The notes beneath the pieces were generated by a model. It saw only the letters and a list, made by a program, of their open reading frames with translations, had not been told where the DNA came from and did no database searches. From Arctopsyche grandis (taxonomy: Eukaryota; Arthropoda; Insecta; Trichoptera; Hydropsychidae), in the NCBI RefSeq assembly GCF_051622035.1, contig NC_135358.1, positions 22,200,501-22,264,500 on the forward strand: a stretch of 64,000 bases of DNA, given 5' to 3'. Every line of letters starts with the position of its first letter. Position 1 is the stretch's first letter. The translations under genes were made by a program, and so were the position numbers. This document shows positions 1-64,000 of the stretch, one piece after another.

Positions 1-681
1 AATTGTATGAAACAAAACGAATTTCAAGATCTTGAACACTCAATACAAACAAATATGGATGTTGAATGCTCTCAAAACCAGACAGCCAGTTTCCAAAATA
101 TACATTTTTCAACCCCTATATTTATAAAACAAGACATCACCAATGTTAAAATCGATCAACATATTTTCAGTATTAATGGAAATAACGATCTTAGTGTAAC
201 TTCATTGAATGCTTTACAAAATAATTTAGAAAAAGATCATCTTCCTCAAGATATTCCATTACCTTTGAATGAAATTAAAAATAAATTCACTAAAAGTGAC
301 AAAAGTGATTTCAATGACAGTATTGCATTTAGCAATAATAATTCACAAGATAAAGCAAAGTCTCAAGATGTCTTAAAGATGGTATCACAATCAACCGCAA
401 ATACAGTATGTTTTTGATAACTTTAACTTTGATCTTAATAATAAGCAATACTAATATTTATACTTTATTTTTAGAAAATTAAAAAACCAAAATCAAAAAA
501 TATAAATAACATGGTTAATATAGCACTTTTGGCAAATACTGATCCAAAAGGTTTACAAAAATTAAACATACCAACATTGTACACATGGTTGAGATCTCAA
601 AATGTTCATGTAACTACTAAAATGTTAAAACAGCAATTGTTGGACAAAGTTTTTGAACATTTAAACATGAAATCGGAATAA
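1..681 (+). CDS. 3' end of a gene with a SAP-like C-terminus, possibly SLX4
   Basis: Two exons are visible: 1-405 (open to the window edge, so the gene starts upstream) and 475-681. They are joined by a GT-AG intron of 69 bp in phase 0. The first exon encodes a polar, Asn/Gln/Ser-rich, low-complexity stretch. The second encodes a basic linker and then a compact helical module with the core NIPTLYTWLRSQNVHVTTKM, ending shortly before the stop. That core resembles the conserved C-terminal domain of SLX4/MUS312, a SAP-like fold that binds the SLX1 nuclease: a short helix, L-R-x-Q/N, then V-S/T-S/T and a basic residue. A polar body with a small helical end also fits SLX4, the scaffold for structure-specific nucleases in DNA repair. 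This is recognition by eye; any SAP-domain protein is an alternative. An AATAAA signal lies at 688-693. Confidence 0.6.
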
Positions 682-1437
682 CCCTGGAATAAAAATTTAA
701 TTATTGTTTTATAAATATGATTACTGGTTAAAATGAGCTGAAATATAATTTTTCTATTTAAAATTGTTTTATTTATTTAAATTAAAATTTTTAAATATTT
801 AGCACTACATACATACATAAATACAGAGTACATATAACAAATACAGAATACAATTAGTAATAAAAATAGAGGTCTACCCTCCTTGAAAAAAGGTGCGCAA
901 AAGCAACAGTCAGTATAAGATCTGACATTTGATATGTGGGGATGGGCTGTTGTAAATTAAATGACCTAATTGTATATTTAATGAAGAATGTTTCGATTTG
1001 ATTAATTGTTATTTAAGATGTCAAAATAAAATCATTTTACGTTTTTGAAAAATAAAAATACATGATCGTAGGTGCTGTCAACTTTGTGCAATTAACAAAA
1101 CACATACAATAATTTATTATACATATATCCCAGATATTAATGAATTGGCGACCTAAATAAGCAGTTTCAACCTTCCGGAGTCTTTGGAACCATTTTAGTT
1201 GGTGATATTTTTCAAGAAACCCTAACTTTAGATAGTATTTCTCGAATATATACAATCTAATCACTTAATTTTAATTAAAAACATTCCTATGTCGTCTTGT
1301 CAATAACATTTTCAAGCTTTTCTGTGTCTGACACATATTAAGAAATCATTCAAGGAACCCTTCAATTCCCTTTATGGAACTCAAGTTTAAGAATGCTGAT
1401 GTAAACAATTTACAGCCATGATAAAAAAATTCTTAAA
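682..1437. other. Intergenic, 3' flanks of two convergent genes
   Basis: AT-rich sequence between the SLX4-like 3' end (+) and the pickpocket A 3' end (-). Apart from the AATAAA near 688 and short ATAC/ATGT runs near 810, I see no gene, RNA or repeat structure here. Confidence 0.5.
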
Positions 1438-4331
1438 CTATTTCTTTGCTAAAGAATTTCGCAGTGTGTCTGTTTGAGTTATTTTCTTCCTTCTAAAATT
1501 GCATATTGGCCTAAAAACGAATTAAAAAAAAATAAAAATCATGTTTTTTTATAGCAAAATATATAATGTTAAGTCATTTTTTATATTTACTTGATTGTTA
1601 AAAAGTATATTATTTCAACGAGGCTCAAAAATGAGAATCCAAGAAAGAGACCCATGATACCACCACAATTTGCCAAGAAATCAGTAATACCGTACAGCTC
1701 TGACCTTCTGGACATGATAAATTCGGCGTCTTTAAAGAACATGCTGACCCGGGACAGACCAAACCTTAAACAATATAAATTTAACATATAAAATATGAGC
1801 CCTGCAACGTTTAAATATGTGTACATACATTTAAATATATATTTTATATTACTCCTTAATTCTTGGGGTGTCTTTTTTCTTTGCTTTGGCTAAATCCAAC
1901 CAATGAAAATCAGACTGTGAGACTTCACTATCGTAAATGAGAGATGTGCAAGCAGGCAAGCAATCACATTTCATCAAATTTTCCAGGTTTTTAACTTGTT
2001 CCTTGTCTTTGCTCCGGACGGCTAATGCATATCTTAATTCCAGTTTTTGTAAATCATCTTCAAAGTTAATAAGAATGATGTATTTATATATTTAATTTAT
2101 AAAATTGTATCACTTTAAACGCGAAATACCTTGGGCTTTCGACATACAAACTTTCTTCATTGAAGAACATACCGGTATAGATCTACTTCCTTAAAGTAAA
2201 ATACGTAAATATTTATTGAAAAATATGAAATTTGTGTTATACATTTCGAGTGTGTTATACATTTACTTTTTACACCAGAAAAAAAATTATTTCAAAGGAA
2301 AATAATTAAAAATCAAACCATACGTGGCATCCAAAAAGCTACACATCCACATACTGAATCTGTGTAATTTGAAAGGCATTCAATTTGACAATTCTGCTGA
2401 GTATATACTTTGAAAAATTTCAGTTTTCTTTCGACCGTCATAAAGCATTTCCTCCTATCATTATTAAACCAATAATATAACTTACATCACAATATTTTTC
2501 ATTTTCCAATTAATGGAAGTTTAAATTATCCAAAACAGTCACCTTTGAGGATCATATCCACGTAACCCTTTAGAAGTGATAATCATGTTGGGCTTTATTG
2601 CTGCTATCAAATCTTGCTGCAAAGGCACCATGAAGTATTGTTGAGATACCCTTGGAAAATCTGACGGTGCGTGTAAAGATATCTACAAGTATTTTTTTTT
2701 ATTATTTTAAATTATTGAAAATAAATTGATGGTGTTTGGAATTAAGAAAGATATACAAAAATTATTACCTTAAATCCTTGTAAACTTGTTGCACAAAGAT
2801 AGTCGATATCTTTATAGTACGTTTTAAGGACCACAGTCAGAGAACCGTCAGCTCCAGAAGTCTTAAAAGAAACATACATACATACTAACCATCTATTATA
2901 AATTCTACAAATTGTTTACTTAACAACGAATAAAAATTATTTATACAGTTCCTCTTTCTGGGTATGTGTTAGCAGATAAATTCCCAGGATAGCCCCGATC
3001 CATAGTCCAACCATCTGATTTTGTGCCATTTTCGAAACTGTGAAGGTCATTGTAGATTCTAAAAAAAAGATAATTTTTTAAAATCATACATTTATTTTTC
3101 AAACCATTGTATGATAGAATATTTGATTATTTTGACAGTCTATTAACACTTTTTTTCTGAAAAGTTCTTCAGCATCCAATATATTGAATGTGTAACATTG
3201 CCCGCTCTCGGTAAATACGGGTCTGAAGAGTTCTTTGCAATCAATATCTTTTTTTTTCCACTCGCATTTATTAAACATCTCATTAAAAGATTGACCAAAC
3301 TGTAAATTTTAGTTAAAACATACTTTAAAATAAAAACACACAAATTGAAAGCTTTAGACCAAAAATGCTACCGACCTCTTTTAAATAATCTATAGTAGTA
3401 CGATTTACAATATCGCTACCATTTTTCACAATATTTCTACACAATAATGAAGCGGCTTCCATTTTAAAATACCTGAAATAAATAAATAAATTCTTATGTT
3501 TATATAACTTATCGCATAGCTTTTCAAGTAAAAACTGGGAAACAAATTTATTTTTATATACTCTTCTTCTGTAAACGACACGTTTTTCTTAGTTCTAGTC
3601 TTGTGATAGGCATCAGTGTAATTAAAAACACTTTGACGCACTCTGGTTTCTGAACATATCGTTACTGCAGGAAAGGGTATCTATGTAAAATCGAATTGAA
3701 ATATCAAAGTTTTATACATATGCTAGAATTAGACTAATTTAAAAATTATAAACCTGCCAAACTGGTGTTGAGGATTCAGCAAAGCTTACAATGACCGGAC
3801 TTTGATACCATTTCAACCAGACTTTGGAAATCATGGTACCACAAGCTCCCATGCTCAAAAGTATCATAAGCAACCACCATAATCTAAATATTAAATGTGA
3901 ATGTTAAAACTTATGATATAAAGCTAGATGTATGGTATAATGAGTTATCACTTATGAGAACTTTCAATACAATAGAAATGTCTTCAACAATAATCTTCAA
4001 TTCTTCAGTTCTTGGTATTAATTTGTATGTAAAGGGTAAAAAAAATATTTTATGCAAAATGGAAAATAAATGTTGAAGTTCATTTACATACATATTGTCA
4101 AAGCTGTTTATAAAAGAATTACCGTTCAGTTTTAGTTCTTTTGGATATGCTCAAATATTGAAGACCATGGAGGCTGGTACAGGATGTGAAATCTTCAAAA
4201 TTGGTAGAACAGAAATCTTCCTTCTGATCTTCTTCATTGTCTCCGTCTTCATCAAAGTTACTTTTACGACCTGGTGACTCAGTAACCTTAGTATTTTTAT
4301 ATTTTGAAGGACTTCCCTCAACAATCATCAT
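1438..4331 (-). CDS. Pickpocket-like DEG/ENaC channel A
   Basis: Amiloride-sensitive-type sodium channel subunit of the plasma membrane. Thirteen exons: 4123-4331, 3754-3883, 3562-3680, 3376-3472, 3148-3299, 2947-3058, 2769-2861, 2543-2682, 2324-2454, 2130-2189, 1853-2057, 1591-1764, 1438-1510. They total 1,695 nt (564 aa plus stop) with GT-AG junctions and compatible phases. Domain order: acidic N-terminus, the cytosolic motif FEDFTSCTSLHGLQYL with the gating HG pair, TM1, the post-TM1 motif IPFPAVTICSE, a Cys-rich extracellular domain (including CDCLPACTSLIYD), then the pore segment GGIMGLFLGFSFLSLVEIIY with a G-x-S filter and TM2, and a short basic tail. The length is normal for insect pickpockets. 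The start is the first Met of exon 1. Pickpocket-28-like (water/osmosensing) is the nearest family I recall, but I cannot assign orthology. No disabling change is visible. Confidence 0.93.
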
Positions 4332-5771
4332 GGATACTAAGATACATATGTAGATACTTGATAAAACTCAATCCTGAATCAGGAAACTTGGAAAAATGAA
4401 CGATCTTGTATTGTCAGTTGTAACCGAAAGACTAGCAGGAGTTTGTGAATAATTCGCTTATATATTTGTATGTACATACAATTTTATGCTGGTGTGTTGT
4501 AAAGTAATTAAGCCACACTCCATTAGGCGTATTGAATCGTGCAAACAACAACCGTGTGATAAAAGCGTGTAATTAAATATTGGCAGCCAAAATGTTAACA
4601 GTCATGATCGTACCTGGAATATTGTATTAAATTCCCATTTAATTGAACCGATTGAATTTCGATCGAATCAATTATGGACTAAATATTTAAAATACCAATG
4701 ATTTTGACTAGATGTTGTATTTTTGGGTTGAAATATAATAAAATTTGAGCTTATTGGATATCACGTTCGTGATAAGTGACTGTGAATTTGATACACCCCA
4801 ATTAACTAAGTGATTCGTACAGAATGGTGCAAAACTATATTTCATCACGATTACATTAGAAAATGGAATACATACATACATTTAGAGATAAATAAAGAAT
4901 GTAGATTGAAAATTTCCAATTTCAATTAAACCTTATATTCAGTATTATGTTTAAATTCTTTATTAACTGTAGGTACATATTAAATTTTACCAGTGGCGGC
5001 TCGTGCATATGGGCTGTGGGACTGCAGTCCCTCAGTACAGTAAAAATGCATGCTATTTTTATCGTTTCCATAGGGTGCGGGCTGCAGCCCTCCCAGTATA
5101 GTACATATGCATGCTATTTTTGTTTTCATTCGATCACCGGTTTAGTTAACGAGCTACTACAGCCTGATTTATCTCTTCAGCCCCACCAATACGAATTTTC
5201 ACGAGCCGCTACTGAATTTTACATGTTGATTTAATTTTATTTTTGAATAATGTTATATTAATTTACTCAACACTTCTTACTATTTAACTATTGAAAAAAT
5301 ATGGATAATAATAAATTAAAATCAACAGTCTCTTATCTTAATTTGCATTTTTGATCTACATATGTATTTCTTCCATAAATAGAATGCTACTGAAGATATA
5401 TAATATGTACATATGTATGTATGTACAGTGACACATAGAATATATTTACAAAATCATTACTGAAGTACTATTCCATGAAATTACATTTCTATTGATACAG
5501 ATACATTTATCAAAATTATGAGTGGAACTATTTTTTTGAAATCCTTGACATCATAATACAAATAAATAACTTTTCAAATTATAATTAAAATAAATAGATT
5601 TTCATAAAATTATAAATGGCTATTGCCCCATTACATTTTAAAACATCAATTACTTTAACAATGTCATACTTATTATCTGATAAAAACAAATCTCGAAAAT
5701 GATTCTTCAAATAACAAACGTAGATTGATGGGTTTCAACTAATTAGGAATATTATTTTTATAGACTAAACA
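4332..5771. other. Intergenic between pickpocket A and B
   Basis: Upstream flank of gene A and downstream flank of gene B. It contains one MITE (4991-5214, listed separately) and ATGT microsatellite runs near 5400-5430. Nothing else is recognisable; no core promoter element can be called with confidence. Confidence 0.5.
4991..5214. mobile_element. 224-bp hAT-type MITE with perfect 8-bp TSD
   Basis: The termini are inverted: CAGTGGCGGCTCGTG at the left and CACGAGCCGCTACTG at the right. The element is flanked on both sides by the identical octamer AATTTTAC (4983-4990 and 5215-5222), the 8-bp target duplication typical of hAT elements. There is no coding capacity. A half copy of the same family, in the other orientation, lies at 47267-47345 just upstream of the CFAP410-like gene. 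Confidence 0.88.
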
Positions 5772-8700
5772 TTATTCATCTACATATTGTTTTGGCAACT
5801 GTTTCTTCTTAGAAGCCATTTCATCCATGTGATTGCATAGTGGTCTAAAAAAGAGAAACAGGAATGAAATTAAGCACGAAAACTTCAAAATATCGCATGA
5901 ATATACATAAAAGCATTTATGCAACCTTATCGTTGAAAAATATAAGATTTCGATGAGACTCAATATGGAAAATCCTAAGAAAAGTCCCAATATTCCACCA
6001 CAGTTTGCCAGAAAATCGGTGACCCCGTATAATGCCGATCTTTTCGACGGAATAAATTGAGCTTCTTTGAAAAATAGCCTCATTTTCGATATAGACATAC
6101 TGAAATTTCAACAATTTAATGTTAGAATATACATATATGTACATATTGAATCAGTTAATTTGATATTTTGGTGAAAAATTCAGGCTTACTTTTGGAATTC
6201 ATTTTTCTTCTGACCTAATGCTTTATACATATCTTCAAGTCTGAAATCGATTTGGGATACATCAGCGTCATAAGAAATCGAAGTACACGCCGGCATACAA
6301 TTACACTGATTGATTGCATCCATCATTTTTCTTGATCTATCTTTATCGCCATCTTGACGTGCCAACATATATTTTATTTCGAGCTTCTCGAGATCCTCTT
6401 TAAATAAATCCTTATGTAGTAAAGAAAAAATAGCTTTCGCTTAGCATACATATTTATACATCAATTTTAAAACGAAATACCTTTAGCTTCTTCTACACAA
6501 TCTGCTTTGTCTGTTGTACACACTGTCATATTTTCATCACCTAAAATTTTCACTTTCATTATGATATGGAACTGTAAACAGGTCATTAGATTAAATTATG
6601 CTTACGTAGCATCCAAAAACTGACACAGTTGCAAATCTCCATGGTATAATTTGAAAGACACTCCCATTCGCAATTTTTTTGCGAGTAAAATTTGAAATAT
6701 TTTAATTTTCTCTCGTCATTCATGAAACATTGCCTTCTGAAAACTCACAATAAATACTTTAATATGCTCCTTCAACGTAAACGAACGTGATTAAAAATAT
6801 GTTTATGAACCTAGATGAATCATAATCGATGAGTCCCGCTGATGTTATCATATTGGGTTTGATTGTGACTATCAATTCTTGTTTGAGGGGCAACATAAAG
6901 AATTGTTGAGACATTCTGGGGAAATCTGATGGAGAATGGAGAGATACCTACAAAAACCATGTGATTACACAAGTTAAATGATTGATTTCGCACTTCATTT
7001 TTTAAAATTAAATTTTATGAAAACGCACTCTGTATCCTTGCATTGTTCCCGCGCATATGAAATCCAAGTCATATTCAAAAACACCTAATGTCACGTGCAG
7101 GCCAGCTCCAACATTTGGACTCTGCAAATCGCGTACATGCGACGAGAACTTATCAGATGATCGTTATAAAGTCAGGGAACATAAAATATATAAATAAAGA
7201 GACATCCAAAAAATACCGATCCTCTTTCCGGATACGCATCGAGTGTTGAATCGGTAGAATAGCCCGATTCTAAACTCCAACCACTAGATTTTTTCCTGTT
7301 CTCAATGTCGTATTCGTTGTATTGTACACTGAAATTCAAATTGAATTTTATATAAAGATAGCTTTTATGTATAATCATGCTGATGTGTAATAATGACATA
7401 CTTACACGTTTTCTCTAAAGAGTTCTTTGGAATCTAAAAGATTAAAAGAAAAACAAAATCCCTTATCTGTCGTTACGGGTACGAAATGATTTTGACAATG
7501 GAGTGGTTTTCTCTTCCACAAACAATCAAGGAACATCGTATTATTAGGACCTGCCTTAATTATATGTACATATGTATTAATTAATTCGGTATAATATGTG
7601 TGTATATATTATTTTATAATATATTAAATTAGCGTAATTAATTTACCTCTCTAAGAAAATCTATAGAAAAGTCAGTGAAGTTATAATCAGTTTCTGTATA
7701 AACATCTACAACCTGATTATCGCAAGTTTGAGATATTGACGACATTTTCAGAATTCTGAAAAATATATAAAATATATATGTTATAATTAAAATTATACCT
7801 AGTATTTCTGGCTAGAAGATCAAACTGGGGATAGAAAATACCTATACAGGGTTCATGTGTTTGTACGTATGTATGTATGTACATATATACATACGAATAT
7901 AACTATATATACATAAATATCAATACCGGTGCTACCGAAACCGCTTCTAATGGTTTTTGTTTCGGTACAACCGGTAATACAGAATAGACTACCAGTATTA
8001 TCGAAATATATTATTTTCAATTTTATGTTAGTTGAATTGATTTGAATTCAGAAGAAAACGTTGTAGCCGCCAGTTTGTATGGATCAGCCGAAGATTGATT
8101 CATCACCAGAGATCGGTGGACAAGTTGCTTTTGCCCACAAAAAATGGTTCACTATTTTCAATTACTATTGTCCTACAAAGCAAGAGAGCAAAAAAAAAGG
8201 TTGACAATAGCGAACCATTTTTTGTAGGCAAAAGCAACTTGTCCGCCGATCACTGGTTATCACTAGAGGTAGGATAGTCACAGTGCTATCCATTGTTCGG
8301 CAAACCTTTAACAATGCATTTACAATCTTTGAACAATACACGGCCCCCTCAGGCTCCGGTGACTAGTTATCACTCGAATTTTTTATGACCTGCTATACAA
8401 AGGAGCCGCTAAGTGTATCATAAATTTAAAATGAAAGATAAAGACCTGAAACTATTTCTGAATACATATGTAAATAAGCAAAAGCGCCGAGAGAAAATTC
8501 GGGCCCAGAGGAAAATTTAATTTAGTAACCAAAAAAAAGGGAATGATTAAATAAATGTGCTTTTATTAAACAAATATAATATTTTTTTCTGTTTAATGCG
8601 AATTTCATCGACGAATGCGTCATATTTAGGCAGACGGGAAAAGTAGCCAGACACTATGAATTAATACTATCTTTTCACCCCCCCCCCCCCCTCTTCTCGG

Positions 8701-11020
8701 CCCCGATACAATTTATTGATAAACATATAACAATTAGAAGCTGTTCAAATTTTTTTGGAAAACTTTTTTTTCCCTTGACAGTTAATTCAATACATATAGA
8801 ATATTTAAAAATTAAAACCATCCCTTTCACACGAAAATTCTTCAAAGCAATGAGCACGCAATTTATTTACTTTTTTTTACACTAGCTGATCGATAATTTG
8901 TGCGGTTTAGAAGGACTCAACACATGACATATTTTGTAATTAAGAAAGTAATTAAAGTAATTGCTTAAAATAAATTAATGATCAACCGTCAATTAACCTA
9001 CATTTAATTAATTACTATTTTATAGGTAATTAATACAATTTCATTGGCCTTATTTTTTAAATAAATAAATACGGATATACGTACATATGTGCATACATAC
9101 ATATGTATATGTACATATATCCAGTGATGTCACCCCAATTTTGGAACAATGGGTTTCCAAATTTTTTTCAATTTATACATGTTTATATATTTCAAAACAA
9201 GGTCTTTTCTCTTTACCTGCTATGTAATCGATTGTGACCTTTTTGAAGTTGTAACCGTCCAAAACAATTTTCAAGATTTGTATAATTTTTGACAAAAATT
9301 GTATGAATTTTTAAATTTCTGACGGGTTTCCGGAAACTTTTGATTTTTAACAACGGGTTTCCGGAAAACCATGGAAACCATTAGGGTGACATCAATGTCG
9401 GTAGGTATAGCGGTGCTACCAATTGCGAGAATTTTTTTGGCGATAGTACCGGTAAGTTTAAGAAAAACAAACTTTCGAAGTGAGGAAATGCTAATATCGA
9501 ATAAATCTAAATCTTTAATTGAAATACTTACTGTATAATTTAATACTGTATTACAAATTCAAAACAAATCCAAGTATCAAGCTTAACTCACTCTTCATAT
9601 GTAGCATTCGGTGACACATTGCGAAATGCGGCTATCGATTTAAAAACAGATTGTCGAATTTTCGTCTCCGAACATATAGTGACAGCTGGAAACGGAATCT
9701 GAAATATTCAAAATCGCTAAATTTCCGAATGAAAATAGGTGAGAAATAGGACATCTAATCCCGGGATCCCGGCATTTTCTGGTACCTTAATCCCGTTGCT
9801 GAAACTAGTCTGAATACCGGGATTACGGTGCTGACAAAAAAATTTATTTAAAAATATTATTTTTACAAAAATAATCCGCTCTATAATATAATGTTGTTTT
9901 TAATACGGATTTTTGAGAATCGTTGTGTTTCAACCATTTGTCTGTATACGTATTCTGGACGCATGCACTCTTCACTCAAATGCACACAAAAATATTATGA
10001 ATGATTTTGTGCCGAACAAATATTGCAGCATATATGTATTGAACAATACGCAAAAGAAATTCAATTAAAAATTGACGTCAAAACTCGATGGAACAGCGTG
10101 TTTTTAAATAAGTTATAAATTGTATTTTAAAGTCATCGATTGATGTGAATTCACTTGTTTCATTTGAAGAGAATTAATTTGAATTGATTCATGATTTGGT
10201 GAAAACGCTAGAATATATTAATTATAATATTTAATTATAATATTAATATATTAATTATAATAATAATAATTAAATTCAGTACTATATAATAAAAATAACA
10301 AATATAATAATATATATATATATATATATACATAAATACTGTATATTGTATTTTTTTTCGTTTTATTTTGTTATTTATACTTGTGTTTTTTTATATATTA
10401 TTATTACTAATATTTTAAGTCTATTTGTTTTTACGTGCATTTTTTTTAAATAAATACAAAAAACTACAATTGAAAAAAAAATGTTTTATTATACATTTAA
10501 TTTTTACCGGTGCTGAAAAAACCTACCAGGATTGGATGCCCTAGTGCGAAACCACATTGATCGATACCTGCCATACGGGTGTTGAAGTTTCAGCGAACGT
10601 AACAATCACGGGATTCTGTTGCCATTTGATCCATAGATTATTTATTAGGAAACCACCAGTGATCACACTCAGAACTATCATACAAATCCACCACGCTCTG
10701 AAATTTCCACTCTCTAGTTAAAATAGGTACTCTATACCTGTTGTATGATTTTAATTAAATTTATTCAATGTTTGACAGTACATACATATAGTTTTTATCT
10801 ACATAATAGGTACAGTGCTCAATTACCTTTCAAATGGGGATCTCTTATTTTCTCCCAAGTACTGAAATCCATGTAAGCTGGTACAATACGCGAAATCCTT
10901 AAAATTATTACCGCAAAATTGCGCTTTTGAACCGCTACCCGGAGTTTTGTCGGTGTGGTCATCTGTGAGAACTTCAATTTTGTGGTCTCGCAATGGGTTA
11001 TCATGATGAGAAGTCATCAC
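5772..11020 (-). CDS. Pickpocket-like DEG/ENaC channel B
   Basis: Paralogue of A with the same 13-exon plan: 10827-11020, 10568-10697, 9592-9698, 7647-7755, 7406-7554, 7217-7328, 7029-7121, 6811-6947, 6606-6736, 6481-6540, 6190-6397, 5926-6099, 5772-5844. Total 1,677 nt, 558 aa plus stop; seven exons match A exactly in length. Motifs in order: FKDFAYCTSLHGFQYL, TM1, IPFPAVTICSE, CNCMPACTSISYD, the pore GGILGLFLGFSILSLIEILY, and a Lys-rich tail. Introns 2 and 3 are enlarged by MITEs (9747-10543; 8107-8255; 9122-9397), so the gene is nearly twice as long as A. All splice sites I checked are GT-AG and no stop interrupts the frame, so it appears functional. Two Met codons open exon 1; I used the first. 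Confidence 0.92.
7921..8450. repeat. Degenerate CCGGTACTACC-type repeat, interrupted
   Basis: The sequence begins with ATACCGGTGCTACCGAAACC and includes the segment GGAGCCGCTAAGTGTATCAT near 8403. Both occur in the MITE at 50539-50873, there in reverse orientation. This copy is diverged and is interrupted by the palindromic MITE at 8107-8255. It lies in intron 3 of pickpocket B. A possible second end of the same kind (GATAGTACCGGTAAG) is seen near 9440. Confidence 0.55.
8107..8255. mobile_element. 149-bp palindromic MITE
   Basis: The element is almost entirely two inverted arms of about 55 bp. The left arm starts CAGAGATCGGTGGACAAG; the right arm is its complement and ends CACTG. The flanking octamers TTCATCAC and GTTATCAC match at 6 of 8 positions, compatible with a decayed hAT-type duplication. 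It lies in intron 3 of pickpocket B and has no coding capacity. Confidence 0.75.
9122..9397. mobile_element. MITE, CAGTGATGTCACCC family, copy 1
   Basis: The left end CAGTGATGTCACCCC and right end GGGTGACATCAATG are inverted. GGGTTTCCGG motifs recur inside, near the right end. The same ends, with the internal GAAACCATTAGGGTGACA, are found at 13192-13736. I see no clear target duplication. It is intronic in pickpocket B. Confidence 0.65.
9747..10543. mobile_element. 797-bp hAT-type non-autonomous element
   Basis: The termini TAGGACATCTAATCC and GGATTGGATGCCCTA are inverted and near-complementary. The flanking octamers GTGAGAAA (9739-9746) and GTGCGAAA (10544-10551) differ at one base. The ends contain CCCGGGATCCCGG-like and ACCGGTGC blocks. 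The interior is AT-rich without an ORF. It is inserted in intron 2 of pickpocket B. Confidence 0.72.
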
Positions 11021-12157
11021 AACTTTTCTTTCTAAGGCAAAAAGGCGAATTTCCAGTTTGGAGCAACTTGGTACACTGCCGAGACTAACAAAACTATTTT
11101 AGTTACTTTCAACGAATGGCCTGGCACTGAAATATTGCTGATAATTTTTCACTATATATATAGATTATTGACCTTCGTGAAAACATGTGTGATGGAATAT
11201 TTAATTTAATTACAATATGCGAAGAGGTAAAGAAATAGGGCATGCATTAAAACCGGTTTACCGGTAACCAGAGCCGTAGCGATGTTTTTGGCGCCCTTGG
11301 CAAAAATCAAATTTGGCGCCCCTTTAATATTTTTTCATTACATTTAAATAATTTATTTCATTTAAAAAATACACATTTATTGAAATATTTAAACTAAACA
11401 TTTTAAAATAAAATTACAAAAAAAAACAGCTATTATTTATATAATAAATGTCCCACATGACAATTTCGCAATAAATATCATATTATAAAAGGAATCAGTG
11501 CACTTAAAACACAATAAAAATTTCGAGATTTTTATTTTTTTGTCGTTTGTTTATCATTTATTTTAATTTTTATAAATGGTTATTTCAAATAATTTTTTCT
11601 TTATCTAAAACCATATAGCTGTCTTGACCGGTAACCAATAACATTTTTAACAACTTAACTATTAATTATTACAGATACAAAACACTAACGAATTTTCCGT
11701 GAATTTGGCGTTAGCAAAGTCTGTTATTCTATTATCAAAATTTATATTACTTGCTAATTCAATTGCTATTGTTATATATTTTTTATAATATTATTCTTAG
11801 ATATTTTTTATAATTCAATTTAGTGCAATGTTCAGTAACTTTTACATAAACTATTTTCTCGAAAATTCCTAAAATCATTATCGAGCCCCTGAATTAATAA
11901 CGATTATCTCTAAATATCCTGTTCTTTCTGCTGAAGTGCAATATTAACCTTATTCTATTTATCAAGTATGAAATTCTACAGATTTAAAAATTCAAGAAAC
12001 TTATAATTGTACATTTGAAATGTGAATGTGAATTCGTATTTTATAATCTTTAAAACTGAAAGTATGTGTACATATGTCCTCATACTGATCGTGAACTGCT
12101 TCCATTGGGTTCGATTTTGAACACCATCTCGTATCCGAATTTTATTTTTAAATTTAT

Positions 12158-12400
12158 TTAAAAAATATATAATAAAACAGGCGTGGGGAGCCTTTGGCAC
12201 CCCTCATAAAAAGACCATAAAAAAAGTAAACAGCATAAAGATGGCGATTCTAATAGTGAATTTATATTTGTTTTATTATTAAATTTATTTGAATCGGAAA
12301 AAAAAATCGACTCGTCATAGAAATTTTGACTTGTTTTCGAAATTCCCAACCAACAATACTTACATAAAAAGTCTCTTTGGAAATTACATATATATTAGAT
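12158..12400 (-). repeat. Dispersed repeat, copy 1 (inverted relative to 17068)
   Basis: On the minus strand this reads as a diverged copy of 17068-17287. Both contain AGAGACTT followed by TATGTAAG, then GGTTGGGA, CGAAAACAA, and GATTCAAATAAATTTAATAA. The 17068 copy ends in a GC-rich CCGGG block and CTAGT like a Helitron 3' end; this copy lacks that end. Confidence 0.6.
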
Positions 12401-12877
12401 AGGGCACGGTATATCAAGGCTTTTTGTTTTTTTTCAAATCTTCTTTTATTTATTATGCTAATTTTTTTATGGAACTCAGTTTTTCTGTAATTTTTTAAAT
12501 GGTTTTTATCAATTCTTGGTCCATAATTATTTCTAAATTGTTGGTGTTAATTTCAATTTCTTCTGTCAGTAGAGTCAGTAGAGTTAGTGCTTTCTGAGAC
12601 TTATCTTTTTTCCATCAGTTCAATTGCATATGATATAATTTCAGATTTTGAAGCATATTTAAAAAATTCGTCTGATTTTGGAATAATTTATTTAGGTAAA
12701 TTAGTAATATTATGACCGTCTTATTACGTCTTTCATTCGTCTGTTTTCTATTTTCGGGAAGAATTCTGAGAATCGGCACGTGGCATTCAACCAACGAATA
12801 TATGTACATGTGTACTTGAACAAGCATGATGTTAAATACGGTGCATACATTTGTGTATACGGTTATGATATTATATT

Positions 12878-12946
12878 TATTTATTTATTTTTAATACAAA
12901 AGCATACCACAGTGTCTTCACAGGTCACCCCAATATGACACTGTGG
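12878..12946 (-). repeat. LINE 3' tail with terminal stem-loop
   Basis: Read on the minus strand: a 10-bp stem CCACAGTGTC/GACACTGTGG (12907-12916 with 12937-12946) encloses the loop ATATTGGGGTGACCTGTGAA, followed by an A-rich (AAATA)n tail. The arrangement matches four other LINE tails in this window. No coding part remains. Confidence 0.7.
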
Positions 12947-13191
12947 CCAGAAAACACATACAAATTTACATGTTTTGTAAGATCGCGAAATATAACTTGT
13001 TTATGAAATGTTTTAAAAAAATATTTTTTTTGCAAAATATATACACGAATAGTTGATGAAATATTCGAATAAAGAATGACTGAAAAATCAGACGAATAAT
13101 TCGAATACTCGAATATTCGAATATTCGATTGGGATCCCTAGATGGGACAAAGGATTGAGAATACTTAAGTTTATGCCTAATAGTATGCTGA

Positions 13192-13736
13192 TAGTGGTGT
13201 CACCCCAATTTTAGAACAACTGGTTTCCATTTTTTTTTTCAATTTATACACATAATTTTTTTTTCGTCCAAGGCACTAATTTTGTGAAAATTTAAATTAA
13301 AATCAGTATGAATTTCAATTTTTACGTAATAGTGACTTTTTTAGTTTTTTTTTAATAGTGAATGATGAATTTTTTTCTTGTATTTATATTACTTAAATGT
13401 TATAATATTTCAAATGATTATTTGTATAAATCCACTAGCTGATAAATTTGAATTCAATAGTCTACATAATTTAATTTTTTTACGTTGCTAATTTTAATTT
13501 TTGACATAATTCAAGTAAGTGTTCGCAGTCTTCCAAAGAGCTCGAAATTTTAAAATCTAAAAACTCTAAAGTAAAATGAATTTTAAAAACAGAAAATTAT
13601 ACCATATATAAAAGAACCTTTAGAAGTATAAAAACACGCAAATATATGTACTTCTGTAAAAACGGGTTTCCAGAAATTTTTATTTTTGACAACGGGTTTC
13701 CGGAAACCTATTGAAACCATTAGGGTGACAACACTG
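13192..13736. mobile_element. MITE, CAGTGATGTCACCC family, copy 2
   Basis: The ends AGTGGTGTCACCCCAATTTT and CATTAGGGTGACAACACTG correspond to the 9122-9397 copy, as do the internal GGTTTCC and CGGGTTTCCGGAAACC blocks. This copy is about twice as long, with an AT-rich centre and no ORF. Confidence 0.65.
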
Positions 13737-13967
13737 CTGTGTACATGAACAAACTAGTTCGTTTGTCGATTAATCCTTTTGTGTACACTATAACTGGACA
13801 GATTGGTTCGTGTATGAACAAACTTGGTCATAAACGAAATATTAAATTGTAAATAGGTTTTTGAGCTGTTTTTCCTATTATGCTGTACTACATTAGAATA
13901 ATATAATACTACAATTACTAACAAAATTTAATTAAAATAGTAAATGGTCAGTAGTTTAGTAGCTATT

Positions 13968-13970
<3 letters not shown>

Positions 13971-14037
<67 letters not shown>
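13971..14037. repeat. (TA)n microsatellite
   Basis: About 33 perfect AT dinucleotides. No inverted repeat flanks this one, unlike the tract at 30303. Confidence 0.95.
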
Positions 14038-14045
<8 letters not shown>

Positions 14046-16516
14046 TGTGAACATAATTTCGTAATAATAAAAAGCATTTGAAAATCAAAAAATACACGAA
14101 ATGTTCGTGAACGAACGAAACTTACACTTGGACTGAAATCTATGTACCCACAGTGATAGTGATTGTCAGCTTGTCAAGAAAAAAATATTTTTTCCAAAGT
14201 TAGGTAATTTTATAATATAGAATAGTTTTAAAATGTTCTTTATTATACATACAAAATATTTATATGAATATTTTATAATAGATTATATTTCATTTTTAAA
14301 TTAAACATTGGTTGAAGAGAAATTTCCAAGGAAGGAAATAAGATACATGTAAAAAGGAAATTTGTATTTATATCACGCATATTATTACAGCTGTTAGTTC
14401 ATAATTTAAGAAACCATACGTAGTTTATCAAATAATTTAAAACTGCAAAAATTGTGATACTTATAATGTTGATGCTGCACGAAAGCGTCATGCATCTCAT
14501 TTAATGAACTGTAATATAATTTAATCTTTGTAATATAAAGAAGCTCGAAGAAAAAAAATTGTTATACCTTTAATCAAAATTTAATATTTTTAATTTTATT
14601 TTCCCTGATTTAGCTTTCAGATCAAGGAAGTTCCCAACACTGTTCTAAACAAACAACTCTTATTTTGCATTAATGTATCAGCAAAATTATTTTTTTGATA
14701 TCATTGTAAAAATTGACATATGTACATGTTTAGGTAGCTTTATATTTAAAATCCTTTCATATGACGACATATTGAATAAACGGTTAATCGATTTATCCTC
14801 TTAAATACTCGTTCTTAATTTACAGATTTTTTCTTCTTAGCGGTTACATCGTCATTTTATTAGACAATGGCATATAAAAACAAAAATGCTATAACAATCT
14901 TATAATAGAACACAAATATTAATTAATTAATTAATTAACATAACATAACATAATATTAAGATTTAGATGAGACTCAATATGGGAAATCCTAAGAAAAGTC
15001 CTAATATTCCACCACAGTTTGCCAAAAAATCGGTGACGCCTTTTTTTCCATTGAGATAAATTGGGCTTCATTGAAAAATAATCTCATTTCCTACAAAGAT
15101 ATACTAAAAATGCAACAATAATCATTAAACAATTTAGTATATGTAATTTATATAATTTAAGTAGATTTAAAAGCTATTCACTAACTCTTCGGAAAAATTC
15201 TTATCGCCGAATGCGTTAAGCACGTCTTGAATTTTACAATAATTTTGGGATACTTCAACATCATAAGAGATTGACGTACATGATGACATGCAATTGCACT
15301 GATTTATTAGAAACTTACCTTTTTTTGATTTATCGGAATATTTCTCAATCATCGAATATTTGACTTCAACTTTTTCTATTATTTATTTAAATGGCAATGC
15401 AGAAAAAAATACTTTAAAGTAAACAATAAATGACGTAAACAATTTTAAAATATATGTACCTTTTACGGTTTCTATACAATGTATTTTATCAGTGGTACAA
15501 AACTTCCATGTTTTCATCACCTGAAATTATTCATTTCATAATCATTTAAAACTGCAAACAATAATTGATTATTATATTTAATCAAGCTTACGTGGCATCC
15601 AAAAAGAGACGCAATTGCAAAATTGCATAGAGTAATTTGATAAGCATTCCCATTCGCAATTTTTCTGTGAATAGATTTTAAAGTATTTTAAATGTCTTTC
15701 ATCAGTCATGAAACAGTGCCTTCTGAAATCAAAAATTAACATTTCAAAATATGTTCTTTAAACGCGAATCATATTAAGCTTTTTTTTCAGTTTTAATATA
15801 TGATGAATTTACTGTTTTGAATCATATTCGATGAGTCTTGGCGATGTTGTTGCTCATTATAATAGTCACAATTAAACTCAATATCTTGCTTAAGTGGCAA
15901 CATGAAAAATTGTTGAGACATCCGTGGAAAATCTGATGGAGGATGAACCGATACCTTTAAATTGCATTTTTTAATATCAAATGTTGTTGATAATTACTTT
16001 TATTAATGTAATCAAAAAAGTACTCTGTATCCTTGTATTGTCCCAGAGCATACGAAATCCAAATCTAAATTGTAGGTCGCTACTTGTATTAGCAAACTAG
16101 ATTCAGAATTCGGGCTCTAAAAAAGAAATAAATTTGACGACAGTTTGAATGAAGATGTAAATACAATAAGATGATATTTAATGTAAACAGTAACAATCCT
16201 CTTTCTGGATATCTATCTAAAAAAGAATCTTCAGGATAGCCTATTTCTATGTATGTAAATATATTTCAACCATCTGACACTTTCCTTTCGGCAATGTCGT
16301 ACTCATCATTGAAAACGTTGTAATTTATAAATTTTATACAATTTTTGCAGCATTAGACAAAGACTAGAGCCTATTTATAATAAAAATTCATAACCAACGA
16401 ATGGAAATAGTACTCAAACATTTTCTCTAAAAAGTTGTTTAGAGTCTAAGAGATTGAAAAAATAACAAAATCTTTTATCAGTCATTACGGTAAGGAAATA
16501 CTGTCGATACGGAATA

Positions 16517-17060
16517 CCGTCGCGGTTTCGGAAACTGGAACACTTGTGATTTTACGATTTTTGGGCAATAAAAATATTGTCCCTTTAGGTGTGTGGTTTT
16601 TAACGATCGGGTCTTTTAAATATGATTGTTTTCTACGATTTGAGTTCAGTTTAGTGTGAATTTTCGAGATGTACGGATCGAAATCGTTGAAAATAAAAAT
16701 ACCATGCAATAATAGACTCAACTATCATTGGAGGAGAATATAAAAATCGCGGCTTTGGCAGACTCTGGACATTCATTGCGATCAATTTATCAACAAATGG
16801 GACGTTATGTATATACTGTGTCAAGAATAATGAAAAAGAAAAAGGATTCTGGAACTTTTGCTCGTAAGAAGGGGACAGGACCGAAAAGATGCACATCCGA
16901 GAGACAAGATAACTCTATTATCTTTACGGCAACGGTTCAACGGCACTTTGATATAATCTACCATTTTAATGACTTTGGGTGTTTATTTTATTTAAGATCA
17001 CTGAAATTTCACGCAAAATCACATTTTTCTATGGTGTTCCGGTTTCCGAAACCGCGACTG
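16517..17060 (+). mobile_element. Short Tc1/mariner-type element with HTH-only ORF
   Basis: TIRs of about 30 bp (left CCGTCGCGGTTTCGG, right CCGAAACCGCGACTG) are bounded by TA dinucleotides at 16515-16516 and 17061-17062, the Tc1/mariner target duplication. An ORF (16728-17096, running past the right end) encodes a helix-turn-helix DNA-binding part like Tc1 transposase N-termini, with SLRSIYQQMGRYVYTVSRIM followed by ARKKGTGPKR. The catalytic domain is missing, so the element is non-autonomous. It lies inside exon 5 of pickpocket pseudogene C. Confidence 0.82.
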
Positions 17061-17067
17061 TATAATT

Positions 17068-17287
17068 TCAAAAGAGACTTTGTATGTAAGGTTTAAAGGT
17101 TGGTTGGGAGCATCGAAAACAAATCAAAGTTTTTGCGAAGACGACATCGATATCGTCGATTATTATTTTTTTTTCGATTCAAATAAATTTAATAAAAAAA
17201 CAAATGAATGTTTACTATTAGATTGTTTTACCATGTTTAAGCTGTTTATATTACAAATACCGAGCCAAGCCGGGTAAAACCACTAGT
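17068..17287 (+). repeat. Helitron-like 3' end repeat
   Basis: The sequence ends CCGAGCCAAGCCGGGTAAAA followed by CCACTAGT. A GC-rich block just before CTAG-T is what I recall of many insect Helitron 3' ends. The body matches the inverted copy at 12158-12400. The 5' end and boundary are not defined, so the class is tentative. Confidence 0.45.
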
Positions 17288-17530
17288 CATTTATAATTGG
17301 TAAAAATACGAAAATAAATATAATAGTTGACCTTTAAAATAATGATCTATTGCTTTCTCTTAAGTATTGAAATCCGTGTAAGCTGGTACGAGAAGTGAAA
17401 TCTTTAAAATTAACCCAGCAGAATTTCATTCTGGATCTGCTCCCATGTGATCCATCGTCGAGATTGTCAGCATAAACATCTATTTTGTGGTCTCTTAAAT
17501 GGTGTGTTACTCTGGGGAGTTATCACAACC

Positions 17531-18305
17531 CGTCGATTTGAGAAAGGCGTATTTTCAGTGCGAAATAACTTTGTATACTGACATGAGGTGGGAAAAAAAA
17601 CACATAAATAACCATTTCAGTAATTTCACACTATTGAATATTGCCCATCATTTTTCACTTTTATAAGTAGATTCGTGTAAATTGGAAAATGTGTTAATTG
17701 GATTGGAATTATGAAATGATATATGAATACCTACGTTTACTATTTTAATCATTAAAAATTACTTCCGAGAGAGTGGGTAATAATTTACGTGTGACATGCT
17801 AGTAATAAATCTCTCAGGAATATGAGACACGCCTAAATTGAAATGTATTAATATCTACATACATACATATTTTAACATTTTACTCGTTCATAAAGTAAAA
17901 TTGTTTTGCATCAATTAATACAGAACTTTCTAATTTGTATTAAATATCAAAAGTATGTATATACATATACGTAAGTGCGCTCCATATCGCAAAATGGACC
18001 TGTATAGATAAATATCATATTATATATTATATTAATTAAACAAGATTTTAAAACTTAAGAGATTTCGTTTGAGGTTTTTTGTTTAAAAAAAAAGTACAAA
18101 TTTATTAACTGAAATAATTTCAAAAATTATTCTCGAATTTTTATATCATACAATTTATAGATTAAATTGTTAACTGGGAAATATCATCTGTTTTATGTTC
18201 TAACAATCAATAGGGATTCAAAAATTTGTTCAATTTGTCTAATTTAATACAATGGAATATAAAATTTTCGACCAAATTCACAAAATTATTGAATGAATTA
18301 CTATT
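17531..18305. other. Intergenic between pseudogenes C and D
   Basis: AT-rich sequence with ATAC/ATGT microsatellite traces near 17860 and 17955. I see no gene or transposon terminus. Confidence 0.5.
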
Positions 18306-18309
18306 TTGA

Positions 18310-18505
18310 ATTTTACTACTTCTTCTTCTTCTCTACTTCAGCTATTTCATTCATGTGATATATTGCTTTCTCTTTAGTATTGAAATTCACGTAAACTGTT
18401 TTGAAAGGTGAAATCCTTAAAATTATTACACCGACATTCCTTTTTTTGATCTTTGACCATTTCGCAAAGACCTGTCAGTATGAAAATTCATTATAATTTC
18501 TCAGT
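18310..18505 (-). pseudogene. Pickpocket remnant D: first exon joined to last exon
   Basis: From the 5' side on the minus strand, a frameshifted exon-1 copy (ATG near 18489, then NFHTDRSLRN, and in another frame NNFKDF and LREFQY) runs at about 18358 directly into a last-exon-like segment encoding HMNEIAEVEKKKK (in its own frame). The eleven internal exons are missing. Exon 1 is closest to gene E, whose protein begins with SSHTDRPLQN. This looks like the scar of an internal deletion in a former tandem copy. Confidence 0.72.
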
Positions 18506-18559
18506 AAAATATAAATTTGCTCCCTTAAGAGTAAGCTCAAAACGAAACACTCTGATCAT

Positions 18560-19170
18560 AAAAATGATTTCAGTCAACATTCGACGGCGAAGTAGCACTG
18601 AAAAAAAATTACATTAATTTTTCATTATATACATATCCAAATTAATGTCTTCTGTGTAAATGACCATGTTGAAAATTATTAATTTATTTCAGTCATCAAT
18701 AGAACTATCATAAATACATATATGTACGTACATACATACATACATATATTAAGTATAACTTGCTCGTGATAAATTCCAGAGGGGATTACTTCACACACCT
18801 TAGTTGTAAATTACGCGATATAGTTTACACGACTAATTTCAATGTAAGCATTTAATTATTAAAAGTACCGTTTGAATATATTATATATATTTGGGAGTGG
18901 CTAAAATAAAATCAGCTTTGAAAATTAAATGTAATATATTTGATAATCAATTATAAAATATAAAATGTGTCATTAAGTAATGACGTTGGAAGTACATATG
19001 AAATTTACTAACTAGTAAAGTTCTGAGAAAAGCCAAAATCGATCGTAGGTATAATACACACATAAATACATAGATAATATTATAACATAAATGGATTATA
19101 TGTTCAGATGCACAAATTAAAAAAAAATCATTTAATTAAAGATTTTTCATTTTCAACTGGAAAGAATTGT
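18560..19170. other. Intergenic between remnant D and pickpocket E
   Basis: AT-rich sequence with an ATAC/ATGT microsatellite near 18718-18745. Nothing else is recognisable. Confidence 0.5.
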
Positions 19171-21309
19171 TTAATCTACGTATTTTTTCGTAGGTTTTGT
19201 CTTCTTAGAAGCTTCTTCATCCATATAATTGAAAAGTGGTCTGAAAAAGTACATAATTAATACATAGAAATATACATACATGTGTACAATTCCAGTAGCT
19301 GAATAGATATATGCATTTCAAACCTTATTGTGGAGAAATACAAAATTTCGACGAGACTCAATATGGAAAATCCTAAAAAGAGACCCAATATTCCACCACA
19401 GTTTGCCAAAAAATCTGTCACACCATATAATTCCGATCTTTTTGATGGGATAAATTGGGATTCTTTGAAAAATATCCTCATTTTTGTAAGAGAAAAACTA
19501 AAATTCCAACAATTTGCTATTGTAATAATTGATATTAAGTGAACGATGTCAAGAAATAGGTTTCACAATATACATATGTAATGCCAAACTTTTGTGTAAT
19601 ATAGATCGTAAATATTTGGAAAAATTAAATTTACAGAAAATACTGTACATATGTATGTATGTATAAGTAAATAAAGTAAAAACAAACAACTGATCTTGTT
19701 CTCACGAAACTGCAATACATACCTATCAGTTAAACTTTTGTTATATCCAGCCATACTAAACATATTGTCCATATTAAAATCAGTTTGAGATACTTCAACA
19801 TCATATGAGATAGAAGTACATGCTGGCATGCAGTTGCACTGACTCAAAATATTCTCCATTTTCTTAGATTTTTTTAAATTGCCTGATTTCTGAGCCATCA
19901 TGTAACGTATTTCAAGCTTTTCCATATCCTCTTTAAACAACTCGATGGTTAAAAAAAACGTGTCTATTATTTGTATATCATTATATGTTATATTTGAAAA
20001 ATAAATAAAGAGACGTATGCAATTAGGATGGAGTGCATTTGGACGAATTAATGCGGTTTTTAAATGCCACTTTGCCTGAAGAAAAAGATCTTCGATCAAT
20101 GTGTTTTGCCAGTGATGACGTATAGACGTGAAACTTGGACATTGAACGCCAAGTTGCTACACAAAGTCCAGTGCACTCAAATAAGTACGGAACGTTGTAT
20201 GTTTGGCATAACGAGGAAAGACAGGAAACGGAATACGTGGGTGAGAAGTATGACAAGGTATAGTGGATACAGTGGATAGACTGAAGAGATTGAAATGGCA
20301 ATGGGCGAGCCACGTGGCTAGAAGAATGGACGAAAGATGGACAAAAGGAGTGCTAGAATGGTACCTGAGAGAATACAAAAAGGTAAAAAGAAGACCGCAG
20401 AGAAGATGGGTAAACGAAATTAGGAAAGTGTGTGAGGTGAGATGTATGAGAGTTGCGCAAAACAGAGACGAGTGTAAGCGCGTTGGAAAAGCCGTCATCC
20501 AGCAGTGGATGGTGAATGGATATACATATGTACATAGATGATAATAATAATGATATACCGTTAGCAAATTTGATACAATCCAACCTATCCGTCGTACACA
20601 CAGTCATATCTTTTTCTCCTGAAAATATTCAATTAATATATTAAATTGTATCAATTTAAAGTTTAACTATTGAACTTGACAATACTTACGTGGCATCCAA
20701 TATGCGACACAATCACAAATTTCCATTGTATAATTAGAGAGACACTCTAATGCACAATTTTGTTGTGTATAAATTTTAAAATACTTCAATTTTCTTTCTT
20801 TAGTCATAAAACATTGCCTCCTGGAAATTTACAAATTAAAAAGAAGATTAAATAACTTTCTCTTAACTTTAATGATTCTCTTAAACAAATTTTATGGAAA
20901 GTGTTCCTTTTTGGATCATATTCGGCGAGTGCTTCTGACGTTTTTATCATGTGGGGTTTGATCGTAACTATCAATTCTTGCTTGAGTGGCAGCATAAAGA
21001 ATTGTTGGGACATTTTGGGAACATCTGAAGGAGGGTGAACTGATACCTATCGAGTAAATTATTTTATTGTTAATTTTTTAAATCGCATCAGTCAATAATT
21101 TTTTTTTTTCAAAATATACCCTGAATCCTTGCATTGTCCCGGAACATAGGTAATCTAAATTTTTGCTTATGGCATATAACATTACATGAAGACCCGCTCC
21201 AGAGCTAGGACTCTGTAAAACGTATAAATCGTTACTAATATAGCTATAAACTGTGATGGTAATTTTTCGATTAAACATAATATTGGTAATTAAAAAAAAA
21301 AAAAAAAAA

Positions 21310-21380
<71 letters not shown>

Positions 21381-23625
21381 TACAATTGGTATTAGTATTA
21401 AAGACATTAAAAAAAAAATACCGATCCTCTTTCGGGGTAGGCATCTAGTGTTGAATCGGAAGGATATCCTGTCTCTAAATTCCAACCATTTGATATTTTC
21501 CTTTTTGTGATATTGTACTCGTCATATTGTACGCTAAAACATTTTTTTTTAATTTTTACTATCATAATATAATTTACATGAAAATTAATCTCAAAAGCCT
21601 TAGAAATATTCGACTATGTATGTATATGAGCGGTTTCATGGTATGGGTAAAGGGTGCATGGTAAACGGTACATACTCACTTAATTTGCGCGAGCAAGATA
21701 CAACAGGAACAAGAAGAACAGGCTTTTCCTCCCGTATTAATGTGCGCGCGCAGAATACGGGAGGAAAAGCCTGTTCCTCTTGTTCCTGTTGTATCCTGCT
21801 TGCGCAAATTAAGTGGATATGTACGTGAGTATGTACCGTTTACCATGCACCCTTTTTTTTGATCTTTCGACTTAAGATCTTTCGATTTTCGATCTTTGCC
21901 TTCCGATATTTGTGTTTTCTGTAATTTAACATTCTGGCTCGTCACGGAGACCGATATGAGATATGCATTGTCTGTTTCAGGGAACAATATTCTAGTCATC
22001 TCAAAAAGAGGGTAAGCAGAAAATGTGTAATTTTATATGTGAATATTTATTTATGTATCGTTAGTGTATCACCATACACAATATACAATAAGATTATTAT
22101 TCTGTTCTAAAGTATTCGTACTAAACACAAATTTATCTTTGTTCCGGAAACAGAGTACATACCATATTTTTCAAATATAAGGCAACCATGATTATAAGTT
22201 AGCCCCAGAGAAATGTTATTATAACATTTCTCTGGTTAGCCCCCCTTACCCCCGCGTATTCAGGATTTTAGAGCAGCGTTTCTCAATTTAATTTAGTATT
22301 TACATAAAAATTTGCAACATATTCATGCTTTGTTTATTATTGACGGTTTCGAAATTTTGGAAATGCTATTAATTTATTATTTCAGCATTCAAATATTCAA
22401 AAAATAAAATACTTACGCCGTTTCTTCAAATAGTTCTTTAGAATCTAATAAATTGAAAGAAAAACAAAATCCTTTATTTGTCGTTATGGGAACGAATTCA
22501 TTGAAACAATTTTTCTCTTGTCTTTTCCACAAACACTCCAAATATTCATCACGGTTAGGAGTCACCTTAAATGTGTTCGATGTGTATGTTTATTATAATA
22601 TTAAATTTTATTTAGAAATTTGAAATCCACCAAAATTTAAATTTTCAACCCCGACTAATACATTACCTCTTTAAGAAAATCTAGAGAAAAATCGGTATAA
22701 TTATATTTCGGAATCAATGGAAATTTGCTTTTGCAAATGTGTGCGACTGATGACATTTTTAATATTCTGAAATAATTAATTTTATATAAATTAAGTAAAA
22801 AAATAATATTTGATGTACCTAGAAGAAATAAGAGAGATGTACATATATAATCGCATTTTCTTGATCTATTATTATGTCCAAGAGACACTTAAATAAAGCT
22901 ATTATATAATTTTGCAAAATATCTTTTGGTCCTTTACAAATATAAAAAAAACTTGAAATTACTTCCAAAGAATTTTTCCATTCAAAAAGCATAAGATACA
23001 TAAGCTTTCAAATTATAGAATACTATAGACCCACTCATCATGTGTGTCGTTTAGACTTTCTGCATCTATTTTAATATTTTCATTCACAGGGTAGAATGCA
23101 GTTGAGGAGTTAAAAAATGACTGCTGAATTCTCGTCTCCGAACATATAGTAATAGCGGGAAATGGAATCTGAAATTTTTACAATCAAATATTTTTAAGCA
23201 TAATAAGGTGCTGAAAAACTAACGATAGAATTGATACCTGCCAAACAGGAGTTGCAGATTCAGCGAATGACACAATTACGGGTGTCTGACTCCATTTAGA
23301 CCAGAGCCTACTTATAAGATAACTACCAGTGGCCACAGACATAACTATCATAATAGTCCACCATACTCTAAAATTAAAAATATCAGCTAAAATATTTAAT
23401 CTCTATGCATTAGCAATAACAAATAACAAACAACCTTTCAAATCGAGATCTCTTTGTTTCTCCCAAATACTGTAATCCGTGAAGGCTAGTGCAAGATGTG
23501 AAATCCTTAAAATTGCTACTACAAAATTCCTTTTTTGATCTTTTCTTCGGTAGCCCATCATCATGGAAATCGATAAGAGTTTCGGGTCTAAGGTTTTGCA
23601 AAGGCCTATCAGTGTGAGAACTCAT
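19171..23625 (-). CDS. Pickpocket-like DEG/ENaC channel E (one suspect splice donor)
   Basis: Thirteen exons: 23435-23625, 23238-23367, 23035-23168, 22667-22766, 22417-22565, 21422-21533, 21120-21212, 20907-21046, 20690-20820, 20559-20618, 19723-19930, 19324-19497, 19171-19240. Total 1,692 nt, 563 aa plus stop, uninterrupted. Motifs: FKDFTSCTSLHGLQYL, TM1, IPFPAITICSE, CNCMPACTSISYD, the pore GGILGLFLGFSILSLVEILY. All junctions are GT-AG except the donor after exon 8, which reads AAAAAG|GAACAC. Retaining that 86-bp intron, or using the next downstream GT (20 nt on), shifts the frame into a stop. The allele may therefore be recently disabled, or the base may be a sequencing error. An RTE fragment sits in intron 10 and a foldback element in intron 5. 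Confidence 0.85.
20008..20550 (+). mobile_element. 3' fragment of an RTE-like LINE
   Basis: Encodes the region after the reverse-transcriptase core in at least two frames: LGWSAFGRINAVFK, then KKKIFDQCVLPVMTYRRETW, then LKRLKWQWASHVARRMDERW and RPQRRWVNEIRKV. The order is typical of the C-terminal part of RTE-type pol proteins; frameshifts near 20060 and 20260 show it is dead. The 3' end is a short ATGATAATAATAATGATA repeat, as in RTE elements, lying right against the exon-10 donor of pickpocket E, on the opposite strand. Confidence 0.82.
21314..21376. repeat. (TA)n microsatellite in intron 6 of pickpocket E
   Basis: About 31 TA repeats, preceded on the + strand by an A-tract (21291-21311). 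Apparent open reading frames across it are repeat artefacts. Confidence 0.95.
21650..21945. mobile_element. Foldback element, copy 1 (outer left arm missing)
   Basis: The inner hairpin has arms 21650-21739 and 21753-21852: AGGGTGCATGGTAAACGGTA at one end, its complement at the other, with AACAGGCTTTTCCTCCCGTA near the loop AATGTGCGCGCGCAG. To its right is one outer arm containing TCGACTTAAGATCTTTCGAT and TTAACATTCTGGCTCGTCAC. The outer left arm is absent. The second copy, at 51970-52235, has both outer arms. It lies in intron 5 of pickpocket E. Confidence 0.8.
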
Positions 23626-24039
23626 AACAATTCCTCAATCGAAATCGAAAAAAGAAATCTAGTAGAATTTAAATTTGCCCAATACTAAAAATATCCACAC
23701 AAATGAAACACTCCGATTACAAAAACCATTCCAGTCACCATTCGATGGTGAACTAGTACTGAAAGTATTTGTAATTATTTTTTCACTTTATATAAAAATT
23801 AGAATACATTAATTTAATTACGGTCATCGAAAGAGGTTAATAATTATACGTACATACGTACATACATGTGAATAAAAATAGACTGAAATAATCTATAGTG
23901 CCATGAAGAGCTAAATGTACACATGAAATATATTAAAACATGCACGTGATAAAATCCATTGGGAATGATTTATAACAAACACACCTATTGAGGTGCGACC
24001 AATTTGTGCTATATTGTATAAAATATATATACATATGTA
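23626..24039. other. 5' flank of pickpocket E
   Basis: AT-rich upstream sequence with short ACGT/ATAC runs near 23850. No promoter motif can be called with confidence, and no other feature is visible. Confidence 0.4.
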
Positions 24040-24499
24040 CAGGGCCATAGAGAGCAAATCCGGGCCCCGGTGCAAATATGAAAATCCGCCCCCCCCTTGA
24101 CCCATTTTATTAAAAAAAAAATTAAAATATATAAAAAAAAGTGATGTGGGTAAAAATATAATTCATATTAATTTATATACATAAATATAATACAGTGAAA
24201 CAAATTAAATTAATTAAATACAACAATAAACTATAACAACACATAAAATGAAAAATTAAATAATTAAAACATATGTATACGCACGTTAAATAATGGCGGA
24301 TGACACTTCCACTTATATTGATGACCAAAATGACAAAGTATGAAAACGATCGGATAAGAACCCAAACTTCGTCACACGATCAAATCGTTTGTGAACTAAG
24401 AAGAGGTTAGTAAAAAGTTTCATTTAAAAAAAATTATGCTGTCATACATGAAATAAACATTAAACATAACATTATATACTGTTTAGGAGTAACTTCAAA

Positions 24500-25345
24500 T
24501 TTTCGACTCACATTTCAGATATGTGCTGTAGGGCTACCAAAATGCTTGGATTTGTTTTGCGCAATACTCACTACTTCCAAGATCCAAGTTTATTGGTATT
24601 GCTTTATTGTTCGTTTGTCCGGAGTATATTAGAGTTTGGGTCTGTAATTTGGAGTCCCCACTGAAATCAAATTCTCTCTTGTGATAGAAAGAGTTAAAAA
24701 CTATATCATGAAAACATGATCAGTGATCGATTCTGAGTTCGAATCAGTCAAAATCTCGAGTTCGAATTTTCGCATGATCACAAAACTTCATCTATTGTTA
24801 CTACGTACATAGATAAAGTAAAAAGTTTCTTAGATGCCTTTATATGAGGAAATATGAATATTACCCCTATTTATTTCCCACCGCCTTTTTACAAGGTATG
24901 CTAGGCTTTGACTCACTATCTTTGAGTCAAAGATAATGAGTTACAATTATTGCCATTTCCAAATATTTCTTTGGAGTATTAAAGGGAAGAATTGCCAACC
25001 CTTCGATTTTATTGGAATTTAAATTTTCAGCGCCTGAATATGGTAGAGCTTTGCGTCATTATTTACTTTTCCAAACTATTCCTGCGAAAACGTCTGCTTT
25101 CAATAACTCGTCTCTTGTAAAGGCTTTCCGGTTCCTTCAATTTTCATGTTGATGAGTCGGTCAGTTTCATGAGATTCAACACAAGTCTAATGAATGAGAT
25201 GAATGATTGGTAATTTTTATTGTTCTTTTCTTTGTAATTTCATTTTTTTGTAAGACTGGTGTGATACTTTGGGGCAACCTGTCAGGTCACATTGGTCATA
25301 TTATTGTTATTATTATCATAAAAATAATAAATAAATAACATAAAA
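24500..25345 (+). mobile_element. Jockey-like LINE 3' fragment
   Basis: A segment at about 24505-24662 translates as part of the RT C-terminal region: CRATKMLGFVLRNTHYFQDP and then LYCSFVRSILEFGSVIWSPH. After a degraded stretch the 3' end has a stem-loop (25255-25264 with 25287-25296) around TTTGGGGCAACCTGT, then (ATTATT)n/AATAA repeats. It is broken by frameshifts and stops. Confidence 0.75.
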
Positions 25346-25479
25346 AAACCGTAAAATATCAAGTTATATTATTTATGGAAAATCAGGTACATAGTAGGTA
25401 ATAATGTATAGAATTTAGGATGATTTTTTCTGTGAGAGCTTTTTAAAATGTATCTATATACATACTTCAGATTGATATA

Positions 25480-28328
25480 GTGGCGTAACGTGAATTCCAG
25501 GCGCCCCCCCGCAAAATATTTTATGGCGCCCCCCCCCCCCCCCCCATATACACATATTATTTTCTTTTCGGCAAAATAATTTTTCAAAATACATACCTTT
25601 TTACGTAGAAAAATCTGTTCTTCTGGACTTCGCATTGGCAAACACTTCGATTATTTCGTTAATTTTCATTTTATTTGTTCTCTCATGTTCAATACTAATC
25701 AGCGCTAATCCTTTGAGTCGATGTTGTGACATAGTTGACCTTAAGTAATTTTTAATAAGTTTCAACTTAGAGAACGAGCGCTCAGCAGTGGCTACAGTTA
25801 CCGGAAGCGTGAGGAACAAGATGATTGCGGTGGCGATATCAGGAAATGACGAATTTATAGTGTAAAAATCACAAATGAAGAGCTTCGCCAAATTATGAAC
25901 ACTGTCGATCTTCTCTATTTTTTCTCTTAAGCACGAACGAAAATCAAGCACCTGGTTAGGTAGTGACTTGTCAAAGTCATTGACATATTGGTCGGCTAAA
26001 GATTTGGCTTCACGATATAAGTCGTCATCTGATAATTGAATGAGATTTTTACTTTGTAGGAAGACGAACTTTGAAATAATATCGTTAAAAGATGTAAAAC
26101 GAACCTTCAATTGCATCAAGGCTACGTCTAGTGCCGCATTAAAAATTGTTATTTCAAACTTTTTCAATGAATCTTGGAATCGTGTATCATTACTAAGTTC
26201 ATCGAAGTGCTTTTTGACAAAAGATTGACGATTCGATGTCAATTTTGGCTCCAAACCCCATTTTGTTGCAATCGTTGATGAAATCGTTACAAATTCTTCA
26301 AATGTATTCCTAAAACGATTGAGATTGTCGTATGTATTTTTGATCATCGACTGAGCACTGATAACATCGACGTTTTTTGATTGTAGGAGCTTTGATACAA
26401 AGTTGAGAGGCTGAAGAATGTTATCAAAAAGCACGAGTAGGAGAATAAATTCGAAGCTTTCCATTTTATTTTTTAGTCCCTTTGCTTCTGATTGTTCATC
26501 CTTTCTTTTACTTTTTAAAATTATTTCTGTAAGACATTTTAAAACATCTGTATATGAATATCGAAGTGCATTGATGGAATCTAGTCTTGAAGACCAACGA
26601 GTAGGGTTCAATCTTTTTAAAGTAACTGATGGTGAATTTTCCTTAAAAACTTCCCACCTGTTCATGCTGACAGCGAAAAATTTATAAATTTGTTCAACCA
26701 CATCAAAAAAATAAGAAGCTTTTGGGAAACCGCGGAAGAGTTGATTTGTCCGGGAACAAGTTAAGAAGGATTTTTAGAAGACACGATATTTTCTTGATGG
26801 CCTCGAAATGCCAAATTACATTGGGCCAATGTTAATGTTACATTAATAATACGATGAATCACTTGACGGCAGTAGTTTACACGACTTTTCAATTCTGACG
26901 AGATATATTCATCAATTGTCTCAGAATTTTTCCACAAATCGTACGTACAACAGGATTTAGTGTGTACTTGAGATTTTTCGTGAATTGAAATTTTTTTTGA
27001 AAGTCCTCTTGTATGTCTTCAACCCAAGAGGAATTATAATATTTATTTTTTTTGTCAGCAAAAAGCCAACATGGTTCACAGTACGCTCTATTCAGTTTTA
27101 CCGAGTAACCTAGCCACGTCCTTTGTATTTCAATCCCAGACTGGTTGGTCCACTTAAAATATTTTTTAGAAAAGCATCTTTTTCCAACGAGGTCTCGAGG
27201 AAAAGATACAAGATCAGGTTGGCAAGTACCGTGATTCAATATAAATTTCCTCAGATTAGTGTCATTTTCTGTCAGCTCATTTGTGTAATGTCCTCGGTCA
27301 GTCGGATATTTTTCTTGAAGAAGGAACCTTATAAATGAATCGACCACTTCACCAGAAATGTTTGAGGAAGAAGAGCTAGGCTCAGTCGATTGAATTTCTG
27401 CAACAGTTAAGTTCGCCGTATTATCCGTAACTGCTGGTTCGATTACATCGGTATTGCTCAAAGGAGAGCTAGGTTGTTTTTCTGATAAAAATGCTGGAGG
27501 ACTTAATTCCACTATGTCACTAGAGGCTTTGAAAAATTTGTGGATTTTAGTCAATTTCGATGAACTCGCGATTTGAGTATTTTTTCGCTTTCGAGATTCT
27601 GCTCCACTGAATTTTTTCTTAAAACTACTCATATTAAAAAAAATATATGTATCGCGAAAGATTTCTCAACTACAGGGATAACACAATGGTACACTTCACG
27701 TCACTTTACCCTGAGCAATGAGTTAGTTTTTATATACAATGATCAAACACGTTTCGGGAGCTAGTTTTAATTATAATCAATCGCGATCCGATTCCAGAGC
27801 GTGTTCAAAATCAACTGAAGAAAAGTCTGAACGAACACAATGATTTTATGAGTAAAGTTGTAAAATTGACATATTTTGGTCGCGTTCTATGATTTATTAA
27901 TGGAAAGACGTTAAACTTATGTTAAAAAAAAGGTCGACCCATTATAAAACCGACATGCTTTTGACTTTTATGACGGTCTGCAATGAAATAATTTTGGTCG
28001 GAGATTTCAATGCTATTCTCGAAAATAAATACAAAGTTGTAAAATTTTATTGGTTTTCACGCCTCATTTAATTTTGTGTAATTGTATTAACACAAAAAAA
28101 TATATATATACACCTATATATGTATGTATGTACAAAAGTAGGAGAGAATTCTCAGATACATGTACATAACATAAAACGAGATGCGAATAGTTTGAAAAAT
28201 AAAGTAGTGTTTAAAAAATTGTCACAAAAAAATTTACAGAAAAAGTTAAAAAATCAGTGAAAAAGACGCGCCGCCTAGCGGCGCCCCCCCGCATTGCGGG
28301 GTCTGCGGGCGCGGTAGTTACGCCACTG
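25480..28328 (-). mobile_element. hAT element, ZMYM1-like, internally deleted
   Basis: The ends GTGGCGTAAC and GTTACGCCACTG are inverted. They are flanked by the perfect octamer TTGATATA (25472-25479 and 28329-28336), an 8-bp hAT duplication; two terminal bases (CA) seem lost at the left end. Both ends carry C-rich GGCGCCCCCC blocks. Length 2,849 bp. A shorter sister is at 48850-50189. Confidence 0.9.
25605..27632 (-). pseudogene. hAT transposase (ZMYM1/TTF type), central part lost
   Basis: The N-terminal part (27632-26889) has a Ser-rich leader and the TTF-type zinc region: CFSKKYFKWT, TWLGYSVKLNRAYCEPCWLF. The C-terminal part (26701-25601, with its frame beginning a little earlier in ASYFFDVVEQIYKFF) carries the hAT dimerisation end: LTLPVTVATAERSFSKLKLI and HRLKGLALISIEHE. 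The two frames meet near 26800, where family members have several hundred more residues including most of the catalytic RNase-H-like fold. The element can no longer make an active transposase. The reading frames are otherwise long and clean, so the deletion is probably young. Confidence 0.85.
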
Positions 28329-29035
28329 TTGATATATGTTTATTATGGATTAAAATAATCAACATAGAAAACAGTTGAATAATAAAAACGAATTCGTAAA
28401 CGACAAATATTATTAATTTAAAAACTAACTTTGATTTGAAATATTCTAAATCCAGTCTACCGTTCGCAATTATACAGCAAAATTTTAACATGTTTGAATA
28501 ACGTATTTTCCTAAAGTCGAAAGACAAACGGATACTTTTAACGATTAAAATCAATCATTTATTAGTATATTTCTGTTGAATTATTCTAGGAATAGCACGT
28601 GCATCACATTTGCAATTTTAAGTTAAAAGTAAAAATAAATGTGAAAGATTTTATCTTTATTATCGATGTAAAAATGCACTAATCTCGTACTTTTAACTGT
28701 CCGCTTGTTACCTGCTTGAATCGGCCAAGGGTTATTTTACTAATTTGTTTTGGATATGGTGACGAGGGAACTGACCATTCTGAACACCAGAACAGATCTT
28801 TCCCTAAATTTTATTATGCCATAAGTAGGTAAAATCCGGTACTCGAAAACATATATAACATTTTGCTTAGTGTCCAAAAAACCCTAAGAGTATAAAGGCC
28901 AAATAATGCTTTTATACTTTTGCTAAAAATGTACATATTATTTGCGGGGGCCCCAGGCCCCCTTCAAAAGCCGGGCCTGGGTTATTTGCAAACTCTTCCC
29001 CCCCCCCCCCTCTCGTCGGCCCTGTCTACATATAT

Positions 29036-29231
29036 ATTGTATAAAATTGAATGTGTATGTCTGTCTCGAATAGACTCATAAACCACTGAACCGATAACAA
29101 TGGAACTTTCACGATTTTTTGTATGCATGTCCCGGAGGATTACTGTAAAAAAAAAACGGGAAAAAACCTCTTAATAATAATATTCGTAATTACGATTATG
29201 GGAATGGGAACGCATCCCGGGTTCAGCTAGT
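29036..29231 (+). mobile_element. Helitron-like non-autonomous element
   Basis: Contains GTGTATGTCTGTCTCGAATA, GACTCATAAACCACTGAACC, CATGTCCCGGAGGATTACTG and the end GGGAACGCATCCCGGGTTCA followed by GCTAGT. This pattern, with a GC-rich hairpin before CTAGT, matches what I recall of widespread insect Helitron-type repeats. The 5' boundary is approximate. Confidence 0.5.
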
Positions 29232-29400
29232 AGGAAATTTTCAGCTTTCGACTCATTCACATCGTCCACGTGCTAAAATTATGCCAAATTATCCTAAACT
29301 GACCTCAAAAAGTCAAAATTTCGGCTTTGGGTTTCAAACACATCAGCTTCCGATCTATCGATAGTAAAGTTGGATGTAGCAAGACATAGATGCATAAATA

Positions 29401-29545
29401 TTTATTTTTACATAGATATATACCAGGAAGGCTTGACAGGAAGACCCCAATGCGCCTTCCTGAACAATTATTTACAACCAATGCAGCATTTTATTATTAC
29501 ATAATTCACTGTATTTCCAGAAACTGAAGAACACGAAATAACAAT
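29401..29545 (-). repeat. LINE 3' tail with terminal stem-loop
   Basis: On the minus strand: CAGTGAATTATGTAATAATA, ATGCTGCATTGGTTG, then the stem AGGAAGGC/GCCTTCCT around GCATTGGGGTCTTCCTGTCAA's core, then TAAAAATAAATA. The upstream part matches 46657-46790 and the stem-loop matches 60991-61028. Confidence 0.7.
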
Positions 29546-29735
29546 TACTTAATTAACTAATTTAGAATTAATCCATTGAGACATCTATGGATTTCAGAAT
29601 TGTAAATAATTTTTACAAATTGAACGTACAATAAATACAGAAGATTTGTGACAACAGGAAAGATGATTTTTTTGCCAATTTTGAGGAACCATTTCAACAA
29701 CGATCAGATAAAATTGGTAAGAAACGATCGATTTG

Positions 29736-30262
29736 GAGTCACAAATACCCTCAAATCTAAATCTAAACATATATATGTATATCAAGATGAAATCAAATCC
29801 AAAACCTCCAGAACGAAAAAAAGGTCTAGGAAGACTGAAAAAGACGACAATTGCTGAATATCGACTTTTAAAGCGTTCCTATCTTCAAAACTGCGGTGGA
29901 CATCAGATCGGAGCTTATAGCGGCTGGTGGTTCTAAAATAAATGTAGAAATAACGCGACGTCGCCTTCTTGAATCGAGTTTCCTTGCAAGATCAGCAAAA
30001 AAACCATTACTCACCAACAAAATGCGTCTGCAGCGCCTGAAATGGGCCAAAAAATATGACGATTGGACGCCAAGTGATTGGCAGAAGGTGATCTTCTCGG
30101 ATGAGTGTAAATTCAATTTATTCGGGACCAATGAAATGCAGTATGTGAGATGCAAAACTGGGGAACATCCAAGTAACAAGTGCTTTTTGCCAACGGTAAA
30201 GCATCCTGCAGGATATATATGTATATGGTCTGGGGATGTTTCTTTTACTTTTGTATATATAT
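29736..30262 (+). pseudogene. Tc1-like transposase fragment
   Basis: The first frame (to about 29936) has an HTH-like basic part (ERKKGLGRLKKTTIAEYRLL). After a frameshift the second frame carries RLKWAKKYDDWTPSDWQKVI followed by FSDECKFNLFG, the first catalytic Asp region of Tc1 transposases, and then CFLPTVKHPAGY. Coding ends in TA-rich sequence at 30250; the second and third catalytic residues are absent. Confidence 0.82.
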
Positions 30263-30287
30263 ATATTTTTTTTTTATATATATATAT

Positions 30288-30413
<126 letters not shown>

Positions 30414-30420
30414 TTTAAAT

Positions 30421-30548
30421 TACTACGAATTAGTAAGATACAAAAATTATTGTAATTTAAGATAAATGTACATATGTATGTATGTACTACGAATTAGTAA
30501 GATACAAAAATTATTGTAATTTAAGATAAATGTACATATGTATGTATG
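30421..30548 (+). repeat. 64-bp perfect tandem duplication
   Basis: 30421-30484 and 30485-30548 are identical; each begins TACTACGAATTAGTAAGATA and ends CATATGTATGTATG. The ATGT repeat at the junction may have promoted the duplication. Confidence 0.95.
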
Positions 30549-33157
30549 TATATATGTACATTACTTGAGTTTTACAAAACGAGATCATTTAGTCATAAAA
30601 TAATGTATATAAATATGTATGTATGTGATATATTGTTTGTTTCATAGCAAAGTCGAGAAATATGACAAAAGAAGGAAGGGGGGGGGGTTGCAAAAAAAAT
30701 GATTGCCCTGGCATCATTTACCCTCGCTACATCACTAAAATTCATACACCATAAATAAATGTAATTTGTATTTGAAAATGGAACATAATGGGTGTGGCTG
30801 TCATGGGGATTAGTGGCTGTACTAAATAAAATAAATTTTAAAATTCATTTTAATATATTTGATATAAATTATCAATTACTGATAAAAATTCATACTAAAA
30901 TAATTTATAAGAGAATGTATGTTTCAAAACTATGTATTTATATATAATATGTATATTTAATATGAAATTGTGAACATATTTACTAAATACAATGTATTAT
31001 TTTTTCCTGAAAATTTTGTTAAGCGTGTTTTTTTACAATTACATTTTCACAGCACTTTGAAATAAGCAGAAAAAGTAACAAGTGTGAAAATATTTACAAA
31101 TATTAAATTCAAAATATTTACATGAAATATCTTGCAGACTAATTTCTTGAAATGAAATTACTTTAATAAAATTAGTGATAAAATTAATATACTACATATA
31201 TAGTATAGTATATTATACTATTATAATATTATAGTACATAGTATCTGGAAATGGCATAATCTAAATAAGTGCATATATTCACAATTTACAAATAACAAAA
31301 AAGTAATGGCATAAATATCACTGATCCCTTACTTATTTTTTCCACATGAATATACAAATAACCTTCAATTAAGGATACCATCGAAACATTTAATAAAAAC
31401 ACTGTTCAACTGATAATACTTAAGCGTATATTTCAAGATTAGACATAACATCTGATAGAGCTACGCTCAAAATTGAATTTCGAATCTCCAAATGGACCAA
31501 ACCGTAATGTAGAATCGAAATACATGTAAACGTCATTAATATGATACACCAGAGATCCAAGAAATACATATACCCAACACATACGTGTATATGCAGATAT
31601 GCATTTGTTTATAACAATATTATTCCCTCAAGAGTTTTTTTTCTTAAATTCTAGATTCCATAAAACTCAAAACACCAATTAAATTTATAATAGTTTATTG
31701 AATCTAAATTGTATGCAGAAAACAGCCATAAATATGAAAAGTATGTATTATATACCTATACAATACATACGTTTGAGTTTCAATAGCCTAAGATTATCAT
31801 TTTTATGCATTCGATGGAAATTTACCTCAGATTGACCTTTTGATACATCTAAAAGTAGTTGGATCTAATTACTTTCAAATTTTTTATGAAGTCATGACGG
31901 ATTTTTGGAATTGATCCTACTAGTTCGTTTTTTTTAAGAACTATCGTCATTCCCATCAATGTTATTTGTACTATTTTACTTTTGGAAGTAGAAGAATGGG
32001 CACCAAGCTTGTGAAAAGTTGCGTGCAGTTTAGGGTGACATTGCTCTACAAGATTTTAAAGGTGTTGTGTTTTTCGAGTTCCTGCAAACGAACCAAGCGA
32101 TTAATTTAAATATCTTCTGTCGGCAATTGGACAGTTTGAACGAATCCATCAATGTGACAGTACGAGACCACACACAAGTTTGACCATTCATCAAAAATTA
32201 TCATCAGATGTCCACTTGTTTCGCTGCTTCAAAGGTTCTTGCGTGGTACATATATCATTCAGTTCAGATAAATGACCTTTGAGAAACAATAAAAAAAAAT
32301 CGTCATGACTTTTCAAACAACCTTATTAGATTAGTTATACTCTTTTATGTCCTCATTGAAGGAATTAAGCCTTCTAAATTTAATAATTAATGGTTAAAAC
32401 TACTTTGAACACTCTTTTTCGCAGACTTATAATATAAAAAACCATTTTCATCATAAACAAAACCTAGTTACAAAAATTCAATATAAAATATTGCATACTC
32501 TATGTTTCTGGTTGCAATATTTTGTTTTTTCTTTTAACAATAAACCATAGTTAATTCTAGATTTTGTAACACATATCCTAATGTAAAAATTTGTATATTT
32601 AATGTACAATATATGAACATATGCACGTATGTATGTATGTACAGATATACATAAACATATACAAATTTTTCTTAATTTTATTTAAAGTGAATTTTCACCA
32701 GTCAGCATACATATATGTATAATACATACAGAAATGTATGTTTGTACACATGGAAGCAATAGCCTTAAAATAAATAGTATGGTATATTTTATTGTTGAGA
32801 TATTGAAAACAGCTAAAATAATATAACATGGAAAATGGACAGCTTCACCCCAAATACATGTGAGTGTGTAATTTTGTTAAGAATCCAGAATGCTATTATT
32901 TCGATGACATAAGCACATTTACAAAATCTAGGAATGGAACTCGCAAGGCCCCTCCCTACCTTTCCTTTTCTATTAATTAAACTAATGTTAACTAGAGGAA
33001 ATGATTATAATAAAATACAAAATATTATTAAATTAAATGTTGCATATAATGTTACATTTACATATAATCGATACAGTGAGCTTGATATTAAAAAGTTTTA
33101 TAGATAAAAAAAAAATTAAAATGATACATAAATTTTCTATATAAATCTATATATAAA
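30549..33157. other. Gene-free AT-rich stretch and 3' flank of zinc-finger gene
   Basis: Contains ATGT microsatellites (30600-30630, 32625-32740), a poly-G run near 30680 and an ATTATAGTATA-rich patch near 31195-31240. No coding region, transposon terminus or RNA gene is recognisable. The part near 33100 probably includes the 3' UTR of the zinc-finger gene. Confidence 0.45.
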
Positions 33158-36100
33158 CTACTGAACTTCTTCATATTCTATGGTGTATTCATTTTCACAG
33201 CCATTTTCGTCAAGGCCTCTAACTATCCTCTTGTAAACAATATGCACACCATCCGGTGATTCCTCTTGCACCGTAATGATATTATCATCAGAATCATCCA
33301 TTTCCGAAGTTCTCACCAATACCTCTTCTTCGTTAACTTCCTGATGGAACTCTTCAATTTCTTCTTTTATACTGTCTCCGTCTTCAGAATATTGTTTTAC
33401 ACTTCTGCCTTCCTTCTTATCCCCCATGACCTAAAAAATATAAGCATATTGAAATAACGTTGTGAAAATTTTAAATATAGCAATGAATTCTATGTAGTCT
33501 GAAAATATTGTGTAGGACAAGAGTTTATTTCTTGATCAAATGATTCTTATGTGACAACATATTAAGATTAATGACCTTTCACAAACTCTTCATTTGTTAA
33601 AAGTATTTTGCTTTCAAATAGCATGGCAGACAGTTTTATTGGCAAACATGTAAACGTTTATGTAATATTTCAGCACAGAGGACATAAACCGTTTTAACAT
33701 TTAATATTCATAATTAACGAATGTCGAGAGATATTTTTACATCTAGACAAATCAACGCTCATTTTAAAATATTTATAGTAGGCACCCAAATAGCGCTTTA
33801 GGCGAATACCATAATATATCACAACAGCACCGTTCACAATTTATTATAGCAAAACAATCTAGATATAAACTAAGTATTTGAAATAAGCATTAGAAGAAAA
33901 TGCAAACCTGGAAAGAATCGTGTAGAGCAGCTTGCAAAGCCTTTGAATTGCCACCCTTTACTTCCAAAACAATCAACGGAGCAGGAAGCTTTCCATTTTC
34001 ATGCTTGATCTTGTGATAATTGCGAGAATGAGCAGTTTTAAATGTAGCTCCACACAAATCACACGAGTATGGTCGCTCACCCGTGTGGTTCCTATAAATA
34101 ATAAATCAACATCATAAATACAAAGCAACAATTTATTGTTTTTTCTAAAGCTACAAATAAAAGAAATCATCACCTATAGTGCTTGTTAAGTATAGCTTTA
34201 GTGACATAGGCTCTAGGACAATCGGGACATTTGAATGGTCTTTCACCGGTGTGCGTCAGTTTGTGTGTTTCCATTTCTACGTGCGTAAAGTGACCTTTGC
34301 CGCATTCTTCACAAGTATACTTGTAAGACTTCTCGTGAATACGACTGCAATAAAGAAATCCATTAAAATGACATCTTAACAATTACAGTATAACTGTAAA
34401 TTTACTAATGATATTTACTCTATATGTGCTCTGAGATTTGCTGCCGAATAAAATCCGAGCCCGCAAGTTGAACATATGTGATTTCCTTTTCCAAATGCTC
34501 GCTTTCGTCGCCTAGCGGCTTCAATACCGACTCCGTGTTCCGTATGCCATCTGTTTATCAAAATGAAACACTAGTTACCAATTCGCACATTAATAAATAG
34601 ATTAAAATACATCAATTCAACTCACTTGATGTGGGTGAGTAGAGCTGGTTTAGTGGCGTATGTTTTCCCACACTCGGAACACACTAAAAGACCTGCTAAA
34701 AAATAAATGTAACCACATAAATTTACGTAAAAACAAAATCAACAACGAAAACAGTTTTAACGAAAAATTACTTACTAGTTTTATTTGACTTTCTTCCGGG
34801 ATCATCATCTCCGTGTAACGCCTTTCTATGCGAAGTTAATGCAGCTCTATTTGGCAGTTGCTGGTCACACTGCATACACTTATAAGAATAGCTAAAAAAT
34901 ATTACCAAACAAATTAAATAAAAATTTTAATTCATTTAAATATCCTATCAATTACAAATCTCTTTTCAATACATACTTAACAACTTTAATCGGAGCCTTG
35001 GCAGCTGCGTGAACTTCTTTTCTGTGTTTAATCCGACGATGTTTACCTAACTCCCAACTGTGTACATATAGAAATTTTATTAATATTTCAAAACATACAA
35101 AAATATAACAAACGTAAAAAATAGTAACTATCCATACCTTGTATTGTACTGAGTGCAGCAATTTTTACACGGTGGCGGCAAACGTCGGTTAATGTTGTAC
35201 TTATGGTGGTGCCTAAAATGAACACTGACGGTGGTCCACAATAAATTACTTTTGTCACACAACTGAAAACAAAATCAGCAGTTAAACCAAACATCAACAA
35301 AGATAAATTATAAATGTGTGCCTGTAAATACACCCACATCACACAGATAGTGTTTGACGACAGGGAAGTCTCTCAACGACGGCGCTCCACCTTCTTTGAA
35401 ATAACCATGCGTAGACTTGTGAGCAGTGCATCTGCAATTAATAAATTAAATATGCACTCTAAAATTGGATAACTACGAATAGCAATGATTTTCAACGCTT
35501 ACCTGGCGTATGTGAGGAATCTGGCTTCACACAGATGGCACTGATACGGTTCGGGAACCCCATTGTGAATATATCTGTGTTGGTGAAGAGCCTCCTTTGT
35601 GTAATACACTCTAAAAAATATTAATTTACGATTATACATTTTCAATGTTTGATAATATCACATTTGTATTAAATTTATCGACACACTTACTTTTCACAAT
35701 ATTGGCAACAAAACACTTTATCGATCCAAACTGCAGTGACAGTTTTTCTTGCTACGTCAGAAAGTTGCATCAGAAGACTGTGTTTATTTGATAGTGTAGG
35801 TCCTTCATTATTCCCTTCTATGTCTATTTCAAGTGAATTAATATTTTCTTTAAAAATCAAATCAGTTGCAATAAATTTCATTCACAAATGATAAGTTATA
35901 ATATAAAAAAAATATATACATACCTTTTTTCGGTAAAACGTCAGTTTTTCTCCAGCTAGATTTCACATCTTCGTCGTCATTGTAGTATCGAGTCGGAGAC
36001 AGGATTTGGATTCCCATTTCCTCATACATATCTTCATCATATACGCCGTCTTTGTCATCTTCTTTTGGTTCACAATCGTAGCTATTTTCACAATGAGCCT

Positions 36101-39100
36101 TGATAAATCAAACAAAGATTTTTTATTTAAATATATACAATTTAGCAATTTTTAAATGAAAATATAACAACAATAAATATACCTCAGCTTCTGTGACATC
36201 TTTAAAAGCACTGTCACATATTTTACACACAAGAATGTGAGCAGGATTTTGTTGCGAGGTGTGAACCAATAAATGCATACGTAATCTCGATGCTTTACTC
36301 ATATACTTGTGACAAATATGACATTGGAAAGGTTTAACCTATAAAGAATAAAAAATCAACGTAATAAATGTTGAAAACAACGAAATCTCAGTACAAGTTT
36401 AGAAATCATACCTTTAAATGCAGTACCATATGCTCTTTGAGCGTTTGGTGAACTTGAAAACGTTGGTTGCATATGTTACAAACATATTTCTTTAATCCAT
36501 GATCTCTTACATGAGTTTTCAATAATTTTCTGCAACATAAATAAAAGATGCATAAGGAAATGTAGATCAGAATCTATTTGAAATGATAGTTTCAATAATA
36601 TGTATATATACTTGAGCTTGAACGTTTTGATACATCCATCGAAAGGACAAGTATACGGTTTCTTATGACTGAAATATATGTGGTCGAACAATTCATGTTC
36701 CGAAGCAAAATCTCTCCGGCCACATTGATCACAACTCATGTGCTGCCAGCCGCCCTCTCTATGAGTTTGTCTGCCGAAAATACATTTAATTAACATTTAA
36801 GCTTGATTTAACTTCATGAATAGACAATTAAATTTTTGACTTTATAATAAATACCTATGGAATTGTAAACGGACTTTCGATAAAAAGTTCTCTTTACAAA
36901 TTGAACATGTTAAATCATCTTTTTTATCTTCAGAGTTACCAGATGGATGACACTTGTGCTGTTCAAGACGCGATTGAGTTGTATAACTTTTGCTAAAATT
37001 TCAAAATATTTTATCAATCAATCAATGCACACATTATTGTTTATTACATTACATATGTATCTAATTTAATAAACTTACTTGCAAATTTCACATTTGTGTT
37101 TTGCCTGAGTACTCCATCGTTTTTTGGGTCTTTTTTCATCTTTAGATTTGACACTTTCGTTATCATCATTATTTTCAGGATCGTATTCAGGATCCTCAAA
37201 GTAATCAACTTCTTGGAATTCTTCAACAATGTTAGTGTCAATATTTTCTATATTTTCAACAATTTCTGTTGTCACATTATCGGTGGCATTAAGAAATGCT
37301 AATTCATCACCGTCATCTTCAGGTTCATCTTCAGCTGTGATCGTTAACTCTTCCACATTTGCATCATCTGTAATACTTTCTCCATCTTCCGCTTCATCAG
37401 GATTTTCTGCTTGAACGATCCAAACTTCCAGGTCATCATCGTCTTCATCGGGTATTAACTGTAATAGATTTTCCCATTAAATCACATTGATTTCCGAATT
37501 TAAACTCACTTCATCAGCTTATACAACTTACTTGACTGTCTGGATCTGATTTATAGTCTGGAAAATAAAAATATGCATTAATTAGCTTTACGAAACATAT
37601 GTACATAAAATATGATCACAAATATTTTGTGTTTATTTATACTAACATTCTTGTTGAAAGAATGTGTCGGCATCCATTTCACCAGATAGATACTTATGTA
37701 ATCTATCTGTTAAATCTTCCTCTTCATTCTCTTCAGACTGTTCTTCTTTTTTACTGCAACGGGTAACAATTTCAGGTTTAACTTCAATCAACGTACTCTC
37801 TTTATCATCATAATCGCCTTCTAAAATTCTTTTCAACTGCTCTTTGGTTTGCGCTAATTTAGTTGAATCACTCTGACTCAATTGATGTTCACCAAAAACA
37901 TGCCGTTTGAGAATGCTGAAACTTTTGAAACCTACAAAGAAAAATTGATCGATAAAACACAACATTCAAGAAATTTTTTGAAAGTAGGTTTAGTATGTAT
38001 TAAAATTTTACTCACTACGCAAGCAAAGACCACAGGGAATTCCATTAATTCTGTTGTGAACTTGATGGACATGTCCATGTTCCACAACTGACGCCAAATC
38101 TTCAAATTGTAAACCACATGACCTATGAAAATGAAATAAAATGATCATATTTAAATATTAATATACACAAAAATGAATGTATTTTCATATTTAATACACA
38201 CCGACAAATCAGTTCATTTTCTGAGGATACTTTAGACATCTTTTTACTTGGAGAACACACTTCATCTGCATTTGATCCATCCGCAGAAATAAAAATTTCA
38301 GATATAGTACCATCCATTTCTAATTTTCTTTTGATAACTGATGATTTTTTATTCAGTTCCAAGTCAGAATCAGTAATGTCTTTTGTAAGTTTTCTTCGGA
38401 CAACAAAATTTGTGTTATCATTGGAGGTATCATCGATCTTTTTACGACCTCTTTTTTTCTTGGTCATGGTATTATTTTTAGAAATAGTACTGTCTTCCAT
38501 AAATTGGTCATTGGGATCTTGCCTAACAACAATTTTAGATTTTCGTCTATTTTTGAAAGTCTCCTCATCTGGTAACGCCTTATATATCAACTTGAGTCCA
38601 TCAGTAACAACAATATATTCATCTTTGACCAAATTTTTATCTACCGATTTTCCTAATTTTTTGAAATTATTTCCAAGACATTTGCTGCATATGAGTTTGG
38701 CATTCATAGTGATATTTTCAATAAGATTCTTGTTGAAATAAACTTGATTTTTTTCATCAAAAATATAATTTCGTTTTGGATCTTTCATATTAGAAACTCT
38801 TATGTTACAGAAATGGCAAGTCACCCTATTTTTGACAATTGTTTCAATTATTCTGTTAACATTTGGAACTTTTTCATTGCTGAAATATTCTTCAAACTGA
38901 TTCACAGTGTTAAGGAATGCATTTTCTTCATTCAGAGTAGGAATATAGTCCATGGCTTCAGATTTTATTAGCGGTTTTATTTCTGGCTCATCATAATCTT
39001 CATTCTCCGATAACTCAATTATTTTAATAACATTCTCACAGTCTTCTTCCTTTTCATCATCACCTGCGACAATTGTTGTATTTTGATCGGGATATTGATT

Positions 39101-39442
39101 TAGCGTATCAACATCATCATTTAAATATTCCAAAACGTTGGAATCACTTTCCAATTGATCTTGCATAGTCAAAAGGGACTCCTGTTTCATAAAATATTCA
39201 TAAACGCTATCAGTCATGCTAACTTCATCTTCTCCTATCAGGCTACTAATGTCAATTTCGTAGCCAACCAAGATACTGAAAAAAGAAAAATTAGTAATAA
39301 TCTCAAATGACATAATCACACAATTCAAATTACTGCTGATTTAATACCTGGCTTTCTGTAGTACAGCAGTGAAATCTTCATCTGGAAAAACTTCCACGGG
39401 AACCTCCTCCTCATCCTTCAACAAGTTGATTATCAACGACAT
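33158..39442 (-). CDS. Large C2H2 zinc-finger protein, 22 exons
   Basis: Probable nuclear DNA-binding regulator. Exons: 39348-39442, 38202-39275, 38016-38122, 37647-37931, 37532-37557, 37079-37458, 36855-36992, 36612-36770, 36412-36529, 36183-36338, 35924-36098, 35691-35847, 35503-35610, 35338-35431, 35138-35262, 34977-35057, 34776-34891, 34626-34695, 34419-34550, 34174-34344, 33908-34091, 33158-33430. Total 4,224 nt, 1,407 aa plus stop, all GT-AG. The N-terminal third is acidic, with a C-x2-C...C-x2-C pair (CHFCNIRV...CSKC) and an AT-hook-like KKKRGRKK. About fifteen C2H2-type fingers follow, for example YVCNICNQRFQVHQTLKEH and FQCHICHKYMSKASRLRMH, with two TGERP linkers only near the C-terminus. 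The tail is acidic. The start is the Met at 39442. I recognise no named orthologue. Confidence 0.92.
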
Positions 39443-40521
39443 CTTGGTTGTTTTGTATCTGAAAATAGTAATACAATTTCTATAGTAATTACAATTTAAA
39501 TAGTAATACATAAAAAATTACATAGCAAAATAGAGATATAAGTATGTACACATTTCGATGTAGTATTTTCAAATTGTATGGTTTAAGTGATTATTTTGTC
39601 TTCTTGAGAAATGAAGCAAAATATTCGAACACTATTATTTTTAGCACACATTACTATTTGAATAACGTTAAATTTTTAAACAAATACCTAATGTATATAC
39701 ATAATAGTTATTTTCTTTGACTGCCATTAAAGAGTATATTTAAGTTAAGGGCTAAATAAAATGATTAAACTAATATTGACAATTTCAATATATGTATGTA
39801 TGTATTAGTTAGTGTTAATGAGATTATTCAAAAAAATAAGGCAACATAGAATCTGTATTCTTTTTGAGGCATGTTTTTATTGTATATTTATATATACAAA
39901 CACTTTTGTTTATGAGATAAAACCAGCACATCTGATAGAACGTTTACACTTAAAAACTAATAAGCATTTAATATGTATCGGATGGATTGAATGAAATTCT
40001 ACAAAAGTATTAAAAAATTAATCGAATATTGTCTGTTTACTAGCAACGAATGCACCTGCCGAACGACTTTTTCTTTGATAAAATCACAATTGAATGTTGA
40101 AACTTTAAAACGTTTGCTAATCACTAAGTTTAATTTCAACTATTCTTCTGTAGAATTTTATAAGAGCATTCGATAAAATGAATTCGTGCTTTTCCTGAAA
40201 TGGAATATTAAAAAAAAGATTTAAAGGGCATCAACAGATTCGCACACAAACAGACAACGACCTCCTCGGGACGGGCCGGTGAATAAACACTGAAATCGAT
40301 TTTCTATTTTCATAAATGTGCATCGTGATTCTCTAATGTACATTAACGTTTGTAAAAAAATATTTAGTAAAAATTGTCACGATTTTGAATTTGTAAAAAA
40401 TGGTCAACTTAGTCAAATGAAAGATTACGACTAGTAGATTCACAAAAAAATACAATCAAGTATAAATAAATAATGTATATACCATTTAGATTTTTTATTC
40501 AACATGCATACATAGATACTA
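39443..40521. other. 5' flank of the zinc-finger gene
   Basis: Presumed 5' UTR, promoter and AT-rich intergenic sequence. RAIFETAV-like or other family motifs are not seen here; a fragment reading VLTSNECTCRTTFSLIKSQL-like in one frame near 40050 is too weak to call. No defined element. Confidence 0.35.
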
Positions 40522-40827
40522 CAGTAGAACCTCGATAATCCGAACTAATCGGGGATGAAGTTAGTCCAGATAATCGAAAAAATCATAATTGACAGGGAAA
40601 GACGAGTACATTCAGTATGAATTATTTTTATTTGTCAACATTTACATGTATAATATCGTATAAAGATCAATATTAAATTATTCTTTATTAAGTAATTTAA
40701 TCTCCAAGAAACAAAAGTCCTTTGAGTATTGAATTTTGAAAACAATTGACTTATTTTCGAATTTTTTATGTTATGCATTTATGATTCAAGCTCCGTTTTA
40801 TATTATGCCATCACAAACGTATGTTTT

Positions 40828-41460
40828 ATTTATTTTTTATTTTATTTAAATAGGCACACACACAGAATAAAATATAAAAAGAAAGTGGTATAATGACACA
40901 AAAAAATAATAATAAACATAAATAAAAATATAATATTCCATTTACAGTGAGCACCACATGATGATATAAAAAAGTAAAATTAAAAAGACATCAAGATTTA
41001 AAAAAAAAGAAAAAGAAAGACTATAAGGATGAAGAAGCAAATCAACCACATATTATTTTCTTCACCTTTGTCCTAAAAATACTAAAAGAGTCACTAAAGA
41101 GGTCAGGACAATCATCTAAGCTATCGTAAATACGGCATATACGAACGATTGCACTATTGAAAGAGGTGTTGCTTTGACAAATTGGTGGATAAAAAAGATT
41201 TGTGCATCTGGTGAATCGGGCATTAACGTTAAAATTAATCACACTTAAAACAGATGTGTCAAGAATACCATTAGCAATCTTATATAAAATAAACAAATCA
41301 GAAACCCTTCTACGCTGAGACAAACTTGCAATATGGAAAAAAGAAAGTCTGTCATTATAAGATGGTAACAGTTTTTTAAGACCAGTCTTATAGGATAAAT
41401 GGCGCAAAAAACGCTTCTGGATTGTTTCTAAATGCTCAATGTGAGTTTGGTAATAGGGAG
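40828..41460 (-). mobile_element. LINE 3' fragment (RT C-terminal part)
   Basis: An ORF at 41407-41042 encodes YNDRLSFFHIASLSQRRRVS, DLFILYKIANGILD and a FRTKVKKII end, the region downstream of the RT core in jockey-type LINEs. The 3' tail (AAATAAAATAAAAA-rich on the minus strand) is at about 40828-40850. The neighbouring LINE 41467-42395 seems inserted at its upstream side. Confidence 0.72.
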
Positions 41461-41466
41461 ACCATA

Positions 41467-42395
41467 TTTATTTATTTATTTATTCTAAACAGACCATTGT
41501 GGCATAACAGGAATTCCTAAAGCGCCACAATGGTCAAAAAATATAACACAAAAAATAAAAACAAAATAACAATTAAACATAAACATAAATACATCCATAC
41601 ATAAACATAAAAAATAGCATTTAATAATACCAGATAAAGTAAAAATATCAAATAAAATATAGCATAAGGAATGCCTTGCACCTACAGCCAGTTTCAATAA
41701 ATATGTAAGAAACAACTACAAATACAAAACATCCCTGTAAGGCCCAAATGGAAGAGAGTTAATCAAAATTTCACTCATAAATCACAATCAATCATGAAAA
41801 CAATGATGAGCGCAGACTACCAGATAAATGGGTTAGAGTAATTTCCGACAATTTACGCTCACTAAGGTGGAAAATATCACATTCAGTCTCGGCAGCAACG
41901 ATTTCATTAAGAAGTCGAATAGCTCTTGGAATAGGAGCCATTCGAAAAAGGACTGTGCGGGCAGGAGGTACAGCCAGCAAATGATGATGTCTACCACACA
42001 CATAGTGACTAGGGACATTAAGTCCCAACTGCTCCAGCAACAACGGGCATGACGTATTACCACGTAAGAGCAGGAGAACGAAACGAATTAAAGAGAAGTT
42101 TCTCCGAAGTTCAAGGGAATTATACCCAAGCATGCCCAAAAGGAAAGGAGTGGGGTAGAGATATGGGTAATACCCATATTCTTTCCTATATAGGAAACGA
42201 AGAAATGCTTTTTGCACTTTCTCAATCATCAGAGAGTAATTTGCTTCATGCGGATTCCACACAATCGCATTATACTCTAGCTTACTTCTCACAAGCGAAT
42301 TGAAAAGCAAGCGAGAAGACAAAGGATTGGAGAATAATCTTGCATATCTCAAAACAAATCCAAGTCGACGAAAGGAAACGTCAGCGACTTTCTTG
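41467..42395 (-). mobile_element. LINE 3' fragment with RT C-terminal ORF and stem-loop tail
   Basis: The frame within 42613-41792 contains FRRLGFVLRYARLFSNPLSS, FNSLVRSKLEYNAIVWNPHE, VQKAFLRFLYRK and ARTVLFRMAPIPRAIRLLNE, typical of the part after the RT domain in jockey-like elements. The 3' terminus has a perfect 12-bp stem (41492-41503 with 41524-41535) around TTTAGGAATTCCTGTTAT, then (AATA)n. It is truncated at the 5' side. Confidence 0.8.
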
Positions 42396-42737
42396 ATATT
42401 AATATAATATAATATAATATATAGCTCGTGCAGCGAAAGCTGGCACGTACCAATACAAACACGTATATTGTATCCGTGAAGATATGAATAAGATTTTTTG
42501 TATCTGTTTTCTAGGACAATCAGTTCGTCCCTTTCATACGCACCCACTTTCCGAGCATGACAGAAACAACAATTATTTTTTGTATTGCTCGGTGATTTTT
42601 GCTCAGTGATCAAGTGTGCACTACAGGGTGATTTTTTCCAGTTTCACTGGTCAGTCACCGATCAACCCCCACAAACTGACGTAACGCGTTCTTACAAAAC
42701 CCTACCCGAAAAACCGACCCTACAAAAGTTATTATAA

Positions 42738-42911
42738 GTTTTGAAAGACAGTTTAAAATTTAAAGGTGCAATTTCTTCGTTAAGAGTTATGGTTCGTAGG
42801 CTAGGTTTCAAATGGAGAAAGATGAAAAATAATAAACAAATACTTATTGAAAAAAATGTAATTCGACTGAAGAGATCCATATATCTTTCCAAATTAATTA
42901 ATTCGTATTAA
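42738..42911 (+). pseudogene. Transposase remnant (IS630/Tc1-related)
   Basis: A 57-codon frame ending in a stop reads KFKGAISSLRVMVRRLGFKW followed by RKMKNNKQILIEKN and LKRSIYLSKL. A conserved F-K-G...L...L..G-F-K-W and a following I-L-I-E resemble the second DNA-binding part of a group of insect Tc1/IS630-type transposases. No catalytic domain is present. Confidence 0.5.
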
Positions 42912-43429
42912 TTTTTGCATACGTACGTTTGTTTTACTTATAATTTAAAAAAATGCTATTTATCATTTTATTCGTGGTACGTATTCAAATATTAAATAAA
43001 TATGCCACCCGAATTATATCATAGATCTTAAAAACATTACACGATCGGTTGAAATAAAATATATAAATAACAGCCTGTATATGAAAAATGCATTTGTATG
43101 AGTACTGTGCACGCGCCTTCTGTAGCTAATAGACCTGTACTCCATGTTAACATTTTATAGTAATTTCAATTCGTCACATGCAAAATCGTAAAATTAACAA
43201 TCTGGATAATCGAGTTTCTACTGTATATGCATGAAATTTATTACATATCATACGAGGAAATAATGAGTAAGCCCGGAAACCAAAGCCGGTGTCAGCCCTA
43301 GTCGGAGTCGCGTTTTTTAATGACACCACAGCCCTGCTTCAATCCAAAATAGACATAAGACTTTCAAAATTTGAGGTTGTCATTAGACAGCTGTCAAAAA
43401 TTTAAACCATAATTAAACAAATGAGTGCA

Positions 43430-43915
43430 CGTGAATTTGTAAAACCGGCGGCCGCATGGCGACGGGGGGCGGGAGGAGGGGGCGGCGGCCACCTACGTGG
43501 AACCGAGCTGAAAATATGCTGCATCAACATTGAGAGCGTCGATGACAGTGACAGTGACAGTTGCAGTTGTAGTGGCAGTTGCAGTGGCAATGGGAATGAT
43601 GCCGGCAGTGGCGAGCGGGAATATCGGGGCTGGTCAGCTTCTATGCCGATTGCGGCCGCGCACGGCGGTGGTCTTGAGAGGTCGATTCGCGTCTCGCGCG
43701 GTCCTAAAACACCCACCTGCTGGCCAAGTGCTGGGCGAGTGGCGGCGAGGGGCGGTGCGGGGTGCGGGGGCGCGCCCCTCTGGCGGGCGACGGGCGGCGG
43801 CCCTACGAGCGGGTGTCTGCGCGCGCCACGACGCTGGGGACGCTCACTGCGCGCCGCAACGCAACAACGCCGAGGCCGCCATCTTGGGCGCGCTTTATGT
43901 AACGGTCACTAACGA
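43430..43915. promoter_or_regulatory. GC-rich, CpG-dense island
   Basis: About 480 bp of very GC-rich, CpG-dense sequence in an otherwise AT-rich region. It contains GGCGGGAGGAGGGGGCGGCGG, a degenerate GACAGT/GCAGTG hexamer repeat (43545-43600) and the YY1-type motif GCCGCCATCTTGG (43875-43887). Open frames exist on both strands (for example 43421-43912 and 43530-43985 on +), but their products are low-complexity and compositional, so I do not call a gene. It may be a promoter or first exon of an unseen transcript. Confidence 0.5.
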
Positions 43916-44618
43916 CGCCAATGCGCACTTTGTGGCCAACTCAACAATGCCGCTCGCTTCACTTCTCCGATATTATCAATTTTGACGCCTATTCCGTCAC
44001 TTTGTTCAATATTCAGATGCGTCGTGCCCAAATACAATTTATTTTTTATAATTTTTGTTTTATTTTTTACTTCGCTGAATACACTGTTCGACAAATGACG
44101 ACTTTTTTTTTTGGTTCAGAGACGAGATATGACTTTTCTTATAGAATTATATGCCCAGTGAACACGAATCTGGTAATAAAAAATGTTGATTGGCTCGAGA
44201 TTCGGAGATATATGTGTTTTATAAATCGTGCGATTTTTCTATATCTTGGTGTTGTTCGGTCGATGCCTCAAAATCTGTCAATTTCCTTTTCAAAATAATC
44301 TATAGTCGGGTATTTTATCTTCCATTTGTAGTACTTTTCAGCTTTCAAATCTCTCTAAGTAGTCATCCAGTTCAAATCAAAAGTCAAAAGTACGTATTTT
44401 CACATGAGATATTTTCCCACTGTTAATACTATTTTATATTGAGTTTTTTTCTATTGAAACATGTTTATTGAGATAGTGTTCTGACCGATTTGAAAAAAAA
44501 AATCACGTGTTGCACAGAACTTAAATTTTTTTTTAGTTAGTGGGACATAATATAAACCTTTGAGCTTTAGATTGTTTTAATTTTTCGAAGTGGTATAAAT
44601 TACATCGATGCGGTGCAA

Positions 44619-44976
44619 ACGATCGAAAAGCGCCAGACAGACGGAACCACAGATTAACGACACGTGTACCTTATGCGTGCGCACTGCTTGCACTTACACT
44701 AAGCGAAATTTACCCGAAGTCCCGACATACCTACCCTTTATACGTTCTGTGCTTCTGATACTTTAGTTCCGAATTTTTCCTTATTAAATTATTAAAAACT
44801 CGCCAGAACGATCCAACTCAATTTTAATAATTACCATTTTAATAATTGCATCTGTGCACATCGAAAGGTCACTCGTCATCTAATGTGCAATTTTTCATTC
44901 GTGAAGTTGAGAATTGCGTTTAAAGCAGCCATCCAGTTAATCTGTGGTTCAATCTGTCTGGCGCTTTTCGATCGTA
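44619..44976. mobile_element. MITE-like inverted-repeat element
   Basis: Arms of about 40 bp (44619-44658 and 44937-44976) begin ACGATCGAAAAGCGCCAGAC and end in the complement. They enclose about 280 bp without an ORF, including ATTTTAATAATT repeats. No target duplication is obvious. Confidence 0.65.
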
Positions 44977-45420
44977 TACACCAAACCCAAATTACATCCC
45001 ACCATGCAGCAAAAGATAAAAAAATAGATGGGCCATTTTTGATACCTCTATGCTTCAAAGAGTTAAGGTGATTACGGTAATTGGATTATTAGTCACAAAG
45101 ACATTTTTTGCTATGAAAACTGCGAATGAGGAATATTTGGCACTCGAGTTTTCGTTAGTATGATGGACTTTTCGGCTGACAGATGGTCCGTTAATAGAGA
45201 TTTTAGTGACTTTTGGGGGAGCGCTTTGTGACCAATGATCACCGAACCGGTGATAACATCCCAAATGTGAATCACTACCAGGATAAATGCCGCTACGAGA
45301 TCACGGATTTCCTGTCGCACGGGAAAATTTCCATACAGAAAATTGCCCAAATATTGCTCAAAACTGCCCAAATCTCGTAAAAAAGCATTTGCTGAGCAAT
45401 ATTTGGGCAGTTTTCTATAA

Positions 45421-45528
45421 AGCGGGCTCTACACTCGCGCGCGAACAACGGCGTGAACGCACACACTCACATTTCAACTCACATGCACGGTGTTCGCGGC
45501 CATTTACGACGCGAGTGTAGAGCCCGCT
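45421..45528. mobile_element. Harbinger-like MITE, 108 bp
   Basis: The ends AGCGGGCTCTACACTCGCG and CGCGAGTGTAGAGCCCGCT are perfect inverted repeats. They are bordered by TAA on both sides (45418-45420 and 45529-45531), a TWA-type 3-bp duplication as in PIF/Harbinger. There is no coding sequence. Confidence 0.8.
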
Positions 45529-45531
45529 TAA

Positions 45532-46489
45532 CCCTTTGGCTGCTACGAGGTTTTTCAATGTCCAAGCGAAAAATGCTAACATTTGTAATTATTTTGAAAA
45601 AAATTAATATAATATTTTTTTTTACATACTTACTTCGCCGAACACTCGTAATTTTTATAATACTTTATATACATTTTTAAGAAGCAGTCGTGGACGCGTG
45701 CTCTCTCTTTCTGTCTTGCTTTTACATGCGTGCGTGCGAAAGAGATACCTACATATATACACTAAATAAGTTTTGACGATTGTTTTCCGAGGCTTTATTC
45801 TTTTCAATAATCTATTTTTAGATATCGATGTATCCTTACAACATGCGATATATTCGAAACAGTTAGCGGTCTCTCTCTCTTTCTTTCTTGGTTTTAATTG
45901 TGTACGTATGAGCGAGACACACAAGGATGCGAAGTTTCTAATAATCAAATAATTTTTCAACATGTATCATAAACATTTTGTATGCATTTCAGTTGCATTT
46001 GATTGATTGCATGAATTCGTGACGTCTCGTGACCTATATAATTGAAAGCGGATTTCTATTGTTTTTTGCCATTTATTTTAACTCTGCAAAATGATATCGG
46101 ACAGTGAAAGTGATGAAAGCGAAATAATAGCTCCTCGCCGAGGAACTCGACAAATCAGCAGCTCTACTGATTCTGAAAATGAATTTATCGATAATAATCA
46201 ATTCCCAAGTAATAACTCCTTATATGACATTGACAACGAACCCGAAATTTACTTTGATGATGAACCCGAAATTGAAGAGCTTTTATTTAAAAAATTGATA
46301 AATATTTATAAAGCTTGATTGAAAAATAAATATAAATACGTATATAAAAAAAATGTTTCGTGCCACTGATGCGCTGGTGGCTCAAAGAAAGTATCGAAAT
46401 ACGACAATTAATGACGTCAACAACGATCGTCGTAGCAATCTTCGCCGATTTCAAAACAACGATTTATCGTTGTTGTAGCAGTCAAAGGG
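45532..46489 (+). mobile_element. Non-autonomous piggyBac element, 958 bp
   Basis: TIRs CCCTTTGGCTGCTAC and GTAGCAGTCAAAGGG match at 14 of 15 bases and are flanked by TTAA at 45528-45531 and 46490-46493, the piggyBac target duplication. It retains a short acidic ORF (46091-46318) but no catalytic domain. The left TTAA is formed by the last T of the Harbinger-like MITE plus its TAA duplication. Confidence 0.88.
46091..46318 (+). CDS. Acidic 75-aa ORF, N-terminal piggyBac transposase-like
   Basis: Starts MISDSESDESEIIAPRRGTR and continues Ser/Asp/Glu-rich, ending LLFKKLINIYKA. Acidic, low-complexity N-termini of this style are typical of piggyBac transposases, and the ORF lies inside an element with piggyBac ends. 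It stops before any DDD domain. Start and stop are clean and an AATAAA is close downstream. It may be a relic or a small expressed peptide. Confidence 0.5.
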   Translation: MISDSESDESEIIAPRRGTRQISSSTDSENEFIDNNQFPSNNSLYDIDNEPEIYFDDEPEIEELLFKKLINIYKA

Positions 46490-46656
46490 TTAAGGCAATT
46501 TTCTTATGTGACAAATTTTCGTGCGACAGGAGATCCGCGCGAGCGATTTTCGAAACGGCGGTTATCCTGGTAGCGATTCGCATTTGGGATGTAACCCGTT
46601 TACCGTATATTAAATGTCGCGGTTGGTGATCCTATCTTTCAAGCCGTGGAATTTTT

Positions 46657-46790
46657 TTTTATTTTATTTTACATAGTTTACCAATAAGGCCTGATAGTTG
46701 CTGCAATGTTTGTAATTAGGCTAGACAATTAATTATAAACATTGCAGCATTTTTATTACATAAATCACTGTATTTCGATAGATGGATGTC
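46657..46790 (-). repeat. LINE 3' tail
   Basis: On the minus strand CAGTGATTTATGTAATAAAA and ATGCTGCAATG align with the 29401-29545 tail, followed by GGCCTTATTGGTAAACTATG and an (AAAAT)n tail. The stem-loop at the end is altered relative to the other copies. Confidence 0.6.
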
Positions 46791-47266
46791 ACTAAAATTT
46801 CGATCACGGAACATCTGACGCCCGAAAATTACATCCATCGAGAGTTGCCCACGCGAACTATTATACTAACGAGAACTCGAGTGCCAGATATTCCATATTC
46901 GCGATTTTCGTGGCAACGATTGTCATGTGCGCGATCACAGTGTGCGAAATAATCCGTTTATAATTTATAGTACGTATCCTGATCACACATACGTTAAAAA
47001 GGCTGTGCGATAAAAATAGAACAAGTTTCACAGCACGTAATTGGTAGGTAGGTATTTAAATTATATTCTTAATTTGAAAATAATTTTAGTTTAAATTTAT
47101 TATCCATTATTGCTAAATATAACAAATTCAAATTATAAGGATAATAATTTAATTGAAGCCATAATTATGAGTTAAACTAGTTTGATTATAAAACTAAAAA
47201 AAATATACCTTAAAACTAAAAAAAATATATCTTATTATAACTTTGATATACATATATATGTTATAC

Positions 47267-47345
47267 CAGTCGCGGCTCGTGAGAATTCCCAGTGGGGGGG
47301 GCTGCAGAGATGAATCGGGCTGTAGTAGCTCGTTGATTGAAACTG
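47267..47345. mobile_element. Half copy of the 4991-5214 MITE family
   Basis: CAGTCGCGGCTCGTGAGAAT, then GGGGGCTGCAGAGATGAATC and GGGCTGTAGTAGCTCGTTGA match the reverse complement of the right half of the MITE at 4991-5214. The match ends near 47345, about 200 bp before the CFAP410-like start codon. Confidence 0.78.
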
Positions 47346-47541
47346 TTTTCGTGAGATGTTGTGTGTTTCGCGCTTGTAGTGGTAGCTCCGTTCAATTTGA
47401 CGTTTGCAGTCAGTTGCGGCCGTGACGTGTGTCAGCGTGGTTGTGTTGTTAGTGATGTGAACTGTCAAGTGACAGCAGTGCAGTGCAGTGTGGTGCAGCT
47501 GAGTGCATTTGAGTGCAGCAGATTGCACCGCCGGCCTCATC

Positions 47542-50500
47542 ATGACTAAACTGACGGAAGAGATGGTTGTGGCGCGATCCAAACAATCTGACCTCTCAAA
47601 CATCAAGAGGCTCAATTGCTGGTACGTCAGATTTATATATGAATATTCTAATTATTCACTATCCTCGTCAATCACGTGGGATACATTTATAATCATCCTT
47701 AATTTGCTTGAATCTCCTTATCCGAAACTATGTATGTACATAATAGTGGAAGATCGTGAAAAATTAATTTACACTTTGTCAAATTATTTGGTGCAATAAA
47801 GCTCATAATTCTGATTGAAATTTGACAACTGTTTTACTTATAATTGAAAAACTTTTTTGAAAGTAATTTTCAAATTTAATAAATTGTATGTGATTTGTAG
47901 ATTCATTTAATTATAATGGTATTTACTTATTTATTCAATAATTTGATGAGGTTAATTTTAAATTTGTTATTTATTGTTGCGAAACAAAAACGTTAATTTA
48001 GCTTTAATCTTTAACAATTTAAAGGTATTTTAAATTGTTCTGGTATTTTATCTCATATATAATTTCGAAATTGTTTCTATTTTAATCAGTGTTCTGAAAT
48101 TTTATAGGAAATGTGAATTATATAAATACATACATATACATATCTGTGTATGTATATACATATCTGTGTATGTATATACGTATGTATAAACTAACACATA
48201 TAATTTATTTATACTATGTATCAATAACTTATATATACTACAATGTATAAATAAATTATATATACATATATGTGCTTCTTACATTTGAATTTATCTGAAT
48301 ATTTTGTTTTAAATTACCAATTTTTATCATGATCCCAAAGACGTCATTTTTGTTAGTTATTCCTCTATCTGTAGATTATCTGTAAATATTTGACATATGT
48401 AGTGTGTATTTGTAGTAGGAAGAAAATTTTATTGATAAATTTGTATTGATAAACCTTGTACAATATTCAATAACAGACAAAGTTGTCAAATTATACATAT
48501 ATGTATTGAATACTTAAATATATAGCCATTGAGATAGCACCAATTGAATTAATTCAAAAATACTGTACCAGTTTTTGATAACAAAACTTTTAAAAGTTTT
48601 CATTTGTGTTCTAATTTACAATACTAATGAAAATTTTTAAAAATACACTAATATGAAATTCTCGTGTTTGATCGTTTACGATTGTTTCATAAAGGCGTAC
48701 AGATTGTTTTTTTTGCTTTGTATTCTGCTTGCTTGTTCGCTTGACCTAAATATATAACTACATATAATGTATATCTAATTCTTATTCACAATCTAAAATA
48801 TTTACTATGTATGTACTTCAGGTGAAACTTGAACTGTAAATACGACTCCCAGTGGCGTAACGTGAATTCCAGGCGCCCCCACCCCGCAAAATATTTTAAA
48901 GCGCCCCCCCCCTTATACACATATTATTTCCTTGCAGCTGTTCCATTAATCTGTTCTTCTGAATTTTGTATTTTCGCGCTCAAATAATTCACAAAACCTT
49001 CTTTATATTCCAAAAGTGGATCATAAGCTACCAGAAGTATAATAAAAACTAGAAAATTTTCAAGGTTTGTTAAAATACAAAAGATTCAAAACTCTCTTGA
49101 CGTCCATCGATATGCCAAATTGTTTTTAGCCAATGTTAATATGACATTAATAGCACAATAATTTACAAGACTTTGCAATTCTGATGAGATATATTCTTCA
49201 ATTTTCTCTGAATTTTTCCACAAATCGTACGTAAAACAGGACCCTCAGAAATTATTTGACCACTTCACCAGAAATGACTGAGGAAGATGGGCTATGATCA
49301 GTCGATTGAATTTCCGCAACAGTTTGCATTAAGTTCGCCGTATTATGCGTAACTGCAGGTTCGATTACATCTCCATTTCTCGAAGAAGAGCTAGGTTGCT
49401 TTTCTGATAAAACTGCTGAAGGACTAAATTCCACTATGACACTAGAGACTGAAAAATTTGTCAGTTTTAGTCAATTTCGATTAACCAGCAATTTGATTAT
49501 TATTTTTTTCGCTTTCTTCACTGACCGTCTTCTTAGAAGTACTCATATTAAAAAAAAACATGAAAGATTTCTCAACTACAGCGAACACAATGGTACACTC
49601 TACCTTGTGCAATGAGCTAATTTTTATATAAAACGATCAAACACATTTCGGCAGTTGGTTTATGTAATTATAATCAATAGCGATCCTATTCCAGAGCGTG
49701 TTCAAAATCAATTGTCGAAAAATCTGAACGAACCCACTGATTTTGGGCGTAACGTTGTAATATTGACATATTTTGGTCGCGTTCTATTATTTATTAATGG
49801 AAAAACGATAAAACTGTATTGAAAAAAAGTCGACTTGTATCCCATTATAAAACCGACATGTTTTTGAATTTTATGACAGTCAGTAATAAAATAATTTTGG
49901 TTGGAGATTTCAATGTTATTAAAGAAAATAGTACTAATTTGAAAATAGTAATACTTTTCTAGTGTATTGTTTTAACACTAGAAAAGTATATATAGGTATA
50001 TGTATGTACAAGAGTAAAAGAGAATCCTCAGTAATATGTAAAAATAAAACGAGATGCAAGTAGGTTGAAAAATAAGAGAGGTTTACAAAAAAAATTTGAG
50101 AAAAAGTTTAAAAAATCGTAAAAAAGGCGCGCCGCTTAGCGGCGCCCCCCCGCATTGCGGGGTCTGCGGGCGCGATAGCTACGCCACTGACAACTCCTGA
50201 AATATATTTGTTTGTGTTTCCAGCCATTTAGCTGAGTACTGACAAAGTCGTGTTGTATTTTTAGGTCATAACTTAAAACAGCATGTACATAGTCACAAAC
50301 CACTATTTTTTTACTTTATTTTTTTTCATGCTGTTATGATTCATGGCATGATATTCCACAAACAGTAATATTTCACGTAATCAGAAAAAAAACTGATTTT
50401 CAGATATTGTGATAAACAGGAGATGACTAAGGCCTATTACTAAACATGCTTATACATGGCTAACATTTAGATTGTTTTGGAAAATTGCTCTTTGGAAAAA

Positions 50501-53500
50501 AATGGTGGAGTTTTCGCTAAAAAGCTCGGTCTACACTAGGGACTCCAATACCGGTACTACCGAAACTGATTTTATTTTGTTTTTGTTCAAAATTCGACGT
50601 TCGGTAATATTGGTAGTACCGAAATATAATAATCAATTTATGATATAAATGTAAAAAAAAATATTTATATTTTATGATACACTTAGCGGCTCCTTTGAAT
50701 AGCAGGTCAAAAAGGATGTTGAGTGTTGACTCATTGTTCGATTAATCCGCACACTAGCCGATACATCTTTTTCTTCTAAATTCCAAACAATTCAACCAAT
50801 TGAAATAATTATGTATATACCGGCAGTGCCGGTTTTCTAAGGTGTACTTCCGGTAGTACCGGTATTGAAATCCTTATTTAGATAGGATAAATACGAGGTT
50901 TAAGTTGAAAATTTAGTCGTAAACGACTAGTTGCTTATTCACAACCCGTCCTAGTTTACTGGCATTAGTTTTTAAACCCGTGCAAGTTTTTAACCCTCGT
51001 CAAATAAATAATTCACGATGAGCATTAAGGCCTATCTTTTCCCAGATCTGTTTAGACAGCGTGCAGGCGTTCGACACTAACGCCCCCACGCGAGTCGAAG
51101 AACGTCAAAATGTATGCACTGAATGACAAAAAAAACGTTCGTATTGCGTGAAAGTGAGTCTTTTTACTCACGACACGATTATAGCGAAATTACCAAACCG
51201 TTTAGTCGTATGTAATATACATAGATACGATTCGCGTTTCGGAGCGATCGCAATTAGCGAAACGCAAAAGCGAATCGCTAATTCGCAAACGAGTCGACTG
51301 AGAAGTTTATTATTATATTATTGCAGTCGACATTTTTGTTGTTATTTTTGTGTTTAGATGTAGCTCGCGTGAAATATTCATAATTGGCGAGTGATTTTTT
51401 TGTATTTTATTTTTTTTGAAACACCGTGTGACCACGGTCGATGGCGTAAGGTACGCACCGTAGCGTATCGTCGTAATTTTCGTTTTCTAAACCGCGCGCA
51501 CGGCTCACTTTTGACCCTTTCTTCGACTTTCACGGTTTAAATTTCGACGGATGCAAATTTTATTAGGAAAAAAATGGTGTTGCGTAAGTCTGAGATAAGC
51601 CGTCGTCCGGTTTTGAGCCGTTCTAAGTGGCACGTCTACATATAATCAGTTAATTACACCATTACAAATATTTTCTTTCTCGTAACGCAAGTAAAAGATT
51701 ATAGTACCTCTTTAAATATAACAATTAAAAAAAAAACTGTCATGTTTATCTTCCTCGCTCTATAACAAACATCAAATATATATTGAAACTCATTCCTGAA
51801 AATCCTCAAGAAAATTTATTAGGCAGCGCTGTAATACATATGTATGTAGTTTTAGATATTGTACGAAAAAAATTAAGAATTCTATGAAATTTAAGGGGGC
51901 TAAAATGAGCTGTTTTGAAGTAAAACATGACATTTTGCGTGAAATAGGTCATTTTGAAATAGGTCGAAGTGACGAGCCAGAATGTTAAATTACAGAAAAC
52001 GCAAATATCGCAAGGCAAAGATCGAAAATCGAAAAATCTTAAGTCGAAAAATCAAAAAAAAAAAGGGTGCATGTTCCTCTTGTTCCTGTTGTATCCTGCT
52101 TGCGCAAATTAAGTGAGTATGTACGTGAGTATGTATCGTTTACCATACAACCTTTTTTTTTGATCTTTCGACTTAAGATATTTCGATTTTCGATCTTTGC
52201 CTTTGTGTTTTCTGTAACTTAACATTCCGGAGACCGGTCATTTTGGCCTCTTTATATAATATCTCAAAAAATTCTAATTTTTTTCTGTATTTAAATTTTT
52301 AACGACTTTTATTTTCAAACTAATCAAGGGAACATGAAAAAAATGACGATTGTCTGAAAACAGCGCATCCCCAAATCCAGGGATTTTAAAAAAAGGGCGC
52401 CGGAACGCATTTATTGTCCTTACAATTCGAATCCATCCATATTTCATCCTCTTCATAAGGAAACCATATTTTATCATTTTGGTAAATCATACAAATATGA
52501 ATTGTGATTATTTACGCACGAATATTGTTTCGTCTAATTTCTTTTGAAACATCAAAAACAAGGGGGAAAAAGCCCTGCAGACACCCATTGCGAGCGTAGG
52601 GCGCTTTGTATGGAGACTTCTCGTTAATCAGTCAAAACTTATCATAATCGACCCAAATAAACTTCAATAAGTGAATATTAAGCGTTTGCTGTTTTTCAAT
52701 AAGAAAAAAATAATCAAAAAATTATATATGTCTATAATCAATATATGCAAATTTGTTATATGTCTATAATTAATATATGCAAAGATTTTTTTTCATCTGG
52801 CCCTCCAAACATTTCAAAATTCTGAACCGACCCATTTCTTAAAAAGGTTGGGGACCCCTGGACTAAGGCATATGGAAGATAACAAAGTAATAAAGAATCA
52901 TAATTAAATCAACGAAGCATCTTCCAAATATGAACTGGCGATTGGGTAGGTTACGGCATGTCAATTTAAACTCTGCCACAATAACAAACATATGTTTTGC
53001 ATTGGAAAATTAAATCGAATATACATATATCATACTAAAATTTTTGAATAATTTCTTAATAATCTACATAAAACTGAAGTTAACAAAAAAAATTACGATC
53101 ATCAATGGTGCACTACTACAAATTTCAAAACTTATATCACTTTCATTTCGTTTAAAAGAGTACTATTGGTAACATAAATGCAATACTTGGGGAAAAAAAG
53201 AGTTCAAAAAGGATTTCCAAAGAAAACAGAATCCGGTTCGAATCCAATCAGTCAATCAGATAGTGTAATATGTAGGTAGGCGATTTTACAGCGGCATTCA
53301 AATCTTAATTGATCTCCATAAATCGAATATTCTGACATTTTTGATAATAGCACCATGTCCCGTTGCTCGAATCGATCGAATATCGTAATGGCAACGTTTT
53401 TGCTACGGAACGGTACACAAAAATCATCGTTTTTAACGACAAGCGTTGCTACGCACCTGGACATGATCGATGTTCTTCACACACACAAATATGTATATAT

Positions 53501-56500
53501 AATATATAAAGTCGAAATTTACCGTAAGTTTACCTATATTGTTTTTTATTTTACCTGTACAATGTATGAACGTAAGTACTGGTAGGTTTTGTCCGCTTCC
53601 GGCCGATTCGATCAGTATTCAAGGCGAGCTCATATACACCCGTTTGGGAACCGGATCACGCAACTCCCAACAGAAATAACACGAATATGTTCATCTGATG
53701 GCATTTATCACAGTTCGACTTTCGTTTTTCATTCATAATTTAGCAGAGGGCTGTTCCAATTTGCCGCGTTTTGGCGCGCTTTCAACATGGCCGCCATCTT
53801 TGGAGCCAAACTACTGGATAATTCAATTAGCTTAAGCTCGTGTTGTAAACTCTATGTAGTAATTAAAATAAAAGAGTTTTCGAAACAAAGGCATTACGAG
53901 ACTAGTAGGAAGCGGACGTGTTCGTCACGAATCGAAAAACAAACAGATCGTGTCGTCTGAAGGGAAAGTCTACATGGAGCAGTACTAGTCGAGAAAAGGT
54001 TCAAGTTCTAAGACTATGTTGAATTTTTGGATTTGGCTAAGAGTTGCGTCCATTATAAATCTACGTGAGACGCTTTTCGAAACTTCGGTAGTGCGAGTTT
54101 TGTTTCCAAACTGTGGAAGTGCTCTGGTAAAGTACAAAATAGAAAACTTTTAAAACAAAAACAATTATCTTAATTGATTCTATGGGTCGTCTTACGAACT
54201 TATGTCGTTATCATACCGTTTTATAATTAATTATTTTAAATGAGAGTTTCTGTAGTTGATCTTCTGAAACGTTGTCCCCAATACTAAAATAGAGCAAGGG
54301 ATATTGCCGGTAGACTCCACGCTGCAGACTGTTTCAAATTTTATTATACAACCGTTTAATTATTTTACGTTGAGGAAATGCTTCAGCTGGAAGTGTTAAA
54401 TATAAAGTGTATTTAAATATTACATCCATTTCAATTTGAATTGTCTATGACGGATGTCCGGAATGCTACAATTCAAGTGCTTTACACAAAGTTTTCATTA
54501 CTTGTTGAGAACAAACTTGATATCGTTATTAAGAATTACCATCGTCATATTACATAGTGTAGGTGGGGCTTAAGGCGTGGACAAATTTCTGTTGAACTTT
54601 AAAAACAACAAATTGTTAACCATTGTTCAAACAGATACAATGACAATCAGTCACAAAAGCCCGTCTCAGTCGACAGGTCTGTGCCTAAACTCAAACTGAA
54701 TGTCAAATATAAACAAGGTAAAGCAAACTGAGACGAAGTCGTGAAGGTCCTCGAACTGTTCAACTTTAAAATGATTCTTAAATAATGTTGTTGTGGGTCT
54801 CATTCTTTGTTGTCTTGAACTCGCAATATCGCGTGATCCAATTTATCAATGGCTTTGTCTGCTTACTCCTACGTGTTCATACGATATATGTACATTATAC
54901 ATACATATGTATTTTTTCCTGTTTAGTTCGTTGTTTTCATATCCTGAAAGTTTTATGCGTGAAGACCACACCTCACGAGTCCCTAAAAATTAAATCTGTA
55001 ATGTGCCAAGTACATATACATGTGTGCTAAATTTAACCGGTTGACTTTTAGACTGGTTAAAAATGGCCTATGTTTAAGTCCAGCGACAAGGATAAGTTTC
55101 AACTCGGAAGATACGGATTTAGATGCAGTGAATTTTCTTCAGGGTATCTAACGGAGATTCGAACCTGTGACCCTTCTTGAAGAAGCTTCTCTGCGCGCAA
55201 CTCGCCCGTAAAGAACGTCTATTGTTGTGCGTAACAAACCGACCGTTAGGTTTTCTCACGCTATATTGCAAATGAAGAACGCAATCGATCGCCTTAACTC
55301 TTTTTTCCATTTTATTATTAGGTTTTTTTTGAATTTAAAGGCTTTATACCGGGTTGACACGATCCGAGTTACCCAGACCGAGTAGCTCGGACGTGTAGAG
55401 TTGAGCGCGGTCCGATTTACTCGGTCGAAAAACGGTTGGATCACCTGTTGCCACGTTACGGGTAACGTCCGAGATACTCGGTCTGAGCTACTCGTATCGT
55501 GCCAACCCGGGTTTTAGAATTTATTTATTAATTTAACTCCTATCCACCACGTGCTTATACGATTATTATTAACAATCCACTGTGATTGGCTCATACTCGG
55601 GTGTCTATTATAATTTATTCGTGTGATTTAGAGCTTGCTGATTCGTAATTAACAATTATTAGTTTCAAGAAAGTGCAAAGGTTTGAAATATGTGAATTTT
55701 TATACCATTATCACAAACTTTACCGCCTATCGTTGTTTTCTTACGTACATATGTGCTACTCTGTATTCTTGAGGAAAATTATCGAGGATGCGTAATGAAA
55801 GTGTCTTACAGTCCCAGTTCCCTTCTTGAAGTCGCGAAAAAGAAAAGAAAATAGGATTATTCATGGGAAGAATAGTCTTATTTTTAAAGTAGACACGTAG
55901 TGGTTTTATATCATACATATTGAAATAAATACATATTGAATCTGTATTAGTAACCAATACTCACCAATACAGCGTGTTAAGTAATTGAATTGGCATACCT
56001 GGAGCGGCATGGCCGAGAGGCGACATCGTGCATGAATTGCCATATAACATAATTATCCTATGCTATATGACAACACTGACAAAACTCAACGAAATAATAT
56101 GTCGTACACTGTGATATACAAAAGGTCCCGGTGACAATAAATCGAAATAATAAAAAGCTCGTAAAGATTCAATATCAAGCGATTAAGTTAATGTACGTAT
56201 GTTGCAATGTGCACGGGGTCTGGGGGAAGTTAATAGACACTATTTGGTGGGAAGAAAATATGCCCCTTTACTTTTAATCGTTGGATAAAATACGCCGACA
56301 TATGATAAAAATGCTGTAAATGTTTGAAATAAAACGTTAATTATGAATTTTGATGCCTGTATATCACCTGTTATCGTAACCGAAGATGGATAATCATTAA
56401 GGCAAAAACACACTGAATCAAACGGCACGGGCACGTTCTTGGCCTCCCGTGGTAAAAAAACCGACAAGTTTCTCCTACATTTAATCAAATATGTGAATCA

Positions 56501-57347
56501 TCGTTAGCGATCACTGGTCAAACCTATGTCAATACAAGGATTAAAGCCTGGGTGCCATCGCATAGATTATGCCTGCTAGCGTTTTTTACATGTGCGAAAC
56601 TATCTAAAAAAATAAGCACTTGCCGCGTGTCTCTTTGTGGCTGTGCCCTTAATAATTTTTTTACACGTCAAAAATTATTTAAAGACAAGCTTGAAACATA
56701 AATAATCTTGAAGTAAGTAATCAAGGAAAAAGGACAGCATGATAAAATGAATAAATCAAATCAAATCTTGCCAACGACTGCAACATATTTGATATGTCCT
56801 AGAAGCCGAGTTTATTACACCAATAAGCTATGTACCCCAGGAGAAGCTTATTGATCATAAATATATAAGTACATGACCATATGTATTTCTACACAAGTTT
56901 TCACGCATTTCAGATCTTGAAACTTATGTTCACATGTATGTAGAACCCAATACATCGAAAAGTAAACCTCGCTCCCAGAACTTATTTGCACACCTTTCAA
57001 TAAATCACTAACGATTTAACGCCAACGTTCATATGCCTATATGTACATACATATATACATATATGTATATTATATTTCATCCAATTTTTTACGGTTGCTT
57101 TTATCGCACTTAATTGTGTGGCGAAAATTCAATGACTCACATAATGATAGTTATACAGTTGTGTCGACATTGCGAGTCGTTGATCTTTTTTTAAGATTAA
57201 CGACTTCTCTACGTAAAATTGTCGACGTGGAAGCTAATGTGTTTTGTATTTTTTTAATTTAATAATATTTTTTGATTTCAGGGGAGCTGAACTGACGGAC
57301 ATAAGCATTCTGAAACGTATGGCCAACATAGAGGTGCTTGCATTTAG
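47542..57347 (+). CDS. CFAP410: CFAP410 (C21orf2)-like, first two coding exons
   Basis: Leucine-rich-repeat protein of the ciliary base; in vertebrates CFAP410 acts with NEK1 in ciliogenesis and DNA repair. Exon 1 is 47542-47621, beginning MTKLTEEMVVARSKQSDLSN and ending KRLNCW. Exon 2 is 57282-57347, encoding GAELTDISILKRMANIEVLA. The join is in frame and rebuilds the family order: M-x-KLT-x2-MV-x2-R-x-K, R-K-LNCWG, LTDIS and an LRR-like EV segment. The intron is 9,660 bp with a GT donor and AG acceptor. The next donor is at 57348; later exons (remaining LRRs and LRRCT) were not found and probably lie beyond the window. The 5' leader (47346-47541) is GTGCA-rich, and a MITE half copy lies just upstream. 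The start is fixed by the conserved N-terminus. Confidence 0.87.
48850..50189 (-). mobile_element. hAT element, short deletion derivative
   Basis: Same family as 25480-28328: CAGTGGCGTAAC at the left, GCTACGCCACTG at the right, GGCGCCCCC blocks inside both ends. The flanking octamers ACGACTCC and ACAACTCC differ by one base. Length 1,340 bp. Only fragments of the transposase N-terminus remain (about 49545-49252, FSPSAVLSEKQPSSSS), with frameshifts; the C-terminal half is gone. It lies in intron 1 of the CFAP410-like gene. Confidence 0.87.
50539..50873. mobile_element. MITE with CCGGTACTACC ends
   Basis: The left end GACTCCAATACCGGTACTAC and right end GTAGTACCGGTATTGAAATC are inverted over about 25 bp. 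It contains ATGATACACTTAGCGGCTCC, which also occurs in the degenerate copy at 7921-8450. No ORF and no clear target duplication. It is intronic in the CFAP410-like gene. Confidence 0.7.
51970..52235. mobile_element. Foldback element, copy 2 (both outer arms)
   Basis: Outer arms 51970-52068 and 52147-52229 are inverted: GACGAGCCAGAATGTTAAAT, AAGATCGAAAATCG and an A-tract on one side, complements on the other. The centre holds only one inner arm (TTCCTCTTGTTCCTGTTGTA, GCTTGCGCAAATTAAGTGAG), the other being deleted. It shares both modules with 21650-21945. It lies in intron 1 of the CFAP410-like gene. Confidence 0.8.
55349..55511. mobile_element. Palindromic MITE, about 163 bp
   Basis: Arms of 46 bp (55349-55394 and 55465-55510) match at roughly 40 positions. 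They begin CCGGGTTGACACGATCCGAG and contain two CCGAG(T/A) tracts each. The short central spacer has no ORF. Target duplication unclear. Confidence 0.72.
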
Positions 57348-60300
57348 GTCAGTATTTATATACTTTTTTTTTGTATTATGACCAATTAGTTTCACCAAAA
57401 TGTCACAGAAATGGAACAACTTTTTTATTTCCCTTATTCGCTCGTATACGCCTAACCCCGTTCATATTGATCACACTTGACCCATAGACGACATCGCGAC
57501 CTAACAATCGCCTCAAATATTCATTATATAAATGGACTCTCGTGCGTAGTAGTTTTATCATTTAACCAAACCCAATTTAATAGTTTTGTCATATTATATT
57601 CATTTTATGTGGTTGTATTATCTTCTGTAGTTTACCTCTCGAAGCTTAATTACAAGACAAAATTATACATCCATACATACATACATACACGAGGCATACA
57701 GTGGGGCATTTGACATAACTAAATACTGATGTTTGTTGTCTTTGTGAACTTCAGGTTTTTCTTATTTTTCGTTTAGTTCTTAAATAAACTTAGCTATTTG
57801 ATTTCAATCATACATACGTATGCATGTAAGTGCTTCATTGTGATTTAGATTTTGAGTTTCTCTGTGCGAGTAATTCTCCTTTATTTTCTTATGGATTATT
57901 AAGGATTTTCACGAAAATTCAATCTGGAACCAATTCGACAACTGCACAAGTATTTTTAACCCTTTGTGCGCTAGTGACTGACTCATCTGTGAGTCGCGTA
58001 TTGATTCGCCTTGTACGCCAGCGTCTCACGGGCGAGTCGCGTCAATTTCTCTTGCAAACGTATATTAAACGTTTAAAAATGGTTTTAAAAACACCATCTA
58101 TGGACAAACTTAAAAATAAAAAAAATCGATGATTTGAGTTTTTCGGGATTCTTTTCAGATCTCACTAGGGCTGCCAATTAATCAATTAGATATATGGTAA
58201 ATTCTGAAACGAATCATGACACATATCACGCTTATGCACCAAACCTCTGGAAGCCTCGAATTGTGTGATATGTCCAGAATCCCGGAAAAGCAAAATAAAT
58301 GTACTACAGGCCACCAGTATTTTTAAATATTTATTGGATCTCCTTAATCACCCAATAAATGCTGTGAAGCGACTTTGGCCTTTTATTTGGATCCTCCACC
58401 CATCCCTACGCAACAGTATTTAATGTTTTGCGAAATATTTCTCGAAATTAAGAAAAGTGTACTAATGCCACTTACAAATATAACGGCTCATATATACATA
58501 TATTTGCATATTCTACCTGTGACTTAATTTAAAATGAAATATAGAAGAGCCTTGTAAAAATAAAATATAGGTAGTTTTAAAATATAAATAGTTGTACTAT
58601 GCCTATACGTATGCTTCGTAGCGTTGCTTGAGATGGTGCATTGTAATATCTTGTGCATACACACATATGCACATGCAATGGAATTTAGAGAAACTAAAAC
58701 GTTCCGCACTATGTGGCTTTTAAGAAAATGCAACTTAACCCTTTCAGTTCCGTTACATGCAAATTAAACATTACGCAGCTTCTTCGATCGCACGCACGCA
58801 TGCAGCGAACCAGTTCTAGTCGAAATTATTCATATATTTACCTTTTCAAATTGGATATTCGCCATAGCAACGCATCTACTGGAATATTTAATAGATTCCA
58901 TTTTACAAAGCACACACTATTGTAGATTTTCACGATTTGGGAAATACTACGTAAATTCGTGACATTGTTGTGATGACGATGATGACCGTGCTGATGATGA
59001 TGAAATGCCTCATTCAGGTTTCAACTTATTGGTCATCATCGGCGCCTCCGCTTTTCGCCTTTGTTAGTGTACATACATACATATATTTCACCTACGCATT
59101 GATCCGATCTCCTTTTCGAAGAATTATCAAATCATTTTCCATTTTGAAACTGTGCTAATTTTATTTACCATATTCATTGCTTCATTGCTTTTTCCAACCC
59201 TTTTCATTATAGTTTTTTATGTACATATGTTGTCATTGCCACTCACTATAATCAAATAGCGTGTCGTACTATCATCGTCACACATCAAAGAATCGAAGAT
59301 CAACCATGTGCATCACCATCATCTTTATCCGCACTATCTGACGCTGTCGGACGGGGAACGGGTTGAACCAATAAAATAATAACAATAAAAAAACTTGTAA
59401 AAACCATCAAAATATATGCGTTTTCGCTTTTTAAAACACTGCAATCATCGTGTGCAGCCGATCGGATCGAAACTGCTGCGCGCGCGTAAATTGAGATTTC
59501 TCCAAATCGATTTTCAATTTAAATACGAAGAGGCTAGTAAAATAGTCACAATTGAGAAATTCAAAAGCCGATCGAAGGATGAACTCCTACGGTGTCTGGC
59601 TGGAGTCCTTTCGTGATCGTGTAAAGTCTCGTGTTCATGTGTAGACGAGTGTCCCACGTGTCCTTTTATGTGAGCGGGGCTCGCCCACACGTAGACGCTC
59701 TCGTCTATCTGTCGTAGAGAACCGGTCCATTCGACCGGTTCGCACTGTGGCTCTCAGCTACGCCCCAACGACATTCCTATACGGCTCTACGTTTTGACAA
59801 ATCACATTTCCACCACGAGAAAAGTATTATGTTTTACGTCAATTTGCATATTTGTACGTAACCTTCGGGTTTAACGTATGTTGCATTTTAATTAATTGCA
59901 ATAAATATTCTTCAGCCGTTTTGGGTGTATCGCTTTAATATGATTATACAGTTTTAAAATGTAAATTTTTTTTATCCGAATATTATTAGCTAGTATTTTT
60001 TTCATTTATTATACTATAAATATGTATTTATGAAAACAGTTTGTGTGTTTGTCAAATCTATGTACAGTTTTCCATGTAGAACCACTTTCATGTGTTTAAA
60101 TGTGTACTTTTTTTATGTTTACGAATTTTGTATAGGTACTAACTATCCAATGGTACTTCTAACTTGGCCCGTAGATGTTTTTGAAAAGGATCCAGAACCC
60201 AGGCTCAAAATAGCTCCATACAAATTTTCTAAAAAAATTATTTTTTTATCTTTAATCGCCTGAGCAACGCCAGATATATAAGTCTAATACCCAAATAAAA

Positions 60301-60990
60301 GAAGAAAACAGCGCATAATTAATAAATAAATGTATTCCATACACACAATTCTGCAATCTAAATAGTGCATTGTATAATATGTCTGTAATATTTTGAAAAT
60401 TATAAATTTTTTGTAGAATTTAAGCAAATTTATAAAAAATAGACAATAAGTACATATATTTTTCATAATATTATTATATTTTTCAAACACCTTTTTTTCG
60501 TCAGTTTCGTCAAAAACGGTCAGTAATTTAATAAAAAATTATCATTAAATATTCTCAAAAGTGGTCAGTAAAAAACAATAAAAGGTCACTAAAAAAAAGT
60601 AAATGGTCACTTAAAACAATAATCCAAAAAACAATAAACGGTCAATAAAATACAAAAAATGATCACTGATTTCTCTGATTCTGTTTTCAATTTTTCCAAT
60701 TATCTTAGACACATCAACACATCGTACTGTTCGTGCGAGTGTCCTTTTGAATTATTGACTATTTATTTTAAATGCTAAAACTTTTCTAAAAATCACTTAT
60801 TATTTAATTTAGTTACAGACCATTCAATTTTTATACTGACCACAATCATACAGACCAATTGTAATAGTAACTGACATCTGATTTAATTTACTGACCGTAG
60901 AAGAGAATTAGTAACTGTCCATTTAAATCAAGGCCAAACATTTTTACAAAGTTGTTTCTATGATTTATATTCATAATAATTATGTGGACA

Positions 60991-61075
60991 AGGAAGGCGC
61001 ATTTGGGGTTTACCTGTTAAGCCTTCCTGGTATATTTGTATATATGTATGTAAAAATAAAAATAAAATAAAATAT
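60991..61075 (+). repeat. LINE 3' tail with terminal stem-loop
   Basis: The stem AGGAAGGC (60991-60998) pairs with GCCTTCCT (61021-61028) around GCATTTGGGGTTTACCTGTT, followed by GGTATATTTG and an (AAAAT)n tail. It is the same family as 29401-29545 and in the opposite orientation. Confidence 0.72.
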
Positions 61076-62699
61076 AAAAATCGTTAATATTGGACAACAG
61101 CAGCCAAAAAACTACTGTTTCCTGTCATTTTATAAGTTTGCATTTCAATTGTATAAAGTTGAAGTAGTTGTTGTTAAAAAATACACGTGGATTGGTTCCA
61201 TCAGGCAAAACGATGTACCTATATATCCATGTGTAGGAGGACAATAAAACAAACAATGAAAGCGTCTGAAATCGAAACCACTTTCACTGATGTTTTCAAA
61301 TTCACCACAATTTTTGGTTTCCACATTACATATAAACAAAATATAATTACTTTTACTTCTGCTTTTTTATTATCATCAAATAAACATTACATACATAATA
61401 CATACACATTGATTCCTCCTCATGAAGGTCGTATTTTTTAACCGTTTTATAATTGAAGTGATGCTTTGAACGAATGGCAAATGTATGTAATTCTAAATAC
61501 CATGCTAGCGAATTTTAATTTTAACGCCCTGCAAACACGTCTTGTATCCATATTACAATTTTATTTTTATTTTTATTCGATTATTATAATTACCTGCACA
61601 TAAACTGCGTATTTTAATATTGCACGCCATGTTTAGTATCGTCGATATAAGAGCGGCTCGAGAAAACTGAATAATTGATTAGAGATTTATTTTATTTAAC
61701 ACTACACCAGCCGGTTCCCACTTTATATACATTTTAATTTCGACGCGTCTTCCCTGGGGTGTGATGGTTCGTTTCTAGACATTGAATTTATACAGTACTT
61801 ACGTACATCCTACATAAAATACAATTACTTTTCGTACTTACGGCACTCAAGAGACACATGTTCATATTTCATAGACGTACATATAATACAACACGTACAT
61901 ATGTACATTGCTGTTTGGCTATGGAAATTTTGACATTATTTTGTATATCTCATAATGTAATTATCGAATGAAAGCATCTCATTATAATATTTACACGTGT
62001 AATTAGCGTTTTGAGTGTGTTTATGTGAGTATGTATGTACATATGCATATTAGAATTAATTTAAATTTTCGATTGCAGTTGTTTTTTACTCTTTTTTTAT
62101 TATTAAACGTTTGGATAATAATATGATATGATATATATTGAAATGTCGGTTTATTTACAATGTTAACTATTTAATGTGCATATGAAAGTTATGTAAATTA
62201 CATACATATATGTATGTATGTTAATACATTAATTTTGAGAAATTTAAGAATGAAATATTGCAATTTCAGTTGACTTGAAAATATTCACGTGGTAGAAGTT
62301 TTTAGATTCTTAGTTATGAAATATGATTCCTTTCTCTCAAGACTAAACGTTTCAATTAGAAAGGCGTACGTTTCGCTTAAAATATATAATATAATATATT
62401 TATTATGTTGTTTGTGGTCTGTGTAAATATTTTCGGAATTATATTTATAAAATGTAAACAGCACATATAATATTTGAGAATATGTTTTTATTTTAAAATT
62501 TATATTTTAAACATGATGCCAAAAGAGTTGCCCCTTAGTGACATACATAAATAAATGGTATTAGACTTGTACATCCATATATAGATTAATTAATTATAAT
62601 TTTTGAAATCATATTCAAATAGTAGTGGCAAATAGGAAATATGATTGTTGCCAATTTGAATGATTGTTGCAAACAATGAAATTAGATAAATGGGATAAT

Positions 62700-62898
62700 T
62701 AAATTAGGTAGTGAAATTAGATAAAGCAAACTCTGATAAATTAGATAAAGAAACGATCGACTTGGAGTCACCCACCAATATCCAAGTCTGCAGAAATACT
62801 CCGAATAAATTATTTTCAATCGAAGTCAACCCAGGGCTTGAACCCGGGAACCCGTCGATGGTTAGCATTAACACAACCACCGAGCTATACTACCAGCC
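62700..62898 (-). repeat. tRNA-derived SINE-like sequence
   Basis: On the minus strand the head reads GGCTGGTAGTATAGCTCGGT, with a box-A-like TAGCTCGGTGG and, about 45 bases on, a box-B-like GGTTCAAGCCC (62834-62844). The region then runs into unrelated AT-rich sequence. No acceptor stem can be closed, so a SINE is more likely than a functional tRNA. Confidence 0.55.
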
Positions 62899-63326
62899 AT
62901 GAATTAAAATAAATTAATATGATTTTTGTAAATCTTCTCATAAATGTGCATAAAATCTGTCTAAAAGTTTCATTTTGTGAAAAATTCGAAATATCTTAAA
63001 TACATTATTGATTTAATTTGGTTCACAATTTTTTTTATTGATAAATTATATTATTTTCACAACTATACCTAAAAGTATGGTATAACATAATATTCCTGAC
63101 ATTTTTGCATATACAGGCGTAGATTAAAATTTGAAGGCACTTTTTCCAATCAAATTTGAATGAAAATCAATGAATAAATTATGTAACCATCGTCACGCAG
63201 ATATTCCAGTCTGTAAGTAGTTGTATAAACGTCTGGAAAATTGAATTTTCATTACAACCGGAAAATTATAGTACAGAATCGATAGCTCTCCGTACTAATA
63301 AGTCATGGTCGAGTCTGGGTTGCCAT

Positions 63327-63558
63327 TAGGGATCTCAAATCTGTGTATTCGAATACTTTTTATACGAACTTATTTTTTTTTTCAATCTACATACAACACA
63401 TTTGATTCTATCCAATGTTCCAGAGGATTCTATCCGATGTTCCGATGTCCATCTAGGGTTCTTTTAAAATTTAATAATGTCTTTACCTTTCTAAAACTTA
63501 ATCTAAATAATTGAAAGTTACTATTTGATATTCAATATTCGAATATTTGGTAACCCTA
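63327..63558. mobile_element. 232-bp hAT-type MITE with perfect 8-bp TSD
   Basis: Ends TAGGGATCTCAAAT and ATTTGGTAACCCTA, with ATTCGAATA repeats just inside both. The identical octamer GTTGCCAT flanks it (63319-63326 and 63559-63566). The sequence ending at 13140 (AATATTCGATTGGGATCCCTA-like) belongs to a related family. Confidence 0.8.
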
Positions 63559-64000
63559 GTTGCCATCCTGCGAGTTGGGACCGATTCGATCATGTTGGTG
63601 CATCCCACTTTACTTCCATCCCACCCGTCACAATAAACCACACCGTCGTTGCACTCGCTTCGCCCCCAAAGTCCAAACACAATTCCAGAAAGCCATCGCC
63701 AGTTTCGAAAATAATTACGATCCATCCTCGGTCGTGATGATCACGAACTTCCTTTCAAAAGCATGGGCCATTTTTAAAAAATATTGTAATGCGTTACCTA
63801 TTAATTTTAGAAAACGTCGGAATTATACACAACGACAACATTATGCTCGTGCCCTCAATTATGCATTGTCAGAACCTTCTTCCGCATTGTGGACGAATGT
63901 GGTATAAAAAAGTGGTCTTTGATAATTATATGACGGCGTTTGTTTTGATTGTGAAGCCCCAGGGCCGGCTCGCCATATAGGGTTTTGCGTGATGTCAGTG

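Follow-up and report, generated by a model that had tools for sequence, protein, structure and literature searches.

How the enzyme of a LINE finds its own RNA has been worked out for few elements so far. The locus analyzed here raises this question, since a preliminary description reported five LINE 3' ends with a hairpin whose stems differ and nevertheless pair. Is this hairpin maintained as an RNA structure, which elements carry it, and what would read it? The window, i.e., the whole analyzed stretch of 64,000 nt, corresponds to C4:22200501-22264500 of the Arctopsyche grandis genome (475,669,232 bases in 189 contigs). All five hairpins were found within a few bases of where they had been placed, with stems that differ yet pair and with the reported G-T wobbles in hairpin D (Table 1).

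Table 1. Hairpins and associated retroelement features in the window
Feature	Position	Strand	Remarks
Hairpin A	41492..41535	minus	11-13 bp, perfect; ends the 3' UTR of a LINE; -26.0 kcal/mol, z -7.5
Hairpin B	29422..29464	minus	SINE 3' end
Hairpin C	12906..12947	minus	11 bp
Hairpin D	25254..25297	plus	12 bp with G-U wobbles; end of LINE
B-stem-type hairpin	60988..61031	plus	very short insert; shared sequence begins near 60974
(AAAT)n tail of the 41492 LINE	41465..41484	minus	
LINE ORF2, C-terminal part, 5'-truncated copy	41795..42400	minus	same protein as ORF2 end of L032 and L050; 5' limit approximate, by eye
Decayed second LINE ORF2, C-terminal part	24539..25140	plus	identity to the 41492 LINE is 34% in one stretch and 46% in another
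Headless SINE-B copy (tRNA-derived)	29396..29760	minus	88% to a SINE in L039
SINE-B 3' fragment, broken hairpin	46640..46785	minus	retains 3' arm and tail; other sequence in place of 5' arm and most of loop; limits approximate
LINE-like 3' end, contrast	40824..41467	minus	141-aa open frame, A-rich tail, no such hairpin

The hairpins follow a common plan, which consists of a 5' arm of 11 nt, a 5' internal loop of 4 to 5 nt, an inner helix, a terminal loop of 4 to 5 nt and, on the 3' side, an internal loop T-N-A-N, a 3' arm of 11 nt, a spacer of 7 to 22 nt and an A-rich stretch, the latter being readable in the sequence at all five sites. The pairing stems and the kept loop core of the preliminary description were both recovered, but 11 bp describes the stem best, and the supposed loop contains a second short helix, formed by TGGG or TAGG with CCTG (in RNA, the UGGG/CCUG type). 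In two of the five hairpins the terminal loop is GTGA or GCAA, both of the GNRA type. Across the set the outer stem ends (ACCA/TGGT) and the inner end (GnC/GnC) are mostly conserved; the variable positions are the middle four pairs (CAGT, TTGT, GTGT, or GGAA) and the tenth. One mismatch within the 11-bp frame is present in each of the 60991 and B hairpins. Predicted folding alone gave the common plan for four of the five, whereas the minimum free energy structure of hairpin B is a different fold, with the outer stem alone visible in the centroid. A scan for the tail also picked up four of the five, B being absent because its A-rich stretch is short.

Five sites with the motif T[GA]GG-N3-6-CCTGT and a stem of at least 8 pairs occur in the window, compared to a total of 6 over 400 dinucleotide-shuffled windows, with the motif having been defined after the five hairpins had been seen. 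A sixth motif site, at 54687 (minus), has a stem of 7 pairs. The contrast was less sharp under a looser score, where the top value among 100 shuffles (43.5) fell inside the range of the five hairpins (41 to 49.5). A covariance model trained without hairpin A recovered positions 41493-41534 with 43.9 bits (E 4.7e-9, such model E-values being rough). The whole window gave no match to Rfam at gathering thresholds.

Covariation was quantified as the number of two-sided changes among paired cells. In the five window hairpins, 97.1% of 70 cells are paired, a fraction that falls to 37-58% when the partner is slid, and 11 cells carry two-sided changes compared to 3.6 ± 1.4 in shuffles, none of 500 reaching 11. 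By a weaker measure, the number of pairs with a two-sided change, the excess was smaller (5 versus 3.0 ± 1.0; 28 of 500 shuffles reach 5). Eleven hairpins from the window and the rest of the genome, excluding the three weak rows H, G2, and I and with hairpin G placed in its own register, showed 96.4% pairing and 33 two-sided cells compared to 8.3 ± 2.3 (0 of 500 shuffles), with such changes in 8 of the 11 outer pairs. When G was left out as well, 26 cells compared to 7.1 ± 2.5 and 6 of 11 outer pairs remained.

With all 14 hairpins, a nonblind sample in which several members had been found by a model that favors pairing, the count rose to 46 two-sided cells compared to 14.1 ± 3.3, and sliding the partner lowered pairing from 89.5% to 32-56%. 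In this set, all 11 outer pairs and one inner pair covary; the figure of 11 of 11 depends on H, G2, and I, which were picked from tail-less sites for pairing at 8 to 9 of 11 positions and without which it is 8 of 11. H and G2 are poor folders (z -1.5 and -0.6). The covarying inner pair is G-C in 7 of 13 hairpins and A-U in 5 of 13, while another inner pair is U-G in 14 of 14. The number of further pair types was equalled in 9 of 500 shuffles. In this alignment the G row stands out of register, counting mostly against the structure; with G in its own register, the 14 hairpins yield 52 two-sided cells. Selection on RNA structure, as suggested previously, is well supported by these comparative counts.

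The compensated stem changes lie between families. Within the 41492 family, random substitutions that break pairing are not the pattern: the stem is nearly uniform, and the few changes, such as the single uncompensated substitutions in L023 and L026, look like decay of dead copies.

Further hairpins were sought in the same genome using R2, a covariance model of 42 positions (not to be confused with the R2 element mentioned below). Applied to 46 loci with both strands counted, R2 matched 120 sites with E no higher than 0.05, many of which represent the probe family and its antisense. Among 29 R2 rows examined, 24 represent hairpins distinct from the copies that had been targeted, and 2 of these 24 belong again to the 41492 family. 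Stems unlike those in the window were found in hairpins E (GCCATAGTGAC), F (GCCACAGCGAC), and G (GTACACTCGTC). The model finds LINE and SINE ends whose arms have little sequence in common.

A stem-blind scan, which looked for loop and tail with no demand on the stem, covered 294,139 bases, namely, the window and 38 loci chosen for or beside the probe family. It yielded 43 sites, of which 41 have 10 to 11 of 11 pairs; after subtraction of 26 probe-family copies, this holds for 15 of 17. Loop sites with no tail in reach, 26 in number, have 10 to 11 pairs in 5 cases, 8 to 9 in 4, and 7 or fewer in 17. At one site of the scan (L031, 2462), the loop and the 3' arm are kept and the 5' arm is gone, perhaps reflecting a copy truncated at that point.

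The assignment of all five hairpins to LINE 3' ends stood for two of them, A and D. Hairpin B ends a tRNA-derived SINE, the 60991 hairpin has the stem of this SINE, and the parent of C was not assigned. The last part of the LINE ending in hairpin A occurs at at least 40 places with 98-100% identity over approximately 436 nt (40 scored of 1869 candidates); two further matches are short and 69-70% identical. For its ORF2, all 69 scored matches are 97-100% identical, so the family is young, and at least 20 of them lie in frames of 988 codons. In L050, such a frame is open for 988 codons from stop to stop and ends approximately 250 nt before an identical hairpin. The hairpin is present at the 3' ends of LINE copies with a long ORF2, in 10 of 10 cases (L050 to L059; frames of 749 to 988 codons): in nine, the hairpin lies within 480 nt after the longest frame, and in the tenth, L056, it was located via the R2 model. 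The hairpin also forms inside the predicted fold of the entire L050 3' UTR. In that fold (L050:300-622, minus; z -4.9), the hairpin is surrounded by pairing between U-rich stretches and the (AAAU)n tail. Six of the ten copies (L052 to L055, L058, and L059), located at ~31 to 34 Mb on contig C2, share a common 3' flanking sequence, and that part of C2 therefore seems to be a repeated segment containing the LINE.

The ORF2 product contains a reverse transcriptase domain (RVT_1, E 9.8e-27) and an Exo_endo_phos match (E 6.3e-5) whose 23.3 bits are slightly below the curated cutoff of 24.5. Among solved structures, its reverse transcriptase part matches human LINE-1 ORF2p and the R2 element. On these matches the 41492 element is classified as a LINE (non-LTR retrotransposon) with an APE-like endonuclease; its reverse transcriptase may be Jockey/CR1-like in appearance. 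Four hairpins, D, F, G, and A2, have sense-strand remains of ORF2 upstream that are 27-62% identical to the 41492 LINE (F, 46%; G, 44-51%; A2, 62%). The stem of A2 is nearly that of hairpin A, and the relatives at 27-51% identity combine a similar loop with other stems. An exact-word search for target site duplications at the five window elements found no convincing ones. In viral_contigs, protein and alignment scans confirmed no LINE relatives. The loop pattern does occur in 13 of these contigs, and the occurrences were rejected as chance (at most 5 outer pairs in 10 of them, 7 in 3); the contigs look coding by eye, with no LINE-like A-rich tail in the 60 nt displayed.

The element at 29427 is a tRNA-derived SINE (SINE-B) and not a LINE. 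In better-preserved SINE-B copies, a tRNA-like head containing A and B boxes is followed by a central domain, and the hairpin lies 330 to 338 nt after the B box. The A/B-box pattern is present in four SINE-B copies and in an element at L027. Overall, of 8 A/B-box heads counted in 39 sources, 5 have the hairpin (at least 8 of 11 pairs) 330 to 393 nt downstream. Rfam at gathering score gave no match in five loci holding SINE heads, and no tRNA match was found near the headless window copy. A search for target site duplications by exact words at five SINE-like elements gave two weak candidates.

SINE-B and the L027 element share loop and plan with the LINE hairpins; a LINE with the exact SINE-B stem was not found in the loci examined. 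Besides its tRNA-like head, the L027 element contains a central domain that is 71-91% like that of SINE-B over 45 to 156 nt, and it ends in a decayed hairpin with a G-like 5' arm (8 of 11 pairs). Together, they look like a single SINE lineage in which the LINE-type 3' end comes in two kinds, judged on very few copies. Most of the closest matches to the 60991 insert begin 14 to 15 nt upstream of the hairpin, and the matches have two kinds of upstream sequence. Among its short B-type copies, the arms are in place in 15 of the 20 examined (of 39 other scored matches) and not in 5. A further SINE head with central domain lies at 62712-62891 (minus; 65% to an L039 SINE, with tRNA-like A/B boxes); no hairpin was found within 650 nt of it, and it may be a SINE whose 3' end is of another kind. 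The broken SINE-B hairpin listed in Table 1 sits in one arm of an inverted-repeat pair (45108-45347 and 46494-46916). By eye, its 5' half has been replaced by an inverted copy of the adjoining upstream ~20 nt, with one difference, as if by a snap-back template switch.

Several known systems resemble the one described here. The 3' hairpins of L2-clade LINEs are simpler and shorter than the present one, and the ORF2 of this clade has a known tail-binding region. According to one report (PMC4176376), LINEs of this clade (UnaL2, ZfL2-1, and ZfL2-2) and their SINEs likewise have a 3' hairpin before a repeated tail, the ZfL2 ORF2 binds the 3' stem-loop, and the LINE requires the stem-loop for retrotransposition. 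For ZfL2-1, the same text describes about half the rate with a swapped stem and an essential loop, which decides specificity (PMC4176376). In contrast to the L2 clade, the Arctopsyche hairpin combines an 11-bp stem and an internal loop with an inner helix that contains U-G/G-U wobbles and CCUGU, and its tail is of the (AAAT)n type; the likeness is one of hairpin. One monocot L1 lineage has a 3' hairpin with compensatory stem changes and conserved loop letters that is common to maize and sorghum SINEs; its loop is UCU with a CGAG flank, whereas here UGGG...CCUGU is found, in a different host kingdom (PMC3747384). For human L1/Alu (3' UTR stem-loop), SART1, and the R2 element, a structured 3' end is proposed or shown to be recognized by the LINE protein; set against the present hairpin by description, L1 is classed there as relaxed-type with poly-A, and the R2 element needs approximately 250 nt of 3' UTR (PMC5135761).

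In the lepidopteran SINEs HaSE1/HaSE2 and PxSE1/PxSE2, a tRNA head and a shared central domain are joined to 3' regions that differ, and one of these matches a LINE. Exchange of SINE 3' regions is already described for Lepidoptera; unlike here, the partner of HaSE1 belongs to the RTE elements and terminates in TGA repeats (PMC3272025, PMC8010984). The word hairpin is absent from the main texts of both reports, and the word stem is also absent from that of PMC8010984. In the open-access literature surveyed, no description of the present hairpin was found. The kind of hairpin is known from L2, plant L1, SART1, and the R2 element; the present hairpin is new and clearly covarying.

By analogy with the ZfL2 elements and the monocot L1 lineage, the hairpin is most likely what marks the 3' end for recognition in one group of LINEs that have an APE-like endonuclease, a reading to which we assign a probability of roughly 80%. 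The ORF2 protein of the LINE would bind the structured RNA of the LINE or SINE and bring the adjacent A-rich tail to the nicked target, where target-primed reverse transcription would start from that tail. The stem would be needed as a helix, and the probable specific contact is the conserved inner part, i.e., the internal loop, the U-G/G-U wobbles, and CCUGU. Like the preliminary description, we infer recognition by the LINE reverse transcriptase from known LINEs; what has been added is a classical sign, a tRNA-derived SINE with the same hairpin, as predicted by recognition through a "stringent" LINE reverse transcriptase.

Covariation is silent on which protein binds, and the hairpin sits between UTR and tail, where a folded 3' terminus might shield the RNA. 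It might instead be a site for a host factor in RNA 3'-end processing, stability, or export and not the mark of the reverse transcriptase. tRNA-derived SINEs would, however, be Pol III transcripts, so a shared reverse transcriptase fits the hairpin on SINEs better than Pol II processing does. In addition, the LINE-like end at 40824-41467 has its A-rich tail without the hairpin, and we consider the host-factor role improbable. This contrast element was called a LINE by eye, its sole match to the 41492 LINE spanning 27 to 30 aa (E 0.1 to 0.24). An AT-rich pairing within it (40833-40879) was rejected as a decayed hairpin, with 7 of 9 motif letters and an AT-only stem.

Compensated arms would also result from any selected palindrome in DNA, such as a cruciform or a feature serving integration or recombination, without any role for RNA, and in the outer stem, G-U exceeds A-C by just 11 to 6, a small excess (misregistered G row excluded). 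In the inner helix, however, U-G/G-U wobbles, which pair in the sense RNA only, occupy 26 of 55 cells compared to 1 for A-C. The loop is, moreover, strand specific, since R2 scores 54.7 bits in sense and 26.3 bits in antisense at 41493-41534, and an A-rich tail follows 43 of the 69 loop sites of the stem-blind scan, all of which makes a DNA-level role very unlikely. Equally remote is a neutral leftover of shared ancestry, in which chance, or gene conversion from one arm to the other, keeps the pairs: the families have homologous loops and stem ends, and some pairs of families are 73-82% identical in an arm, but the arms of G are 9-36% identical to those of A, B, or D and still form 12 of 12 pairs in their own register, unconstrained copies do lose pairs, as in L023 and L026, and the covariation in the sets of five and 11 hairpins as well as the stem-blind scan disfavors it.

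Returning to recognition by the LINE enzyme, one genome here combines a young, abundant LINE, sister families that differ in their stems but retain the inner hairpin, and SINEs ending in the same kind of structure. This amounts to a natural swap experiment in which stem, internal loop, and inner helix are separable. As a tentative and rather doubtful extension, the stem could act as a code specific to each family, with the inner part serving as an anchor common to the whole group. The stem would then have drifted with the ORF2 of each family, so that sister enzymes avoid each other's RNA, and SINEs with a shared head and central domain would have swapped hairpins to follow the active LINE.

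Other features of the window include remains of a hAT transposase at 25601-27665 (minus; PF05699) and a repeat pair, 27322-28328 and 49238-50189, with 80% identity over ~1 kb. At 19563-20156 (minus), a fragment resembling an amiloride-sensitive sodium channel, for which PF00858 scored slightly under its cutoff (E 3.8e-5), is perhaps an exon of a host gene.
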